Both the position numbers and the translations under genes were made by a program. 64,000 nucleotides of DNA from an uncultured Methanobrevibacter sp. (GTDB taxonomy: Archaea; Methanobacteriota; Methanobacteria; Methanobacteriales; Methanobacteriaceae), in assembly GCF_902774605.1 (NCBI RefSeq), contig NZ_CACYJE010000001.1:1-64000 (forward strand), in the 5' to 3' direction. Below, in pieces: positions 1 to 64,000 of the stretch (position 1 is the stretch's first letter; the number at the start of each line of letters is the position of its first letter). The notes beneath the pieces were generated by a model that was not told the DNA's origin, did no database searches, and saw only the letters and a program-made list of their open reading frames with translations.

Positions 1-41
1 TTATATCGCAGAAAAATTCTAAAAATTCATGCCTCTTAAAA

Positions 42-85
42 GTGCAATTCATCTCCGGCTTAAAGAAGCCGGAGAATTCTTGCAC
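42..85. repeat. Perfect GC-rich stem-loop before the first gene
   Basis: CTCCGGCTT at 53-61 pairs perfectly with AAGCCGGAG at 66-74 around an AAAG loop, and GTGCAA at 42-47 can pair with TTGCAC at 80-85. GC-rich stems are rare in the gaps of this window. It could be a terminator for a gene left of the window or a protein site. No T-run follows it on the plus strand, so a simple intrinsic terminator is not obvious. Confidence 0.6.
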
Positions 86-187
86 AATAATGTTAAATTT
101 GTTAAATATTGCTCCCATGCCGTAACATATATAGTTTTGCCAAGTGCGCACCCGCACAAAATCACCGAGTCGCACTTCGACAATCAA

Positions 188-196
188 TTTATAAAT
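188..196 (+). promoter_or_regulatory. TATA box of the pilin-like gene pair
   Basis: TTTATAAAT lies about 25 bases upstream of the ATG at 217, the usual archaeal distance from TATA box to transcription start. No ribosome site precedes the ATG, so the mRNA is probably leaderless. This is inferred from spacing only. Confidence 0.4.
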
Positions 197-216
197 CCGA
201 CTCCAAACTTTTAAAA

Positions 217-1176
217 ATGAAAATCAGAAAACCAGATTCAAAAGGCAATATGATAGTGGGCACGACTGCAATTCTAATTGCGGCAGTTGTGCTGATGTGC
301 ATTGTCACCATGACGTCGCTAAATTACATTCAAAACCATAACATTGAATCACAATCCAATGACAACTTCAAGTACATCATTGATGACTATTCAAGTAATT
401 TGGAGGTTCTTGGACGGGAATCGATTGCGGATGTGACGCAGAAGGTTTACAATGGCCTGCCCGTTCGGGACAGTGAAAGCGACATTAAGAAGAAACTGAC
501 CGACAAGCTCGAAAGCAAGAATGATGATTTCAAGGAGAAGTATGATGTTGACCTTTCAAGCGAGGTATTGTCTGTGGAAACCACGGATTCGCCTTGGGTA
601 ATATTGTTCAAGGTTCGCCTGGACGGTGTTAAGGACAATGAACGCTTTTCCCAGGTGATTGAAAGGAACGCTTCAGTCGAGGGATTGAGAGATCCGCTTC
701 CGATTGCAAAATTGACGATTGCATCGGGAATCATGGCCTATGATGACAAGATCCACTACAAGACCGCATTGTCTGCGTATATGCTACTGCACAATTTCGA
801 CTCTCCGGAATCATACCTTGAAGCCACAGCGCCAATGACGATAAAGAAATGCCCATATGACCCTTATATCCATCATGGCGACCCAGGAGTCCTGGAGGAT
901 TGCCTGGATACTGGGTATTTCCATGAAAGCGCTGACGGAAGCTGCTACCTGTGCCGCCTTGAGGGTAAGGGAAAGTGTCCTCATTACGGTTTCGAGGTGT
1001 TCATCCAGACGCACACTCCTCTTGGAAACGAATCCCTGTCATGCTCTGACCATGTGGTGTTCGCTGACCATTACAACGGTCAAAAGATTAATCCGGATGA
1101 TTGGGACAGTCTTATTCTTGACAGTTCACACAGAAAGAAATACGGGTTGAGTGATTATGGCAATGAGACTTATTGA
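217..1176 (+). CDS. Membrane-anchored pilin-like secreted protein
   Basis: A 319-residue protein of unknown function. After a charged start (KIRKPDSKG) comes one hydrophobic helix at about residues 13-33 and then a large extracellular-type domain. That layout, with a glycine just before the helix, resembles archaeal type IV prepilin signals, but I cannot assign a family. The C-terminal half has several Cys pairs (KKCPYDP, CYLCR, GKCPHYG) that could form disulfides or bind metal. The ATG at 217 is preferred over an in-frame TTG at 109 because it places the helix at the N terminus. The next gene overlaps its end, and the two have similar architecture, so they probably act together at the cell surface. 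Confidence 0.5.
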   Translation: MKIRKPDSKGNMIVGTTAILIAAVVLMCIVTMTSLNYIQNHNIESQSNDNFKYIIDDYSSNLEVLGRESIADVTQKVYNGLPVRDSESDIKKKLTDKLESKNDDFKEKYDVDLSSEVLSVETTDSPWVILFKVRLDGVKDNERFSQVIERNASVEGLRDPLPIAKLTIASGIMAYDDKIHYKTALSAYMLLHNFDSPESYLEATAPMTIKKCPYDPYIHHGDPGVLEDCLDTGYFHESADGSCYLCRLEGKGKCPHYGFEVFIQTHTPLGNESLSCSDHVVFADHYNGQKINPDDWDSLILDSSHRKKYGLSDYGNETY

Positions 1177-2014
1177 AATTGGAGTAATGCTGATGGTGGT
1201 CCTTATGATTTTCGGCGTTGTCCTCTCGCATGTCGAGGATGCAACCGAGAAGGTTGTGAATGCTGAGAAGACCAATAACATGGAGAAGCTGACATCGGAA
1301 GTCATGGATAATTTAATCAACAATCCCGGCGAGCCTGAAAATTGGAACGAGTACAGGCAGGGCACACCCGGCCTTGCAATCATCAATGAGGCGGGATTGG
1401 TCATACCCAACAGTGTCTCGTATTCCAAGCTGATTGCATTGGGAAAGGACTATGACAAGCTTGTCCATGAGCAGATGTTCTCCTCGAAGATTCACTCATC
1501 CCTTGAGCTGAAGCCCCATGAGAGCAGCATTGCAAGTGTAAAACTCGGTGAGTATGGGGAGGGTGAGGATATGTATTCGCTTACAAGGCTTGTGAAATGC
1601 GACTTTTACAAGCATTATGTCCTTAAGGATTTCAGGAATGACGGCAAGTGCGATAAGAATCATCCTCAGGATGAAAGCAGCTGCGATTACTTTAAGGTGT
1701 TTCCGGGAAACCTCAGGAAATCAGATTATTATCTTCTTATAGATGACGGTGAAATGGAGGATCTGGAATACATTGTGGAAACCACAAGGATGGTTAAGGC
1801 CCCCTCCTGGCAAACGCCAACTTCCAGCAGGATTTACTTGAATGACATGGTCAATTTCTATGATGATGACCATGCGATAGTGTTCATTCACTTGAACCGG
1901 CCTGACGCCAAGGCGGTTCTTGTGTCCGTTCCGAAGGATTTCGATGAGGGGTTTCTGGAATACGATTACTTCAGGACGAATGAGTGCGAGCTAGTAATGA
2001 CCGCTTGGCATTGA
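1157..2014 (+). CDS. Second membrane-anchored pilin-like protein
   Basis: A 285-residue protein with an N-terminal hydrophobic helix (IEIGVMLMVVLMIFGVVLS, about residues 5-24) and a soluble remainder, with no recognised family. A Cys-containing stretch (KCDFYKHY, GKCDKNHP, SSCDYF) echoes its upstream neighbour. It overlaps the previous gene by 20 bases in another frame, so translation is likely coupled. ATG at 1157 or 1163 are both possible starts; a GTG at 1151 is less likely. The stop is immediately followed by the convergent stop of the transporter gene. Confidence 0.5.
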   Translation: MAMRLIEIGVMLMVVLMIFGVVLSHVEDATEKVVNAEKTNNMEKLTSEVMDNLINNPGEPENWNEYRQGTPGLAIINEAGLVIPNSVSYSKLIALGKDYDKLVHEQMFSSKIHSSLELKPHESSIASVKLGEYGEGEDMYSLTRLVKCDFYKHYVLKDFRNDGKCDKNHPQDESSCDYFKVFPGNLRKSDYYLLIDDGEMEDLEYIVETTRMVKAPSWQTPTSSRIYLNDMVNFYDDDHAIVFIHLNRPDAKAVLVSVPKDFDEGFLEYDYFRTNECELVMTAWH

Positions 2015-3289
2015 CTAGATTAAAACGCCCAACAGGAGCAATGAGACGGATATCAATATCAGACTTGAAATCGAATCGGTGATGCTTGTTGAAATCGGAA
2101 TTACAATATTGTCCGGGTCCATATTATTGTTATATGAAGTGATGGATACGTAATAGACGATTATGACCATTATTGCAACCAGTATCACGCCTGCTAAGGT
2201 GGATATTTCAAGGATCTTATCGAATCCGACGCCGACAACGCCTAAAGCGTATGATGACCCTTCAGCCAATAGTCCAATCATTGGGAATACGATGATTGCC
2301 AGTATGAAGCTTATGATGAAATTATGGATAGCTTCACCTTCAGGCTTATTAAATGGTTCGATTAAACCGGAATGAAGTCCTGATGATAATCTTGCACCAA
2401 GTATGCTTATAAGGCTTCCGCATTCACCGGAGAATAATGGCAGTAATGTGAGCAGGCTTGGATTGGTCAGTAAGGTTTCGACCGCTGAGTTCAGTATTCC
2501 TCCTGCTGCCCCTCCCAACAATGAGCATAAAAGCAGTACTGGTGTTGACTGCTTAAGGATAGTGTTGGTTTCATATGACAGCCTGTAGCAGTATATGAAG
2601 CTGACAATGACTGCAATCAGTATAACTACGAGTACGATGTCCTTAAAAATGTAATTGAAATTAATGGCTTGTAAAATAAACACTGAAGCGATAATGGCCG
2701 GCAATGTGAACAGGTCCCCGAATGCCGCTATGATTGGACTTGTAATGTTGTCAGGGTCCCATCCATGCTCGAAGCTCTTGAATGACACGAGCATTGTAAT
2801 AGGAAGCATTATGAGATTTGAAATCACACCGGCGATTACGCTGATTAGAATAAAATCAATCAGGTCCATTGAAGGCTGTCTTAATAACAGGCACAGTACT
2901 TTAGCGATTATGGCCAAAAACAGGGACAGCACTAGTGTCAGTACAAATGATGAGAATATGTTATAGTTAACCTGTTCTGAAAACTCGAATTTAGGCGAGA
3001 TTATACCTATGTGCAGGTTGGTGGATAGTCTTGAGGCGAATGACCCGAAAATGTTTCCCCTCATCCCAATGGCTCCTGGGATTATTACAAGCAGTCCTGG
3101 GAATGTCTCAAGGAAAAAGGTCATCTTTCCTAGAATAACTCCTGCGCATAAATCGCCGATAGCACAGATTAATAATGCTATGAGGCTTTCTTTTATGATG
3201 GATTTATGTTCGCTTACAAAATCAGGAAATGTTGAAATTACAGATAGTGGACTGCGAATCTTCTTCTGTTGGTCTTTCACACATATCAC
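2015..3289 (-). CDS. MgtE-type divalent cation transporter with two tandem membrane domains
   Basis: A 424-residue, very hydrophobic protein made of two related halves. Each half has a glycine-rich helix (PGAIGMRGNIFGS; FSGECGSLISILG) and a later DPDN motif (GWDPDNIT; NMDPDNIV), matching the MgtE integral-membrane domain found twice, as in eukaryotic SLC41. The cytoplasmic N-domain and CBS domains of bacterial MgtE are absent. Probable role: Mg2+ or other divalent cation movement. It lies 29 bases after a PhoU/TrkA-C protein that may supply the missing regulation. The start is uncertain: GTG at 3289, with another in-frame GTG at 3280. Confidence 0.8.
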   Translation of the reverse strand: MICVKDQQKKIRSPLSVISTFPDFVSEHKSIIKESLIALLICAIGDLCAGVILGKMTFFLETFPGLLVIIPGAIGMRGNIFGSFASRLSTNLHIGIISPKFEFSEQVNYNIFSSFVLTLVLSLFLAIIAKVLCLLLRQPSMDLIDFILISVIAGVISNLIMLPITMLVSFKSFEHGWDPDNITSPIIAAFGDLFTLPAIIASVFILQAINFNYIFKDIVLVVILIAVIVSFIYCYRLSYETNTILKQSTPVLLLCSLLGGAAGGILNSAVETLLTNPSLLTLLPLFSGECGSLISILGARLSSGLHSGLIEPFNKPEGEAIHNFIISFILAIIVFPMIGLLAEGSSYALGVVGVGFDKILEISTLAGVILVAIMVIIVYYVSITSYNNNMDPDNIVIPISTSITDSISSLILISVSLLLLGVLI

Positions 3290-3318
3290 TACCCATAATC
3301 ATTTTAAATCAACTCTCT

Positions 3319-3918
3319 CTAGTCTTCGTCTTCTAATTCTTCCGGAATGTCTTCAAGTGAGCAGGTTCCGGCGGCCAGTTTTTCAAGCAGGTCTGCGCCT
3401 TCGTCTGTTCCCTTCAAAATGAGTGTGTCATCGGCCAATAAGGTGGTGTACTTATCAGGTCCGTAAATCCAGGACACTCCTCTTCTAATAGCAATAACCC
3501 TCATTCCGGTACGGTTAACCAGCAGCAAGTCTCCGAGACTGTTGTTTGCAAGGTCTGAGTTTTCAGCGATTGTCACTCTGACAATACTTTTATCGGACTC
3601 TTCCATAACCATCTTGAACACTGGGTGTGGCTTGAACCCGGTTATTACTAGATCAGCTAAATCCTTCGCTGCATTCGCTATACTTTCTGCAGCTTCTGCA
3701 ATTTCAAGTAATGCTGTTAGCTTCTCAGCATCTTCATATGATCTGGCGGCCACTAATGATTCTTTCTTTATCTCATAGTTCATTGCGTTGACTTCGTTTT
3801 CTAGCGCGATTACTTCTTCAGCTGCCGCTTTACTGTTGAATAATATAGCGGAATATGCTAAATCGACCATTAGTTCCGACATGTTTTTCATTTCTATTAA
3901 AAGATTTTTGATTGACAA
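3319..3918 (-). CDS. PhoU-like plus TrkA-C (RCK_C) regulatory protein
   Basis: 199 residues. The first ~100 are helical and PhoU-like (Ala/Glu-rich helices). Residues ~105-185 match the RCK C-terminal ligand-binding fold ([20 protein letters not shown], then DDTLILKGT). In archaea this pairing occurs with potassium or magnesium transport genes. Here it sits between cbiH (11-base gap) and the MgtE-type transporter, and probably gates or regulates that transporter. No channel helices are present. Domain assignment is good; the ligand is unknown. Confidence 0.75.
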
Positions 3919-3929
3919 TTCAAACTCTC

Positions 3930-5003
3930 CTAAAGATCATTTGGATTAGTTTTTAATAAGCATGCTTTTCTAAGCTTCAATAAGGTTTTCTTCTTGGTTT
4001 TCAAGTCTTCGACATCCTCAATGATGTTTTCTATAGGTTCTCTCAAGTATTCGACTGTTTCCTTTTCATGCAGCCAGTGGCAGTTGGTGCAGTTCCAAAC
4101 ACCCTTACCCTTGATCCATTCCCCGCCGGTTGCTGAATCGCCGCATGGGTAGAATGGACAGTAGCAGAAGTCACAGTATTGACCGTCATAGTGGCATGGA
4201 TAGAATTCACATTCACGGTTAGGCCCGTGGCCCACTTCTCCATTGAGGAATTTTTCATAATGATTTTGTGATAACGGATGGATCTTTGACCTGATAACGT
4301 ATCCTCTTGGTGTTATTAGGTTGTCATCCTGAACATAGGTTAAATCGTTTCCGACAATCAGTGTGCATGACATGTTGACCATGTCCTCTGTCAAGTCCTT
4401 GGCCTTGACGATTGTTGATTTTGGAGGCTCATAGGTGCTGTCTACAATCCCTATTAATGCATCCTCGCCCTTAATTTGCAAAACGCACTCCATAAATCTT
4501 CTGAATGGTTCCTTTCGTGTCTTGCTGATTGGATTATATATTGCAACTATCATGTTGGATTCAAGCGCATACCTTAACTTCTTTTCTATTTCAGACATTG
4601 GAGTCAGGATGTTGCTTAGGCTGATTGCTGCAAAGTCATGCAGAGGTGCGCCCAGATGGCTGGATGCGTAATTGAGTGCTGACACTCCCGGATAAACCTT
4701 TATTTCAACGTCTTCATATTTGCTGACAATCTGATACAGTACATTTGCCATGCCAAAGACTCCCGGGTCTCCGGAACTGATCAATGATACGGTTTGGCCT
4801 TCAAGACTCCTTTCAATTGCAAACTCTGCACGGGCTATCTCATCGCCCATTCCTTTCTTGATGACTTCCTTATCCTGGATTAAATCCTCAATCTGGTTAA
4901 TGTATTTCTTATAACCGATTATGACGTCGGACTCCTCTATGGCCTTTATAGCCCCCAGGGTCATGTTGTCTCTGTTTTGACCAATACCTATAACATTAAT
5001 CAT
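3930..5003 (-). CDS. cbiH: Cobalt-precorrin-3 C17-methyltransferase with Cys-rich C-terminal extension
   Basis: SAM-dependent ring-contracting methyltransferase of the anaerobic cobalamin pathway. Residues ~1-240 are the tetrapyrrole methylase fold: [13 protein letters not shown] at the N terminus, [11 protein letters not shown], and [10 protein letters not shown] are family signatures. Residues ~265-310 form an added domain with at least nine cysteines ([23 protein letters not shown]), probably a metal or Fe-S site, as in other methanogen CbiH proteins. ATG at 5003 is chosen over GTG at 5012 because AGTGAT lies just upstream. It is in a minus-strand run after the anchored protein at 5012-5509. 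The charged tail after residue 320 is unexplained. Confidence 0.88.
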
Positions 5004-5011
5004 TTTTATCA

Positions 5012-5509
5012 CTAGTAAAGCTTCAAGATTGAATTAATAGTCAGCGTATTCTCGTCAACCCGCAAGCCGTTCTCCTTGTATTCGGCCTGTGCGGTTGCAA
5101 CCACCTTGTAGGATGGGTCTTGACTGATGACTATTTGTCCTGATGTTGAATTCGGTGAAGCGTAACCTAGCGCTTCGATGTTAACTGTTAAGTTCTTGTT
5201 GTCAGTGTCATCATAGGTTGTTATGTTCATTGAATCCACACCTACACCGTCAACCTTCGACAGGTCCTCCATTTTCAGTCCCACATCCTTCTTGTTGGTG
5301 ATGTTTACAGGGGTAGGGTCCTTGATTAGAACCTCATTGACCTTTTCCGGACTGAAGATTGACTGTATTTTGGAAACCTGCATATCAATCAGGGCCTGTG
5401 GATTAGGAGCTTCTGCGGTTACAATAGTGTATGAACTGAAAAGTCCCAATTCAAAAAACACCAGGAATAACACTACAATTAAAACGATTCTAACTATCTT
5501 ATTCGCCAT
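5012..5509 (-). CDS. Anchored extracytoplasmic protein of unknown function
   Basis: 165 residues with an N-terminal hydrophobic segment (about residues 6-28, VRIVLIVVLFLVFFELGLF) and a soluble domain of mixed beta character. I recognise no family. It is the first gene of the minus-strand run with cbiH, the PhoU/TrkA-C protein and the transporter, eight bases before cbiH. The segment is more likely a membrane anchor than a cleaved signal, as no clear cleavage site follows. It is divergent from the DNA polymerase gene, with a 170-base shared promoter region. Confidence 0.55.
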   Translation of the reverse strand: MANKIVRIVLIVVLFLVFFELGLFSSYTIVTAEAPNPQALIDMQVSKIQSIFSPEKVNEVLIKDPTPVNITNKKDVGLKMEDLSKVDGVGVDSMNITTYDDTDNKNLTVNIEALGYASPNSTSGQIVISQDPSYKVVATAQAEYKENGLRVDENTLTINSILKLY

Positions 5510-5681
5510 TTTATCACAAACTCTTAATCTTAAAATTTAAAGATTATTATATTATGTTTAATTTTATGTTTAATATATAATAAATATAACTCAAATTTCG
5601 CATTTTTTACAGGTGCAGGTAAATATTGCAGCCACCAATTCTCAAAGTTTATTAACATAAAAGAATAAAATTTTTATCAAT

Positions 5682-7484
5682 ATGTCAACTAATAAAATTC
5701 TATTAAAATTTGCAAAAAAGGGAATTAACCTATCACCTGAAGCATATGATAAAGTTATTAATGCAGAAAATCCAGTTAATTTTGCATCTAACTTAATAGT
5801 TAAATTGAAAGGGGATAAATTCACATCCAAGGATCTGGTTTCAGTCAGCGGCGAAACCGTTGACGAGGTGCTTGGCGTTGAAAGCAAAACCCCTGATGAT
5901 ACTCAGAAAACCTTAAATGATGATAAACGGGAGCCTGTCATAAAGCAAGCGCCACAGGCTGAAAAGCCTAAGGCACCGCAATCAGCAGCCCTCAGCAAAA
6001 CACCACAACAATCCCCAAGGGTTGAAAAGCCTAAATCACCGCAGGCATCAGCATTGGCTGGTGAAAAGCCGCCAGTCAAAAAGACACCTGAAAGGCCAAA
6101 GGTTGAAAAGAAAGCTGAAGAGCCTGTCAAGCCAACCTCCATCGATAACCTTAAAAAGGAAAGTGACGAGCCAGAGCACTACGTTAACGAGGCTATCCAG
6201 GAGGCTTCAGAAACAATCAAGGACACTAAAATCAAGTTCAAGAGAAACCAGCAAAAGACCAACGTCGAATATGATTTTGAAATCATACAGGACACAAGTA
6301 AGAAATCATACACCAGCGGGGAGCTTGAAAACCTCATTTCATACTTCAAGAGCCGATATGAAAAGCTGGCGAATATCCTATCCAAGAGGCCTGAACTCAG
6401 GAACTACACTAAAATCAATGATATCGATGATGGAATGGACAGCCTTAGCCTGATATTGATGGTTCGTGAGATAAGGACCAGTAAAAACGGTCATAAGATT
6501 GTTGAGTTCGAGGATGATACCGGCACCATTTCAATATTGTTCTCAAACAAGAACGAGGAACTTTTCCGTGAAGCCGAAAAGCTCGTGAGGGATGAGGTAG
6601 TTGGAGTCATCGCAAACAAGAGTGATGACCGCAACTTCGCATTCGGACAGGAAATCATCAACCCTGGGGTTTTAAGGGTTCCAGACAAGGAAATGGATTT
6701 CGGTATAGTTTTCCTTTCCGATGTTCACATTGGAAGCCTGACATTCCTTGAAGATGCGTTTCAAAGGTTCATCGACTGGATCAACTGTGAAGCGGGTGAC
6801 GAGGAGCAGAGAAGAGTTGCTGAAGACGTGAAATACCTCATTATCGGAGGAGACATCGTGGATGGAATAGGCGTTTACCCGAACCAGGACAAGGAGCTCG
6901 CCATCAAGGACATCACAGAGCAGTACAATGAGGCTGCAAGGTTCCTTGGAAATATCAGAAGCGACATTAAAATCATTATTGCTCCTGGAAACCACGACGC
7001 TTCAAGAGTGGCTGAGCCTCAGCCTGCAGTGCCTGAAGAATACGCCAATGCGTTGTATGAGCTTGACAATGTTGAGTTCATATCCAATCCGGGTGTAGTG
7101 TCACTTGACGGCATAAAGGTTCTCATCTACCACGGGCGCAGTTTCGACGACATGGTCATGGCCGTCAAGGAATTCGAGTATGAGAAAAGCGATGCCATAA
7201 TGGAGGAATTGTTATTGAAGAGGCATTTGGCACCATTATACGGGGAAAGAACCCCATTGGCATCAGAGCTTGAGGATTATCTAGTCATCGATGAGGTGCC
7301 TGACATTTTCCACACCGGACACATTCACATTAACAGCTACAGAAGATTCAAGGGCGTTCACCTGATCAACTCAGGTACTTTCCAGACCCAGACTGAGTTC
7401 CAGAAAATCTACAACATCAACCCGACACCGGCGGAAGTTCCAGTCATTCACAAGGGAAAGTATAGGCATTTCAAATTCTTATAA
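5682..7484 (+). CDS. polB: DNA polymerase D small subunit (DP1), exonuclease
   Basis: 600-residue small subunit of the archaeal family-D replicative polymerase, carrying the Mre11-like 3'-5' proofreading exonuclease. Residues ~80-160 are a Pro/Lys/Ala-rich linker with repeated EKPK elements. An OB fold lies at ~255-330 ([16 protein letters not shown]). The calcineurin-like phosphoesterase follows, with its motifs in order: SDVHIG (~345), GGDIVDG (~388), GNHD (~434) and HTGHIHI (~543). All expected metal ligands appear present. No strong ribosome site precedes the ATG. It stands about 4 kb from the probable origin; the large subunit is not in this window. Confidence 0.93.
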
Positions 7485-7499
7485 GAGAGGTTGTTTTTT

Positions 7500-8069
7500 A
7501 TGAAAAAGAATATTGCAGAGATTATTAGCATTGCAAATGAGATTTACGATAAAGGACTGGTTTCAGGTAAGGCAGGAAACATCAGCGCAAGATTCGGGGA
7601 TGTTGTTGCCATAACCCCAACCCTTAAGTCACTGTCAAACCTGCATGAAGAGGACATTGTCCTTGTTGACATGGAAGGTAACGTGCTGACCCATGGAAAG
7701 CCTTCAAGCGAAGTGAACATGCATTTGGGAATCTATAAAAAAAGGCCAGACGTCACCGCTATAGTGCATACCCATTCACCATACGCAACAGGATTTGCAT
7801 TCTCAGACAAGAAGCTTAAAAGACTGGAGGGTTTCGGCGCTATCAAGACCCCTTATTTGCCGTCAATCGAGTATGAAAAGCCGGGGACTGATGAGCTTGC
7901 AAACAGTGCCAGCGAGGGCATTGGCGATGAGGATGTTCTGGTTTTAAAGAATCATGGTGTTATCTGCGTCAGTGATGATTTAAGGGAGGCGATGTTGTTA
8001 GCAGTTTTTGTTGAGGAAACCGCCAAAACTCAATTCATTACATTAATGTTAAATTCAGTTGAAGATTAG
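7500..8069 (+). CDS. fucA: Class II aldolase, fuculose-1-phosphate aldolase type
   Basis: 189 residues of the zinc-dependent class II aldolase/adducin family. HTHSPYATGFAF gives the HxH zinc ligands and KNHGVICV a further His; GKAGNISAR near residue 20 is the phosphate-binding signature. In methanogens this enzyme type cleaves fuculose-1-phosphate to lactaldehyde, proposed to feed coenzyme F420 synthesis; that role is known of relatives, not shown here. ATG at 7500 follows GAGAGG by nine bases, and an upstream TTG at 7491 is less likely. It starts 15 bases after the polymerase gene and may be co-transcribed with it. Confidence 0.82.
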   Translation: MKKNIAEIISIANEIYDKGLVSGKAGNISARFGDVVAITPTLKSLSNLHEEDIVLVDMEGNVLTHGKPSSEVNMHLGIYKKRPDVTAIVHTHSPYATGFAFSDKKLKRLEGFGAIKTPYLPSIEYEKPGTDELANSASEGIGDEDVLVLKNHGVICVSDDLREAMLLAVFVEETAKTQFITLMLNSVED

Positions 8070-8239
8070 AAAGCATCTTCATCTGAACTTACATCAGTTT
8101 TGTTTCTGTTTTGCATTCCTTCTTCAATCATTTTGATGATTAATCCGGATAATGAAGTGTCTTCATCAATTGCAATTTTTTTCAATTCTTTTTTTAAATC
8201 TACTGGTAAATTTATTGTAGTTTTGCTTACGTCTGACAT
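8066..8239 (-). CDS. 57-residue ribbon-helix-helix DNA-binding protein
   Basis: A small minus-strand gene reads MSDVSKTTINLPVDLKKELK, then a helix (IAIDEDTSLSGLIIKMIEEGM) and an acidic tail ending DEDAF. The strand TTINLPVDL followed by two helices is the classic MetJ/Arc/CopG ribbon-helix-helix pattern, so it is probably a dimeric transcription regulator or an antitoxin-like repressor. It converges with the aldolase gene, and the stop codons overlap by three bases. No toxin partner is adjacent. No clear ribosome site is visible. Confidence 0.72.
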   Translation of the reverse strand: MSDVSKTTINLPVDLKKELKKIAIDEDTSLSGLIIKMIEEGMQNRNKTDVSSDEDAF

Positions 8240-8386
8240 GTATAATAATTCATTTTTAGTTAATATATATTTTTCTAAATGAAATATATTTGAATAACCA
8301 CAAACTATTTAAATTAAATAAATATAAACATTACTATTAATAGTTATTTTACTTATTTTTAAATATTTTATTTGGAGGGAGTATAT

Positions 8387-8635
8387 ATGAGCAATCAAGC
8401 AATCGATGAAGTATGTGAAATACTTGACTATATTTCAGATAACAACACTGTTCCTCGTAACATTAGAGAGGCTGCAAGTCAATCTAGTGACTTGTTAAAA
8501 GACGAAGAGCAAGATCAATCTGTTAAAATAAGTACCGTACTTGGAAAGTTAGATGAAATCAGTAACGATCCTAATATTCCAGTTCACGCTAGAACTTTAA
8601 TTTGGGAAGTTCTATCAAAATTAGAAGCTATTTAA
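8387..8635 (+). CDS. UPF0147 family protein
   Basis: 82 residues, all helical and acidic, matching the conserved archaeal UPF0147 family (AIDEVCEILDYISDNNTVPRN; DEISNDPNIPVHARTLIWEV). Function unknown; the family is widespread in archaea. GGAGGGA lies eight bases before the ATG, which settles the start over an in-frame TTG at 8372. A TATA-like ATTTAAATTA lies about 75 bases upstream. A T-run after the stop (near 8650) is a likely archaeal termination signal. Confidence 0.85.
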   Translation: MSNQAIDEVCEILDYISDNNTVPRNIREAASQSSDLLKDEEQDQSVKISTVLGKLDEISNDPNIPVHARTLIWEVLSKLEAI

Positions 8636-8658
8636 ATTTAGCTTTTAAATTCCTTTTT

Positions 8659-9672
8659 TTATTTACCAACCGCAACCGAGACTGTCACACCGTCATATGA
8701 GGTTTTCTTGTAGATTAGTTTTGAGTCATATCCTGCCATTATCAGGGCTGACGGTTCGCACACGCCCCATATTCCGAATTTTGACATTACGAACTCTGAT
8801 TTTTTAACATCACTTGAATGGAACAGTTTCAGCTTGTCAAGTTCAACGAATGATATCGGTATGTCAAGTCTGCTTGAAAGCTCAAGCATTCCGCCTTCAT
8901 CCTTTTTTATTTCAGCCGATGCTAGCATGTTCACCCTTGAAACCGGTATTTTCAAGTCATCCAATGATTTTACAACGCCATCATATATTGCTTCACATTC
9001 CTTTCCTCGCCTGCAGCCCAGTCCGACAACAATCTTTCTCTCTTTCAGGGTCATTTCATGCTCATCCAATTGAACATGTATTTCATCCTTATCCATTTTT
9101 GATGAGTAGTATATTGAGACATTGATTTCAAGTGTATTGTTGTTGAGATAAGTGAAGAGGTAGTCGAAATTCCTGTTCGGATTTACTGTCAACTTTATTT
9201 CACCTCCTTCAAGTATGGCCTTGTTGAAGTGCAGTATCTCCTTTGGATTGTCGATTGACAGGTACAGGTCCTTTGCCATGACATCAATTCCCAGTTTGCT
9301 GTTCACATCAGTTGAAGTGGTTATCACGGGTGTTGCACCGATCAATTCTGCAACCTTTTTTGCCAATTTGTTGGCTCCTCCGAGATGGCCTGATAGTGTT
9401 GATATTGCGAAATTGCCGTTGTCGTCAATGTTTATGACTGCAGGGTCTGTGGCCTTTGATTCGACCAGCGGCGCAATGGATCTTATGAGTATTCCTGATG
9501 CCATAACCGCTATTATTGCATCATATTCTTCAAACAATACTGGAAAGTGTTTCTTGACGTTCTTGTGATAGAGGTCGCATCTGATTATTGTCGAATCCGA
9601 ATCTAATTTTTCCTTTAGCTCAGCTGCCAATTCCTGACCCTTGTTTGATACTGTAATTATTGCAATCTTCAT
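8659..9672 (-). CDS. cbiG: Cobalt-precorrin-5A hydrolase CbiG
   Basis: 337 residues. CbiG opens the delta-lactone of cobalt-precorrin-5A and releases acetaldehyde in anaerobic corrin synthesis. The N-terminal half has SGILIRSIAPLVESKATDPA and STLSGHLGGANKLA, both CbiG signatures. The C-terminal domain has VVGLGCRRGKECEAI and SRVNMLASAEIKKDE. It follows cbiB with an ATGA overlap, making a two-gene operon. Length is normal. Other corrin genes of the window are cbiH (about 4 kb away) and cbiC at 62.8 kb. Confidence 0.92.
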   Translation of the reverse strand: MKIAIITVSNKGQELAAELKEKLDSDSTIIRCDLYHKNVKKHFPVLFEEYDAIIAVMASGILIRSIAPLVESKATDPAVINIDDNGNFAISTLSGHLGGANKLAKKVAELIGATPVITTSTDVNSKLGIDVMAKDLYLSIDNPKEILHFNKAILEGGEIKLTVNPNRNFDYLFTYLNNNTLEINVSIYYSSKMDKDEIHVQLDEHEMTLKERKIVVGLGCRRGKECEAIYDGVVKSLDDLKIPVSRVNMLASAEIKKDEGGMLELSSRLDIPISFVELDKLKLFHSSDVKKSEFVMSKFGIWGVCEPSALIMAGYDSKLIYKKTSYDGVTVSVAVGK

Positions 9673-10706
9673 AATATCACATATAATATAATAAATAATA
9701 ATATAATAATTATTGTAAATAATAATATTGTCATTTTAGACAAGTCAACAGCCTTTTGAATATCCTCGCCTGTGATGCTTTTGTTGTCATCGCCCAGGAT
9801 ATAAGTCTCCTTTTTTATGAGCTGAATGTTCAATGCCCCTGCTGTTGTTGCCATTGTGTAGCCTGAATTTGGTGATGGGCAGTTCCTGGCATCCCTCATC
9901 ATGACTTTATAAGCGTTCTTACCATCCAAATTGAGGAGGTATGCTGATATGACAACGCATAATCCGCTGATTCTTGACGGAATGTAATTGAGGATGTCAT
10001 CAATCTTTGCAGGCACATAGCCTATGTTTATGAGTTCATCTGTCTTATAGCCAAGCATTGCATCCATCGTGTTGGATATGCGGTAAAGCATCGGTATCAT
10101 AAGCAGGAAATACAATGGGTCATTTACCGGACATTTCAATATCACCAGTGCGAATATGAAATAATAGAATATCGGAGCGACATATGAATCTGTTATGTTT
10201 TCAGTTAGGCTTTCAATCACAGCCGATACAATGAAGCTTTCAGTCAGCTCATCAGTGTTTCTGCTCACAAGGTATGACACCATCTCACGTGCCTTGTCAA
10301 TGCTTTCATCAAGCGCATCCTTAACGTCAACTGCAGTGCTCAAAAGCATCTTGATTGAGAATGTTGATGACACGAGTATTGCAAATGCAACAAACCATAA
10401 GACCACATTGAATGAGCAAATCCGGTATATGACATACACTATTGTACTTGAAACGATGCACACTGCGATTACAACCATCAATCCTGGCAATCTGCTTTTA
10501 AACCTTATGAAAAGGTTCTTGAAAAAACCAATGATTGATCCGATGATGACAACAGGATGCACTCTTGCTGGAAGCTCACCGAATATAATGTCTATTACCA
10601 ATGATGTTAGAAAAGCAATAATAATAAATAAAAATAAATTTAATGAAACAATATTGCTTGTTTTAACTAATATTATATCATTAAGTAAATAATTATATTC
10701 AATCAT
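9669..10706 (-). CDS. cbiB: Adenosylcobinamide-phosphate synthase CbiB
   Basis: 345-residue membrane protein attaching the aminopropanol-phosphate arm to adenosylcobyric acid. DIIFGELPARVHPVVIIG is the family N-terminal signature; DARNCPSPNSGYTMATTAGAL matches the conserved catalytic-side region, and several membrane helices are visible. About 20 residues precede the usual family start, so the true start may be internal, though the ATG at 10706 is the first candidate. It is translationally coupled to cbiG. It is divergent from the DUF2299 gene across a 67-base AT-rich gap. Confidence 0.92.
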   Translation of the reverse strand: MIEYNYLLNDIILVKTSNIVSLNLFLFIIIAFLTSLVIDIIFGELPARVHPVVIIGSIIGFFKNLFIRFKSRLPGLMVVIAVCIVSSTIVYVIYRICSFNVVLWFVAFAILVSSTFSIKMLLSTAVDVKDALDESIDKAREMVSYLVSRNTDELTESFIVSAVIESLTENITDSYVAPIFYYFIFALVILKCPVNDPLYFLLMIPMLYRISNTMDAMLGYKTDELINIGYVPAKIDDILNYIPSRISGLCVVISAYLLNLDGKNAYKVMMRDARNCPSPNSGYTMATTAGALNIQLIKKETYILGDDNKSITGEDIQKAVDLSKMTILLFTIIIILLFIILYVIL

Positions 10707-10773
10707 AGTTTATTATATATAATAAAAAAATAAATAATTTATTATTAAAAATTTTAAATAAAATGATGATATT

Positions 10774-11256
10774 ATGATTGAAGAAGAAAAGATAAGACAA
10801 TGGTTAACAGATGAGGATTTCCTGAGGGAAATGAAATATGATGAGAACGCTGATTTCCACTGTATCATTGAATTTCCTAAGGACAATATAATGGATGTTG
10901 TCAAGCCTACCGGCAAGGATTGCATTGTCATTGCATGTGCAACCCAGGTTGCTCCACAGCACTTGAGCCTCATGCAATCAAGCAGCAAGCAAACACAGAA
11001 GGATTTCATAATGCAATTGAATTTCGGACTGAACCAGTTCCTGGTTGATTATGAGCTTCAGGTTCAAAATGACATTCTTCAGCAATTCGTCGTCACCGAT
11101 CAAATCTTTGAAGATGGCTTGACTAAAAACGAGTTTATAAGAACCCTCAAGAGAGTGTTCAAGGCAAAGCTGCATTGCATCTGGTTGATTGATGAGAAAT
11201 TCGGCAATGTCACTGTGAATGTAACCCCTTCCAATCAGAACGACATGTTCATCTAG
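10774..11256 (+). CDS. DUF2299-like protein
   Basis: 160 residues resembling DUF2299: IRQWLTDEDFLREM at the start, DENADFH, a middle strand CIVIACATQVAPQHL, and TKNEFIRTLKRVFKAKLHCI near the end. It is soluble with no signal. Function unknown. The origin region begins right after its stop, so its 3' end faces the origin boxes. The start follows GATGAT by three bases. Confidence 0.7.
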   Translation: MIEEEKIRQWLTDEDFLREMKYDENADFHCIIEFPKDNIMDVVKPTGKDCIVIACATQVAPQHLSLMQSSSKQTQKDFIMQLNFGLNQFLVDYELQVQNDILQQFVVTDQIFEDGLTKNEFIRTLKRVFKAKLHCIWLIDEKFGNVTVNVTPSNQNDMFI

Positions 11257-11920
11257 GAGAGGGAGAGGTGCATTGCAAGTGAAAACATTTTGAGGGTATA
11301 TTAGGAATCGAGAGGTATATTTCAACTGTATTCAGTTGAAGTTCATCTCCCCTATTCTTTCTTGTTTTTTGATTCTGATTGATTCTATTGATTTTTTTAC
11401 ATTTGAAAATTATCTTTTTTCATGATGAGTGTGATTTTACACTTGAAATGCACGTCTTGTTTTTCGCCGGCCCCATGAAAAGTGTTACACTTGAAACACA
11501 CCTCCCTCTCTCTTGCATGTGTCATGATGATTTTCGCTTGTCAACATATTTTTTCCATTTAGCCACATGTGACATGTTGTTTCAGCCTATGGGTTACACT
11601 TGAAATCCATATCTTATATTTGAAATAGTCCAATTTCATATTTATTTTCAAATCCAATTTAAATCATCTTATGATGATTCAACACTTATATAATTTGTTT
11701 TAACCAATAATAATGATTAATATTTATTTTCAATGGTTTTAAAATGTTTTAACCGGATTAATTTTTCACTCTCAAGGCAATTTTATTACTTTACATGATA
11801 TAGGTAATAAAAAACTTTATTTAATAGCATTATTATAATATTAACACTGGAAATAATACTCATCTATTTTTTTCATTATTCTAATTGATTAACATTATAA
11901 ATTTTTAAGGGAGATTCAAC
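11257..11920 (+). other. oriC: Probable chromosomal replication origin (oriC)
   Basis: A 664-base gap before orc1/cdc6 with at least seven boxes of the type TTACACTTGAAATGCACCTC, the mini-ORB bound by Cdc6-1 in the related Methanothermobacter. On the minus strand: 11265-11285 and 11312-11330. On the plus strand: 11397-11409, 11437-11456, 11485-11504, 11594-11606 and 11614-11626. The left boxes point opposite to the right ones. The next 290 bases (11630-11920) are extremely AT-rich and box-free, suiting a duplex unwinding element. Position next to the initiator gene is the standard archaeal arrangement. Strand bias around it is not proven here. Confidence 0.85.
11437..11504 (+). repeat. Two strongest origin recognition boxes in oriC
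   Basis: TTACACTTGAAATGCACGTC begins at 11437 and TTACACTTGAAACACACCTC at 11485, in direct orientation 48 bases apart. Both keep the TTACACTTGAAA core and the C-rich tail. These two, together with TTACACTTGAAAT at 11594, define the consensus used to find the outlying boxes elsewhere in the window. Confidence 0.8.
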
Positions 11921-13087
11921 ATGAGCAATATTTTTGAAGACGAACGACTATTCGCAAATCGTCGCAAAAACCATATATTTAAAGATAAAAAACCATTGGA
12001 TCACCGGTTCCTGCCGGACAAGCTGGTTCATAGGGATGATCAAATAAGGAAAATAGCGAAATACTGGGTTGACGTATTGGATGATGTCACACCGTCAAAC
12101 GTAACACTATACGGAAAAACAGGAACAGGAAAAACCGCAGCATCAAAATTCGCACGCGAACAACTCATAGAGGCTGCAAACAATGAAAACATTTTCATAA
12201 AGATAGAATACATCAGATGCACAGACTACACCACAGAATACCAGGTGATAGCCCAATTATGCAACAGGCTGGGCAGGGATGTTCCAAACCGTGGATGGAC
12301 CAAGGCAGAAGTGGTCAAGGCATTCAGGGACCTTTTCAGAACCAATGCATTCGGAAAAAAACTGCACCTGATAGTCATACTAGATGAAATCGACATACTG
12401 CTGTCCAAGGATGGGGACGGAATACTCTACACATTAACAAGAACAGACAATGTTGCAGTACTGTCAATCAGTAATTACCTTGACTTTAAAAACCTGATCA
12501 CTCCAAGGGTAACAAGCAGTCTCAACGACAAGGAAATAATATTCCCTCCTTACGGTGCAGGACAATTGTCAGACATACTCACCGAAAGGGCAATGTTGTC
12601 ATTCCATGACGACATACTAAACGATGATGTAATACCGTTATGCTCAGCGATGGCCGCCAAGGAAGAAGGTGATGCAAGATACGCTCTAGACCTATTGAAA
12701 AACGCTGGTGAACTCGCATTCGATGAGAATTCAGAAAAAGTAACAAGCGAGCATGTCATAAGGGCTAAAGACAGGATTGAACACAATAAGATTACTGAAA
12801 TAATCTCAACACTTCCTCTTCAGCAGCAAAGGGTTCTCGAAGCAATCCTATTGCTGACCAAGAAGGGCGATGAAATCACTTCAGGAAAACTCTATGAGGA
12901 ATACACTGAAATATCCAAAAAGGATTCAGTCACCTATAGAAGAATATTCGACTTCATCAATGAACTGGAACTCTTGGGAATAATATCAACCAATACCATT
13001 TCACGCGGACGTGGAAGGGGAAGAACAAACATTATCAAATTGCAGTGCGATGAGCAATTGTTGGAAACAGCCTTATACTCTATTTAG
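11921..13087 (+). CDS. cdc6: Origin initiator Orc1/Cdc6 (Cdc6-1 type)
   Basis: 388-residue AAA+ initiator that binds origin boxes and loads MCM helicase. Walker A GKTGTGKT at about residues 64-72, Walker B VILDEID at ~150, sensor 1 LSISN, sensor 2 [10 protein letters not shown], and a C-terminal winged helix (residues ~290-388) with a basic RGRGRGRTN hairpin wing. Length is normal. It lies directly beside the boxed origin, and the first ATG follows AAGGGAGATT. Its last eight bases overlap the convergent pyrB gene. Confidence 0.95.
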
Positions 13088-14027
13088 GGTTGTTTTTAAT
13101 CAATGTTTTTAAAATCGCCATTCTCACAGGCACCGCATTTGCAGCCTGTGTGAAGTACTTATTGTATTTGGTATCGTCAACATCACCATCTATCTCATCG
13201 ATTCTAGGTAAAGGATGCATTACAATCAAATCCTTGCCTTCCAGCATTTTCCTGTTGATGATGTACGCTCCCTTGATTTGCAGATAATCGTTGATGTCAG
13301 CGAAACGCTCCTTTTGAATCCTTGTCACGTATAAAACGTTAACGTCATCGATAATGTCCTCGATATTGTCGACTTCCTCATATTCGATGCTGGTCTTGTC
13401 CAGGTCATGAAGAACCTCCTGCGGCATTCTCAGTTCAGGCGGTGAGACCAGGTAAATCTTAACGTTGTCGAACAGGCATAACGCATTTGAAAGCGAATGG
13501 ACTGTACGGCCGAATTTCAAATCACCGATCAGGGCAATCTTCAAGCCATCGATTTGGCCGATCTCCTTCTTGATGGTGTAGAGGTCCAATAGTGTCTGTG
13601 TAGGGTGCTGGCCTGCACCGTCACCTGCATTGATGACCGGTACATCCACAATGTCTGAAATGAACTTTGACACTCCCTCAAGCTCATGCCTTATTACTAG
13701 AGCGTCACTGTAGCCCTCAAACATCTTTGCGGTGTCGGCGATGCTTTCTCCCTTGGACACTGAACTGGATCCGCTGCTTGTGAATCCTATGCATCCTCCG
13801 CTCAGGCGCTTCATTGCTGTTTCAAATGAAATTCTTGTCCTGGTGGATGGTTCGAAAAACATCAACCCAAGGATCTTGCCCTTCAATTCCTCTGAAATGT
13901 CTCTGGATTGTGCAATATCCTCCAGTTTTGATGCTTCATCAAGAATGTATTCGATGTCCTCTCTTTCAAAGTCCTTTATTGATATTATGTTTTTTAACCT
14001 GAAAATTTTAATCAACCCTTTTTTCAA
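13080..14027 (-). CDS. pyrB: Aspartate carbamoyltransferase catalytic subunit
   Basis: 315 residues; joins carbamoyl phosphate and aspartate, the first committed pyrimidine step. [16 protein letters not shown] is the carbamoyl-phosphate loop, [16 protein letters not shown] and [10 protein letters not shown] are further active-site motifs. The regulatory subunit gene pyrI is not in the window. The start is uncertain: a TTG at 14027 gives an N terminus of ordinary length and overlaps the upstream gene by 20 bases; TTG at 14015 is an alternative. It is last in a minus-strand run hisG, flavodoxin-like gene, pyrB. Confidence 0.92.
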
Positions 14028-14505
14028 TCATCTTGTTAATGTCGTCTGCAAACCTGTCAATCTCATCAATGTTCAATGTTGGAAGATTCTCATTATTCTT
14101 TTTGTATTTACTAATTAATTTATTTGTTTTTTTCCTTTCAATATAGTTGCCGTAATCAGGATTCAATTCATAACCGAAATTCGAGTGAATGTATGATGAA
14201 TCTAGAAGCTCTTCGGTGAATGCTTTTGAAAACCTGTCCCTATCCTCCTCACAGTTGACTATCAATCCCAACGGCCTTCCCTTCAATGTCTTCAGGTTGC
14301 TTGAAACGTACAGCTTAAAGCTGCCCTGCACCTTGCCGCCGATTGCTGATGCTGCGAGTATTATGAAATTGTATTTTAAAAGGCAATCCTTTTTAGCCAT
14401 TTCAATCGGTATCAATTGGGTTTCGGCGTTGAGCTTGCCTTCAAGAATCTTGCAGGATTTCCTTGTTGATTCGTTGTTTGTAGTGTAGATTATTCCAATT
14501 CTCAT
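14008..14505 (-). CDS. Flavodoxin-like fold protein
   Basis: 165 residues. It opens with [16 protein letters not shown], a flavodoxin-type phosphate-binding loop, and has [20 protein letters not shown] and [10 protein letters not shown], resembling flavodoxin-domain proteins of the HemG-like group. The partner and substrate are unknown. Its ATG overlaps the hisG stop (ATGA), so the two are translationally coupled. The basic C-terminal third ([13 protein letters not shown]) is not typical of flavodoxin. Confidence 0.6.
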
Positions 14506-15365
14506 ATGATCCTTTCAATTGGAACTACTAGAATGTCCCTTGCACCGGCGTTTCTCAAGTCATTGACAAGCTCGAACACTTCCTTCTCATCAATGACCGC
14601 CTGCACTGCAACGGTCTTTTCATCAGATAAGACTTCTGATATTGTCAAACCGCCCATTGAAGGCATGACCTCCTTGACATTGTCCAGGTCAACCTCTGAA
14701 ACGTTCATCATGATGAGTTTTTTGCGCTCAGCGTCAAGCACACCCTTGATGCTTGTGCTCACGGCCTCAATCAATTCCCTCTTTTCATTCAAGCTGTTGG
14801 GATTTGCTATCAGCTTGATGGTGCTGTCCAGTATGGTGTCTATTATCTCAAGATGATTCATCTTGAGTGTTGTTCCTGTGCTTGTTAGGTCTGTTATCAA
14901 ATCGGCAATGCCGATGAACGGTGCAGCCTCTGTCGAACCGCTAAGCTTCACGATCTTCAAGTCCAATCCTTTCCCCTTCAGGTATTTCTCGGTCAGGACT
15001 GGAAACTCGGTTGCAACCTTCATGTCGCCGGTGATGTCGTCGATGGAATTTATGCTTGACTCCTCAGGCGCTGCTATAACAAGCCTTGTTTGGCCGAACC
15101 TCAAGTCAAGAAGCTCACTGACATCAGCCTCGTTTTCCTGAATCAGGTCAACGCCAGTGATTCCCATGTCAGCCACTCCGTCATTGACGAATTCCGGAAT
15201 GTCTGATGCTCTTGCAAACATGACTTCAATGTCATCGTTGAAAGTCTTTGAAATCAATTTACGATTGTTCTTGTCAATCAATCCCAATCCTGCCTTTTCC
15301 AGGATGTTTATTGACGGTTCGCTTATTCTTCCCTTTGATGGAATTGCAATTTTAATCTTCATCAT
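14502..15365 (-). CDS. hisG: ATP phosphoribosyltransferase, long form
   Basis: 287 residues; first step of histidine synthesis, joining ATP and PRPP. IAIPSKGRISEPS begins the protein, VADMGITGVDLIQE and DLTSTGTTLKMNHL (PRPP loop) are visible, and residues ~210-287 form the ACT-like allosteric domain of the long form (VQAVIDEKEVFELVNDL, ARDILVVPIERI). It needs no HisZ. First gene of its run and divergent from the histone gene. hisD lies 42 kb away, so histidine genes are dispersed. Confidence 0.93.
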   Translation of the reverse strand: MMKIKIAIPSKGRISEPSINILEKAGLGLIDKNNRKLISKTFNDDIEVMFARASDIPEFVNDGVADMGITGVDLIQENEADVSELLDLRFGQTRLVIAAPEESSINSIDDITGDMKVATEFPVLTEKYLKGKGLDLKIVKLSGSTEAAPFIGIADLITDLTSTGTTLKMNHLEIIDTILDSTIKLIANPNSLNEKRELIEAVSTSIKGVLDAERKKLIMMNVSEVDLDNVKEVMPSMGGLTISEVLSDEKTVAVQAVIDEKEVFELVNDLRNAGARDILVVPIERII

Positions 15366-15507
15366 ATCATAACTCGAATTTTTATTCTGATATTATATTG
15401 TTAAATAATTAATAAATACTTTTTTAAAGAGTAATAATTTTTAGTTCTTTTAATTTTATAGTTCTATAATTTCTTTATCCCATTTTTAAATAATAGCACA
15501 ATTTTGC

Positions 15508-15521
15508 AAAATATTTAAATA
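15508..15521 (+). promoter_or_regulatory. Probable histone-gene promoter (BRE and TATA)
   Basis: AAATATTTAAATAT at about 15508-15521 fits an archaeal BRE plus TATA box and would give a leader of roughly 60 bases before the histone ATG. Inferred from sequence only. Confidence 0.4.
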
Positions 15522-15604
15522 TAAAGATATCTTATATTGTTATTTAACTTATTATTAAATTGCCTAATAATAAGTTTTAACAAATTTTATGTGAGGTGAA
15601 AAAC

Positions 15605-15811
15605 ATGTCTGAAATACCAAAAGCTCCTGTCGCTAGAATCATCAAGGAATCTGGTGCAGAAAGAGTAAGTGAAGATGCAAAAGCTGAATTAGCTGCATAC
15701 TTAGAAGAAGTTGCTCGTGATGTTGCTAAAGAAGCTAACAATGTTGCTAAAATCGCAAAACGTAAAACTGTTAAAGCAGAAGATATCAAATTAGCTATCA
15801 AAAACTTATAA
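15605..15811 (+). CDS. Archaeal histone (HMf type)
   Basis: 68-residue histone-fold protein that wraps DNA into archaeal nucleosomes. [19 protein letters not shown] covers helix 1 and loop 1, [21 protein letters not shown] helix 2, and [17 protein letters not shown] loop 2 and helix 3. Loop residues RK(R)T are the DNA contacts. ATG at 15605 follows GAGGTGA. Codon choice is uniform (GCT, AAA), as for a highly expressed gene. T-runs after the stop, at about 15828-15848, are a likely terminator. Confidence 0.96.
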
Positions 15812-15825
15812 ATAGTTTTTAGCTA

Positions 15826-15850
15826 ACTTTTTTTTTTATTTTTTTTTAAA
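15826..15850 (+). terminator. Oligo-T terminator after the histone gene
   Basis: Two long T tracts split by one A follow the histone stop by about 15 bases, without a stem. Oligo-T runs are the known archaeal termination signal. The next gene starts only ten bases later, so read-through into it may also occur. Confidence 0.6.
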
Positions 15851-15859
15851 GGTGTTATT

Positions 15860-17161
15860 ATGAGCGATAATACTATACTTATCAAGAATGCAATAATTTT
15901 AAATCCAAATTTTGACAATAAAAAACAATCCTTATTAATCAAAGATGATTCAATCGCTGAAATCGCCGATGAAATAGATGAAAGCGGTGTAGGCAAAGTA
16001 ATCGATGCGGAAGGCAAAATACTTCTTCCGGGACTAATAAACACTCATACTCATTTGTCAATGACATTGTTCAGGGGCCTTGCAGATGACTTGAGCCTCG
16101 ACACTTGGCTCAACGATCACATATGGCCAATGGAAGCGAACCTCAACGGCGAATACTGCTACATAGGAGCGCTTTTGGGGGCTGTTGAGCTGATCAAGTC
16201 TGGAACAACCACATTCTCCGATATGTACTTCTACATGGAGGACGTTGCACGTGCAATCGAAGACGCCGGCATAAGGGCGGTGCTGTCATATGGAATGATA
16301 GACTTCGGCGACGCTGAAAGAAGGGAAAATGAACTCAATGAAAACCTGACATTATTCAAGAACTGCAATGGAATGGCTGACGGCAGGATAAAAGTCTTTT
16401 TAGGACCTCACTCACCATACACAGCATCCGAAGAGTTACTGGTTAGGACACGTGAACTGGCGGATGAATACGGTATGGGAATTCACATTCACGTTTCAGA
16501 AACACAAAAGGAAATCGATGATGTTTCAGCAGAAAAGGGCTTAAGGCCATTCGAATACCTTGAAAAAATAGGATTATTAGGTCCTGATGTTGTGGCCGCT
16601 CACAGCGTATGGCTGAGCGATGATGAAATCGACATAATCAAAAAGCATGACGTCAAGGTTTCACACAACCCATGCAGCAACATGAAGTTGGCATCCGGCG
16701 TTGCACCGGTCTCCAAGCTCATTGAAAATGGTGTCTGCGTTTCCATCGGAACAGACGGCGCATCCTCTAACAATAACTTGGACCTGATTGAGGAGTTGAA
16801 GACTGCAAGCCTGCTTCAGAAGGTAACCACTCTTGACCCTAAGGTATTGTCATCAGATGAGGCTATTGAAATGGCTACAATCAAGGGTGCTGAGGCTTTA
16901 GGTTGGGATTCAGAAATAGGTTCAATCGAGGTTGGCAAAAAGGCGGACATTATTCTGATAGACACTAACGCTGCCAACATGACTCCGGACAGTTCAAACA
17001 TCACATCAAATATCATCTACTCCGCAAACGGATCAAACGTTGACACCACCATCTGCAACGGTAAGGTATTGATGGAGAATAAGAAGTTGACTGTTCTGGA
17101 TGAGGATGAAATCTATGCCAAGGCCAGGCAGGCCATAAAAGAATTGAAAGAAGCTATCTAG
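15860..17161 (+). CDS. dadD: 5'-deoxyadenosine / SAH / MTA deaminase
   Basis: 433-residue amidohydrolase. GLINTHTHLSMTLFRG gives the HxH metal site, LGPHSPYTAS and HIHVSETQKE further ligands, and GTDGASSNNNLD the late Asp and Ser. The methanogen homologue deaminates 5'-deoxyadenosine (a radical SAM product), as well as methylthioadenosine and S-adenosylhomocysteine, which methanogens need because they lack the usual hydrolase route. AAAGGTG lies just before the ATG. It overlaps the convergent tfrA gene by eight bases. Substrate preference cannot be read from sequence. Confidence 0.88.
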   Translation: MSDNTILIKNAIILNPNFDNKKQSLLIKDDSIAEIADEIDESGVGKVIDAEGKILLPGLINTHTHLSMTLFRGLADDLSLDTWLNDHIWPMEANLNGEYCYIGALLGAVELIKSGTTTFSDMYFYMEDVARAIEDAGIRAVLSYGMIDFGDAERRENELNENLTLFKNCNGMADGRIKVFLGPHSPYTASEELLVRTRELADEYGMGIHIHVSETQKEIDDVSAEKGLRPFEYLEKIGLLGPDVVAAHSVWLSDDEIDIIKKHDVKVSHNPCSNMKLASGVAPVSKLIENGVCVSIGTDGASSNNNLDLIEELKTASLLQKVTTLDPKVLSSDEAIEMATIKGAEALGWDSEIGSIEVGKKADIILIDTNAANMTPDSSNITSNIIYSANGSNVDTTICNGKVLMENKKLTVLDEDEIYAKARQAIKELKEAI

Positions 17162-18797
17162 CTTCAAATTCTATTTTTTCTTTATTCATCACTATACTCT
17201 TTTTCCATTCATCATTGCTTTCAGGAAAATCGCTTCTGTAGTGTGCTCCACGGCTTTCCCTACGCAATATTGCTGATTTGACTGACAATATGCATATGTC
17301 AACCATGTTAATGACTTCAAGAGCTGTGACAAGGTCGGTATTGTACTGTGTCTTGTCGCTGATGTCAAGGTCTTCAAGGTCCTTTTGCATGTCCAATAGT
17401 TCCTTCAATGCCTCGTTGAGGGTCTTTTCATCACGCACGATTGCGACTTTTTCCCACATCAGTTTCTTGATGTTGTTCTTGAATTCCTGCGGCTTGATGG
17501 AGCCTTTCTTGATCAGTGATTCTATTCTTGAGGCTTCCGCCTTCACTTGCTCATCATTTGTTTTAAGTTCACTGCCTTTGGCTGCCTGTGATGCGCTTAC
17601 GCCTGCTATTTTTCCGAACACCTGTGTGTCGGCTAAGGCATTTCCTCCGAGACGGTTTGATCCGTGAACTCCTCCGCAGACTTCCCCCGCTCCGTAGAGG
17701 TTTTCAAGTGATGTTGATGCGTCAGGGTTTATCTTGACGCCTCCCATGAAATGGTGCGCTGTCGGTGCGACTTCTATCGGCTCGTGCTTGATGTCTACGC
17801 CGACGTTGTCGAACTGCAGAACCATGGTTTCAAGCTTCTCGTCGATGTAGTCGTCGTCAAGGTGTGAGATGTCAAGGTACACTCCGCCGTTCTCGGTTCC
17901 TCTGCCCTCGATGATTTCCTGGTATATTGAACGTGCCACGACGTCACGTGTTGCAAGCTCCATTTTCTCGGGAGCGTACTTGCTCATGAACCTTTCGCCC
18001 TCGCTGTTTATGAGCTTTCCTCCTTCGGCTCTCACGGCTTCGGTAACCAACACTCCCTTCTTGGATTCTGGCGCCACCATTCCTGTCGGGTGGAACTGTA
18101 TCTGCTCCATGTCCACAAGGTTGGCTCCGGCACGGTATGCTATTGCAAAGCCGTCACCGTTTTTCTGGAAGGTGTTGGATGTTACAGGGTATAGTTGTCC
18201 GGCTCCTCCGCTTGCAAGTATGACTGATTTTGCCTTGAAGTATATGAGGCTTGAATCCTTGAGGTCAAGTCCGGTTGCGCCAATCACCTGGTTGTTGTCG
18301 GTGACAAGTGAGGTGACCATTACCTCTTCGATGCAGTCGATGCCCCTTTTGATGATTTCCTCTTTCAGGGCATTCAAAAGTTCCGCTCCGGTACGGTCTC
18401 CCTGGTAGCAGGTTCTCCTGTAGGTTTGTCCTCCGAACGGTCTTTGGTCTATTTCACCGGATTCCTGTCTGTCGAACAGTGCACCGTAGTTTTCAAGGTC
18501 TATTAGTCTTTTCGGTGATTCGTTGACGAGTATTTCAACAAGTTCCTTGTCGTTGAGGTAGCTTCCGCCCTTCATTGTGTCCTTGATGTGAGCTTCAATG
18601 GAGTCGTCCTTATCGACGGTTTTGAATACTGCATTGTATCCTCCTTCTGCCATTCCGGTACAGCCTGAACGGAATGACAGTCCTTTGGACACGATGGTTG
18701 CTTTCAGTCCTGCATCATCAACCTCAATGGCTGCTCTTGAACCTGCTCCTCCAGATCCGATGATTAATACATCTGTTGAGATAGTTTTTGTTTCCAT
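17154..18797 (-). CDS. tfrA: Thiol:fumarate reductase flavoprotein subunit A
   Basis: 547-residue FAD subunit of the fumarate reductase family. DVLIIGSGGAGSRAAIEV is the dinucleotide-binding motif; GCTGMAEGGYNAVF, QFHPTGM, HHFMGGVKIN and GSNRLGGNALADTQVFG are active-site signatures. In Methanobacteriales TfrAB reduces fumarate with coenzyme M and coenzyme B thiols, forming the heterodisulfide and succinate for an incomplete reductive citrate path. The iron-sulfur subunit TfrB is not adjacent. Length fits TfrA. Succinate dehydrogenase flavoprotein is the generic alternative. Confidence 0.86.
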   Translation of the reverse strand: METKTISTDVLIIGSGGAGSRAAIEVDDAGLKATIVSKGLSFRSGCTGMAEGGYNAVFKTVDKDDSIEAHIKDTMKGGSYLNDKELVEILVNESPKRLIDLENYGALFDRQESGEIDQRPFGGQTYRRTCYQGDRTGAELLNALKEEIIKRGIDCIEEVMVTSLVTDNNQVIGATGLDLKDSSLIYFKAKSVILASGGAGQLYPVTSNTFQKNGDGFAIAYRAGANLVDMEQIQFHPTGMVAPESKKGVLVTEAVRAEGGKLINSEGERFMSKYAPEKMELATRDVVARSIYQEIIEGRGTENGGVYLDISHLDDDYIDEKLETMVLQFDNVGVDIKHEPIEVAPTAHHFMGGVKINPDASTSLENLYGAGEVCGGVHGSNRLGGNALADTQVFGKIAGVSASQAAKGSELKTNDEQVKAEASRIESLIKKGSIKPQEFKNNIKKLMWEKVAIVRDEKTLNEALKELLDMQKDLEDLDISDKTQYNTDLVTALEVINMVDICILSVKSAILRRESRGAHYRSDFPESNDEWKKSIVMNKEKIEFEAR

Positions 18798-19024
18798 TTC
18801 TATTACCCTGTAAAAAATTTTTTTTCAGTATTATTTCTATTTTTTATATTTAATAAGTTTCTTCAAAAATATTTATTAATTAAATTGAATTAATTTATAG
18901 TATTGAATGTATATTCCAAAATTCAATTAATGTGATAAAGTTTTGCAATGATGTTAAATTAACGAATCGAGTAAATATTTCAATACTTTTATTGCTTACA
19001 TATAATTTAAATGAGGATTATTTA

Positions 19025-19399
19025 ATGAAAATTGATGGTGAAGTGACAACCGGTTTGGGCAAGGCAGCATATTTCCTGTCACAGGAGTTTTATACGAAGG
19101 AATTTAGAAAAAATCTGGGTTTCATACCATACCCGGGAACGCTGAACGTCATCGTCAGCGAGGAATACCTCGATGAAATCAATGAGGTGAAGGACAGCTG
19201 CGAAAACATAATCAAACCCGACACAGAATTCGGGGCAGTGAACTATATTGAAGCCGTATTGAATGATGAAATCAAAGGCGCAATTGTTTTTCCGGCAAAG
19301 ACAACTCATGATGAAAACTATCTTGAATTCATCGCCGAAGACAGGCTGAGAGACAAGCTGGGCATTGAAGACGGCGATACTGTATCCCTTGAATTTTGA
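19025..19399 (+). CDS. ribK: CTP-dependent riboflavin kinase
   Basis: 124 residues; phosphorylates riboflavin to FMN using CTP, an archaeal enzyme (DUF120 fold). GEVTTGLGKAAYFLSQ, LGFIPYPGTLNVIV and GAIVFPAKTTH are the family motifs. ATG at 19025 with GAGGA upstream is preferred over an in-frame ATG at 18932, which would add a 31-residue tail absent from the family. The FMN riboswitch and ribB follow directly, so FMN made by this enzyme would be the ligand controlling the next gene. Confidence 0.9.
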   Translation: MKIDGEVTTGLGKAAYFLSQEFYTKEFRKNLGFIPYPGTLNVIVSEEYLDEINEVKDSCENIIKPDTEFGAVNYIEAVLNDEIKGAIVFPAKTTHDENYLEFIAEDRLRDKLGIEDGDTVSLEF

Positions 19400-19439
19400 T
19401 ACCGCAAACTATTTTATATATGACGAATATATTTTTTAA

Positions 19440-19573
19440 TACGTTCTCAGGGGAGGGTGAAATTCCCCACCGGTGGTGATTTTTAAAATAAAATAAGTCC
19501 ACGAGCACAATGGCAGTGTTGATTTGGTGAGAATCCAAAACCGACGGTTACAGTCCGGATGAAAGAGAAGATA
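19440..19573 (+). ncRNA. FMN riboswitch (RFN element)
   Basis: The RFN core blocks appear in order: TTCTCAGGGGAGGGTGAAAT at 19444, CCCCACCGGTGGTGAT at 19465, AGTCCACGAGC at 19496, a variable arm, then GATTTGGTGAGAATCCAAAA at 19521 and CCGACGGTTACAGTCCGGAT at 19541. These pair into the multi-arm FMN aptamer (for example GGGG with CCCC, TTTGG with CCAAA). It lies between ribK and ribB with no stem plus T-run after it, so control is more likely at ribosome access for ribB. Such elements are overwhelmingly bacterial. Confidence 0.92.
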
Positions 19574-19630
19574 ATAGTTAATATAGTTATTTTTAACCCT
19601 GGTTCTAGTAAACATTTAGGAGACATTACT

Positions 19631-20314
19631 ATGAATCAAGAAACAAATTTAGACAAAGCACTAGAAGCCATCAGGAATGGTGAATTCGTACTGGTTTTCG
19701 ACGATGACGACAGGGAAGGCGAAGTCGACATGATCATCGCTTCCGAATTCGTGACCCCAAAATCAATCGCAACTATGAGAAACGATGCGGGAGGATTAAT
19801 CTGCAACTGCCTGCACGCTGACTTCTGTGATGCAATACACTTGCCGTTCATGGTTGACATCATGGCAGCTGCAACCGAGAAATACCCTGAGCTTGCTAAA
19901 CTGGCGCCTAATGACATTCCATACGATGAAAGGTCATCATTTTCAATATGGGCAAACCACAGGAAATCATTCACTGGCGTAACAGACCACGACCGTGCAA
20001 TGACCATTAGCGAAATGGCTTTGATGATGAAAGAGGAAAGATTCGATGAGTTCGGTGCAACATTCCGCTCACCGGGCCACGTATGTCTTTTAAGAGGAGC
20101 AGACGGACTTGTCAAAAACCGTCAGGGACACACCGAGATAGGCCTTGCATTATGCGAAATGGCTGGTGTGACTCCGGTATGTGTTGTCTGTGAGATGATG
20201 GATGGTGAAACAGGACAGGCTACAAGCGTCGCTGACGCCCGCAAATACGCAGAGGAAAACGGTTTAATCCTTTTGAGAGGCGAAGACATTATTAATAAAT
20301 ATCTAGAGGAATAG
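19631..20314 (+). CDS. ribB: 3,4-dihydroxy-2-butanone 4-phosphate synthase
   Basis: 227 residues; makes the four-carbon unit of riboflavin from ribulose 5-phosphate. DDDREGEVDMIIASEF is the metal and substrate loop, followed by MRNDAGGLICNCL, FTGVTDHDRAMTI and RRGHTE-like KNRQGHTEIGLAL. ATG at 19631 has TAGGAGAC upstream; an earlier in-frame ATG at 19559 lies inside the riboswitch and is rejected. It is the probable target of the FMN riboswitch. The next gene converges, with no gap. Confidence 0.94.
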   Translation: MNQETNLDKALEAIRNGEFVLVFDDDDREGEVDMIIASEFVTPKSIATMRNDAGGLICNCLHADFCDAIHLPFMVDIMAAATEKYPELAKLAPNDIPYDERSSFSIWANHRKSFTGVTDHDRAMTISEMALMMKEERFDEFGATFRSPGHVCLLRGADGLVKNRQGHTEIGLALCEMAGVTPVCVVCEMMDGETGQATSVADARKYAEENGLILLRGEDIINKYLEE

Positions 20315-20728
20315 CTAATTGGGATTATTGCACTTATTGGCTATGTGCTGAGCGACAAATTCCATTATTTGCTGATACTTGTAGGAATTATAAATGCTGA
20401 ATGTGACGTATCTTCCGTCATGCATTTTAATTTCTAAACCATTTTTTACTTCTTTTGACTTGTTTATCTGGGAAATCATGCTCCATTTTATTCTTAGGGT
20501 CTTGGTTTTCAACGCCTTTTCGATATGGATTCCGTCATCCATGAACTTAACTTTTTTTACCAGTCTGCGGTTGATGTCTGAGTTTATTTGAATGTTCCCG
20601 TTTTCGTCAAAGACATAATCAGGTATCAGGCAGGTTGCCTTCCATCCTGTTTTCATTTTCTTAAGGACATGTGCCCTATCCTTTTTTGTAAGCTTGACTC
20701 CCTTTTCAGGGCTTAGATTAAGTGCCAT
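20315..20728 (-). CDS. Small soluble protein, possible PH/GRAM-like fold
   Basis: 137 residues, basic N-terminal part, no signal or membrane helix. The second half (IHIEKALKTKTLRIKWSMIS, LEIKMHDGRYVTFSIYN) has the strand pattern and closing helix (QQIMEFVAQHI) seen in bacterial PH or GRAM-like domains, a weak inference from pattern. It follows the CobQ-like gene by one base and is probably co-transcribed. Function unknown. Confidence 0.5.
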   Translation of the reverse strand: MALNLSPEKGVKLTKKDRAHVLKKMKTGWKATCLIPDYVFDENGNIQINSDINRRLVKKVKFMDDGIHIEKALKTKTLRIKWSMISQINKSKEVKNGLEIKMHDGRYVTFSIYNSYKYQQIMEFVAQHIANKCNNPN

Positions 20729-20729
20729 T

Positions 20730-22223
20730 TTATATCACCTTGCTTTTTATCTCATCGAATGAGTAGATCTTGTTGAATTCGACCTCACGAGCCATGCTGA
20801 TTATCAGGTCAATGTCCAGGTTATCCTCCACCAGATCCATTGCATGGGATGTGAAGAGCTCATATCGTATCTCCACTTCAGGGATGAACCCTCTCATGTC
20901 TGCGGATTTCAGTTTTGGAAGCTTTAGAACATTTTCCACACTGGTGTTGTTCTTGATATACGGAACCACATTGTCGAATATATCGTCATTGTATACTTTA
21001 TTTAAAAGTATGGCTTCTACAGAGACTCCGAATTTCTCAAGCATGTTGGCATGTGAAACCAGGTCAATTGCCGCTGATTCGATTCCGCCCTTGTTGACGC
21101 CTGAAGCCAGTATCATCGGAATGTCTGATGACATTGCTATTTCAGCAGCTGAGAACGGTACCTTCTCATTCAAAAGACCGGTGAACACGCTCATAACGCC
21201 CTCAATCAGCACTATGTCATAGTCTGATCTGTTGAGTTTCGCGACGGTAGACTCAATGTCCATCCATCCGAGGTGTCCGATTTTCACTGATGCAAACTCT
21301 TCCATCCTGCCCTTGGTCAGGTAAAGTCCCGGTATGATGTCGCGCACATCAGGGCCGACCTTTAAAAGAGCCACATTATAGCCTCTTTTTGTAAGCGCAC
21401 CTGCAAGCCCGGTCACGATGAATGTCTTGCCTGAGTCTGACCCGTTGCTTCCAATCATGAGGTATTTGGGTTTCTTGAATGCTTTTATTTGAGGTATTTC
21501 AATGCCGGTGTTGATTCCGACTTCATGTTTGAGGTATTTTTTAACTTCCATGTTTCTATTGTAAATATTGTCGATGTCTACTGCATCTATTTGTTCCAAT
21601 AGATTATCTACAATTATCGGATTTTCATCGAGTATCCCATGAATCATTGTTCCGATAACGTTTCCGTCATCGTTGCATGCGCCGGAAAAGATATTGTACT
21701 CGCCGCTTTCATTGGTGTCACCGTAGTTCATCCTCTGGACCTGTGAATAGAATAATGGCTTCGCGTCACCCTCAACCTTTCCGTAAGTGTGGGTGTGGAA
21801 ACCGTCGACGTCTTCAGTCTGGTTTTTTGTTAAAAATGAGTTGTCAAACACCTTCGCCTTTACACGGTCGCTTGTAATCAATGGTGAGAAGTCAACATCA
21901 ATCAGTCCGAGGCCCGGCTTCACTATCGGCACTGGGGATTTTCTGCCGATGTCTATCTGATTTGACAGCAATTGAAAGCCGGCGCATATTCCGATGATCG
22001 GCTTTCCGTCACGTGCCATCTTTTTTATTTCAGTGTTCAATCCCATGTTGATGTCATTTGACTCAATAAGCGTGCCGCCTGGGATGATTAATGCATCCAA
22101 TTCTTTACTAGCCCTATTCCCGTTTACCAGTCCGTTTTCCTTAACAATATCGGTTGGCAGGCATCCGAAATCCTCGAATCCCGGCACTGCACCATTGATA
22201 TAAGCTAGTCCTATTCTTGTCAT
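20730..22223 (-). CDS. CobQ/CobB-related amidotransferase with swapped domain order
   Basis: 497 residues. The N-terminal half is a class I glutamine amidotransferase of CobQ type: LIIPGGTLIES, GICAGFQLLS with the nucleophile Cys, and GTMIHGILDEN with the catalytic His. The C-terminal half (from about residue 240) is a BioD-like P-loop ATPase: MIGSNGSDSGKTFIVTGLAGAL, VALLKVGPDV and VLIEGVMSVF. In CobQ, CobB and CfbB the ATPase comes first, so the order is reversed. It probably amidates a carboxylate on a tetrapyrrole or similar cofactor, but the substrate is unknown. Confidence 0.75.
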   Translation of the reverse strand: MTRIGLAYINGAVPGFEDFGCLPTDIVKENGLVNGNRASKELDALIIPGGTLIESNDINMGLNTEIKKMARDGKPIIGICAGFQLLSNQIDIGRKSPVPIVKPGLGLIDVDFSPLITSDRVKAKVFDNSFLTKNQTEDVDGFHTHTYGKVEGDAKPLFYSQVQRMNYGDTNESGEYNIFSGACNDDGNVIGTMIHGILDENPIIVDNLLEQIDAVDIDNIYNRNMEVKKYLKHEVGINTGIEIPQIKAFKKPKYLMIGSNGSDSGKTFIVTGLAGALTKRGYNVALLKVGPDVRDIIPGLYLTKGRMEEFASVKIGHLGWMDIESTVAKLNRSDYDIVLIEGVMSVFTGLLNEKVPFSAAEIAMSSDIPMILASGVNKGGIESAAIDLVSHANMLEKFGVSVEAILLNKVYNDDIFDNVVPYIKNNTSVENVLKLPKLKSADMRGFIPEVEIRYELFTSHAMDLVEDNLDIDLIISMAREVEFNKIYSFDEIKSKVI

Positions 22224-22274
22224 GATAATATCCTCTTGTATAATCTATTGTAGTTCTATTAATATAAAATTTAA

Positions 22275-22297
22275 GAGGTGCATTTCAAGTGTAAAAA
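22275..22297 (-). repeat. Isolated perfect origin recognition box
   Basis: GAGGTGCATTTCAAGTGTAA (reverse of TTACACTTGAAATGCACCTC) in the gap between gatA and the CobQ-like gene. It matches the best oriC boxes over the core and the C-rich tail, yet is about 10.6 kb from the origin and alone. Confidence 0.65.
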
Positions 22298-22316
22298 TGT
22301 CTATAAAAAAAGAAGT

Positions 22317-23687
22317 TTATTGAGTGTTTTCAAAAACACTCATTGCTTTTATGATTTTTTCATCATCCAATGGTTTTGCCTGAATCTGCAGACCGACTGG
22401 AATACCATCAACCTCGCCTGCAGGTATGCTTGCCGCTGGAATGCCTGCAAGGTTAGCTATTACAGTCAATATGTCGTAGGCATACATTTCCATAGGCTCG
22501 AGCTTTTCGCCGATTTCGTGAGGGAGCTTTGGAACGGTTGGTCCGACAATCAAATCAACGTTTTCAAGCATTGAGGTGATTTCCCCTCTGATGACTGACC
22601 TTGCCTTTAATGCTTGCTTGTAGTACTTGCCGCTGAATTCAGCTTCAGCAATGTGTGAACCGATCTTGATTCTTCTTAACACTTCGTCACCGCAAACTTC
22701 TTCGATTCTGGAACCGTAATCCCTTCCATCGTATTTCCTGGTTGCGGAGAAGAATTCCACATAATTGATAAGGTAATATGTTGGCAGGCATAAGTCAATG
22801 TAGTCGAAGCTCACTTCAACAAGCTCAGCGCCTGCATCAACAAGTTTTTGAATTGCCTTATTGACAGTCTTGTTGATTTCATCATCGGTAACGTCAATGA
22901 ATTCCTTACATACTGCTATTTTCATGCCTTCTAATGAGGTGTCACCTAATACTTCGGTGAAGTCAGGCTTGTCCCAGTCAAGGGTTGTGCATTCGGTTTC
23001 ATCATACTTTGCAATGGTATTCAATGCAAGTGCGATTCCGCTAACGTCATTTGCCAATGGTCCGATTTGGTCAAGGCTCATGGACAAGTCCAAAAGACCC
23101 TGTCTTGATACTGCACCGTAGGTTGGCTTGAATCCTACCACTCCACAGTGGGATGCAGGGTTTCTGATGGATCCTCCGGTGTCTGACCCGATTGAAATGT
23201 CACACATTTCAGCTGCGATTGCCGCTGCACAGCCTCCTGATGATCCTCCAGGGATTCTTCCCATGGCGGCAGGGTTCTGGGTCGGTCCGTAGTAGGAGGT
23301 TTCGGTTGAGCTTCCAGCTGCGAACTCATCCATGTTCAATATACCGATGATTATTCCGTCTTCTTTAAGGATTTCATCAACAACGGTTGCATTGTAGCTT
23401 CCATAATAGTCTTCCAGGGTTTTGGAAGCTGCGGAAATGATTAAGTCTTCAACATTAATGTTTGCTTTTATACCAAATACCAGTCCAGCTAAAGCGCCGA
23501 CATCTTCGCCGTTTGCGATTTTCTCATCAATAGCTTCTGCTTGTTTTAATGCATTTTCATAGTTCAATTCAATGAATGCATTAATCTCATCGTTATTTTC
23601 ATCGATGACTTTAATGAAGCTTTCCACATTCTCTTTAGCAGTCATTTCTCCATTTTTAATGGAGTTTAATTTTTCAATAACGTTCAT
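22317..23687 (-). CDS. gatA: Glutamyl/aspartyl-tRNA amidotransferase subunit A
   Basis: 456-residue amidase subunit of GatCAB. It frees ammonia from glutamine to convert Asp-tRNA(Asn) to Asn-tRNA (in archaea Gln-tRNA is usually made by GatDE). The catalytic triad is visible: Lys in FGIKANINV, the cis-Ser in GSDTGGSIRNPA, and the nucleophile region RIPGGSSGGCAAA. Length is standard. gatB and gatC are not adjacent. A non-discriminating AspRS, the expected partner, may be the aspS at 59.6 kb. The ATG at 23687 gives a normal N terminus. Confidence 0.93.
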   Translation of the reverse strand: MNVIEKLNSIKNGEMTAKENVESFIKVIDENNDEINAFIELNYENALKQAEAIDEKIANGEDVGALAGLVFGIKANINVEDLIISAASKTLEDYYGSYNATVVDEILKEDGIIIGILNMDEFAAGSSTETSYYGPTQNPAAMGRIPGGSSGGCAAAIAAEMCDISIGSDTGGSIRNPASHCGVVGFKPTYGAVSRQGLLDLSMSLDQIGPLANDVSGIALALNTIAKYDETECTTLDWDKPDFTEVLGDTSLEGMKIAVCKEFIDVTDDEINKTVNKAIQKLVDAGAELVEVSFDYIDLCLPTYYLINYVEFFSATRKYDGRDYGSRIEEVCGDEVLRRIKIGSHIAEAEFSGKYYKQALKARSVIRGEITSMLENVDLIVGPTVPKLPHEIGEKLEPMEMYAYDILTVIANLAGIPAASIPAGEVDGIPVGLQIQAKPLDDEKIIKAMSVFENTQ

Positions 23688-23838
23688 TAAAACACCTTAA
23701 TAATCGTAAGTTATAATATTAATAGTTTATTTTTTAAGGTTTATAAAGTTGTTTTTTTTAATGGAAAAAAGATTGTTTTGAAAAAGTTGATGATCTGATT
23801 TTAAAAAAAGAAAAAGTATAGGAGAAAATATTTTTCCC

Positions 23839-26800
23839 CTATTTGATTGTTATTGTTACTTTCTTGGTTGTTGCCTTGTAGTAATTGTTGCCTTTGAATT
23901 TGATGGTGGCTTTGAATTTACCTTTTCTAGACAATTTCTTGATTTTAAACACGGCTTTACCTTTGGCATTTGTTTTTGCCTTGTAGGTTTTTCCTTTAAC
24001 TTTTAAGGTAACTTTAACTTTCTTGATAGCGTTCTTACCTGATTTTAAAGTTATTGTGTATTTTTTAACTTTTTTAGTCCTTTTAAAGGTTTTCTTCTTG
24101 GCTGTTATCTTTGATGCGGCTTTTTTGACAACCACTTTACCGGTATAACTTGAGTTAGCATAGGTGCCATCGCCTTTGAATACAATGTTTGCAGCGTATT
24201 CTTTAGGGTTCAATCCGTTGGTGGACAGTCTGGCCACACCTTTTGAACTTGTTTTGACGACGCTTGTTTTGCCGTTGATTGTGATGCTGACACTTGCTGA
24301 TTTCAATGGGTTTGCGTTTTCATCCTTGAGTATTACCATTAAGTTGCCGTTTCCATTGTAGGTTGTTGTCACTGATGGTGCGAATATAACGGTTTTTATT
24401 AATTCAGGTGCTGCTTCAACAGTTATCCTTTTTGCATTGGAAACCGCTCCGTAATTCTCATCACCTGAGTAGGATGTTTCGATCAAATGAGCACCAGGAG
24501 TTAAGTTATTCAAAGTAATGTTTGCAGTACCGTTTACAACAGGAACAGTAGCTATTACTTCACCGTCAACCCTAACGGTCACGTTTCCGGTTGCATTTTC
24601 AGGCAATTTAACATCGATTGTTGCGTTGTCGCCTGCTTTGACATCAGGAATAGTGATGTTTGCTTTAGGAGATTCAGGCTTGTAGGCTCCGTTGAATTTG
24701 AAGGTCTTATTTGATGGGTTATAACCGCCATTTCCTTCGAATTTGATTAATGCATCGCCGTTTGCAACGCATGGAATGTTGAAGTTACCGTTTTCATCAG
24801 TTGTTACATTAGCTTTAATATCTCCGATTTCATATGAAACGGTTGCATTGCTAACTGGTTTGCCTTCACTGTCAGTCAATGTTGCATTGATGCTTGAATC
24901 CTCATTAACGGATACAATATCTATTTTAGTATTTTTGATTTCAACAGTTAAATTGACAGTTTGATTGTCAACAGTAGCTTCAGTTACATAAGTTGAATCT
25001 TCAGGACTGACTGGAATTGATATTTTATTTGCAATAGTGCCATTGCTGATTCCTAAAACCGCACCAGTAGCATTGATAGTGAATTCTCTAGCAGGTAAAC
25101 TTCCTTCATAGTCGGTTAAATTTTCACCATCGAAGGATTTAAATGCTAATTCAACACCATTGTTGCTTGGATTTAATGTTAATACTAGGTAGTTTTCAGG
25201 GTTTACTACTTCTGAGCTGATTTCTCTGAGTTTTAAAATATAATTGGAAAAGAAATAGGAAGTTCCAATGGTAGCATTCTTAAATGTAGCGTTGTTGCTT
25301 CCCCACCAGTTGTTGGAAACATCCATTTCAAGAGTTTTACCTGAAGCAATTCCTATTTTTGCAGTATCATTTGATAAAATAACAGAATTGTGTATTTCTA
25401 CAGACAAGCTACCTGAGTTGAGAGCTGCAATAATATATTCTACATTTTCAAATAAACATCCGTCAAATAATCTGTGGGAAGGAAATGTATTTCCGTCATT
25501 TCTTGTGTAGAATAAGCTTACTGCCTGTAAATTTCTGAATGTTGAGTTATAGACCTCAATATCTCCAGGCATGATTGTATTACCTCCTCCCACAATGTTC
25601 CAGGAGTTAAGTCCACCAAATGCGTTTGGAGTGTATCTTGCGCCTTGATTTTCGAATGTGGTGTTGATAACTGTCACATGTTCACATGATCCGATTGCAA
25701 GACATGTAAATGAATTTTGTGGTTGGTTAAAACTATGAGGTAATTCATCAATGGTTCTGTTAGTAACGGTGAGAATAGAGTTTTCTATTGTAATGTTACC
25801 GTATTGACCACCAAATGCACCGATAGCCACTAAATCCATATTATTATAATAACAACTTATACTGTCAATTACTTTTGAATTTTTCATGTATAATGTGCCC
25901 TGATTTGCAATAGTGGATAATCTGCCTGCATGGTTTGCTTCGAATGTTGTATTGTCGATTATTAAAACACCATCGTTGTAAATTGCTCCACCGTAATATA
26001 TATTTGTGGATACGTATACATTACCGTTATCGAAGAAGTAGGAATTGTTTATAGTTAAAGTACCTGCGGTATTGATAGCTCCACCGTAGTTACCTTGTCC
26101 GTTTATGAATATTACATTGTCAATTTCAACATTTGCACCTTTTTCAACATAAATTGCAGATTGGCTAATACGAGCAGCTCTATTTAAGGTTACATTAGCT
26201 AATGTTAATTTAGAATTACCTGGCAAAGCGGTAATGAAGTAATCAGCTTCACTGTCTGAGATATTTACTTTATCTGCATCTTCACCGACAAGCAATACGT
26301 AAACAGTTGTTGGAATTCTTAAATTGGTATTTAATTCACCAGTGTAATTGCCTTCTAAAACATGAACAGTAATGTTTGTGGATTTTGCATAACCTTCACT
26401 TAATGCTTTAGAAATGGATTTGAATGGATTGTTTTCACTACCGTTACCTTTTTCATCATCACCAAGGCTGTCAGATACATATAACTCAATGCTGTCTAAG
26501 GCATCAGCAATGTTTGTAGATATGACGCCATTTACGTAAGTATCGTTTTCGGTTGCATATTCATAAATGCTTGTGAATTGATAGTCTTTATCGTTTTTAA
26601 ATCCGACATATTCCCAGGTTGCATTTTGATTGATTAAATCGGCCTTGCCGATTACATCACCGTCAAGGTAGAAGGTTACTTGACCTCCTCCAATGATTGC
26701 ACCTGATGGATGGGTTACTGTTACGGTTAGGATATCGGATAATTCGGTTACATTTTTGCTGTTTGCAGTAATTGTTAAATCATTTAAGTTTGCAAATGCA

Positions 26801-29199
26801 TTGTTTCCTGCACTAGGAGCTATGAATATGTCATTTCCACAAGATGCAGTATTATTTTTGAAGATGACATCTTCAATAATCATTTCACATACCTGACCGT
26901 TTTTGGAATGGTATAATAAGTATATTGCACCACCATTGCCTGCTGCAGTGTTGTTGATGAATTTTCCGCCTTTGATTTTAGCGCCGGTAGTTGCTAATCC
27001 TGCACAGTTTCTGGATGCACTATTGTTGATGAAGGTAATGTTTTCCACTATAATTTCTGTAGCCATATTGCCGTTGCTTCTGTATTGGGCAACATAACTT
27101 GGAACTTTATTATTAATGAACTTGTCATTGATTGAAGTAATGTAATTACCGGTTGCATATGCAATGTTTGATGCAGTTCCTGTTACTGTATTTGAATCAA
27201 AAGTGTTATTAATACTTATTAAGTCACATTGAGCGTAATATGCTGCACCACCGGAATAACCATCGATTGTGTTGCCTTTAAAGGTATTGTTTTCTAAACG
27301 AACTTTAAAACCGTTACTGTTTGATAACCAGAGTAAACCGGTTGAGGTTTTACCATTACAGTTTTCAATCACTGAATTGGTTAAAACTAAATTATAAGCG
27401 TTGATTGCCTGAGTGGTTCCGTTAATTATTTTTAAGTTATCAATGTAAGCTCCATTATTAGGTGATTGAGAACGGATTGTGCTGGAGTTTATTACAATAT
27501 TATCTTTCATTGTTAAAGCGTATGCATCCACTGGGCAGCCGTCACAGTTGATTAAGGTTAAGTTAACCAATTCGATTTCAACTTGTTGGCCGAATTTGAA
27601 TATGTTTATTGCCTCTGTATCCCATCCACTTCCTTTACTTGCATGTTCAGCATCGATGATGACGTTTCCATAGGATTCGCCGATAATTGTGACTTTTCCA
27701 ACATGTGAATATGATAAATCCCTGTTCTTGGATCCTTTGTATATGCCGTTTTCAATGTGTACTCTTAAATCTACAGTAGCTCCAGTACCATAATCCAAAG
27801 CTTTTTTAAGTGTTAGGAACGGATTGGTTTCGCTACCGTCACCAGTATCATCGTTTCCTTCACTTGAAACCCATACGTCTATAGGGGTGTGATCAAAGTT
27901 CACTGTTGCACTGCCGTTTATTACAGTTACATTGAAGTGATTGGTATTGTCATAGGCCTGTGTACCGGATATTGTGTGTTCACCGTTTTCCAATAATTTT
28001 TTCATCGGCAGGGTTGCAACGCCGGTTGCATCGGATTTTGCTGTGCCGACTTTTTCATCGTCAATGTAGAAGATGATTCTTGCACCGTAAACCTTATTTC
28101 CCATATCATCTGTCACATTTGCTTTTAAATCAAAACTGGTTCCGTCAATATTCAAACTTTCAAATTCAACTCTTGCGTTGAAGTCAGTTGATGAATAAAG
28201 CGGTGTTGTTCTTGTTGTACAGTTGATGAATTCATTTCCTTCAAGGTATGCGTTTTGGAAATATATGATTCCTCCGCTTTGACCGGTGTATGTGCAGTTT
28301 ATGAAAGTGTTGTCAGTGATATTTGCAATTTTGTCTCCATTATTATACATTACAAATAATGCTGCTGCACTGTATGAGTTGGTCAGGTTCTTAAAGGTGT
28401 TTTGTCTAATGACTGAATTGCCATATTCTATATATACTGATGGAGCATATGCATATTGGGATGTTGCAGTGCTGCTTTCGAATATATTGTTTATTAAGGT
28501 TGCTAGACCATAATTTGAGTAGTATATATCCGCATACTGGTTTCCAGTGTTTTTGTAGAATTTAGAATTTGTGACTGTCAGGTCAGCATTTTCACAATCC
28601 ACTGCCGCCCTATTGGTAACATAATTTTCTTCAAATACACAGTTGTCAATTGTTAATTTTCCATTTGACCGTATCGCTGAACCGATATCGCCTTTAGCAT
28701 GTGTGAAAGTTATGTTTATAAATGTCACTATTGAATTGGCTCCTATTGATTTGAAAATTGGTGATGTGTTGTTACCGTCAATGATTGTTCCGCCATTCAA
28801 ATCCCCGATGAATGTGAGGGATCCGCTATTGCTTTTATGGTTTAGGTTAATCTGCAAGTTTGTATTGTTTACATCTGAGTAAGTTCCACTACCTAAATAA
28901 ATAACGGCTTTATCGGATGCGTTAACATCGCTGATTGCCTTAGTTATTGTTTTATATGGACTTGCTTCACTTCCCGCTCCGGTATCTGAGCCTTCTGCAG
29001 TTTCAACATATATGGTTTTGTTATATGCTGTTGAAGCGTCGTCACTTAGTTTTGAATCGTCATTACTTTCTAATTCTATTGCATCGTCTTGACTTGCTGA
29101 TGTTGCATCATCAGTCACATTATCTTGAGCGCTCACAGCTCCCAATGATAATATGGTCAGCAATACAATTGTTATTAATAAAGTTTTTTTAAATTTCAA
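23839..29199 (-). CDS. Adhesin-like protein, beta-helix and Ig-like repeats
   Basis: 1786 residues. Signal peptide MKFKKTLLITIVLLTILSLG with cleavage near SAQD. Three right-handed beta-helix stretches start with a similar block (IYVETAEGSDTGAG, VWVSSEGNDDTGDG, LYVSDSLGDDEKGNG followed by NPFKSI-type text) and are separated by Ig-like domains (about 340-440, 870-950, 1400-1500 and on). The C terminus is a Lys-rich Ig-like domain (KKASKITAKKKTFKRTKK) shared with the two adhesins at 45-55 kb. No C-terminal membrane helix is seen, so the basic domain may bind the pseudomurein wall. Typical of Methanobrevibacter adhesin-like proteins that contact host or bacteria. Confidence 0.85.
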   Translation of the reverse strand: MKFKKTLLITIVLLTILSLGAVSAQDNVTDDATSASQDDAIELESNDDSKLSDDASTAYNKTIYVETAEGSDTGAGSEASPYKTITKAISDVNASDKAVIYLGSGTYSDVNNTNLQINLNHKSNSGSLTFIGDLNGGTIIDGNNTSPIFKSIGANSIVTFINITFTHAKGDIGSAIRSNGKLTIDNCVFEENYVTNRAAVDCENADLTVTNSKFYKNTGNQYADIYYSNYGLATLINNIFESSTATSQYAYAPSVYIEYGNSVIRQNTFKNLTNSYSAAALFVMYNNGDKIANITDNTFINCTYTGQSGGIIYFQNAYLEGNEFINCTTRTTPLYSSTDFNARVEFESLNIDGTSFDLKANVTDDMGNKVYGARIIFYIDDEKVGTAKSDATGVATLPMKKLLENGEHTISGTQAYDNTNHFNVTVINGSATVNFDHTPIDVWVSSEGNDDTGDGSETNPFLTLKKALDYGTGATVDLRVHIENGIYKGSKNRDLSYSHVGKVTIIGESYGNVIIDAEHASKGSGWDTEAINIFKFGQQVEIELVNLTLINCDGCPVDAYALTMKDNIVINSSTIRSQSPNNGAYIDNLKIINGTTQAINAYNLVLTNSVIENCNGKTSTGLLWLSNSNGFKVRLENNTFKGNTIDGYSGGAAYYAQCDLISINNTFDSNTVTGTASNIAYATGNYITSINDKFINNKVPSYVAQYRSNGNMATEIIVENITFINNSASRNCAGLATTGAKIKGGKFINNTAAGNGGAIYLLYHSKNGQVCEMIIEDVIFKNNTASCGNDIFIAPSAGNNAFANLNDLTITANSKNVTELSDILTVTVTHPSGAIIGGGQVTFYLDGDVIGKADLINQNATWEYVGFKNDKDYQFTSIYEYATENDTYVNGVISTNIADALDSIELYVSDSLGDDEKGNGSENNPFKSISKALSEGYAKSTNITVHVLEGNYTGELNTNLRIPTTVYVLLVGEDADKVNISDSEADYFITALPGNSKLTLANVTLNRAARISQSAIYVEKGANVEIDNVIFINGQGNYGGAINTAGTLTINNSYFFDNGNVYVSTNIYYGGAIYNDGVLIIDNTTFEANHAGRLSTIANQGTLYMKNSKVIDSISCYYNNMDLVAIGAFGGQYGNITIENSILTVTNRTIDELPHSFNQPQNSFTCLAIGSCEHVTVINTTFENQGARYTPNAFGGLNSWNIVGGGNTIMPGDIEVYNSTFRNLQAVSLFYTRNDGNTFPSHRLFDGCLFENVEYIIAALNSGSLSVEIHNSVILSNDTAKIGIASGKTLEMDVSNNWWGSNNATFKNATIGTSYFFSNYILKLREISSEVVNPENYLVLTLNPSNNGVELAFKSFDGENLTDYEGSLPAREFTINATGAVLGISNGTIANKISIPVSPEDSTYVTEATVDNQTVNLTVEIKNTKIDIVSVNEDSSINATLTDSEGKPVSNATVSYEIGDIKANVTTDENGNFNIPCVANGDALIKFEGNGGYNPSNKTFKFNGAYKPESPKANITIPDVKAGDNATIDVKLPENATGNVTVRVDGEVIATVPVVNGTANITLNNLTPGAHLIETSYSGDENYGAVSNAKRITVEAAPELIKTVIFAPSVTTTYNGNGNLMVILKDENANPLKSASVSITINGKTSVVKTSSKGVARLSTNGLNPKEYAANIVFKGDGTYANSSYTGKVVVKKAASKITAKKKTFKRTKKVKKYTITLKSGKNAIKKVKVTLKVKGKTYKAKTNAKGKAVFKIKKLSRKGKFKATIKFKGNNYYKATTKKVTITIK

Positions 29200-29473
29200 T
29201 AGTTTCGACCTCTCTTGATTTTCGTAATCAATTAAAATTTGAATACATTTGTAACTTTGTTTAAAATATTATATAATATTTTTTTCATTTCTCTTAAAAA
29301 GAACAATCATTCGGTTGTTTTTTTGAATTTTATTTATTTATTGCCTGTTTTTGTTTTGAAAAATCGAATAAGCACCATGAGTCCTCGTAGAGTTTTTTCA
29401 AAAATCGTTAAGTATAATGATTGTGAGAGTCTAAATTATAATATTTAAGATTATTTCATGGTGGATGATTATT

Positions 29474-30268
29474 ATGAGAAAAGCGGTTGTATTTGATAAC
29501 TCCGGAACATTGATTGAAAGGTATAGGGTAATTAAGGATGTTGTCAACGGTAACATTTTCACAGACATCAATTCCCTAGATTTGATTGATCAGGCTGATG
29601 CGCTGGCTTTGGTTGTGCTTCAATTCAACACCAATAAGCTATTGAAGTTGGATGAGGACACCTTGATTTCAGATGTTATTAAACAGTTCAATATTGATTT
29701 CGACATCAGCTTTTCAACAAAGCAGGTTTCAAAATCTGAAGTAAAGGAGATTCTTTACAATGAGACATCATCAACCATTGCAGACATCACCGATGGATTT
29801 GGGATACTGAGGGAAAAGATCCCCCACATGGAACTGTGCAACGGGTCAGCTCTCATCGTTGATATGGACTTGGGCGTTGTGGCATACACAATCACTTCAG
29901 CGGGCAAGTTCTTCCCCCGCGTGTTTGAAACTGTTGAAACGTTGAAATCACGCGGCATGGAGATTTATATCGCTTCAGGAGACCGTAAGGGTGCCATTAA
30001 TAGGTTAGCTAACATGCTTGATATTCCAGAGGACAATGCCTACGGCTCAGTCTCCACCCGTGAAAAGTGTGAAGTGGTGTCCATCCTGCAGGATGCCGGT
30101 TTTAAGGTAATGATGGTCGGCGACGGGTTGAATGATCTTTTGGCATTCAAAAAGGCTGATGTGAGTGTCTTGACCATTGAGCAGCAGGAGGAGGTTTCCC
30201 CTAAGATGATGGATAAGACCGATTATGTTATTGAGGATATTTTTGAAGTAACTGAGATTGACTTTTAA
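29474..30268 (+). CDS. HAD-family phosphatase resembling the P-type ATPase P domain
   Basis: 264 residues. AVVFDNSGTLIERYR carries the nucleophile Asp, with Ser where DxD phosphatases have the second Asp, as in the soluble P-type ATPase-like HAD group of methanogens. IYIASGDRKGAINRLANML and MMVGDGLNDLLAFKKADVSV are motifs II-IV in P-type ATPase style. No membrane helices are present. The substrate is unknown. ATG at 29474 is preferred, with GGTGGATGAT upstream; an ATG at 29465 is in frame. A cluster of ATAAGTT repeats follows its stop. Confidence 0.75.
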   Translation: MRKAVVFDNSGTLIERYRVIKDVVNGNIFTDINSLDLIDQADALALVVLQFNTNKLLKLDEDTLISDVIKQFNIDFDISFSTKQVSKSEVKEILYNETSSTIADITDGFGILREKIPHMELCNGSALIVDMDLGVVAYTITSAGKFFPRVFETVETLKSRGMEIYIASGDRKGAINRLANMLDIPEDNAYGSVSTREKCEVVSILQDAGFKVMMVGDGLNDLLAFKKADVSVLTIEQQEEVSPKMMDKTDYVIEDIFEVTEIDF

Positions 30269-30295
30269 TAGCTATTTTTTTTTTGTTTTGATTTT

Positions 30296-30430
30296 TCACT
30301 TATAACTTATAAGTGACTGTTATTTTTTTATAAGTTATAAGTTATAACTTATGGCCTTAATGATATGATGATAAGTTATAAGTTATAAGTAAGTATTAAT
30401 GAAAAAATAAATGAGAAGTTATAAGTTATC
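30296..30430. repeat. ATAAGTT/AACTTAT cluster with the 16-bp palindrome (site 1)
   Basis: Between two converging genes there are seven exact ATAAGTT or AACTTAT heptamers (30304, 30330, 30337, 30346, 30371, 30378, 30421), several in head-to-tail runs with a 7-base period. The perfect 16-bp palindrome ATAAGTTATAACTTAT is at 30337-30352. The last element covers the final codons of the TIM-barrel gene. The same palindrome recurs at 41670 and 61665. A centromere-like or segregation-protein site is proposed; a convergent bidirectional terminator is the plain alternative. Confidence 0.8.
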
Positions 30431-31132
30431 AATGACTTTCTTGCTTTTAAGGATATTGTCAAAGTTGTTCAATTCAATGATGGCGGTATCAATCCTTTTA
30501 AGCAGATTCAGGTCCAGTGTGCCGTCACCCAATGGGATGTGGGAATCCTTAACCCCGTCGTTATCGTTAAGGTGGCAGTAACTTATGTTTTTAAGCGATA
30601 GCATTTCCTCAAGGTTTCCGCAGGTGTTCCCGTGGCCGGTGTCAATGGTCAGGCTGCATCCGGTGGCCTCCTGTATCATCTCGATTTCCTCGACAGTGTT
30701 TCCCAGAAACTTCTGCCTCATGGGCATGTTTTCAACTGATATCTCCACGTTGGTGTTGTCGATGATTTCCCCTATGCTTTCTATTGCCATCTCCAATGCC
30801 CATTTTCTAAGGTGTGGCTCATTGCGACCTATTATCCCAGGATGCACGGTTATGGTGTTGGCTCCTATTTTTTCAGCGTATTGTCCGCAGTGTATCATTT
30901 GCCTTACGCTTTCGGCCCTTATCCCCTTGTTTATGCTTGCTATATTTATGTCCACGGTTGCCGCATGCATGCGAATGTCCAGTCCGCAGTCTATGAATGG
31001 GGTGTTGTCCTTATCGTATAATGGGTCTTCCGCCAGTATCTCGATTATTTCAAAGTCATGTTTTCTTGCCAGGTTGATGATGTCCTCGGTTGGTTCCATG
31101 AACAGCGCCAGTGTTGTAAATCCTAGTTTCAT
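30419..31132 (-). CDS. Sugar phosphate isomerase/epimerase-like TIM barrel
   Basis: 237 residues of the xylose isomerase-like/AP endonuclease 2 superfamily. Metal-ligand positions are seen in order: IRMHAATVDI, TVHPGIIG, VEISVENMPM (Glu), LTIDTGHGN (Asp-His), CHLNDNDG and DSHIPLGDGTLD. It may be an isomerase or epimerase or an endonuclease IV relative; the short length favours the former. The start ATG follows TATTTAAAT closely, so it may be leaderless. Divergent from padR across 67 bases. Confidence 0.72.
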   Translation of the reverse strand: MKLGFTTLALFMEPTEDIINLARKHDFEIIEILAEDPLYDKDNTPFIDCGLDIRMHAATVDINIASINKGIRAESVRQMIHCGQYAEKIGANTITVHPGIIGRNEPHLRKWALEMAIESIGEIIDNTNVEISVENMPMRQKFLGNTVEEIEMIQEATGCSLTIDTGHGNTCGNLEEMLSLKNISYCHLNDNDGVKDSHIPLGDGTLDLNLLKRIDTAIIELNNFDNILKSKKVIDNL

Positions 31133-31199
31133 ATTTAAATATTAGTAATGCCCATATAATAAATGTTAATATATATAAAATTTTGACATATGGTGAAAT

Positions 31200-31604
31200 A
31201 TGACAGAAGAAACGAATATTAATAAGACTCCCGAAAAGCTGATAAAGCACTTCACAAATGGAATAACCCATAACCTGATACTATGGATTATTTCAAAACA
31301 GACCATTCACGGTTACGGACTGATGAAGAAATTGGACGAGTTCTTTAACTTCGAAAACTCCGAATGTGAATTCACTATCAACTCAAGCAAGGTATATCCA
31401 ATACTTTCCAAGATGGAGAAGAAGGGATTGATTGCAGGGGAGTGGAAAGTAAATGAAAACAATAAGCGAGTCAAGTACTATTCAATAACCGACGACGGAA
31501 GAATGGTTTTAAGCAATATCCAGAATCACATTGGAAAGGTTTTAACCCATCCGGCCTGGGTCGATTACATTGAAGACATGACTGGCAAGGAGATTAACAA
31601 ATGA
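31200..31604 (+). CDS. PadR-family transcription regulator
   Basis: 134 residues with a PadR winged helix: HNLILWIISKQTIHGYGLMKKL, then SSKVYPILSKMEKKGLIAGEW and the wing VKYYSITDDGRMVL. PadR proteins often repress an adjacent drug or stress-response transporter, and here the ABC exporter starts inside its stop (ATGA). GGTGA lies three bases before the ATG and a TATA box (AATATATATAAAA) about 30 bases upstream. Likely autoregulates the operon. Confidence 0.85.
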   Translation: MTEETNINKTPEKLIKHFTNGITHNLILWIISKQTIHGYGLMKKLDEFFNFENSECEFTINSSKVYPILSKMEKKGLIAGEWKVNENNKRVKYYSITDDGRMVLSNIQNHIGKVLTHPAWVDYIEDMTGKEINK

Positions 31605-32650
31605 AAAACGCAATAGAAACCCATGACCTGACAAAGGTCTACAGCAACAACTTCAAAGCCGTTAACTCCCTCAACCTAGAAATCCCCGACCAGACAATCT
31701 TCGGAATGCTCGGTCCCAACGGGGCGGGCAAGACCACAACAATCAAGATGCTCACCTGCCTGATACAGCCGACATCCGGTACCGCAACTGTCGGAGGATA
31801 TGACGTTCAGAAAAACCCTGATGAGGTGCGAAACCTCCTGGGCATGGTGCCGCAGCAGGTCAGCCTCTACAAGGACCTGACCGTGATGGAGAACTCTCAA
31901 TTGTGCGCCGACTACTATGGCGTTCCCCATGACGAGCGTGACTCACGCATAGAGGATTTGATGGAGCTTGTGGACATCAAGTACGCCAAGGACAAGGTGG
32001 TTGGTCAGCTCTCTGGAGGCCAGAAGCAGAAGGCATCCCTTGTGGCAAGTCTCGTGCACAGGCCTGATATTCTATTTCTGGATGAGCCAACAATAGGATT
32101 GGACCCGACCACCAAGCGCACATTATGGGATTTGATAAGGGAGCTCAACGACAGCGGACACACCATCATCCTATGCTCTCATGACATGCACGAGGTGGAC
32201 ATGCTGTGCGACAATGTAGGCATCATCAACACCGGCAACCTCGTGGCCTATGACACTCCACAGGGTTTGAAGGATGCTCTTTTGGAAAGCAACAGGCAGG
32301 AAATGACCGAAGCTTTAACTCAGATTTCAGAGGAAAACGAGGTTTCAACCTCAACCAAGGAGGACTTTGAAAACCTGAGCCTGAGGAAAATGTCAGTGCT
32401 CCTGAAGAACCAGGATGAAGGCATAATAAATCAAATCAGACTGATAAATGATGTTAAAAGCATTGAAGTTGCAAGAAACGGCCGTATCAATTTAAGAATC
32501 GATGCCTTTGATGACATGGCCGTGCAGAATGTATTGGATAAGATTTCACAATCCGGCGGAATCATCAAGTCAATCTACACTGAGGAACCGTCCCTTGAGG
32601 ATGTGTTCATCAAGTCAACAGCGGAGGTGAATGAGGATGATAGAGTTTAA
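31601..32650 (+). CDS. ABC transporter ATP-binding protein (DrrA/CcmA type)
   Basis: 349 residues. Walker A GPNGAGKTTT (about residues 38-47), Q-loop MVPQQVSLYKDLTV, signature LSGGQKQKASL, Walker B ILFLDEPTIGLDP and switch His LCSHDMHEV. A C-terminal extension of about 110 residues (DUF4162-like region, ending EEPSLEDVFIKSTA) is typical of multidrug or antibiotic exporters of the ABC-2 class. It overlaps padR upstream and the permease downstream, so the three form one operon. Cargo unknown. Confidence 0.92.
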   Translation: MKNAIETHDLTKVYSNNFKAVNSLNLEIPDQTIFGMLGPNGAGKTTTIKMLTCLIQPTSGTATVGGYDVQKNPDEVRNLLGMVPQQVSLYKDLTVMENSQLCADYYGVPHDERDSRIEDLMELVDIKYAKDKVVGQLSGGQKQKASLVASLVHRPDILFLDEPTIGLDPTTKRTLWDLIRELNDSGHTIILCSHDMHEVDMLCDNVGIINTGNLVAYDTPQGLKDALLESNRQEMTEALTQISEENEVSTSTKEDFENLSLRKMSVLLKNQDEGIINQIRLINDVKSIEVARNGRINLRIDAFDDMAVQNVLDKISQSGGIIKSIYTEEPSLEDVFIKSTAEVNEDDRV

Positions 32651-33791
32651 GAAGTTCTGGTGGATGATTAAAAAAGAATTGATCTCTCTTAAAAGGCACC
32701 CGGCCAGACTGGTGTCAATCATAGCATTCCCAATAATAATGATCCTGCTTTTCGGTTACGGCATGGGAGGGGAGATGACCGACCTGCCTATAGTTGTGGT
32801 TTCACAAAGCCACGGTGACTTGACCGACCTGACACTGGACACGATCAAGACGACCGAAACCTATCATGTCGTCGAGGTGATGGACAGTCTCGATGAGGGA
32901 AAGCAGCGAGTCGACAACGGCGAGGTCAAGGCGGCCATCATACTCCCATCGGATTATGACAAGAACACGTCGAACCAGAAAGCAGTGACACTCTACCTGG
33001 ACTCCTCCGACCAGATGGCATCACAGATTCTTGAATCATCCACACAGGGAATATTCTACAGGATATCAAATATGGTGGCTTCACAGACCAGCGTATCCAC
33101 CAAGGATGCTGACATCGAGCCATCTGTAATCCACTCGCTGGATAACTTCAAGGATGATATAGCATTGCATATAAACAGGATATACGGAAACATCAAATAC
33201 ATTGACTTCCTTGTTCCGGCCATTCTTGGAATGACTGTGATGATGAGCTGCATGATGGGTATGGGTGCAACCATTGCAGGTGAGCGTGAAACCGGTGAGC
33301 TTGCAAGACTATTCATGACCCCGACATCAGTTGCAACAGTAATTGGAGGAAAGATTGCAGCTAAATTATTAATAGAATTGCTGAGGGCACTGATACTGAT
33401 ATTCATGGCCGTGCTGCTTTTCAACGTCAGCATAAAGGGCGGTTTCCTGCAGACATTCATAGTGCTCGTCATAGGGGCATTGTGCTTTGTAGGATTCGGC
33501 ATAATGCTGTCCGCTAGGACTTCCACACAGGAGGATTATGCTCAGCTTTCACTGCCGTTCTCAATGCCGATGATGTTCGTCTCCGGAGTGTTCTACCCGA
33601 TTGAGACAATGCCATGGATACTTCAGAAGCTCGCTTATGTCTTCCCATTGACATACCTGAACGATGCAATGCGCGGGATAATGCTTAAGGGCCAGACATT
33701 AGGGGATGTCTGGATTGATCTAGTTGTTCTTTTAGGTTTCACACTATTATTCTTCATTGTAGGTGTGAAACGATTCAACAGGGATGTATAG
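32637..33791 (+). CDS. ABC-2 type permease
   Basis: 384 residues. An N-terminal helix (SIIAFPIIMILLFGYGMG) is followed by a large outside domain (residues ~45-175, with LPIVVVSQSHGDLTDL) and five more helices (FLVPAILGMTVMMSCMMGMG ... LLFFIVGVKRF). GERETGELARLFMTP is the ABC-2 coupling motif, and SLPFSMPMMFVSGVFYPIETMP the conserved late loop. ATG at 32637 has GGAGGTGA six bases upstream; ATG at 32631 is too close to it. Works with the preceding ATPase as a homodimeric exporter. Confidence 0.9.
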   Translation: MIEFKKFWWMIKKELISLKRHPARLVSIIAFPIIMILLFGYGMGGEMTDLPIVVVSQSHGDLTDLTLDTIKTTETYHVVEVMDSLDEGKQRVDNGEVKAAIILPSDYDKNTSNQKAVTLYLDSSDQMASQILESSTQGIFYRISNMVASQTSVSTKDADIEPSVIHSLDNFKDDIALHINRIYGNIKYIDFLVPAILGMTVMMSCMMGMGATIAGERETGELARLFMTPTSVATVIGGKIAAKLLIELLRALILIFMAVLLFNVSIKGGFLQTFIVLVIGALCFVGFGIMLSARTSTQEDYAQLSLPFSMPMMFVSGVFYPIETMPWILQKLAYVFPLTYLNDAMRGIMLKGQTLGDVWIDLVVLLGFTLLFFIVGVKRFNRDV

Positions 33792-33804
33792 GAGGTTTAA
33801 TTAA

Positions 33805-35007
33805 ATGTATAAGAAATTATTAATAGCATTGATCATTGGTCTTTTGTGCCTCTCACCGATAGCCGCCCAAAACTGGAACGCCTTCCAGGGCGACAGTCAG
33901 CACACTGCCTACAGGGACGAGTCATCTGACTTTGTAACAAACTTATGGACATTCAACATTGAATCTCCAGTGCACTCATCCCCGGCAATATACAAGGACT
34001 ACATTTATGTGGTGTCAAGCCAGGGAATCCTCAAGGCCATTGACATGGAGACAGGTGAGGAGGAATGGGATGTTGATTTGGAAGCCCCAAGCACCTCATC
34101 ACCGATAATACATAAGAACAGGCTCTATGTGGGTTGCGAGGACGGTTTGAAGATAGTCAACATCAACTCCCACAAGATAATCAAGGAATATGACTGCGAC
34201 AATGTGGCTGCAGCGCCATTCTACTATAAGGATGTGATCTATTTCGGAAGCGATGACGGCCACCTTTACGGTGTCGATGAGGACGCTAAGGTCAAGTTGA
34301 ACAAGAAGCTAGACGGAGAATTAAAGACTTCCCCAATCGTAGTGGACGATTCAATATATATAGGCTCCACCAACGGCAAGATGTACAGCATAGGAACCGA
34401 TAAGGATAAGAATTGGGAGTTCACCACAGGCGATGAGGTATTGTCATCTCCGGCTTATGTAAACGAGACCATACTCTTCGGTTCCAGTGACGGCAGCATT
34501 TACTACCTGAATGAATCCAAGGGTGAATTAATATGGAAGACTGACTTGAGCAATAAGGTGATTTCCTCACCTACCATCGATGAGTATGACAACAGCGTAT
34601 TTGTGGGTTCCGATGCGGGCAACATGACATGCCTTGACGTTCGTGACGGCAACATAAAGTGGAGTCACTCAACAGGCGACAAGGTTCAGTCAACCGCAGC
34701 GTTGAAGGACAATCTGGTTGCATTCGGATCCAACAACGGCGTATTGTATGTGCTTAACAAGTACACTGGTGCAGAGGAGTTCACATACAATCCGGGAACC
34801 GTATTGTTCAACTCAGAAATTACCTCTTCACCGGTTATTAACGGTAACAGCCTGCTTTTCGGTGACGATTCAGGTAACCTTTACTCATTGAACATCAACA
34901 AGTATGAGGTGCCAGGCTCAACACAGATGTACTATTCAATCGCCGTTTTGATTATAGTCATTATTGTGGCTATCTTTGTTGTAAAAAAAGTTAAGGGTAG
35001 GAAATAA
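33805..35007 (+). CDS. Secreted PQQ-like beta-propeller protein with C-terminal membrane anchor
   Basis: 400 residues. Signal peptide (KKLLIALIIGLLCLSPIAAQ), about seven to eight WD-like PQQ repeats (for example HSSPAIYKDYIYVVSSQGIL, KTSPIVVDDSIYIGSTNG, SSPTIDEYDNSVFVGSDAG), and a C-terminal helix (YYSIAVLIIVIIVAIFVVKK) that tethers it outside. AGGAGGT precedes the ATG, 13 bases after the permease, so it may be the fourth gene of the ABC operon. Such propellers serve as scaffolds. Its 3' end is duplicated about 353 bases downstream. Confidence 0.8.
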   Translation: MYKKLLIALIIGLLCLSPIAAQNWNAFQGDSQHTAYRDESSDFVTNLWTFNIESPVHSSPAIYKDYIYVVSSQGILKAIDMETGEEEWDVDLEAPSTSSPIIHKNRLYVGCEDGLKIVNINSHKIIKEYDCDNVAAAPFYYKDVIYFGSDDGHLYGVDEDAKVKLNKKLDGELKTSPIVVDDSIYIGSTNGKMYSIGTDKDKNWEFTTGDEVLSSPAYVNETILFGSSDGSIYYLNESKGELIWKTDLSNKVISSPTIDEYDNSVFVGSDAGNMTCLDVRDGNIKWSHSTGDKVQSTAALKDNLVAFGSNNGVLYVLNKYTGAEEFTYNPGTVLFNSEITSSPVINGNSLLFGDDSGNLYSLNINKYEVPGSTQMYYSIAVLIIVIIVAIFVVKKVKGRK

Positions 35008-35620
35008 TTTTTCCTACTTTATTCCATTTTCTTTTATTTTTTTTCTTAATTCTGCTATTTCCTTGTCTTTTTGTGCTAGTAGTAGTTTGTTTTCTTTTAG
35101 TTGTTGTTCACTTTCTTTTAGTTGTTGTTGTGTTTCTGATCGGATTTCTTCTATTTGTTGATTGGCGTAAGCACGTTCATAAGCTATTACCTTGTTTAGG
35201 CATAATTCCTTGAAATTGTTTTTAATCATTTTCAGTAACTCCAGTCTTATAATGTGCGAAGTTTAGAGGGTTCAATCCATTTTAACTTTCCAATCGCTTT
35301 TTTGATTATAGGAATTATTGTGATTATCTTTGTTGTAATAAAAGTTAAAGGTAGGAAATAGTTTTTTTTCCTAGTTTATTCCATTTTCTTTTAGTTTTTT
35401 TCTTAATTCTGCTATTTCCTTGTCTTTTTGTGCTAGTTGTTGTTCGTTTTCTTTTAGTTGTTGTTCACTTTCTTTTAGTTGTTGTTCGTTTTCTTTTAGT
35501 TGTTGTTGTGTTTCTGATCGGATTTCTTCTATTTGTTGATTGGCGTAAGCACGTTCATAAGCTATTACCTTGTTAAGGGATGATTCCTTGAAATTGTTTT
35601 TAATCATTTTCATTAACTCC
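34936..35620. repeat. Partial tandem duplication, about 353-bp offset
   Basis: Two similar units: 34936-35243 and about 35289-35620. Each holds the last ~75 bases of the propeller gene (ending AAAGTTAAGGGTAGGAAATA or AAAGTTAAAGGTAGGAAATA) followed by the last ~210-270 bases of the nuclease-like gene on the other strand. The first unit's nuclease end is truncated (35014-35229); the second joins the intact gene. A 45-base non-matching junction separates them. Confidence 0.8.
35014..35229 (-). pseudogene. Truncated C-terminal copy of the neighbouring nuclease-like gene
   Basis: 71 residues, MIKNNFKELCLNKVIAYERA followed by a Gln/Glu-rich coiled coil, nearly identical to the C terminus of the protein at 35371-36288, but with fewer EQQLKE repeats. 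No catalytic part is present and no ribosome site is obvious. It is a by-product of the tandem duplication, though it is open and could still yield a coiled-coil peptide. Confidence 0.75.
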
Positions 35621-36288
35621 TTTCCTTCATTATCATTTTTAAAATATTTCCTAACCATTAATTCCTGGACGTAGAGTATGTCACCTTTCAATTCTTTTTT
35701 AATGGTCTTGTCCTCATTTAGAAGCCTTATCACTTTTTCGGTTATGATTTTTCCCTTGTTTTTTGGAGCAAAAACTGGAAGAAATGCTAAATCTAGGGAT
35801 TCATCATCGCTTAATTTAGCATGTTTGTTAATAATTTTGTCCTCTAGATTCTTTAACCTTTCGCATATTTCATCCAAAGTGATTTCTATATAAATGGGTT
35901 TTAGAATATCTGTTTTTGTTTGATAGTATTCCTTGATTGATGATTTTGAGTCTATTGTCATTATAATGACGCTCAGGACAGGCAATCCATATGTTGTTTT
36001 AGTGTAATCCTTGTAATCGGCTATTGCCCTGATCTTTTCCATGTCAACAGGGCTTGATTGATGCTCAATATTGACCAGCATCTTTTCAAATATTTCCTTG
36101 TTGTCTGGTTTTGCAAGTACCAGCCAATCCATTTCACGCTCGCTTCCGTCACGACGGATGATTGTCGTTGGATAGTTTCTGACAAATATTCCCGGCAGCT
36201 TGAAGTAATTGTATAGTATTTTTGGGCGTGTCGCTTCAAAATATTTGAATGTCACGTCATTTGGATGATGTATTTCACTCACCAACAT
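35371..36288 (-). CDS. PD-(D/E)XK nuclease-like protein of Rpn/transposase type with coiled-coil tail
   Basis: 305 residues. REMDWLVLAKP and MLVNIEHQSSPVD give the spaced Asp and ExQ of the PD-(D/E)XK fold seen in Rpn recombination-promoting nucleases. The middle is helical; residues ~255-300 form a coiled coil of four EQQLKE/EQQLKEN repeats ending KDKEIAELRKKLKEN. The coiled-coil codons are a short tandem DNA repeat and probably vary in number. Preceded by AGGTGAAGA. Likely mobile or rapidly varying; the DNA target is unknown. Confidence 0.65.
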   Translation of the reverse strand: MLVSEIHHPNDVTFKYFEATRPKILYNYFKLPGIFVRNYPTTIIRRDGSEREMDWLVLAKPDNKEIFEKMLVNIEHQSSPVDMEKIRAIADYKDYTKTTYGLPVLSVIIMTIDSKSSIKEYYQTKTDILKPIYIEITLDEICERLKNLEDKIINKHAKLSDDESLDLAFLPVFAPKNKGKIITEKVIRLLNEDKTIKKELKGDILYVQELMVRKYFKNDNEGKELMKMIKNNFKESSLNKVIAYERAYANQQIEEIRSETQQQLKENEQQLKESEQQLKENEQQLAQKDKEIAELRKKLKENGIN

Positions 36289-36531
36289 ATATTCTTCACC
36301 TCAAAATTTTAATTTTTTTTTGAGATTTCGAAATCTTCAAATGTCTAGGCTAGCTTATATTATAATTTGATTGAAGCATATATAAACTTTTAACAACTCT
36401 AAAACAATATTTATGTTAATATATTAAAAAAATAAGCATTTTAAAGCAAAATCAATATTGATTTTTCCGGGTTATCAATATAAATTTAAATATGATAGGG
36501 TTTAAATAGAATGTTAAAAGACGGTGATGCA
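36289..36531. promoter_or_regulatory. Divergent promoter region with a 14-bp palindrome
   Basis: AGATTTCGAAATCT at 36323-36336 is a perfect palindrome 35 bases upstream of the nuclease-like gene and could be an operator for it. The rest is AT-rich; TATA-like AATTTAAATATG at about 36483-36494 suits the isopropylmalate synthase gene. Nothing else is recognised. Confidence 0.35.
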
Positions 36532-38064
36532 ATGAGAACCATAGATAATATCAAGAATGAACAATTGAATTTGGCCGAAAAGATATATATTTTTGACACC
36601 ACCCTAAGGGATGGCGAGCAGACTCCCGGAGTGGCCTTGACTGTTGAGGATAAGATACAGATTGCTCAAAAGCTCAATAACCTTGGAGTCGACAAGATTG
36701 AAGTGGGCTTTCCGGCATCTTCACAGGGTGAAATGGAATCCGCACGTAAAATCAGGGCCATGGATTTGGATTCAACCATTGTTGGCCTTTCAAGATCACT
36801 TAAAGGGGACATTGATAAGTTAATCGATTCCAATCTGGATTATGTTCATCTTTTCATAGGCACTTCCCCATTGCATCGTGACTACAAGCTCAAGATGAGC
36901 ATGGATGAGATAGTCTCCAGGGCTGCTGATTCAGTGGAGTATGCCAAGGACCATGGCTTGACAGTCGAGTTTTCAGCCGAGGACGCCACCCGCACCGAAA
37001 GGGATTACTTGTTTAGGGTCTTTGATGAGGTTGTTGGTGCTGGCGCTGATTTCCTTGATGTTCCAGACACTGTAGGCATTCTCACTCCGGTTTTGACACG
37101 TGACCTAGTAAGCGACATTAAGGACAATTTCCAGGTTCCCATAAGCGTTCATTTCCACAATGACTTCGGTCTTGCAACCGCCAACACATTGACAGCAATC
37201 GAGTGCGGAGCCAACCAGGCCCATGTCACCGTCAACGGCTTGGGTGAGCGTACAGGAAACTGTTCTCTTGAGGAATTGGTGATGACCCTCAAGTCCGCCT
37301 ACGGGTTTGATTTGGGCCTGGACACCACCAGATTATATAGCCTCTCCACATTGGTCGGCCGCCTGACAGGGGTAAAGATGCCAGTCAACAAGCCTATCGT
37401 CGGGGACAATGCCTTTGCACATGAGTCCGGAATTCATGTTCATGGAATCCTCAACAACGCATCCACCTATGAGCCGATGTCACCAGAGATGGTTGGACAT
37501 TCCCGCCGCATCGTTCTTGGAAAGCACACAGGCGCCAATGCCTTGAAATCAAAGCTTAAGGAGTATCACATTGACTTGGACGCTGACCAGTTCGACAGGG
37601 TTTTCAGTGAAATCAAGTCCCTGGGAGACAGCGGCAAGTGCGTCACCGATGATGACCTGATTGCTATTGCGGTCACCGAGCTGGCTTCAGCTAGGGAGAC
37701 TCCTATTGTACTTAAGGGCTTGGGCCTCTCTTCCGGGGGAGGAGTTTCACCGACCGCCACTGTCAGGCTCGAGATTGATGGCGTTGAAAAGGAAACCGCT
37801 TCCACTGGCGTGGGTCCTATTGACGCGTCATTGAATGCTATTCGTGACTTGCTGAAAGGTGAGATTGACATGGAGCTTGAGGAGTATAATCTTGAGGCAA
37901 TCACAGGCGGTACTGATGCTTTGGCTGAGGTGTTTGTGATATCATCCGATTCCATGGGCAACCGCTCCAGGGGAAGGTCGACCGATCAGGACATTGTGAT
38001 GGCAAGTATCAAGGCAGTTCTCGATTCCATCAATAAGCTGTTATTAATCCAACGGTCAAATTAA
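36532..38064 (+). CDS. leuA: 2-isopropylmalate synthase (or citramalate synthase)
   Basis: 510 residues of the alpha-isopropylmalate/citramalate/homocitrate synthase family, condensing acetyl-CoA with a 2-oxo acid. [17 protein letters not shown] is signature 1, [14 protein letters not shown] the metal HxH site, [14 protein letters not shown] signature 2, and [15 protein letters not shown] and GKHTGANAL follow. Residues ~385-510 are the LeuA dimer regulatory domain, which AksA lacks. LeuA is favoured but CimA has the same layout. ATG at 36532 follows GGTGATG closely; an ATG at 36511 would add seven residues. Confidence 0.75.
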
Positions 38065-38216
38065 TTTTACATATTTTTAATTATTTTTAAATTTTTTATC
38101 ATTTATTTAATATATATTTAATTGATATTATTTTGTATAATTTATTTCATTTTATTTAATCATTTTTTAATTTTTTTTCTTAATTATATGGGAATGATTT
38201 CAAAATTTATGTAAAA

Positions 38217-38229
38217 TTTTATATACATT
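38217..38229 (+). promoter_or_regulatory. TATA box of the Alba gene
   Basis: TTTTATATACATT lies about 35-40 bases before the Alba ATG and about 25 bases before the ribosome site GGTGAG (38249-38254). Spacing fits an archaeal promoter with a short leader. Confidence 0.5.
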
Positions 38230-38260
38230 GATTTATAAATTCTATAATGGTGAGTTTAAT

Positions 38261-38545
38261 ATGGAAAATAATACAATTTTTGTAGGTAGTAAGCCTGTTA
38301 TGAATTATGTATTGGCTGTTGTAACACAGTTTAATGAAGGCTCAGATAGTGTGCTACTTAGAGCAAGGGGAAAAGCTATTAGTCGTGCAGTCGATGCTGC
38401 AGAAATAGTTAGAAACAGGTTTGTACCAGAATCAGATGTTACGGATATAAGAATTTCCACTGAGGAAATTGAAAACTATAACAACGAAAAAACCAACGTT
38501 TCTATAATAGAAATTTTAATTGAAAAGAGCGACGACTCTTTTTAA
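38261..38545 (+). CDS. albA: DNA/RNA-binding protein Alba
   Basis: 94-residue Alba chromatin protein. [20 protein letters not shown] is strand 1 and helix 1, [20 protein letters not shown] carries the basic helix 2 region, and [11 protein letters not shown] is the last strand. The usual acetylated Lys position (GSKPV here, with Lys kept) is present. ATG at 38261 with GGTGAG six bases upstream is chosen; an upstream in-frame ATG at 38228 is not family-like. Four-base overlap with the convergent PHP gene. Confidence 0.92.
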
Positions 38546-39201
38546 TCAAATTTCTTTAAAAGATTTTTTTCAAAAAGGTACTTAGAAAGCAATATGTTCG
38601 ATGTTCCCTTTCCATGAGCCTCTACTTTATTTTTTAATATTGCTTTAAATACACTGTCAATATCTTTTTCACAGTCTATCATGCTGTAGCAGTCGCCGAC
38701 GAACTTCCAGTAATGTGCGTCGCTTGCACCAAGTGTAGGGATGTTTTCTCTAATCGCCAGGTTTTTAGCCTTGTTGTTGCAGTACCCCACGATGAACCGG
38801 GCGTTTCTGGTCTCTAGGGCATCTATTTTAAGGTCATTGTAGTCGCTTTTGCACAGGAGTCCGTGACGGTAAAAGCAGTACGGATGGGGAACTATTGCAA
38901 GACCCCCCAAATCATGGATTCTGTCGATAGTATCCTCGGGTGAAAGTCCGCGAGGTATGTTTTCCTCACACCCAAAACCAAGGATATGGCCATTGCTTGA
39001 TGAAATCTCTATTGATGGAATCGCCAGTATATCTGTGTTTCTTGTTTTTCGCATTACTTCACTTGTTCCGTCGACGGTATTGTGGTCGCTGATGGCGATG
39101 ATGTCAACGTTCCTGCTTCTTGCAACATCAAGTATGTCATCTATTTTCGAATGTGAATCCGGTGAGTATTCACTGTGAATGTGTGAGTCCATTTTAAGCA
39201 T
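38542..39201 (-). CDS. PHP-domain phosphoesterase
   Basis: 219 residues. [13 protein letters not shown] gives the first HxH motif, [12 protein letters not shown] the SDH motif, VPHPY and [11 protein letters not shown] later metal ligands. Single-domain PHP proteins of this kind are nucleotide or sugar phosphate phosphoesterases; the substrate is unknown. It starts six bases after the DUF1786 gene with GGGAT nine bases before the ATG, so they are probably co-transcribed. Confidence 0.82.
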
Positions 39202-39207
39202 TTGAAT

Positions 39208-40239
39208 CTATCCCTGCATTGTCTTTATAAGTCCCACTGTGCCTGTCATCATCACATCTCCTCCCGGAGCGGCGTGATGCCAGTCAAGATTGGTCTTTTC
39301 AATAAGCTCCCTTTTAGGGCCGCTCACGATCACCTTTTCAATTTCACTTATCGGGTTCAGCACATGGGCTCCGTGTCCGTGGTCATTGTAGACCTCCTCA
39401 TGTGTTATCTCGCCTGAAGCCAGCCTTTTGATGTACCTTTCAAGTGACTCGCCTGTGAGGCTTGAGGTGTGATGCTCGAAGACCCCCTGTATCTTTCCGC
39501 CCTCAATGGATGCGGCGGTGGTGTGGCCGTTTCCGATGTCGATGACTATATAACTGTTTAACTTTTCAGCTATCTCATCATAGCACATTCCCGCAATGGA
39601 TGCGAACTTGGTGTCCATAACAAGAGGCAATTCATCTATTCCCTCATTTGCCACCTGCCTTCTTACCGCCTGCATTCTTGTAAAGTAATCCGGCAAGGTG
39701 TCATCCCTGAATCCGAACTCCAATGGTGAGATGGGTTTTTGAACCTTCTCGCGTATCTTTTCAAACCTGAAGTCACGGTCGCCCATGTCGGGGCTGTATC
39801 CGTGGTCCTGAACGGCGATAGCAATCTCATCGAAATCGAATTCAAGGTCATAGCCCAGCAGGAACTCGCTGAGCTTTGTGATGTTTATGTCTCCAAGGGT
39901 TATTCTTGTGAATGATTCATAGCTTTCTTTATTGTCGGCTATTTCAATGCCGAATGACTTGACCTGCTCGAGGTCGTCCCTTATTGTTTTAGCGCATGTC
40001 GGTTCCATAACCACCCTGTATCCCTTTTCCATATGCTCGAGGATGGTGTTCTTTATCTTTCCCCCGCCCATGATGTCCCCGTCAAAGTAAATGTCGTTTT
40101 CACATTCCCTTATCATTTGGGAGATGTAGAGGTGCGGTGAGGGCAGCACCAGCTTGATTGAGTTTTCAAGTTCCTTTTCCGTGTCGTATATCATGATGTC
40201 CTGTGTTCCGGTTCCAACATCTATTGCTAAAATTCTCAT
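39208..40239 (-). CDS. DUF1786 family protein, actin/Hsp70-like ATPase fold
   Basis: 343 residues. MRILAIDVGTGTQDIMIYD is the phosphate-1 loop of the ASKHA fold, and SYIVIDIGNGHTTAASIEGG the second phosphate loop. CxxC-like or Cys-rich sites are absent; one Cys lies in MEPTCAKTI. The family is archaeal and often noted as pyruvate-formate-lyase-activase related, without a proven function. Divergent from trpB2, with TRP boxes in the shared gap. Confidence 0.78.
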   Translation of the reverse strand: MRILAIDVGTGTQDIMIYDTEKELENSIKLVLPSPHLYISQMIRECENDIYFDGDIMGGGKIKNTILEHMEKGYRVVMEPTCAKTIRDDLEQVKSFGIEIADNKESYESFTRITLGDINITKLSEFLLGYDLEFDFDEIAIAVQDHGYSPDMGDRDFRFEKIREKVQKPISPLEFGFRDDTLPDYFTRMQAVRRQVANEGIDELPLVMDTKFASIAGMCYDEIAEKLNSYIVIDIGNGHTTAASIEGGKIQGVFEHHTSSLTGESLERYIKRLASGEITHEEVYNDHGHGAHVLNPISEIEKVIVSGPKRELIEKTNLDWHHAAPGGDVMMTGTVGLIKTMQG

Positions 40240-40280
40240 ATTTGTTAAATTGTTTTTTATAATATATAATAATAATTAAG

Positions 40281-40316
40281 TGTACATTTTTGTACAACAA
40301 AGTTTTAAATAGTACA
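40281..40316 (+). promoter_or_regulatory. TRP boxes and TATA of trpB2
   Basis: TGTACA at 40281-40286 and 40291-40296 and AGTACA at 40311-40316 surround the TATA-like TTTTAAATA (40303-40311). TGTACA is the TRP box bound by the tryptophan repressor TrpY in Methanothermobacter, where trpB2 is a known target. The TATA box sits about 26 bases before the ATG, so the mRNA may be leaderless. Bound repressor would block TBP or TFB. Confidence 0.7.
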
Positions 40317-40334
40317 TTAATGATATTATTATAC

Positions 40335-41636
40335 ATGACTTACAAAATAGAATTATCATCAGATGAAGTGCCAAAGACCTGGTACAACATGCTGGCAGAC
40401 TTACCGGTTCCTCTGCCTGCACCTAAAAACAGTGAAGGCAAGGACCAAATAGCATCACTACAACTTGCATTCACTAAAGCAGGACTGGAACAGGAATTCG
40501 CAACAGACAGATACATTACAATACCAAAGGAAGTAAGAGAATTATACATGGAAATGGGAAGGCCATCCCCACTGGTTAGGGCAAACAAGCTCGAGGAATA
40601 CCTCAACACCCCAGCCAAGATATACTTCAAAAGGGAAGACTCATCCCCAACCGGATCACATAAATTAAACTCAGCAATTCCACAGGCATACTTCGCCAAA
40701 AAGGAAGGTGTCGAAAGGCTCACCACCGAAACCGGAGCGGGCCAATGGGGTACCGCATTGTCACTCGCATGTAATCTGCTTGACATTGAATGTACAGTAT
40801 ATATGGTTAAGGTGTCATTCAACCAAAAGCCTGACCGCAAAAACATAATGCACATCTACGACAGCAACGTCTACGCATCCCCAAGCGAAAACACCAAGGT
40901 CGGCCGTCAGGTCCTTAAGGAAAACCCAGAACACCCAGGCTCCCTCGGTGTAGCAATATCTGAGGCAATGGAAGAGGCATTGGAAAACGATGAGGTCAAA
41001 TACTCCCTTGGAAGCGTATTGAACCATGTCATGCTTCACCAGACAGTAATCGGCCAGGAAATGAAGACACAACTGGAGATTGCTGAAGAGGAGCCGGACG
41101 TGATGATTGCATGTGCAGGAGGAGGAAGTAACCTTGCAGGATCACTCTTCCCATTCATCAAGGACAAGATTGACGGAAACTCAGACACCAAATTCATAGC
41201 AGTCGAGCCAAGCGCATGCCCAACATTGACAGAAGGAAGGTATGACTATGACTTCGGAGACTCCAACGGATTCACTCCAATGCTCAAGATGTTCACACTG
41301 GGCCATGACTTCGTAGCACCGTCAGTGCACGCCGGCGGATTGAGATACCATGGAATGTCACCTATAGTTTCACTCCTGACCAAGGAAGGCTACATCGAGC
41401 CAAGGTCAGTTCATCAAAGGGATTGTTTCGAGGCAGGCATAACATTCGCGCGCAACCAGGGAATCGTTCCTGCACCTGAAACCACACACGCAATCAAGGC
41501 CACAATCGATGAGGCATTGAAGTGCAAGGAGACAGGCGAGGAAAAAACCATTGTCATGAACTTCTCTGGTCATGGAATGCTTGACTTGAAGGGATATGCA
41601 AGCTATTTTGAAGGAACAATGCAAAACGCAAAATAA
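40335..41636 (+). CDS. trpB2: Tryptophan synthase beta chain 2
   Basis: 433-residue PLP enzyme joining indole and serine; the TrpB2 type acts alone, salvaging indole. SSPTGSHKLNSAI carries the PLP lysine, ETGAGQWGTALS follows, and ACAGGGSNLAGS is the phosphate loop. N-terminal text LPVPLPAPKNSE is typical of TrpB2. ATG at 40335 chosen over one at 40290, which lies inside the TRP boxes. No trpA or other trp gene is adjacent. Confidence 0.93.
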   Translation: MTYKIELSSDEVPKTWYNMLADLPVPLPAPKNSEGKDQIASLQLAFTKAGLEQEFATDRYITIPKEVRELYMEMGRPSPLVRANKLEEYLNTPAKIYFKREDSSPTGSHKLNSAIPQAYFAKKEGVERLTTETGAGQWGTALSLACNLLDIECTVYMVKVSFNQKPDRKNIMHIYDSNVYASPSENTKVGRQVLKENPEHPGSLGVAISEAMEEALENDEVKYSLGSVLNHVMLHQTVIGQEMKTQLEIAEEEPDVMIACAGGGSNLAGSLFPFIKDKIDGNSDTKFIAVEPSACPTLTEGRYDYDFGDSNGFTPMLKMFTLGHDFVAPSVHAGGLRYHGMSPIVSLLTKEGYIEPRSVHQRDCFEAGITFARNQGIVPAPETTHAIKATIDEALKCKETGEEKTIVMNFSGHGMLDLKGYASYFEGTMQNAK

Positions 41637-42269
41637 TCCTTCATTTATTTTTTTTAGACCAATTTAGTTATAAGTTATAACTTATAACTTTTAACAATTT
41701 TTTTTAAACAATTGATACTCCCTGGTTTTAGCCTAGTGTGGCATAATGCTTTACATTTGAAACATATCCCTATAATTTTTAGAATGATAAGACTTTCAGT
41801 TTTCATGTTGATTAAATTGATGATTTGATTGATTATATCATGCTTTCATTTTTGCCTCTTCAAGTTGCTTGATCATGCATTAAATGATTTTACTTATAAC
41901 TTATAACTTGTAACTTATATCATATAACCTATAACTTGCAAGTGCTAACGAATAACTTATATGTGAAAACGAATAATTTATAAGATAGAAGTTATAAAAT
42001 ATAACTTATTTGTTAAAAGTTAGTTATGATAAGTTATTTCTTAAAACTTATTTTTTATAATTTAGAAGTTTTAACTTAAAACTTATTTCCTATCCCTTAG
42101 AAGTTAGAACTGATAAGTTATTTCCTTTAAGTTTTAATTTAAAAGAGATAACTTAATCCTTTTAACTTATACTGAATAACTTAAAAGTTATTCTTTAGAA
42201 CTTTGAGTTTTTAAGTTATAATTCATAACTGATAACTTAAAACTTATCAGATATAAGGAGAATTCTTTA
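41637..42269. repeat. Dense AACTTAT/ATAAGTT array upstream of parA (site 2, centromere candidate)
   Basis: About 600 bases hold twelve exact heptamers (41670, 41679, 41898, 41912, 41954, 42003, 42029, 42045, 42080, 42113, 42164, 42241) and many one-base variants. A perfect 24-bp palindrome, AGTTATAAGTTA plus its complement, is at 41666-41689 and contains the 16-bp palindrome at 41670-41685. A TTACATTTGAAAC origin-type box is at 41751-41763. The last element ends 22 bases before the parA ATG, so a protein bound here could also repress parA. GGAGAA before the ATG is the ribosome site. Confidence 0.8.
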
Positions 42270-43049
42270 ATGAGTGAAGTAATAGCGGTGATGAATCAAA
42301 AAGGAGGCTGCGGTAAAACAACAACCGTTGTGAATACTGCAACATCCTTAGCAGTAATGGGTAAATCTGTTTTGGTCGTGGACATGGATCCACAAGCCAA
42401 TGCCACAACAAGTTTTGGCATCGACAAGACTAAGATAGAAAATACAATCTATGATGCTATCATAGGGGATATAAATGTTAAAAAAGCAACAATTCCTACG
42501 TTTATAAAAAATTTGTTTATTATCCCAAGTAATATATCCCTCAGTGGTGCAGGAATGGAGTTATCTAAACGCGAAAATTACCACATAATACTAAAAGAAA
42601 CTCTTAAAGATGTAGTCCCATTATTCGACTACATATTCATTGATTTGCCTCCTTCACTAGGTGTCATAACAGTCAATGCATTAGTAGCTTCCGATAGCGT
42701 ACTCATACCTATCCAAGCTGAGTATTATGCCCTGGAAGGAGTTGCCGATTTAATTAATACAATAAAACTAGTCGAAAACAGACTCAGAAGCCCAACACCC
42801 ATCAAAGGAATTCTCCTAACCCTATTTGATAAAAGAACAAGGCTAAGCAAAGACGTCCACAAGGAATTGAAAAACTACTTCGGAGAATCAGACCTTCTCT
42901 TCAAGACAATCATTCCAAGAAACATCAGGCTGGCTGAAGCGCCAAGTTTCGGAAAGCCATGTCTCATATATGATCCGGACAGCACCGGAACAAAAGCATA
43001 TCTAAAACTGGCTAAGGAAATCCTCAAACGAGACGGAGAGGATGTATAA
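42270..43049 (+). CDS. parA: ParA/Soj-type partition ATPase
   Basis: 259 residues. Deviant Walker A KGGCGKTTT with the signature Lys (about residues 11-19), VLVVDMDPQANAT, Walker B FIDLPPSLG, and FDKRTRLSKDV and PRNIRLAEAPSFGKP as in chromosomal Soj/ParA. No N-terminal helix-turn-helix, so it is the small type (like type Ib or chromosomal ParA) that leaves DNA-site binding to a partner. It overlaps the next gene by one base (TAATG). The upstream repeat array and partner gene suggest chromosome or origin segregation; MinD is excluded by lack of a C-terminal membrane helix. Confidence 0.9.
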   Translation: MSEVIAVMNQKGGCGKTTTVVNTATSLAVMGKSVLVVDMDPQANATTSFGIDKTKIENTIYDAIIGDINVKKATIPTFIKNLFIIPSNISLSGAGMELSKRENYHIILKETLKDVVPLFDYIFIDLPPSLGVITVNALVASDSVLIPIQAEYYALEGVADLINTIKLVENRLRSPTPIKGILLTLFDKRTRLSKDVHKELKNYFGESDLLFKTIIPRNIRLAEAPSFGKPCLIYDPDSTGTKAYLKLAKEILKRDGEDV

Positions 43050-43609
43050 TGGCTAGGAAAGGACTTGGAAAAGGATTGGATTCCTTAATTCCCAACATCT
43101 ATGATGAAAACTTTGACAGCAACTCCCCGCAATCCCTGGAGGACATGCTGAAAGGCGAAGAGGAAGAGACTGTTGAGGAAGTCATAGAAGACATTGAATC
43201 CAAAAAAGAAGATGAGCAAGTAAAAGAAGAGGAAACTCCAGAGGAAGAGTCCCCTTCAGATGATGAGGAAGAAGAGGTTGAGGAAAATGTTCCAGAAGAA
43301 GAGGAGCCGAAAGAGGAAAGTCAAGATGATGATGACCCATCCAAAGACATACCTGGCGATAAAGATAGCGAAGAAACTGTACAAACATCACAAGAAATCA
43401 AAATCCAACAGGAACATGTAGATGAAGTAAAGGAAATTGTGGATAAAAACCCAAGAATCACATTATGGTCTTCAAGATCATCTGCAGTGTTCAGGTATTT
43501 GAGAAAAACCGAACCTGAATTCAGCATATCCAAGGAAGCATCCGTCTTGATTGAAGAGGCTGTCGCCAAGAAATACCCTGAGATTTGGGCATTGTTTGAA
43601 GACTTATAA
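43049..43609 (+). CDS. Non-canonical ParB-like partner with only the ParB N-terminal peptide
   Basis: 186 residues. MARKGLGKGLDSLIP is the N-terminal box of bacterial ParB that contacts ParA and triggers its ATPase. Residues ~30-125 are a strongly acidic low-complexity linker (EEEETVEEVIED, SPSDDEEEEVEE). Residues ~130-186 form a small folded domain (ITLWSSRSSAVFRYLRKTEP, then ISKEASVLIEEAVAKKYPEI). The ParB CTPase and helix-turn-helix domains are absent. The C-terminal domain has a helix-loop-helix pattern loosely like helices 1-2 of an archaeal histone; that is only my inference. Translationally coupled to parA. Confidence 0.7.
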   Translation: MARKGLGKGLDSLIPNIYDENFDSNSPQSLEDMLKGEEEETVEEVIEDIESKKEDEQVKEEETPEEESPSDDEEEEVEENVPEEEEPKEESQDDDDPSKDIPGDKDSEETVQTSQEIKIQQEHVDEVKEIVDKNPRITLWSSRSSAVFRYLRKTEPEFSISKEASVLIEEAVAKKYPEIWALFEDL

Positions 43610-43643
43610 TATATTATACTCTCTTTTTTTGACAATATATTTT

Positions 43644-43692
43644 TTACACTTGAAAATATACTGACACTATTTTTACACTTGAAACCATCCTC
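43644..43692 (+). repeat. Two origin recognition boxes after the parA operon
   Basis: TTACACTTGAAAATATACTG starts at 43644 and TTACACTTGAAACCATCCTC at 43673, direct repeats 29 bases apart. The second keeps the C-rich tail seen in oriC. They lie 35-65 bases after the partner-gene stop and are about 32 kb from oriC. Confidence 0.7.
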
Positions 43693-43808
43693 TGTATATT
43701 TTACAAAAACCGATTATATTCTATTTTTTATATATTGTTTATTTCAATTCTACAATATAAAATGATGAAAAAAAGTTCCCTCAATCACTAATTATTGAAG
43801 CATGCTTC

Positions 43809-44921
43809 CTAGAAATCAAAAGTGGTTTGATATTCACCACTCAATTTAATATATGGCTCAGCCCTATCCACAACAACACCCAATTTTCTCAACTGTTCTT
43901 TATTGGAGAATGGCATTTTTTTCCGGATAGATATTATTTGATGCGCTGATTTTATACCAATACCCGGAACACGGATCAACTCCACAAAGGGTGCCGAGTT
44001 TATTTCTACCGGGAATATATTCATGTTTTTCGCAGCCAAAATCTTCGGGTCCTGGTCAAGTGACAGCCTATCGTTTTCATCAAACACCAATTCCTTGACA
44101 TCATAATGATAATCATTAATCAAACTATCGGCATTATAGAGCTTAGCCGTCCTATCAGTTGAGCAGGCCTGCTTGTTTTCAAATTCAGTTTCATCTATTG
44201 GAGTGAATGCTGAAAAGTATGTTCTTTTCAAATCGGATTTCTTGTATATTTTCTCCATTCTACTCAATATTTCCCTGTCCGTTTCATCATTCGCACCAAC
44301 AATCAGCTGTGTGGTGTGGGTGAAATTCGGATATGTGGTGCTCTTGTTCTGATACCGGTTAAGCCAGGACAATCTTTTCAGTATGTCCTTGTTATAATCC
44401 TTGGTTGATGAGAGCTCCGCAAGGCCGGATGGTGTTGCGGCTTCAATGTTAATGCTAACGCGATTCGCCAGCGACATCGCCCTTTTAATCGAGTCACGAC
44501 TTGCCCCTGGAACGACTTTAAGGTGAATGTAGTCATCATACCCGTACTTGTTTCTTAAAAGATGCACGGTTTCTATTTCCTTCTCCATTGTGGAGTCCAC
44601 ATCACCTGATATTCCTGAACTTAAAAACAGTCCGTTCACCAGTCCCCTATTATAGTATCCGAGGAATGCCTTTGCAAGTGCTTCCGGTGACATTTCAAGT
44701 CTTGTGAAGTTTCTGCGTGATTGGTTGATGCAGTACTTGCAATCGTTTTTGCACTTGTTGGTCAGCAATGTCTTGAAAAGCGGGATCTTGCATCCGTTAT
44801 GACCTGTTGCCTCATAGATTCCTGGGAGGTTCACCTGTGATGATTTGTTATGGCTTACGTAGTCGCATAAGTCATATTGTGCGGAATCTGTTAGGATTTT
44901 CATTTTTTCTAGTGTGGTCAT
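43809..44921 (-). CDS. Radical SAM protein with helix-hairpin-helix, putative DNA repair/modification
   Basis: 370 residues. CKNDCKYCINQ is the CxxxCxxC cluster site; LFLSSGISGDVD and INIEAATPSGL are barrel motifs. The C-terminal ~60 residues (VELIRVPGIGIKSAHQIISIRK, FSNKEQLRKLGVV) form a helix-hairpin-helix DNA-binding unit. This matches the family named putative DNA modification/repair radical SAM protein, which in many genomes pairs with a uracil-DNA-glycosylase-like gene; no such partner is adjacent here. The reaction is unknown. Confidence 0.83.
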   Translation of the reverse strand: MTTLEKMKILTDSAQYDLCDYVSHNKSSQVNLPGIYEATGHNGCKIPLFKTLLTNKCKNDCKYCINQSRRNFTRLEMSPEALAKAFLGYYNRGLVNGLFLSSGISGDVDSTMEKEIETVHLLRNKYGYDDYIHLKVVPGASRDSIKRAMSLANRVSINIEAATPSGLAELSSTKDYNKDILKRLSWLNRYQNKSTTYPNFTHTTQLIVGANDETDREILSRMEKIYKKSDLKRTYFSAFTPIDETEFENKQACSTDRTAKLYNADSLINDYHYDVKELVFDENDRLSLDQDPKILAAKNMNIFPVEINSAPFVELIRVPGIGIKSAHQIISIRKKMPFSNKEQLRKLGVVVDRAEPYIKLSGEYQTTFDF

Positions 44922-45539
44922 ATAATAATATATATGTGATTTTTACAATTAAAATATATTGATTTATCTGATATGTTTTGTATACTATTAAACTTAGAGT
45001 GTATTTTTTTTGGATGTATATTTTATCGTGTTGATCGTTTTTTGGATAAATTTAAGTGATGAGGTATCTAATATGATATTTTCGTGTTACTTTTTTTATT
45101 CTATTTTTTACAATATATTTTTTCTTATCATTTTTCAGTGTTCGGGAATTTTTAGAATATATTCAGTTTTGATTAAGCGTCCTTGAATTTTTTTGAATGT
45201 TATTTTTATGTCAATGTTATATTTGAATGTTGTTAAATATTTTTTGTATTAGTAAATTGTATAATTTTTTCGTGATAATTATTCAATAATGAAATATTAA
45301 GTTAATTTTTTTGTTTAATCGTATAAGTTTATATATGATAACTTAGTTATGTGTAAATTAACTGCTGGAATTTATAATTTTAGTGGTTGTATAATTGCAT
45401 AATATTAATATTATGTAACTAAAATAGGCGTTCACGTATAAATATTCACAATATTATATACAATTGATAAAAACTATTATGACTATTTATTGTGCTTTTC
45501 TATTTTATTGATAAAAAAATTTTAAAAAGAGGTATTAAA
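44922..45539. other. 618-base AT-rich gap upstream of the tandem adhesins
   Basis: No gene recognised. The stretch is T-rich on the plus strand. CATAATATTAATATTATG at 45398-45415 is a perfect 18-bp palindrome about 125 bases before the adhesin start and may be an operator. TATA-like ATATTATATAC lies near 45451-45461. The long upstream region suggests complex control of adhesin expression. Confidence 0.4.
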
Positions 45540-48500
45540 ATGAAAGTAATACACAAGATTTTTGTTATTGTTTTGCTACTTTCTTTAATATTTTCCGTAA
45601 GTGCAGTCGCTGCACAGGACATCGAGGAAAATATGACTTTCGAGCAAGGCAATATGGGGGAAGTTTCAGATGAAACGCTAAATGCACCTGCTGAGGAAAC
45701 TCTGGAGGTTAACTCTGTCGAAGAAGAATCTTCAGTTAACGCTGCTGAAGATGATGATGTAATTTTAAAAGCTAGTGAAAAAGATCAATTGGCTGCTGAT
45801 GAGCCAGCTAATTTTTCTGTAATCAGTAAAGCAATTGACAATGCTAAAAACGGTGACACTATCTATTTGAACGGTTCAAATTATGTTTCTAATGGAGATC
45901 GTATTTATTTTCAGCAAAAAAACTTAACTATAGTTGGTGGATCTAGTTTAGGTGATGGAAAATATGCAACATTAGATGCTAGAGGATTGAGTTCTATATT
46001 GTCAATTTCAAATAATGAAAATACTTATTTTTATTATGATTATTATGACAGTGATTGGAATTGTGCTGTTACATTGGATTCAATAATATTTACTAATGCT
46101 GATGTGGCTATTAGAGCGGCATGTCATTTAAACATTAATAACTGTTATTTTATTAACAATTCTCAGGCAATATTATTTAAAGATTGTATACGGTTTGAAG
46201 ATTATTATTATTACGGTGGATATTCCTACTCTCCTATTTATAATTTAAATGTTTTAAATTCATATTTTATAAACAATACTCGTCGATATGGTAGCATTGT
46301 AGATGTAACTAATTCGCCTAAAACTCATACGACTAGTATGGATAATCCTAGGGACTATGGTAAAAAGACTTTCAGGAACTGTTTATTTGAAAACAACACT
46401 GCTAATTATGGTGGTGCGATTTCTTTAGGATATGGTGCAAATATTCAGGACTGTACATTTATTGGAAATTCTGCTCATTTTGGTGGTGCCATATATCATA
46501 CTCAATCAACTTATTACAGTCCTAAATATGGAAAATATGTTGTAACAAATGTAATTAATAATTCTATTTTTATTAATAACAGTGCTGTTGAAGGGGGAGC
46601 TATCTATGGAGATTTTATCAATATCACAGGTTCCAAATTCATTGACAATGTTGCTACTTTCTATGGTGGAGCATTGAATATTAAAAGTTTCATGACAATC
46701 AATATTTCAAACAATGAATTTACAAATAACTATGCTCCTTATTATAATTCACATTCAATGTTTATTACCACAATAGAGGAATTAAATTCAGTGAATGTTG
46801 ATTTCAGTGAAAATATCGTAAACAGTGATAAAACTGAAATTTACTTTGACAAGCCTGTAACAGGATTGTACACCTATATTTTGGATGGTACTACAGTCCA
46901 GTTCTGTGAAGGTAATATTAAAATATATGCTTTAGTAACTGATGATGAAGGAAATAGGATATCTACAAGAGAGTTCAGATTCCTTGTAGGTGATGAGGAA
47001 TTTGTAACAAGAGTATTGGACAGTGTTGCTGAAATCGATTATCAGGCAACAATTGCAAATGACAACGGCAAGATTGTAAGTGTAAATACCACTGATTATA
47101 AAAATGTTTACACCGGTAAATTGGAGATTATTCCATTTTCAGTTGTTTTCGATTTTGAAGATTACACAGGAGCTATGGGTACAGCAGTTAAGGTTCCCGT
47201 TTATGTGAATGATGCATCGGGCCATCCATTGGAAAAAACTATAATAGCCAGTTATAACGGTCATGAAAAAGAATTAGTTTCATATAATGGTATAGCGCAT
47301 GTGTTAATCAGTTTACCGCTTGAAAAAACCAGTTTTAATTTAGCTGTCGAATGTGATGGCGAAGTTAAAGTGCGTAAGGTTTATGTAATGGATCCTCATG
47401 ACGATACTGCAATTGTAATTGACATGGCGGAAAATGAAAACGGATACATTGGAAGAACAATTACACTTCCTATCACAGTACATGATGGTAAAGGAAACGG
47501 ATTAATCGGAGATATAAGTGTTTCTTATAATGGAAAAACAAGAATAATGCCATTAATTGATGGTCAGGCTGATGTATTGGTTAGTTTGCCAGTTTATGAA
47601 ACTTCATTTGATTTAAGCGTATCATTTAAAGGAACCAGTAAGATTTGTACAATAAATGTCATTGACCCGGTTTCAGAAATTGAAGCAAGCATTGATTTGC
47701 CACATAATGTAACTGGAAACATTGGTGAAGGAATCATCATTCCAGTTAGTGTCGTTGACCAGGATGAAAATCCATTAACAGGGGATATCATTATTTCATA
47801 TAATGACCAGGAAATAACAAGAAGTTTAAATACAACCGGACAATATGGAATAGCAATATCCTTGCCGCTTCATGAAACTTCATTTGAATTGACAGTTAAT
47901 TATAAGGGAAATATTAAGTCATGCCTTGTTTATGTGATTAATCCAAATAAAATTACTCAAATTCTAATCAATGTAAATGATACTTACACTTCCGAACCAG
48001 GTAAAAGTATAACAATTCCGGTCAGTGTAGTTGACCAAAATGGAAATCCTTTGTCTGGTGAGATTTTCATTGAATATAATGACCATGAGAAAAATGCAAC
48101 ATTGACTGATGGTAAGGCTGATATAGTAATAGGATTACCAGTCACTGAAACTTCATTTGAAGTCGCAATCTCTTATAATGGACACACAAAAATTACTCAA
48201 GTAAATGTAGTTGATAACAAGCCTCATGTAAATTCAATAATTAATTTGCCTGAAACTAAAACCGAGAACATAGGAAAAACTATTGTGATACCGGTTTATG
48301 TTACAGATGAAAACGGAAACCACATGCAGGGTGATGTGGTAATTTATTATAATAATAAGGAAACAACTCAAACACTAGTGAATGGACATACCAATATTAT
48401 TATAAGCTCACAACTTCATCCAACATCATTTGAAGTGACTGTAGCTTATAAAGATAAACAGGCACATTGCCTCGTTGATGTTATTGATCCAAATCCTGTC

Positions 48501-50177
48501 AAACCTGTAATTACCATGCCTGAAAGTGAATCTGGGCATGTTGGAAAAACAATCATTATTCCGGTTAAAGTATTTGATGAAAAAGGAAAACCTTTGCAGG
48601 GAGAAATTGGCATATACTATGAAGGTAAGGAATTTACAGAAACTTTACAGAATGGCCTTGCTGACGTTGCTGTAATCTTGCCTGACACTCCAACCACATT
48701 CAATTTAACAATTGCTTATGGCGAAACATCTAAAGATTGCTTAATCACAGTTAAAAATGCATCTGATACTAGTGAAACCAATGATACTACAGTAGTAATC
48801 GAAATTGAAGATGATATAACCGGTTCTGTTGGAAAAACAAAGATTATTCCAATATTTGTTCATGATGGAAAAGGCAACCCATTAAATGGTGAATTAATTG
48901 TCACATACAATAATAATGAAAGGGAAATTAATTTGAAAAATGGAAAAGCTAACATTGTTTTAACTTTGCCTTCAAATCCAACAACCTTTGATTTAACTAT
49001 TATTTATGGAGAAATCTTTAAGATTACAAGTGTCATTGTAGTTGATTCAAATAACCCTATGGGGGACTTGACTGAAATCACTTCAAACGGAACATCCATT
49101 GTAATTCCATTCCCAAAAGATGCTACTGGAAATGTTACCGTTAACATTAACGGTAAAGAGTATAATGGAACTGTAGTCAATGGTGAAGTGATTGTAAACA
49201 TTGATGATTTGCCTGATGGTGAATATGGTGCAGTAGTTTCCTATTCAGGTGATGGAAACTATTCCGCCTCTGAAAAAACCGTCACAATTATCATTAAGGA
49301 TAGTGGTGTCGTTGATTCAAAACACCCGTTAGCCAATATCACTGATGTGGAATCTAATGGTGATGGATTATTGGTTATTCCATTCCCTAGCGATGCTACA
49401 GGTAATGTGATTGTAACCATTAACGGTAAAAATTACACTGGCACAATTGTTGATGGTAAAGTGGTTTTAGACATAAAAGACTTGCCTGCCGGAAATTACA
49501 CATCAATTATATATTATTCAGGGGATGGAAACTACACCAATTCCACAAAAACTATTGTGGTCATTAAAGATAATACTGCAGTCAGTCCAGATAATCCAAT
49601 GGGTAATGTTACTGAAACCGAATCTAAGGATGGTTCTATCAGTATTCCGTTCCCTAATGATGCAAGTGGAAATGTTGTTGTTAACATTGACGGCAAATAC
49701 TATAATGGTAAGGTTATTGATGGAAAAGTAGTTTTAGATGTTAAAGACTTGCCAAACGGTAATTATAATGCTAATGTTTACTATTTGGGTGGCGGAAATT
49801 ATTCAGCATCAGCCAGGACTATCATGTTCATTATTAAAGAGACTAATAATAACAATCAGCAAAATACTCCTGTCAAACCGCCTGTTGTAAATAAAAAAGC
49901 ATCTAAAATCACAGCTAAAAAGAAAACCTTTAAAAGAGCTAAGAAGGTTAAAAAATATTCAATTACCTTAAAATCCGGCAAAACTCCAATTAAAAAAGTT
50001 AAAGTTACAATTAAAATAGGAAAGAAAACTTACAAGGCTAAAACTAACAATAAAGGTAAAGCAACCTTTAAGATTAAAAAATTAACCAAAAAAGGTAAAT
50101 ATAAGGCTGTAATTAAGTTTAAAGGTGATAAAACATACAAAGCGTCAATTAAGAAGGTTAAAATCACAATAGTTTGA
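45540..50177 (+). CDS. Adhesin-like protein A (beta-helix, Big-type repeats, basic C terminus)
   Basis: 1545 residues. Signal peptide MKVIHKIFVIVLLLSLIFSV. Residues ~90-440 are a right-handed beta-helix with GGAI and INNSA rungs. Then about seven ~93-residue Ig-like repeats, each with a GxIIxIPVxVxDxxGxPLxG core and an LPxxxTSFxLxVxY end (about 540-1170), three shorter repeats with PMGDLTEI/PLANITDV starts, a polar NNNNQQN linker, and a Lys-rich terminal domain (KASKITAKKKTFKRAKK). GAGGT precedes the ATG by six bases. Paralogous to the next gene; probably exported and wall-bound. Confidence 0.87.
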   Translation: MKVIHKIFVIVLLLSLIFSVSAVAAQDIEENMTFEQGNMGEVSDETLNAPAEETLEVNSVEEESSVNAAEDDDVILKASEKDQLAADEPANFSVISKAIDNAKNGDTIYLNGSNYVSNGDRIYFQQKNLTIVGGSSLGDGKYATLDARGLSSILSISNNENTYFYYDYYDSDWNCAVTLDSIIFTNADVAIRAACHLNINNCYFINNSQAILFKDCIRFEDYYYYGGYSYSPIYNLNVLNSYFINNTRRYGSIVDVTNSPKTHTTSMDNPRDYGKKTFRNCLFENNTANYGGAISLGYGANIQDCTFIGNSAHFGGAIYHTQSTYYSPKYGKYVVTNVINNSIFINNSAVEGGAIYGDFINITGSKFIDNVATFYGGALNIKSFMTINISNNEFTNNYAPYYNSHSMFITTIEELNSVNVDFSENIVNSDKTEIYFDKPVTGLYTYILDGTTVQFCEGNIKIYALVTDDEGNRISTREFRFLVGDEEFVTRVLDSVAEIDYQATIANDNGKIVSVNTTDYKNVYTGKLEIIPFSVVFDFEDYTGAMGTAVKVPVYVNDASGHPLEKTIIASYNGHEKELVSYNGIAHVLISLPLEKTSFNLAVECDGEVKVRKVYVMDPHDDTAIVIDMAENENGYIGRTITLPITVHDGKGNGLIGDISVSYNGKTRIMPLIDGQADVLVSLPVYETSFDLSVSFKGTSKICTINVIDPVSEIEASIDLPHNVTGNIGEGIIIPVSVVDQDENPLTGDIIISYNDQEITRSLNTTGQYGIAISLPLHETSFELTVNYKGNIKSCLVYVINPNKITQILINVNDTYTSEPGKSITIPVSVVDQNGNPLSGEIFIEYNDHEKNATLTDGKADIVIGLPVTETSFEVAISYNGHTKITQVNVVDNKPHVNSIINLPETKTENIGKTIVIPVYVTDENGNHMQGDVVIYYNNKETTQTLVNGHTNIIISSQLHPTSFEVTVAYKDKQAHCLVDVIDPNPVKPVITMPESESGHVGKTIIIPVKVFDEKGKPLQGEIGIYYEGKEFTETLQNGLADVAVILPDTPTTFNLTIAYGETSKDCLITVKNASDTSETNDTTVVIEIEDDITGSVGKTKIIPIFVHDGKGNPLNGELIVTYNNNEREINLKNGKANIVLTLPSNPTTFDLTIIYGEIFKITSVIVVDSNNPMGDLTEITSNGTSIVIPFPKDATGNVTVNINGKEYNGTVVNGEVIVNIDDLPDGEYGAVVSYSGDGNYSASEKTVTIIIKDSGVVDSKHPLANITDVESNGDGLLVIPFPSDATGNVIVTINGKNYTGTIVDGKVVLDIKDLPAGNYTSIIYYSGDGNYTNSTKTIVVIKDNTAVSPDNPMGNVTETESKDGSISIPFPNDASGNVVVNIDGKYYNGKVIDGKVVLDVKDLPNGNYNANVYYLGGGNYSASARTIMFIIKETNNNNQQNTPVKPPVVNKKASKITAKKKTFKRAKKVKKYSITLKSGKTPIKKVKVTIKIGKKTYKAKTNNKGKATFKIKKLTKKGKYKAVIKFKGDKTYKASIKKVKITIV

Positions 50178-50209
50178 TAAATTAATAAAGATTAAAAGAG
50201 GTAATTAAA

Positions 50210-53200
50210 ATGAAAGTTATTCATAAATATTTGGTTATTGCTTTGTTACTTTCTTTAATATTTTCAGTTAGTGCCGTGGCTGCACAGAAAGATATGACTT
50301 TCGAGCAAAGCGATATAAATGATGTTGATACTGAAATATTAACCGTGTCTTCTGAAGACCCAGAGATTAATGCTGTTGAAGTGGAATCTTCAGTTATTAG
50401 TGCTGAAGATAATGAAATACTGCAGTCTAGTGGGGAAGACCAATTGGCTGCAGGTGAAGGTAGTTTTTCAGATGTTCAATCTAAAATCGATGGAGCCATA
50501 AATGGCAGCACTATATATTTGGATGGGAAAACATATCTTGGTAATGGGAAAAATATAGAAATTAAGAAGAATATAACAATTATTGGTGGATCACAATCCA
50601 ATCCTGAAGAATTGGCAACATTGGATGCACAAAGTTTGTCCTCTATTATGCATGTCTTCAATAAAACCAATGTAGTTTTAAAATCAATTAAATTTATAAA
50701 TGGTAAAAGTACAGGTGCAGGAGCAGCTATTAATGCTCAATCTAATCTAACAATTGAAGATTGTCAATTCATCAACAACACTGCTCATGATGGTGGAGCT
50801 TTAAATTTGGCTAGTCATATTTATCATATAGTTCGTCATGATGACCCTACTTGGGAGTCATATGGTGATATTTATGAGTATGAAAAATGGTATCATGATG
50901 AAATCGAAAATGGTTATTATTATTATGAGGGATATTATCCTTCAAGTCCATATTATCATCCTGAAAAATATTATTATGGGGATCATAGCAGAGATTTATA
51001 TATCTGTGAACATTTTAAATATAATATAAATAATTGTTATTTCCTTTTAAATAATGCTACAGACAAGGGTGGAGCCATTAGTATACTTACTTTCGGTATA
51101 AATATTCCTAATATAGAAAACTGTATTTTCATAAATAACACTGCTCGAGAGGGTGGTGCTATTTATTCAGTTGAAAATTATTTATTGGAACATTCGGATT
51201 TTATTAATAATTCTGCTACTAATGATGGTGGTGCAATTTATTCAAATCATATCCATGAATTTGAAGACCAGAATCTTGAAGACTTTTCATATGGGCAGAG
51301 TGTGCGTGTAAGCTATTCTTCAAAAATAAGTGATTGTAAATTCACTGATAATTCTGCTACTAATGAGGGAGGAGCAATCAGAGGGTACCTTCGTGATGTA
51401 TATTATTCTATTTTCACCAATAACAAAGCAAAAAAGGGTGGAGCAGTCTGGTCTACAGTATCAATATACTATTCAAATTTCACTAGAAATTCCGCTACTA
51501 ACGATGGTGGTGCAGTATATCATGGTTCTTTAAATTATTGTAATTTTATTGATAACACTGCAGTTAGAGGTGGTGCAGGATACTCTACCAGCGCACGTAA
51601 CAGTAATTTTACAAACAATGTTGCAACTGAAGGAGGAGCACTTTATTCAGATTGGGTCTCTGGATGTAATTTTAATTCGAATAGTGCAGATTATGGTGGA
51701 GGAATTTATTATGATACTCGTTATGGGGGGGAGGTTTCAAACAATAATTTCAAAAATAATGTAGCATTGGACGCTTCCACTGCCATTTATATTTCAACTA
51801 TCTATTCTTTTGATTATATAAAAGGCAATAATTTCAACAGTGATAAAACTGAAATTGTAATTAAAGATGCCATTGATTACAATGGTTTTAACATTGTAAT
51901 TTTGGACAATCAAACTCTCAATGTCTGTGAAGGTGAAATGAAAATATATGCTACGATATCTAATAATGAAGGAGTTAAATTTTCATTTGAGGAATTCATA
52001 TTCGTTGTTGGGTCTCATGAAATTGTAACCAAAGTTGTTGACAATTATGCAGAGGTAATGTTCAACGCCACCCCTGAAGATGACGGATCAGTCATTGGTG
52101 TAAAAACCACAAGTGCAACCCAGGCTAAAATTTCAACTGCATTCTTAAATGTCTATCCATATGTTGTATATATTGACTTTGACGATGCTCACGGGTATTT
52201 GGGTGAAGTTATTCAGGTACCAGTGTATGTTCATGATTCTACAGGTCATCCGGTTTCTGGAAACATTTTCATAAATTATAATGGCAATCATAAGACACTT
52301 CCTCTAGACAATGGTAGGGCAACTGTTAGCATGAGTCTACCTAATACTAAACGTACCTTGGATTTAATTGTTGAATATGATGATGTAATCGAAATTCGCA
52401 AAGTAAACGTGCTTGACCCGAATGAACCTGCTGCGGTTATTATTGAAATGCCTGAAAGTGAAAATGAATATGTCGGAAGAACAATTACTGTTCCTGTAAA
52501 TATCCATGATGGAAACGGCACTCAATTAAAAGGTGACATTCATATATTCTATAATGGTATTGAAGAAACAATCACATTAAACAACGGTAAGGCAGATATT
52601 GTAATAGCATTGCCGGTTTATGAAACCACTTTCGATTTAGGCGTTTCCTATTGGGGATATAATGCTATTTGCAAAATCAATGTTCATGATTATACTGTTG
52701 ATACATTTGCTCAAATTGATTTAGCTCACAGCGCTTCCGGAAACATTAATGAAACCATTAAAATACCTGTGAAGGTAGTTGATGAGAATGGCCAACCGTT
52801 AACCGGTGATATTCATGTTTCATATTATGGAAAAGAAACAACCATATCCCTAAATTCCACTGGTGAAGCGGAAATAAGCGTTGCATTGCCAGACTATGAA
52901 ACATCATTTGAATTGATTGTTAATTATAATGGAAATATTAAATCATGCATTGTCGAATCAGTTATTCCTACAGTCCATGAATCCGTTGTAATCAATGTTA
53001 ATGAATCATATATTGGTTATTTGGGTGAAACATTGACAGTTCCTGTAAAAGTCACTGATAAGGATGGCAATCCAATAACTGGTGATATCCATGTTTCATA
53101 TAATGGCCATGACATGACTTTAACTCTTGTTGATGGTGAAGCCAATATTGAAATGGCCTTGCCGGCTGCTGAAACTTCATTTGAATTGGTAATTTCATAT

Positions 53201-55216
53201 AAGGGACATATGGAAACTTCATTAATCAATGTAGTTTATCGCGGCGCTCATATTGAAGCGGTAATTACTTTGCCTAATGAAAAAACCGAAAACATAGGCA
53301 AGGTTATTCAAATTCCTGTTAAAGTAACTGACAGTGAAGGCAATCCTTTGCAAGGCGATGTGGCAGTTTATTATGCCGGCAATGAATTTACTCAAACATT
53401 GGTTAACGGTTCAACAGCTATCGTAATTGACCCTATAAATTACCAAACATCCTTTGAGCTAACCGTAGCTTATCATGCTCAAATGGCGCACTGTTTCGTA
53501 AATGTGGTTGATCCGAATAGTCAAACTGTTGATGCTGTCATAACATTGCCTGTGGCTGAATCAGGTCATGTCGGAAAAACCATTGTTATTCCAATTAGCG
53601 TATATGACAGTGAAGGTAATCCTTTAAGCGGAGACATAAGCATTTATTACATTGGTTTTGAAACAACAGAAACATTACACAACGGTAACGCTAGCATTGT
53701 CATGCTTTTGCCGGATGAGCCAACATCCTACAATTTAACTGTAATGTATAAGGGTGTTTCTAAAAACTGTCTAATCACAGTTAAAGATGCATCTGATGAT
53801 AGTGAAACCAATGACACTGAAGTGGTCATTGAATTAAATGATGAATATATCGGCCACGCCGGTAAACTGCTCAATATTCCAGTCAGTGTTCATGACGGCA
53901 AGGGCAATGCTTTGGAAGGTAAAATTACCATATTGTACAATCATCAAAAGATTGAACATACATTGAATAATGGCGCCACCAATATTTTAATCGCATTGCC
54001 AGCTAATCCGACAACCTTTGAATTGGCTGTTGAATATGAGGGCTTGACTAAAATAGCAACAATCAGGGTTATTGATTCAAGCAATCCTATGGGTGACATC
54101 ACTGAAGTAACCACCAATGGTACTGGATCAATTGTCATCCCAATGCCTAGCGATGCTACTGGCGAAGTTAATGTAACAATCGCTGGTAAAGTCTATCCTG
54201 GCAAGATTGTTGACGGTAAAATCATTGTAAACATCACTGATTTGCCAAACGGTACCTACACAGCCACTGTCAACTATTCAGGTGATGAAAACTATTCAGC
54301 TTCACAGAAAGTCATTACTATAATCATTAAAGACAGTACAGTGGAAGACCCTAACAGTCCATTGGCTAATGTAACTGAAGCTAAGACCAACGGTGACGGA
54401 ACCGTTGAAATTCCTTTCCCTAAGGATGCTACAGGGGATGTCATTGTAACTATCGACGGTAAAAACTACACTGGTAAAATTATTGATGGCAAGGTTGTTT
54501 TGGATATTGCTGATTTGCCTGCTGGAAACTACACATCAATCGTCTATTATCCTGGTGACGGAAACTATTCAAGCACAATCAAAACTATTGTGATAGTCAA
54601 GGATGCTTCTTCAGCTAGCCCGACCAATCCTATGGGCGACACTACTCAGGCCCAAAGCAACGATGACGGATCCATCAATATTCCTTTCCCTAAGGATGCT
54701 ACAGGTGAAGTATTGGTTGAAATTGACGGTCAAATCTACACTGGCAGGATAGTTGACGGTAAGGTTGTTTTGGATGTTGGAAACATGCCTGCAGGTAACC
54801 ATAACGCTAATGTTTATTACTTTGGGGACGGCAAGTATGGTGCTTCTTCCAGAACAATGGTATTTATTATCAAGGAAACCACCAACAACAATAACAATCA
54901 GAACACTCCTGTAAAACCGCCGGCCGCTGCTAAGAAGGCTTCCAAGATTACAGCTAAGAAGAAAACCTTCAAAAAATCATTAAAGGTTAAAAAATACTCC
55001 ATTACCTTGAAATCAGGTAAGACTCCAATCAAGAAAGTGCAGGTCACAATCAAGGTTGGCAAAAAGACTTACAAGGCTAAAACAAACGCTAAAGGTAAGG
55101 CAACCTTCAAAATCAATAAATTGACCAAGAAGGGCAAGTACAATGCTGTAATCAAGTTCAAGGGCAACAAGTCCTATAAGGCAACAAGCAAGAAAGTTAA
55201 AATAACCATTAAATAG
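50210..55216 (+). CDS. Adhesin-like protein B (tandem paralogue)
   Basis: 1652 or more residues from the ATG at 50210 (1668 in all). Same plan as its neighbour: near-identical signal peptide (MKVIHKYLVIALLLSLIFSV), beta-helix at about 100-560 with repeated NNSATNDGGAIY-type rungs, seven ~93-residue Ig-like repeats, three short PMGDITEV-type repeats and the Lys-rich C-terminal domain. It differs by a Tyr/His-rich insert at about residues 215-265 (NGYYYYEGYYPSSP) in the helix. AAGAGGT precedes the ATG. The 32-base gap after adhesin A suggests joint transcription. A G7 tract lies at 51725. Confidence 0.87.
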   Translation: MKVIHKYLVIALLLSLIFSVSAVAAQKDMTFEQSDINDVDTEILTVSSEDPEINAVEVESSVISAEDNEILQSSGEDQLAAGEGSFSDVQSKIDGAINGSTIYLDGKTYLGNGKNIEIKKNITIIGGSQSNPEELATLDAQSLSSIMHVFNKTNVVLKSIKFINGKSTGAGAAINAQSNLTIEDCQFINNTAHDGGALNLASHIYHIVRHDDPTWESYGDIYEYEKWYHDEIENGYYYYEGYYPSSPYYHPEKYYYGDHSRDLYICEHFKYNINNCYFLLNNATDKGGAISILTFGINIPNIENCIFINNTAREGGAIYSVENYLLEHSDFINNSATNDGGAIYSNHIHEFEDQNLEDFSYGQSVRVSYSSKISDCKFTDNSATNEGGAIRGYLRDVYYSIFTNNKAKKGGAVWSTVSIYYSNFTRNSATNDGGAVYHGSLNYCNFIDNTAVRGGAGYSTSARNSNFTNNVATEGGALYSDWVSGCNFNSNSADYGGGIYYDTRYGGEVSNNNFKNNVALDASTAIYISTIYSFDYIKGNNFNSDKTEIVIKDAIDYNGFNIVILDNQTLNVCEGEMKIYATISNNEGVKFSFEEFIFVVGSHEIVTKVVDNYAEVMFNATPEDDGSVIGVKTTSATQAKISTAFLNVYPYVVYIDFDDAHGYLGEVIQVPVYVHDSTGHPVSGNIFINYNGNHKTLPLDNGRATVSMSLPNTKRTLDLIVEYDDVIEIRKVNVLDPNEPAAVIIEMPESENEYVGRTITVPVNIHDGNGTQLKGDIHIFYNGIEETITLNNGKADIVIALPVYETTFDLGVSYWGYNAICKINVHDYTVDTFAQIDLAHSASGNINETIKIPVKVVDENGQPLTGDIHVSYYGKETTISLNSTGEAEISVALPDYETSFELIVNYNGNIKSCIVESVIPTVHESVVINVNESYIGYLGETLTVPVKVTDKDGNPITGDIHVSYNGHDMTLTLVDGEANIEMALPAAETSFELVISYKGHMETSLINVVYRGAHIEAVITLPNEKTENIGKVIQIPVKVTDSEGNPLQGDVAVYYAGNEFTQTLVNGSTAIVIDPINYQTSFELTVAYHAQMAHCFVNVVDPNSQTVDAVITLPVAESGHVGKTIVIPISVYDSEGNPLSGDISIYYIGFETTETLHNGNASIVMLLPDEPTSYNLTVMYKGVSKNCLITVKDASDDSETNDTEVVIELNDEYIGHAGKLLNIPVSVHDGKGNALEGKITILYNHQKIEHTLNNGATNILIALPANPTTFELAVEYEGLTKIATIRVIDSSNPMGDITEVTTNGTGSIVIPMPSDATGEVNVTIAGKVYPGKIVDGKIIVNITDLPNGTYTATVNYSGDENYSASQKVITIIIKDSTVEDPNSPLANVTEAKTNGDGTVEIPFPKDATGDVIVTIDGKNYTGKIIDGKVVLDIADLPAGNYTSIVYYPGDGNYSSTIKTIVIVKDASSASPTNPMGDTTQAQSNDDGSINIPFPKDATGEVLVEIDGQIYTGRIVDGKVVLDVGNMPAGNHNANVYYFGDGKYGASSRTMVFIIKETTNNNNNQNTPVKPPAAAKKASKITAKKKTFKKSLKVKKYSITLKSGKTPIKKVQVTIKVGKKTYKAKTNAKGKATFKINKLTKKGKYNAVIKFKGNKSYKATSKKVKITIK
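51725..51731 (+). repeat. G7 homopolymer in adhesin B
   Basis: Seven consecutive G bases in an otherwise very AT-rich stretch, coding the two glycines of RYGGEV. Slippage by one base would truncate the protein about one third of the way along. Confidence 0.6.
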
Positions 55217-55493
55217 GAAATTAATTTTTCCTATTTATTTTTTCTATTTTTTCCATAAAATCAAACACCATTAAAATTGCTTCGAGGTATCATAATTCAT
55301 GATGATAATCATCAGTCTTTTGTTTTAATCAACTCTACTTTTAAGAATTTTAATTCAATTGATGGGATTTAACAAATTCCAAAAGAACATGCATCAGTGC
55401 ACATCATGCTTGCATGATTTCTCATTTTTTCAAACATTTTAAAAGCGATTAGTTAAATATATATTAATGATTCGATTAAATTTGTGTGATTAA
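55217..55493 (+). promoter_or_regulatory. ilvD upstream region with two dyads
   Basis: TGATGATAATCATCA at 55300-55314 is a perfect dyad (7+1+7) and ATCATGC-TT-GCATGAT at 55403-55418 another (7+2+7). TATA-like AAATATATATTA at 55456-55467 lies about 30 bases before the ilvD ATG, so its leader is very short. T-rich TTTTTCCTATTTATTTTTTC after the adhesin stop, near 55225-55250, is a likely terminator. Confidence 0.45.
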
Positions 55494-57143
55494 ATGAAAA
55501 GTGATAATGTAAAAAAAGGAATTCAAAGAGCACCTCACAGGTCTCTTTTAAGAGCCTGTGGGCTTGACGACGAAGACTTTAAAAAACCATTCATCGGCAT
55601 CGCAAACAGTTTCACCGACATCGTGCCGGGACACATTCACCTCAAGGAACTTGTCGAATACGTCAAGGAGGGAATAATCGCCGCCGGCGGCATACCATTC
55701 GAGTTCGACACCATGGCAGTGTGCGACGGTATCAGCATGAACCATGAGGGAATGAAATACTCCCTTCCTTCACGTGAAATCATTGCGGCCACAGTGGAAT
55801 CCATGACCAAGGGACATGCCTTTGACGGTCTTGTTTTAATCCCAAGCTGCGACAAGGTGGTTCCGGGAATGATCATGGGTGCGGCAAGAGTGAACGTGCC
55901 ATCAATCGTCGTGACTGGAGGCCCGATGCAATCAGGCAAATACAATGACAAGCCAGCAGACCTGATTACAGTATTCGAGGCTGTCGGCGCATACTCCGCA
56001 GGCAAGATGACTGAGGAGGAAGTTCTTGAACTTGAAAGATGCGCCTGTCCGGGTGCCGGAAGCTGCTCAGGACTCTTCACCGCAAACACCATGGCATGCA
56101 TAACCGAAACATTCGGATTGTCCCTGCCGACATGCGCAACCACTCATGCAAGAACCGAGGAAAACAATCAAATCGCCTATGAATCAGGCAAACAGATTCT
56201 AAAGCTGGTTGAAGATGACATCAAGCCATCAGATATCCTCACACAGGAAGCATTCAACAATGCAATCGCAGTGGACATGGCATTGGGAGGCTCATCCAAC
56301 ACCGCCCTTCACATCCCGGCCATTGCAAGCGAGGTTGAAGGCATTGAAGTGGATTTGGAACTGTTCGATGAGATATCCCGTAACGTTCCTCACATCGCAC
56401 TGATTTCACCGGCCGGTGAGGATTCAATGATGGACCTTCACATGGCAGGGGGAATACAGGCAGTATTGAAAACCTTAGGGGATAAGATTGACACCGATCA
56501 GCTGACAGTAACAGGCAAGACAATCGCTGAAAACCTTGCGGATGTCGAGAACAAGAACACTGAGGTAATCCACACATTAGATAATCCAGTGCATGAGGAC
56601 GGTGGAATCGCCATACTTAAAGGAAATCTTGCACCGAACGGCAGTGTGGTCAAGAAGGGCGCTGTTGCAGATCATCTCATGCACCTTAAGGGACCGGCAA
56701 AGGTCTACAATTCAGAGGAGGATGTCACAAAGGCAATATTTGACCATGAAATCGACGAGGGCGACATTGTTGTAATCCGCTACGAGGGCCCTAAGGGAGG
56801 ACCGGGAATGCGCGAGATGCTGAACCCAACATCCGCTTTAGCGGGCATGAACATCAAGGATGTGGGACTCATAACCGATGGAAGGTTCTCCGGCGGAACA
56901 CGCGGACCATGCATCGGTCACGTTTCCCCGGAAGCAAGGGAGAACGGGCCGATTGCTGCAATCAGGAATGGTGACATTATCGAAATCGATATTGAAAACA
57001 GGACAATCAATGTGGAATTAACCGATGAGGAAATCCGAGCCAGGCTAGGAGAAGTCGAGCACCCTGAAAGTGATGTGTCCGGCTGGCTTGCATTATACCA
57101 GAAGCTCGTTCACTCCGCAGACACCGGAGCCATCTTAAGGTAG
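55494..57143 (+). CDS. ilvD: Dihydroxy-acid dehydratase
   Basis: 549 residues; dehydrates dihydroxy-isovalerate and dihydroxy-methylvalerate in branched-chain amino acid synthesis. Three Cys sites of the Fe-S cluster: [23 protein letters not shown] and [33 protein letters not shown] and [20 protein letters not shown] are further family motifs. GTGAT lies four bases before the ATG. First of a three-gene operon with hisD and an acetyltransferase. Fits with the isopropylmalate-type synthase at 36.5 kb. Confidence 0.95.
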
Positions 57144-57153
57144 GGTTATAATC

Positions 57154-58431
57154 ATGGATATTTTAAAATACTCACAGATTGACTTGGAAGAAACAATCAA
57201 AAGATCAGAACAGGACGTGAACAATGTACTGGGCACGGTATCCGAGATTCTGGAAAATGTTCGCATGAACAGGGATGCGGCTGTTTGCCAGTACACTGAG
57301 AAATTCGATGGCGTAGTGATAGATGACTTGAAAGTATCCGAGAGCGAGATTGAAGAGGCCTATAAGACCCTGGATGATGAACTCCTCGCAGCGCTTAAGC
57401 AGGCTGCGGATAATATTCAAAGGTTTCATGAAAAGCAAATCCCCCAAGACTGGGAAATGGAAGTGAACCCTGGAGTGGTTGCAGGCCAGATTGTCAGGCC
57501 AATCAACTCCGCAGGATGCTACATACCGGGTGGAAGGGCAGCTTATCCCTCATCAATCCTCATGACAGTGATACCTGCTAAAATTGCCGGTGTCGAAAAG
57601 GTGGTGTGCGTCACCCCGCCACAGAAGGACGGCAAAATATTGGATGCCATTCTGGTGGCCGCTGACATTGCCGGTGCGGATGAAATCTATAAGGTCGGCG
57701 GTGCGCAGGCTATAGCGGCTCTTGCCTACGGTACTGAATCAATACCGAGAGTGGAGAAAATCGTCGGGCCGGGAAATATTTTCGTAACTGCCGCCAAGAA
57801 ACTGGTTTACGGTCAGGTGGACATCGAGTTTCCGGCAGGACCGTCCGAGGTCCTGATTTTAGCCGATGAAACCGCAAACCCTGAGTTTCTCGCAACCGAC
57901 ATACTGGCGCAGGCCGAGCATGACCCTAACGCATCATGCTTTTTGGTAACCGGCTGTGAGGAATTGGCAATCAAAACAGATGAATACGTAAAGGAATTGA
58001 CTGAAGTGGCGCCAAGGCGTGAGATTATAGAGGAGTCATTGTCCAAGAGTGGAAAAATCATTATCACAGACACATTCACCGAGGCGATTCACGTAACAAA
58101 TGAATACGCCCCTGAGCATTTAATCATATCCACTAAAGACGATGATGAGACATTATCACACATAAACAATGCTGGCTCAATATTCCTTGGAGCATACTCA
58201 CCTGTGGCCGCTGGGGACTATGGATCAGGTACAAACCACGTTCTGCCTACTGGAGGAGGCGCAAAGATGTATTCCGGCCTGTCCACCGAGGCATTCATCA
58301 AAAAGCCGACAGTTCAAAGACTAACCAAAGATGGTCTTAAGGAATTATCAAAGACTTCTGTTCCGATTGCAGAATATGAAGGATTCTATGCCCATGCAAA
58401 CTCCTTCAAGACAAGATTGAGGGATGATTAG
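57154..58431 (+). CDS. hisD: Histidinol dehydrogenase
   Basis: 425 residues; the last two steps of histidine synthesis, histidinol to histidine with [66 protein letters not shown] with a zinc His, and EYAPEHLII with the catalytic Glu-His are all present. It starts ten bases after ilvD, with AGGG upstream. Length is standard. Confidence 0.95.
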
Positions 58432-58974
58432 ATGGATTTCGAAAGGGTCGACATGGATGACATCACCGAGGAGGAGCTGCAGGAAGCCTTCCGCATGAAC
58501 CAATTATTGTTCAAGCTCAACCATACAATGCCGATGACACCCGAATACGAAGAGGTCCTGAAGGAGCTTTTCGGTGACAATCTGGGTGAAAACTCACAGG
58601 TCATGGCGCCGCTGTCAGGCGCTGCACTGGACAAGCTAAAGATAGGTGACAATGTGTTCATAAACTCCAACTGCCTTGCCATGGCACGTGGAGGCATCAC
58701 AATCGAGGATGATGTGATGCTTGCGGCCAATGTTCAGCTCTTGTCAAACAACCATGACGAGTACGACAGGAACGTATTATTGTGCAAGCCAATCCACATT
58801 AAGAAGGGTGCATGGATAGGAGCAGGGGCAAGCATACTTCCCGGCGTCACAATCGGCGAATACGCGATTGTCGGTGCCGGTGCCATCGTCACCAGGGATG
58901 TCGGAGACTATGAGGTGGCGGTCGGGGTTCCCGCAAAGATAGTTAAGACATTGGATAGGGACAAGTTCGAGTAG
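58432..58974 (+). CDS. Left-handed beta-helix acetyltransferase (maltose/galactoside type)
   Basis: 180 residues. Helical N terminus (maa-type cap, EEELQEAFRMNQLLFKLNHT), then hexapeptide repeats (VFINSNCLAMARGGITIEDD, GAWIGAGASILPGVTIGEYA, IVGAGAIVTRDV) and GVPAKIVK at the end, typical of sugar O-acetyltransferases; the catalytic His is in SNNHDEYDR. Its ATG abuts the hisD stop. The substrate is unknown; it is not an obvious histidine enzyme. Confidence 0.82.
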   Translation: MDFERVDMDDITEEELQEAFRMNQLLFKLNHTMPMTPEYEEVLKELFGDNLGENSQVMAPLSGAALDKLKIGDNVFINSNCLAMARGGITIEDDVMLAANVQLLSNNHDEYDRNVLLCKPIHIKKGAWIGAGASILPGVTIGEYAIVGAGAIVTRDVGDYEVAVGVPAKIVKTLDRDKFE

Positions 58975-59427
58975 GTATGTCCGATTAATGGATGTATCCT
59001 TTATTTTTTATTTTTCCCTTTAATTTTACAAGTCCGAGGCAATATTGTCAAAACAGATGCTACTAGTTTTAACACTAATTTTTTTGATGTAATGGATGAA
59101 TTAAAACTTAATTACCTAATTGGAAATGAAATTATGTTATTTGTATTTTATTTCCTCTTTTGAAAGGGAGGTTAAGTGCCTTGTGTGAGATGTTAATCGC
59201 ACTCGATATTGTCTTGATAACACTTGATGTTATTGTTATATTGAAACACATCAATAACTGATAGAATTGTCTCGTATGACTTATGAATTGTATAATGTTG
59301 GTTCGTGATTTTTCAATGCCCATCAGCTGGAAGTTTTGCGTAACTCTTCCCAACATTATTTTTTTTAAATTAATCTCATTTTTTTATCCTTATTTTTAAA
59401 AATAAATGTTTTTAATCAGTTTAGTAA
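58975..59427. other. AT-rich gap with a possible 74-residue open frame
   Basis: Minus-strand frame 59132-59356 reads MLGRVTQNFQLMGIEKSRTN and on to a basic end, KRGNKIQIT. Its amino-acid composition is protein-like and it could be a fragment of a mobile-element gene, but it has no ribosome site, no neighbour support and no family I recognise. The rest of the gap shows nothing definite apart from T-runs after the acetyltransferase gene. Confidence 0.25.
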
Positions 59428-59429
59428 AC

Positions 59430-59440
59430 TTTATATATAA
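59430..59440 (+). promoter_or_regulatory. TATA box of the aspS leader
   Basis: TTTATATATAA, a strong archaeal TATA box, predicts a transcript start near 59458-59462, at the foot of the first leader hairpin and about 175 bases before the aspS start. Confidence 0.55.
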
Positions 59441-59459
59441 TGCTAAACTAAATTATATT

Positions 59460-59587
59460 CGTGAATATGAGTAACTCATATTCAATACTTTCTTTACAAA
59501 AGAAAAAAAATTAGGTAATAAATAGTTGTCTAATCTGATGGTAGTTTATAGGTTCCGCCTATAAAACTTAGGCAACACTTTTTTTAG
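59460..59587 (+). ncRNA. Structured leader or small RNA ahead of aspS, terminator-like end
   Basis: Three hairpins follow the predicted start: GAATATGAG-TAA-CTCATATTC (59463-59483, perfect), TTTCTTT with AAAGAAA (59489-59505), and a long two-part arm in which GTTGTCTAA (59525-59533) pairs with TTAGGCAAC (59568-59576) and TTTATAGG (59545-59552) with CCTATAAA (59558-59565). Seven T residues follow at 59579-59585. This resembles an intrinsic terminator placed 50 bases before aspS, so it may attenuate aspS or end a separate ~125-base RNA. No known family recognised. Confidence 0.5.
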
Positions 59588-59636
59588 AGATTTAATTTTA
59601 ATTAATTAATTTTTACAAACCTCGAGGTGAATAAAT

Positions 59637-60956
59637 TTGCAAGGTTTATTGAAAGATTGGAGAAGAACAAACTATGCCAGTGAATGCACTCCTGAAATAG
59701 CAGGTAGTGACATTACCGTCATGGGTTGGGTGCACGAAATCCGTGATTTCGGTGGAATCATGTTTGTAATCATTCGTGATGTCACAGGCAGAGTTCAAAT
59801 CACAGCTCCAAGCAAAAAAGTAGAAGAAAACATAATGGAAGAATTAAGAGAACTCAGAAAGGAATCCGTTGTAGCAATCAAGGGTCTGGTTCAGGAAGGT
59901 CCAAAGGCACCTAACGGTGTTGAAATCATTCCTAAGGAAATCAAACTCCTCAACCTGGCTAACCAGCCTTTACCAATGGATCCGACAGAAAAGGTTAAAG
60001 CTGGAATCGACACAAGACTCGACTCAAGATTCCTGGACATAAGAAAAGAGAACGTTTCAGCAATATTCAAGATCAAGGGACAAATGTTCCATACAATCCG
60101 TGACTACTTCTACGACAACGGATTTTATGAAATCAACACTCCTAAACTCGTGGCATCAGCCACCGAGGGAGGAACAGAACTGTTCCCAATCACATACTTT
60201 GAAAAGGAAGCATTCCTCGGCCAATCACCGCAATTGTACAAGCAGATGATGATGGCAAGCGGAATGGATAAGGTATTCGAAATCGGCCAGATATTCAGGG
60301 CAGAGGAGCACGATACACTCAGACACTTGAACGAAGCCGTATCAATCGATGCTGAAGTTTCATTCGCTGACGATGAGGATGTAATGAAAGTCCTCAATGA
60401 CATGCTCATCAATGTTTTAAAGGACGTCAACGAAAAATGCGCAGACGAACTGGCTATCCTGGGCCATGAGCTTGAAGTTCCAACCGGCGACTTCCCGGTC
60501 GTAACCTATGATGAGGCCGTGGATATCGTCAACTCCAAGGACGTCAGCATGGAATGGGGAGAAGACCTCTCCCGTGAAGCCGAAAAGGCACTCGGCGACA
60601 CCATGGGCGGATTCTACTTCCTGACCAGATGGCCTTCTGAAATCAAGCCGTTCTATGTAATGCCTGTTGACGGTGAAGAGCAATACTCCCATGCATTCGA
60701 CTTAATGTACAACAACCTGGAATTATCCTCCGGTGCGACACGTGTCCACCAATACGATCTCCTGGTTAAACAGATTGAGGAACGCGGACTTAACCCTGCA
60801 GGATTCGGAAGTTACTTGAAGGCATTCGAATACGGTATGCCACCGCACGCAGGATGGGGTGTAGGTGCCGACAGGCTGACCATGGTATTGACCGGCGCTG
60901 AAAACATCCGTGAATGTGTACTCTTCCCAAGGGACAGACACAGACTAACCCCATAG
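59637..60956 (+). CDS. aspS: Aspartyl-tRNA synthetase, archaeal type
   Basis: 439 residues. N-terminal OB-fold anticodon domain ([20 protein letters not shown]) and class II catalytic core: motif 2 [15 protein letters not shown] and motif 3 [13 protein letters not shown] with RECVLFPRD. In related Methanothermobacter the enzyme is non-discriminating and also charges tRNA(Asn), feeding GatCAB; whether this holds here is inferred. The start is TTG at 59637, fixed by GAGGTGA six bases before it. The next gene starts at its stop. Confidence 0.94.
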
Positions 60957-62162
60957 ATGAAAATGGATGAATACGATATAGCTATTATTGGCGGAGGTCC
61001 TGCAGGAATCATGGCTGCCATTGCGGCAAGCAGGACTTCCTCTAATGTAATATTGCTTGAAAAGAACCCCTCACTAGGCCGTAAGCTATTGCTGACCGGC
61101 GGGGGAAGATGCAACATTACCAATGACAAGCCAATAAAACAGCTATTAACTTTTTTTAACAATAAGAACTTTTTGAAGCACTCTTTTTTCACTTTTACAA
61201 ATGAGGATCTCTACTCATTGTTTGATTTGGAATTCATGACTGAGGAAAACAACAGGGTTTTCCCGAAATCTGGAAAGTCAGGTGATATCTTAAAAGGTTT
61301 ATGTGATAAGTTGGATGGTGTAAGTATAACTTATAACTTTGAAGTTAAAAGCATCAAGCCCGGTTTTGTTATAAATGATAAGTTAAAAGCCGAAAAGGTC
61401 ATCATAGCCACAGGCGGCGTGACCTATCCGCAGACTGGATGCAGTCTCGACAACTACAAATTGACTTCACAGCCATTGACGGATATAAAATACGGATTGG
61501 CACCGCTATTGACTGAAAGGGACCTGTCAGGAATTGCCGGTGTGACGCTTCATGATGTGGTTATAAGTTATAAGAAGCACAGGGTTCAGGGCAATGTGCT
61601 GTTTTCCCATGTCGGTTTGACCGGGCCTGGAATCATCAACCTGAGCAATGAGATATCCGAAAGTATAAGTTATAACTTATTAGAAGATGACCCTGAAATC
61701 GACCTTGAAATAGCCATCGACCTGTGTCCCGAGTTGACACGTGAGGAACTGCATCAAAAGTTCAATAGGGACTTTCAATCCAAGGGAAAGACAAAGCTCA
61801 AGAATTACCTGAAGCTCTACCTAACAAACAGCTTCATAGACTATTTCTTAGATGAAATCAGCATTGACGGCGAGACACAACTCTCCAATGTCAACAGGAA
61901 AAGCAGGAACAGATTGGTTGAAAACCTGAAAAGATTCGCTTTCAAGATAACAGGCTTCAATGACAAGTTGGCCAAGGTCACTGTTGGAGGCGTTGATCTG
62001 AAATACGTCAACCCCAAAACCATGGAATCGACATTGACTCCGGGACTCTACTTTGCTGGGGAGGTATTGGATGTTCACGGGCCGACCGGAGGGTATAATT
62101 TAAAGATTGCCTTTTCAACAGGCTACCTTGCCGGATTGTCAGCCAGTGGAAAAGCAGTGTAG
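60957..62162 (+). CDS. HI0933-like NAD(P)/FAD-dependent oxidoreductase
   Basis: 401 residues. YDIAIIGGGPAGIMAAIAA is the FAD motif, NPSLGRKLLLTGGGRCNITN the family signature, and LYFAGEVLDVHGPTGGYNLK the late FAD loop. The family (HI0933/YhiN) has an unclear physiological role. It directly abuts aspS. Notably the coding region contains six exact ATAAGTT/AACTTAT heptamers at 61306-61680 and the 16-bp palindrome, each giving I-S/T-Y-N/K codons. Confidence 0.88.
   Translation: MKMDEYDIAIIGGGPAGIMAAIAASRTSSNVILLEKNPSLGRKLLLTGGGRCNITNDKPIKQLLTFFNNKNFLKHSFFTFTNEDLYSLFDLEFMTEENNRVFPKSGKSGDILKGLCDKLDGVSITYNFEVKSIKPGFVINDKLKAEKVIIATGGVTYPQTGCSLDNYKLTSQPLTDIKYGLAPLLTERDLSGIAGVTLHDVVISYKKHRVQGNVLFSHVGLTGPGIINLSNEISESISYNLLEDDPEIDLEIAIDLCPELTREELHQKFNRDFQSKGKTKLKNYLKLYLTNSFIDYFLDEISIDGETQLSNVNRKSRNRLVENLKRFAFKITGFNDKLAKVTVGGVDLKYVNPKTMESTLTPGLYFAGEVLDVHGPTGGYNLKIAFSTGYLAGLSASGKAV
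61306..61680. repeat. ATAAGTT/AACTTAT cluster inside a coding gene (site 3)
   Basis: Heptamers at 61306, 61328, 61378, 61563, 61665 and 61674; the exact 16-bp palindrome ATAAGTTATAACTTAT is at 61665-61680, coding the SISYNL segment. This third copy inside a gene argues against a terminator role and for a DNA-binding site, as bacterial parS sites often lie in genes. Confidence 0.7.
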
Positions 62163-62826
62163 TCAATGTTGTCAGTTATTTACTGACTATATTGGTGATT
62201 TCAGTGACTATATTTTTATTGATTATTCAATTAATTTAAATTATTTATAAAGTTTGCTATATGATTTAATTCATCGGATTTTCCAGTATTGATTAAAAGT
62301 ATTTAAATGAATGTTTGAATGATTTTTCTTGAAACATTTTTGTGGATAATGTCAATGTTGTCAATTTTAGACTGACAACATTAGCATTTTCATTGACTAT
62401 TTTTTTATCAAATAAACAATTAATTATATTAATTTTAATAAGATTAACTTAATTTTAATGAAGTAAAAAATTAATTTTTAATTAAAAGTATATAAAGAAA
62501 ATTTTTCATGAAAATTTTTGTTAGTAATCATACGAATATTATCAATGTTGTCAATTTTCACTTACATTTGAAACTAAACTAATATTGCTTTAATATTTAT
62601 TTAACTAATTTTTATATGATTTTTCTATTTATGATGGATTAAATTGTCTTATTTATTTTAATGTTATTTTTAATATATTCATATGCTATTAAAACAAATT
62701 ATTATTCAATTATTTTGAAATTGAAATTATGCATGACTTCATATGTAAATCGGCATGATGGACATTGAACTGTGAAATTCTTATCAGACAAAATATTTAA
62801 CATAAATATAATTCAAAAATTACTGT
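62163..62826. repeat. Three ~190-bp tandem repeat units with hairpin and promoter-like boxes
   Basis: TCAATGTTGTCA recurs at 62163, 62352 and 62542, spaced 189 and 190 bases. Unit 2 holds the inverted repeat TGTTGTCA-N9-TGACAACA followed by CATTGACTATTTTTTTATC; unit 1 has a degenerate version. About 55 bases before units 2 and 3 lie ATTAAAAGTATTTAAA and ATTAAAAGTATATAAAG, strong BRE/TATA-like boxes. Unit 3 runs into an origin-type box, TTACATTTGAAAC (62562-62574). Could be tandem small RNAs or operators. The last 250 bases before cbiC show nothing definite. Confidence 0.6.
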
Positions 62827-63456
62827 ATGACAGACAAAATGTTCATGGGTGCATCAACCAAGCAGGGCCTGGACATTGCTAATAAAAGCAGGGAGATTAT
62901 CCGTGGCCTTATCGGAGATGATGTTAAAGACTTAAAACCTATAGAAAGAGACATCGTTGAAAGGATTGTTCACTCAACCGCAGATCCTGAATATGCAAAA
63001 TTGGTAAAGATTAGTTCTGATTTTGTAGATGCAGCTATGACGTCCCTTAAAAATAATGAAACCATTCTAACCGACATCAACATGGTTAAGTATGGAATTA
63101 CAAGATATGAGGGTGAAGTTGAGTGTTACATCAAAAACGAGGAAGTAGTTAAAATCGCAAAGGAAAACCAGATTACAAGGGCTGCGGCCGCCATGAGGTA
63201 TGCTGCGGCGAACGATTTTGAAGGCATTGTAGTTTCAGGTAACGCTCCAACTGCTGTTTTTGAAGCCATGGATTTATACGCCAAAGGCGAAATGAATCTC
63301 AAGGCAATTGTGGGAGTTCCTGTCGGTTTTGTAGGTGCGGCCGATTCAAAGGAGGCGCTGCATAACTCCAAAATACCGAATGTTATTGTTGAAGGGCCGA
63401 AGGGAGGAACACCGATTGCTGTGGCTTGTGTAAATTCATTAATACAACATTTATAG
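62827..63456 (+). CDS. cbiC: Cobalt-precorrin-8 methylmutase
   Basis: 209 residues; moves the C11 methyl to C12 to form cobyrinate. [15 protein letters not shown] holds the catalytic His, and [15 protein letters not shown] and [17 protein letters not shown] are family motifs. Length and start are normal. No ribosome site is obvious. It is followed after ten bases by hemL, which supplies the tetrapyrrole precursor; an operon is likely. The other corrin genes of the window are 50-60 kb away. Confidence 0.93.
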
Positions 63457-63466
63457 CGTGATTATC

Positions 63467-64000
63467 ATGAATTCAGAAGATTTATTCAATGAATCAAAGA
63501 AATATTTCCCCGGTGGGGTCAACTCTCCGGTGAGGGCTTTCAAGCCTTACCCTTTTTTCGTTAAAAGCGCAGGAGGATGCAAGCTCACTGACGCTGACGG
63601 GAAAACCTACATTGACCATTGTCTTGCATACGGGCCATTGATACTGGGCCATGCCAATCCTAAAGTGGTCAGGGAAGTTTCCAATCAGCTTACCATGGGC
63701 ACAGCCTACGGCACACCAACCGAAAATGAGATAACCTTGGCAAAAGAGGTAATTGACAGGATTCCATCCGCTGAGATGGTGAGATTCTGCAACAGTGGAA
63801 CCGAAGCGACAATGAGTGCAATAAGACTTGCAAGAGGCTTCACCGGCAGGGACAAGATTGTCAAGTTCGAGGGAGCATATCACGGAGCACATGATTACGT
63901 GCTTGTCAAGGGAGGTTCCGGTGCCGCAACACTGCCTGACAGTCCAGGAATACCTAAGGACACCACCAAGAACACCTTGTCAGTGCCGTTCAATGATGAG
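63467..64000 (+). CDS. hemL: Glutamate-1-semialdehyde 2,1-aminomutase (partial, runs off the window)
   Basis: The first 178 codons are present and open to the window edge. [55 protein letters not shown] and [15 protein letters not shown] are hallmarks of HemL, the PLP enzyme making 5-aminolevulinate. The PLP lysine lies beyond the edge. ATG at 63467 has CGTGAT upstream and lies ten bases after cbiC. Confidence 0.94.

Follow-up and report, generated by a model that had tools for sequence, protein, structure and literature searches.

Introduction

The site that SegB of Saccharolobus solfataricus recognises, TCTAGASTCTAGA, is a palindrome of 13 bp with S at its centre and with halves that repeat at 7 bp (PMC12284271). 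Most of the sites of this SegB are reported to lie within coding sequence. The protein wraps DNA in a left-handed helix, as does the omega protein of plasmid pSM19035 (PMC9178275), a system in which parS is made of heptads and at least four contiguous heptads are required for efficient ParA activation (PMC9499535). SegAB has already been reported in Euryarchaeota (PMC5120986, PMC12284271). The published SegB motif was derived from Thermoproteota, and a 2025 study found only degenerate matches to it in Thermococcus sibiricus, none of them near segAB, and supposed a different sequence there (PMC12284271). The mark that defines a centromere on archaeal chromosomes is listed as an open question (PMC5120986). 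In bacteria, the N-terminal peptide of ParB suffices to bind ParA and to stimulate its ATPase (PMC12462528).

Here we describe a segAB locus in a 64,000-nucleotide stretch of DNA from an uncultured Methanobrevibacter sp., a gut methanogen (contig NZ_CACYJE010000001.1, positions 1 to 64,000; hereafter the window). The class of system, SegAB, is already known; the new part is the DNA, that is, a heptad motif and the arrays that it forms. We found no earlier mention in the open-access literature of TAASTTA as a euryarchaeal SegB site, of its co-occurrence with SegB, of long Methanobrevibacter arrays or of a ParB-type peptide on euryarchaeal SegB, although subscription journals may differ.

Results

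The segA and segB genes overlap by one base

A first-pass annotation of this DNA had proposed a candidate partition system in which a small-type ParA gene overlaps a gene for a 186-residue partner. Both genes are present as described: segA (42270..43049, + strand) encodes 259 aa, segB (43049..43609, + strand) encodes 186 aa, and the two share a single base (TAATG). SegA is a Walker-type ParA ATPase according to its KGGCGKTT motif, within a deviant Walker A of sequence NQKGGCGKTT, and to domain and PDB searches (Pfam AAA_31, E 1.8e-62). It is Soj-like, being much nearer to bacterial ParA/Soj (PDB 8ray, E 8.4e-72) than to SegA of S. solfataricus (7dut, E 8.1e-17). In the window segA lies directly upstream of segB; in the other loci read the pair is adjacent, in some cases with gaps of 30-190 bp. 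The neighbourhood conservation that the annotation had suggested looking for in Methanobacteriales was seen in the loci read, where the partner adjoins ParA, and it extends to Thermococci.

The gene preceding segA in the window is tryptophan synthase beta-like, unlike in several Methanobacteriales lineages (L118-L125, L114-L116, L092, L093), where segA is preceded by a gene with the common C-terminus MPFRxLPLP...SERINF, which we take to be threonyl-tRNA synthetase-like. Downstream of segAB, the window carries a tandem pair of very large adhesin-like repeat ORFs (45492-55216; 1561 and 1668 aa). A run of N interrupts the segB gene in the records of two loci (L064 and L111), and a contig labelled Bacilli bacterium (L042) has a Methanobrevibacter-type segAB and is most likely mis-binned.

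The partner of SegA carries a SegB DNA-binding domain

The partner had been described as a protein with an acidic linker and a short C-terminal domain of unknown kind, in which the CTPase and helix-turn-helix of ParB are missing. The acidic linker is there, and searches of Pfam and NCBIfam returned neither a ParB N/CTPase domain nor a helix-turn-helix for the partner, nor indeed a SegB model; the ParB domain (PF02195) was absent or below cut-off in all 18 Methanobacteriales-class genomes searched. The C-terminal domain, on the other hand, can be named. A profile built from 33 relatives of the partner had two significant matches in the PDB, Sulfolobus solfataricus SegB alone (7duv, E 2.8e-12) and with DNA (7dv2, E 1.1e-11), over 67-73 columns, and the corresponding ribbon-helix-helix domain is the C-terminal 55 residues. 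These last 55 residues are strongly conserved among the relatives, while the linker is hypervariable and an LGxGLxxLI-type N-terminal peptide is kept. The conserved domain (43415..43606, + strand) reads NPRITLWSxRSxAVxRYLRKTxPEFSISxEASxLIxEAVxxKYPEIW, with 18 invariant columns in the alignment.

Fold prediction, which the annotation had recommended along with a search of this domain, also puts SegB first: Foldseek ranks 7duv and 7dv2 at the top for the AlphaFold model of the domain, with weak scores (E 0.4-0.5). These low scores probably reflect the dependence of the ribbon strand on dimer formation; AlphaFold gives the isolated monomer without a beta strand, and that strand is expected only in the dimer. 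Since the C-terminal domain matches SegB, the partner is, by homology, SegB and the gene pair a euryarchaeal SegAB system.

Apart from SegB, the matches of the partner profile among PDB chains were weak histone matches, with no omega among them. A histone fold was rejected for the C-terminal domain, the matches to H2B being poor (E 0.09-0.7), confined to 31-33 residues and ten orders of magnitude below SegB; weak scattered matches to Rap1a and DUF5800 were disregarded.

SegB begins with a ParB-type peptide

The annotation was also correct in seeing a ParB-type peptide at the start of a protein that is not ParB: the partner begins with MARKGLGKGLDSLIP. The segment MARKGLGKGLDSLIPN (43049..43096, + strand) is a candidate SegA-activating peptide, of the LGxGLxxLI type and conserved in relatives. 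The ParB-type peptide of this SegB is GLGKGLDSLIP, and pattern matching found the same pattern in the ParB proteins encoded beside the closest bacterial ParAs (GLGKGLGALIP and alike). Used alone as a PDB query, the peptide gave no match, the query being too short. As this pattern is the one that triggers ParA in bacteria, euryarchaeal SegB resembles an archaeal DNA-binding domain that carries the ParA-activating tip of ParB. Together with the ParA ATPase, a peptide of this type on a non-ParB protein supports a ParA partition system of the kind that had been proposed.

A heptad array extends up to segA

Upstream of ParA, the annotation had placed a 600-bp array of AACTTAT/ATAAGTT sites. The repeats are real, with 28 AACTT/AAGTT pentamers in 41637-42269 vs. 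5.0 ± 2.0 in dinucleotide shuffles (maximum 12, n=1000). The length did not hold, however: the core array spans only 371 bp (41890..42260), about 190 bp of non-repeat sequence lies before it, and a short array of about 4 heptads stands apart in a register of its own (TTAGTTA TAAGTTA TAACTTA TAACTTT; 41664..41695, above the shuffle maximum in a PWM scan). Nor is the repeat unit the 16-bp palindrome that had been proposed; it is a 7-bp palindromic heptad, TAASTTA, whose strict 7-bp phase had been overlooked.

The core array, a candidate centromere, consists of 53 contiguous heptads in one register. At most one mismatch to TAASTTA is found in 29 of the 53 (0.6 expected), vs. a single such heptad in the other six phases of 41890-42260 taken together. 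The in-phase score is 206 (shuffle maximum 11), all 24 pentamers between 41898 and 42245 fall in the same phase modulo 7, and the raw sequence shows autocorrelation with z 8-9.5 at lags 7, 14, 21, 28 and 35 and none at other lags. No comparable region was found elsewhere in the 64 kb by a period scan of the whole window. The published motif TCTAGASTCTAGA does not occur in the segAB promoter region of the window, which has TAASTTA heptads instead; the euryarchaeal 13-mer TTATAASTTATAA matches it in length, symmetry and 7-bp repeat.

Heptads accompany segAB in Methanobacteriales and Thermococci

The number of in-phase heptads before segA varies widely, being mostly 20-60 and up to 81 in Methanobrevibacter and allied genera, 17 and 7 in two Methanovirga, 8-11 in Methanothermobacter-type families, and 2-5, right at the segA promoter, in Methanobacterium-like genomes and Thermococci, the latter having 3-5. 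The promoter heptad signal was not above shuffles in Methanosphaera L092, and one genome (G049) has no array at segA and six triple-heptad sites 31-94 kb from segB. No heptad arrays were found before bacterial parA in 13 loci. The repeats thus accompany the gene pair in both groups; their absence from all relatives would, in the annotation's view, have counted against its reading.

Genome-wide site counts were obtained from pattern searches and scans of stretches; the strict pattern AASTTNNAASTTNNAASTT is its own reverse complement, and the reversed pattern served as control. Among 81 Thermococci-class genomes, triple-heptad sites were present in 9/9 with SegB vs. 1/72 without (Fisher p 4e-11, or 1e-9 when the ninth, weak SegB is counted as absent), where the nine are probably related and stand for fewer than nine independent events. 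The eight genomes with a strong SegB match have 5-10 sites each and the ninth has 1. The sites also cluster: in five Thermococci, 15/27 lie within 100 kb of segB (2.8 expected), and in three Methanothermobacter, 13/17 lie within 50 kb (1.0 expected).

These data bear on whether the array might be a replication-origin element or a plain AT-rich repeat with no role in segregation. Its GC content of 0.22 and its place in the half of the map that holds the origin would fit such an idea. Yet the register holds for 371 bp although the heptad units have diverged, the same heptad is carried by Methanothermobacter at 50% GC and by Thermococci, and orc1 is 31 kb off, which together make either reading highly improbable.

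Satellite sites and distance to the origin marker

Two further places in the window hold heptad sites, both detected by PWM scan. Several intergenic groups of 2-4 heptads lie at 30268..30440 (above the shuffle maximum; pattern match at 30332), and four small groups lie at 61320..61690 within ORF 60957-62162 (pattern match at 61328), where upkeep of the sites may constrain the protein encoded. A 200-kb scan around segAB in another genome (G034) gave the array alone and no satellites, and a 200-kb distal control gave none; satellites are thus not general in Methanobrevibacter.

The origin marker orc1/cdc6 (11921..13087, + strand; TIGR02928, E 7.3e-120) is 31 kb from segAB in the window. The corresponding distance is 9-54 kb in 15/18 genomes and 200-310 kb in the other three (G038, G049 and G141), some of the genome sizes being rounded. 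In genome G000 (C11:27093-27219 and C11:21320-22357), a pair of identical triple-heptad sites is found some 5 kb from its second Orc1/Cdc6 gene, and G010 and G038 have heptad sites with similar orc1/cdc6 neighbours.

This proximity of some sites to orc1/cdc6 copies (G000 C11, G010, G038) is what one would expect if another protein, be it Orc1/Cdc6, a histone or an unknown regulator, bound the repeats and SegB attached through it. Orc1/Cdc6 and histones are general in Thermococci, however, whereas the sites there track the presence of SegB. SegB moreover has a DNA-binding domain of its own, and a 7-bp register suits a ribbon-helix-helix protein. We consider an intermediary of this sort quite unlikely; of the two links between partner and repeats that the annotation had envisaged, the ribbon-helix-helix homology favours the one through the partner's own C-terminal domain.

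The same wider distribution can be set against the notion of a mere operator, at which SegB or SegA would repress the segAB promoter while the true centromere lay elsewhere or was of another kind. The array stops 9 bp short of the segA start codon, overlapping the segA ribosome-binding site, and Thermococci and Methanobacterium-like genomes have just 2-5 heptads, at the promoter, as would suit an operator. But 53-81 heptads far exceed operator need, and like sites are found far from segA, both intergenic and coding, clustered around segAB. In omega systems, besides, the same heptads are operator and parS at once. An operator and nothing else is therefore an unlikely reading of the array.

Lastly, heptad-array parS sites with a ribbon-helix-helix ParB are known on plasmids such as pSM19035 (PMC9499535), and the locus could on this ground be taken for a mobile-element or plasmid-type partition cassette within the chromosome. 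Its conservation contradicts this: in a phylum sample that includes many MAGs, segB was found in 136/152 genomes (85/91 of good quality), nearly always once, with orc1 mostly at a similar distance and a fixed gene order. A cassette is scarcely credible in the face of these data.

Discussion

The best account of these observations, and one that we hold to be very probably right, is a chromosomal SegAB system of Methanobrevibacter with a heptad-array centromere, a SegB filament bearing ParB-like peptides, and SegA-driven movement of the origin. It is supported by the homology of the proteins, the conserved peptide, the common register of the heptads and their conservation among archaea, and by the co-occurrence of the sites with SegB and their clustering near segAB and orc1. 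TAASTTA is the candidate site bound by SegB, and the register, conservation and co-occurrence of the repeats are consistent with the annotation's view of them as a likely centromere.

SegB dimers would bind each TAASTTA heptad by their ribbon-helix-helix domains and stack on the array in register, forming a helical nucleoprotein filament; by analogy with omega and with S. solfataricus SegB, 53 heptads would carry a continuous one. The acidic linkers would let this filament show many ParB-type N-terminal peptides, which would capture nucleoid-bound SegA-ATP dimers and trigger the SegA ATPase, so that the usual ParA diffusion-ratchet would carry along the array and the nearby replication origin. 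Given that the array reaches into the ribosome-binding site of segA, SegB probably represses its own operon as well. Stimulation of the ATPase by the SegB peptide, origin movement and autoregulation are all proposed here on the model of related systems.

More broadly, we think it reasonably likely that TAASTTA is the ancestral euryarchaeal SegB centromere code. Small clusters of sites around segAB and the origin, as in Thermococci, Methanothermobacter and the G049 lineage, would have been gathered into one array of 20-80 units beside segA in Methanobrevibacter and its relatives, to be read by a chimaera of ParB peptide and ribbon-helix-helix domain. TAASTTA would then fit the gap left by the missing euryarchaeal SegB motif in Thermococci and Methanobacteriales, as a candidate centromere sequence, and the locus would offer a clear example of how centromeres evolve between dispersed sites and a single long array. 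A ParB-type peptide fused to an archaeal DNA-binding domain would likewise link ParABS and SegAB.

Comparison with known systems

The AspA-ParB-ParA system of Sulfolobus plasmid pNOB8 is, like the present one, an archaeal ParA-based partition system with a non-canonical centromere binder. It differs in having three proteins and in being plasmid-borne, and AspA has a different DNA-binding fold.

Bacterial ParABS (Soj/Spo0J) shares with this locus a Soj-type ParA (about 50% identical), the peptide LGKGLxxLIP and the clustering of sites near the origin. Unlike ParABS, the system here has no ParB CTPase, no helix-turn-helix and no 16-bp parS, and its DNA-binding part is that of SegB.

ParA(delta)/ParB(omega)-parS of pSM19035 is similar in its ribbon-helix-helix ParB, its contiguous 7-bp heptad parS (53 heptads here) and its small ParA. 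The omega heptad is WATCACW, in runs of 7-10, whereas the heptad here is a different one with far more units; the system here is also chromosomal and origin-proximal, and its N-terminal peptide is of the chromosomal ParB type.

SegAB of S. solfataricus differs in its site (TCTAGASTCTAGA there, TTATAASTTATAA here), while the very long contiguous heptad array, the bacterial Soj-like SegA (7dut 8e-17 vs. bacterial ParA 8e-72), and the long acidic linker and ParB-type peptide of SegB, a peptide compared among euryarchaeal SegB only, set the present locus apart. With SegAB of S. solfataricus and of other archaea it nonetheless has in common a ParA-type ATPase gene overlapping segB and the same ribbon-helix-helix domain and, as in S. 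solfataricus, sites lie upstream of segA, with further sites elsewhere, some of them in genes.
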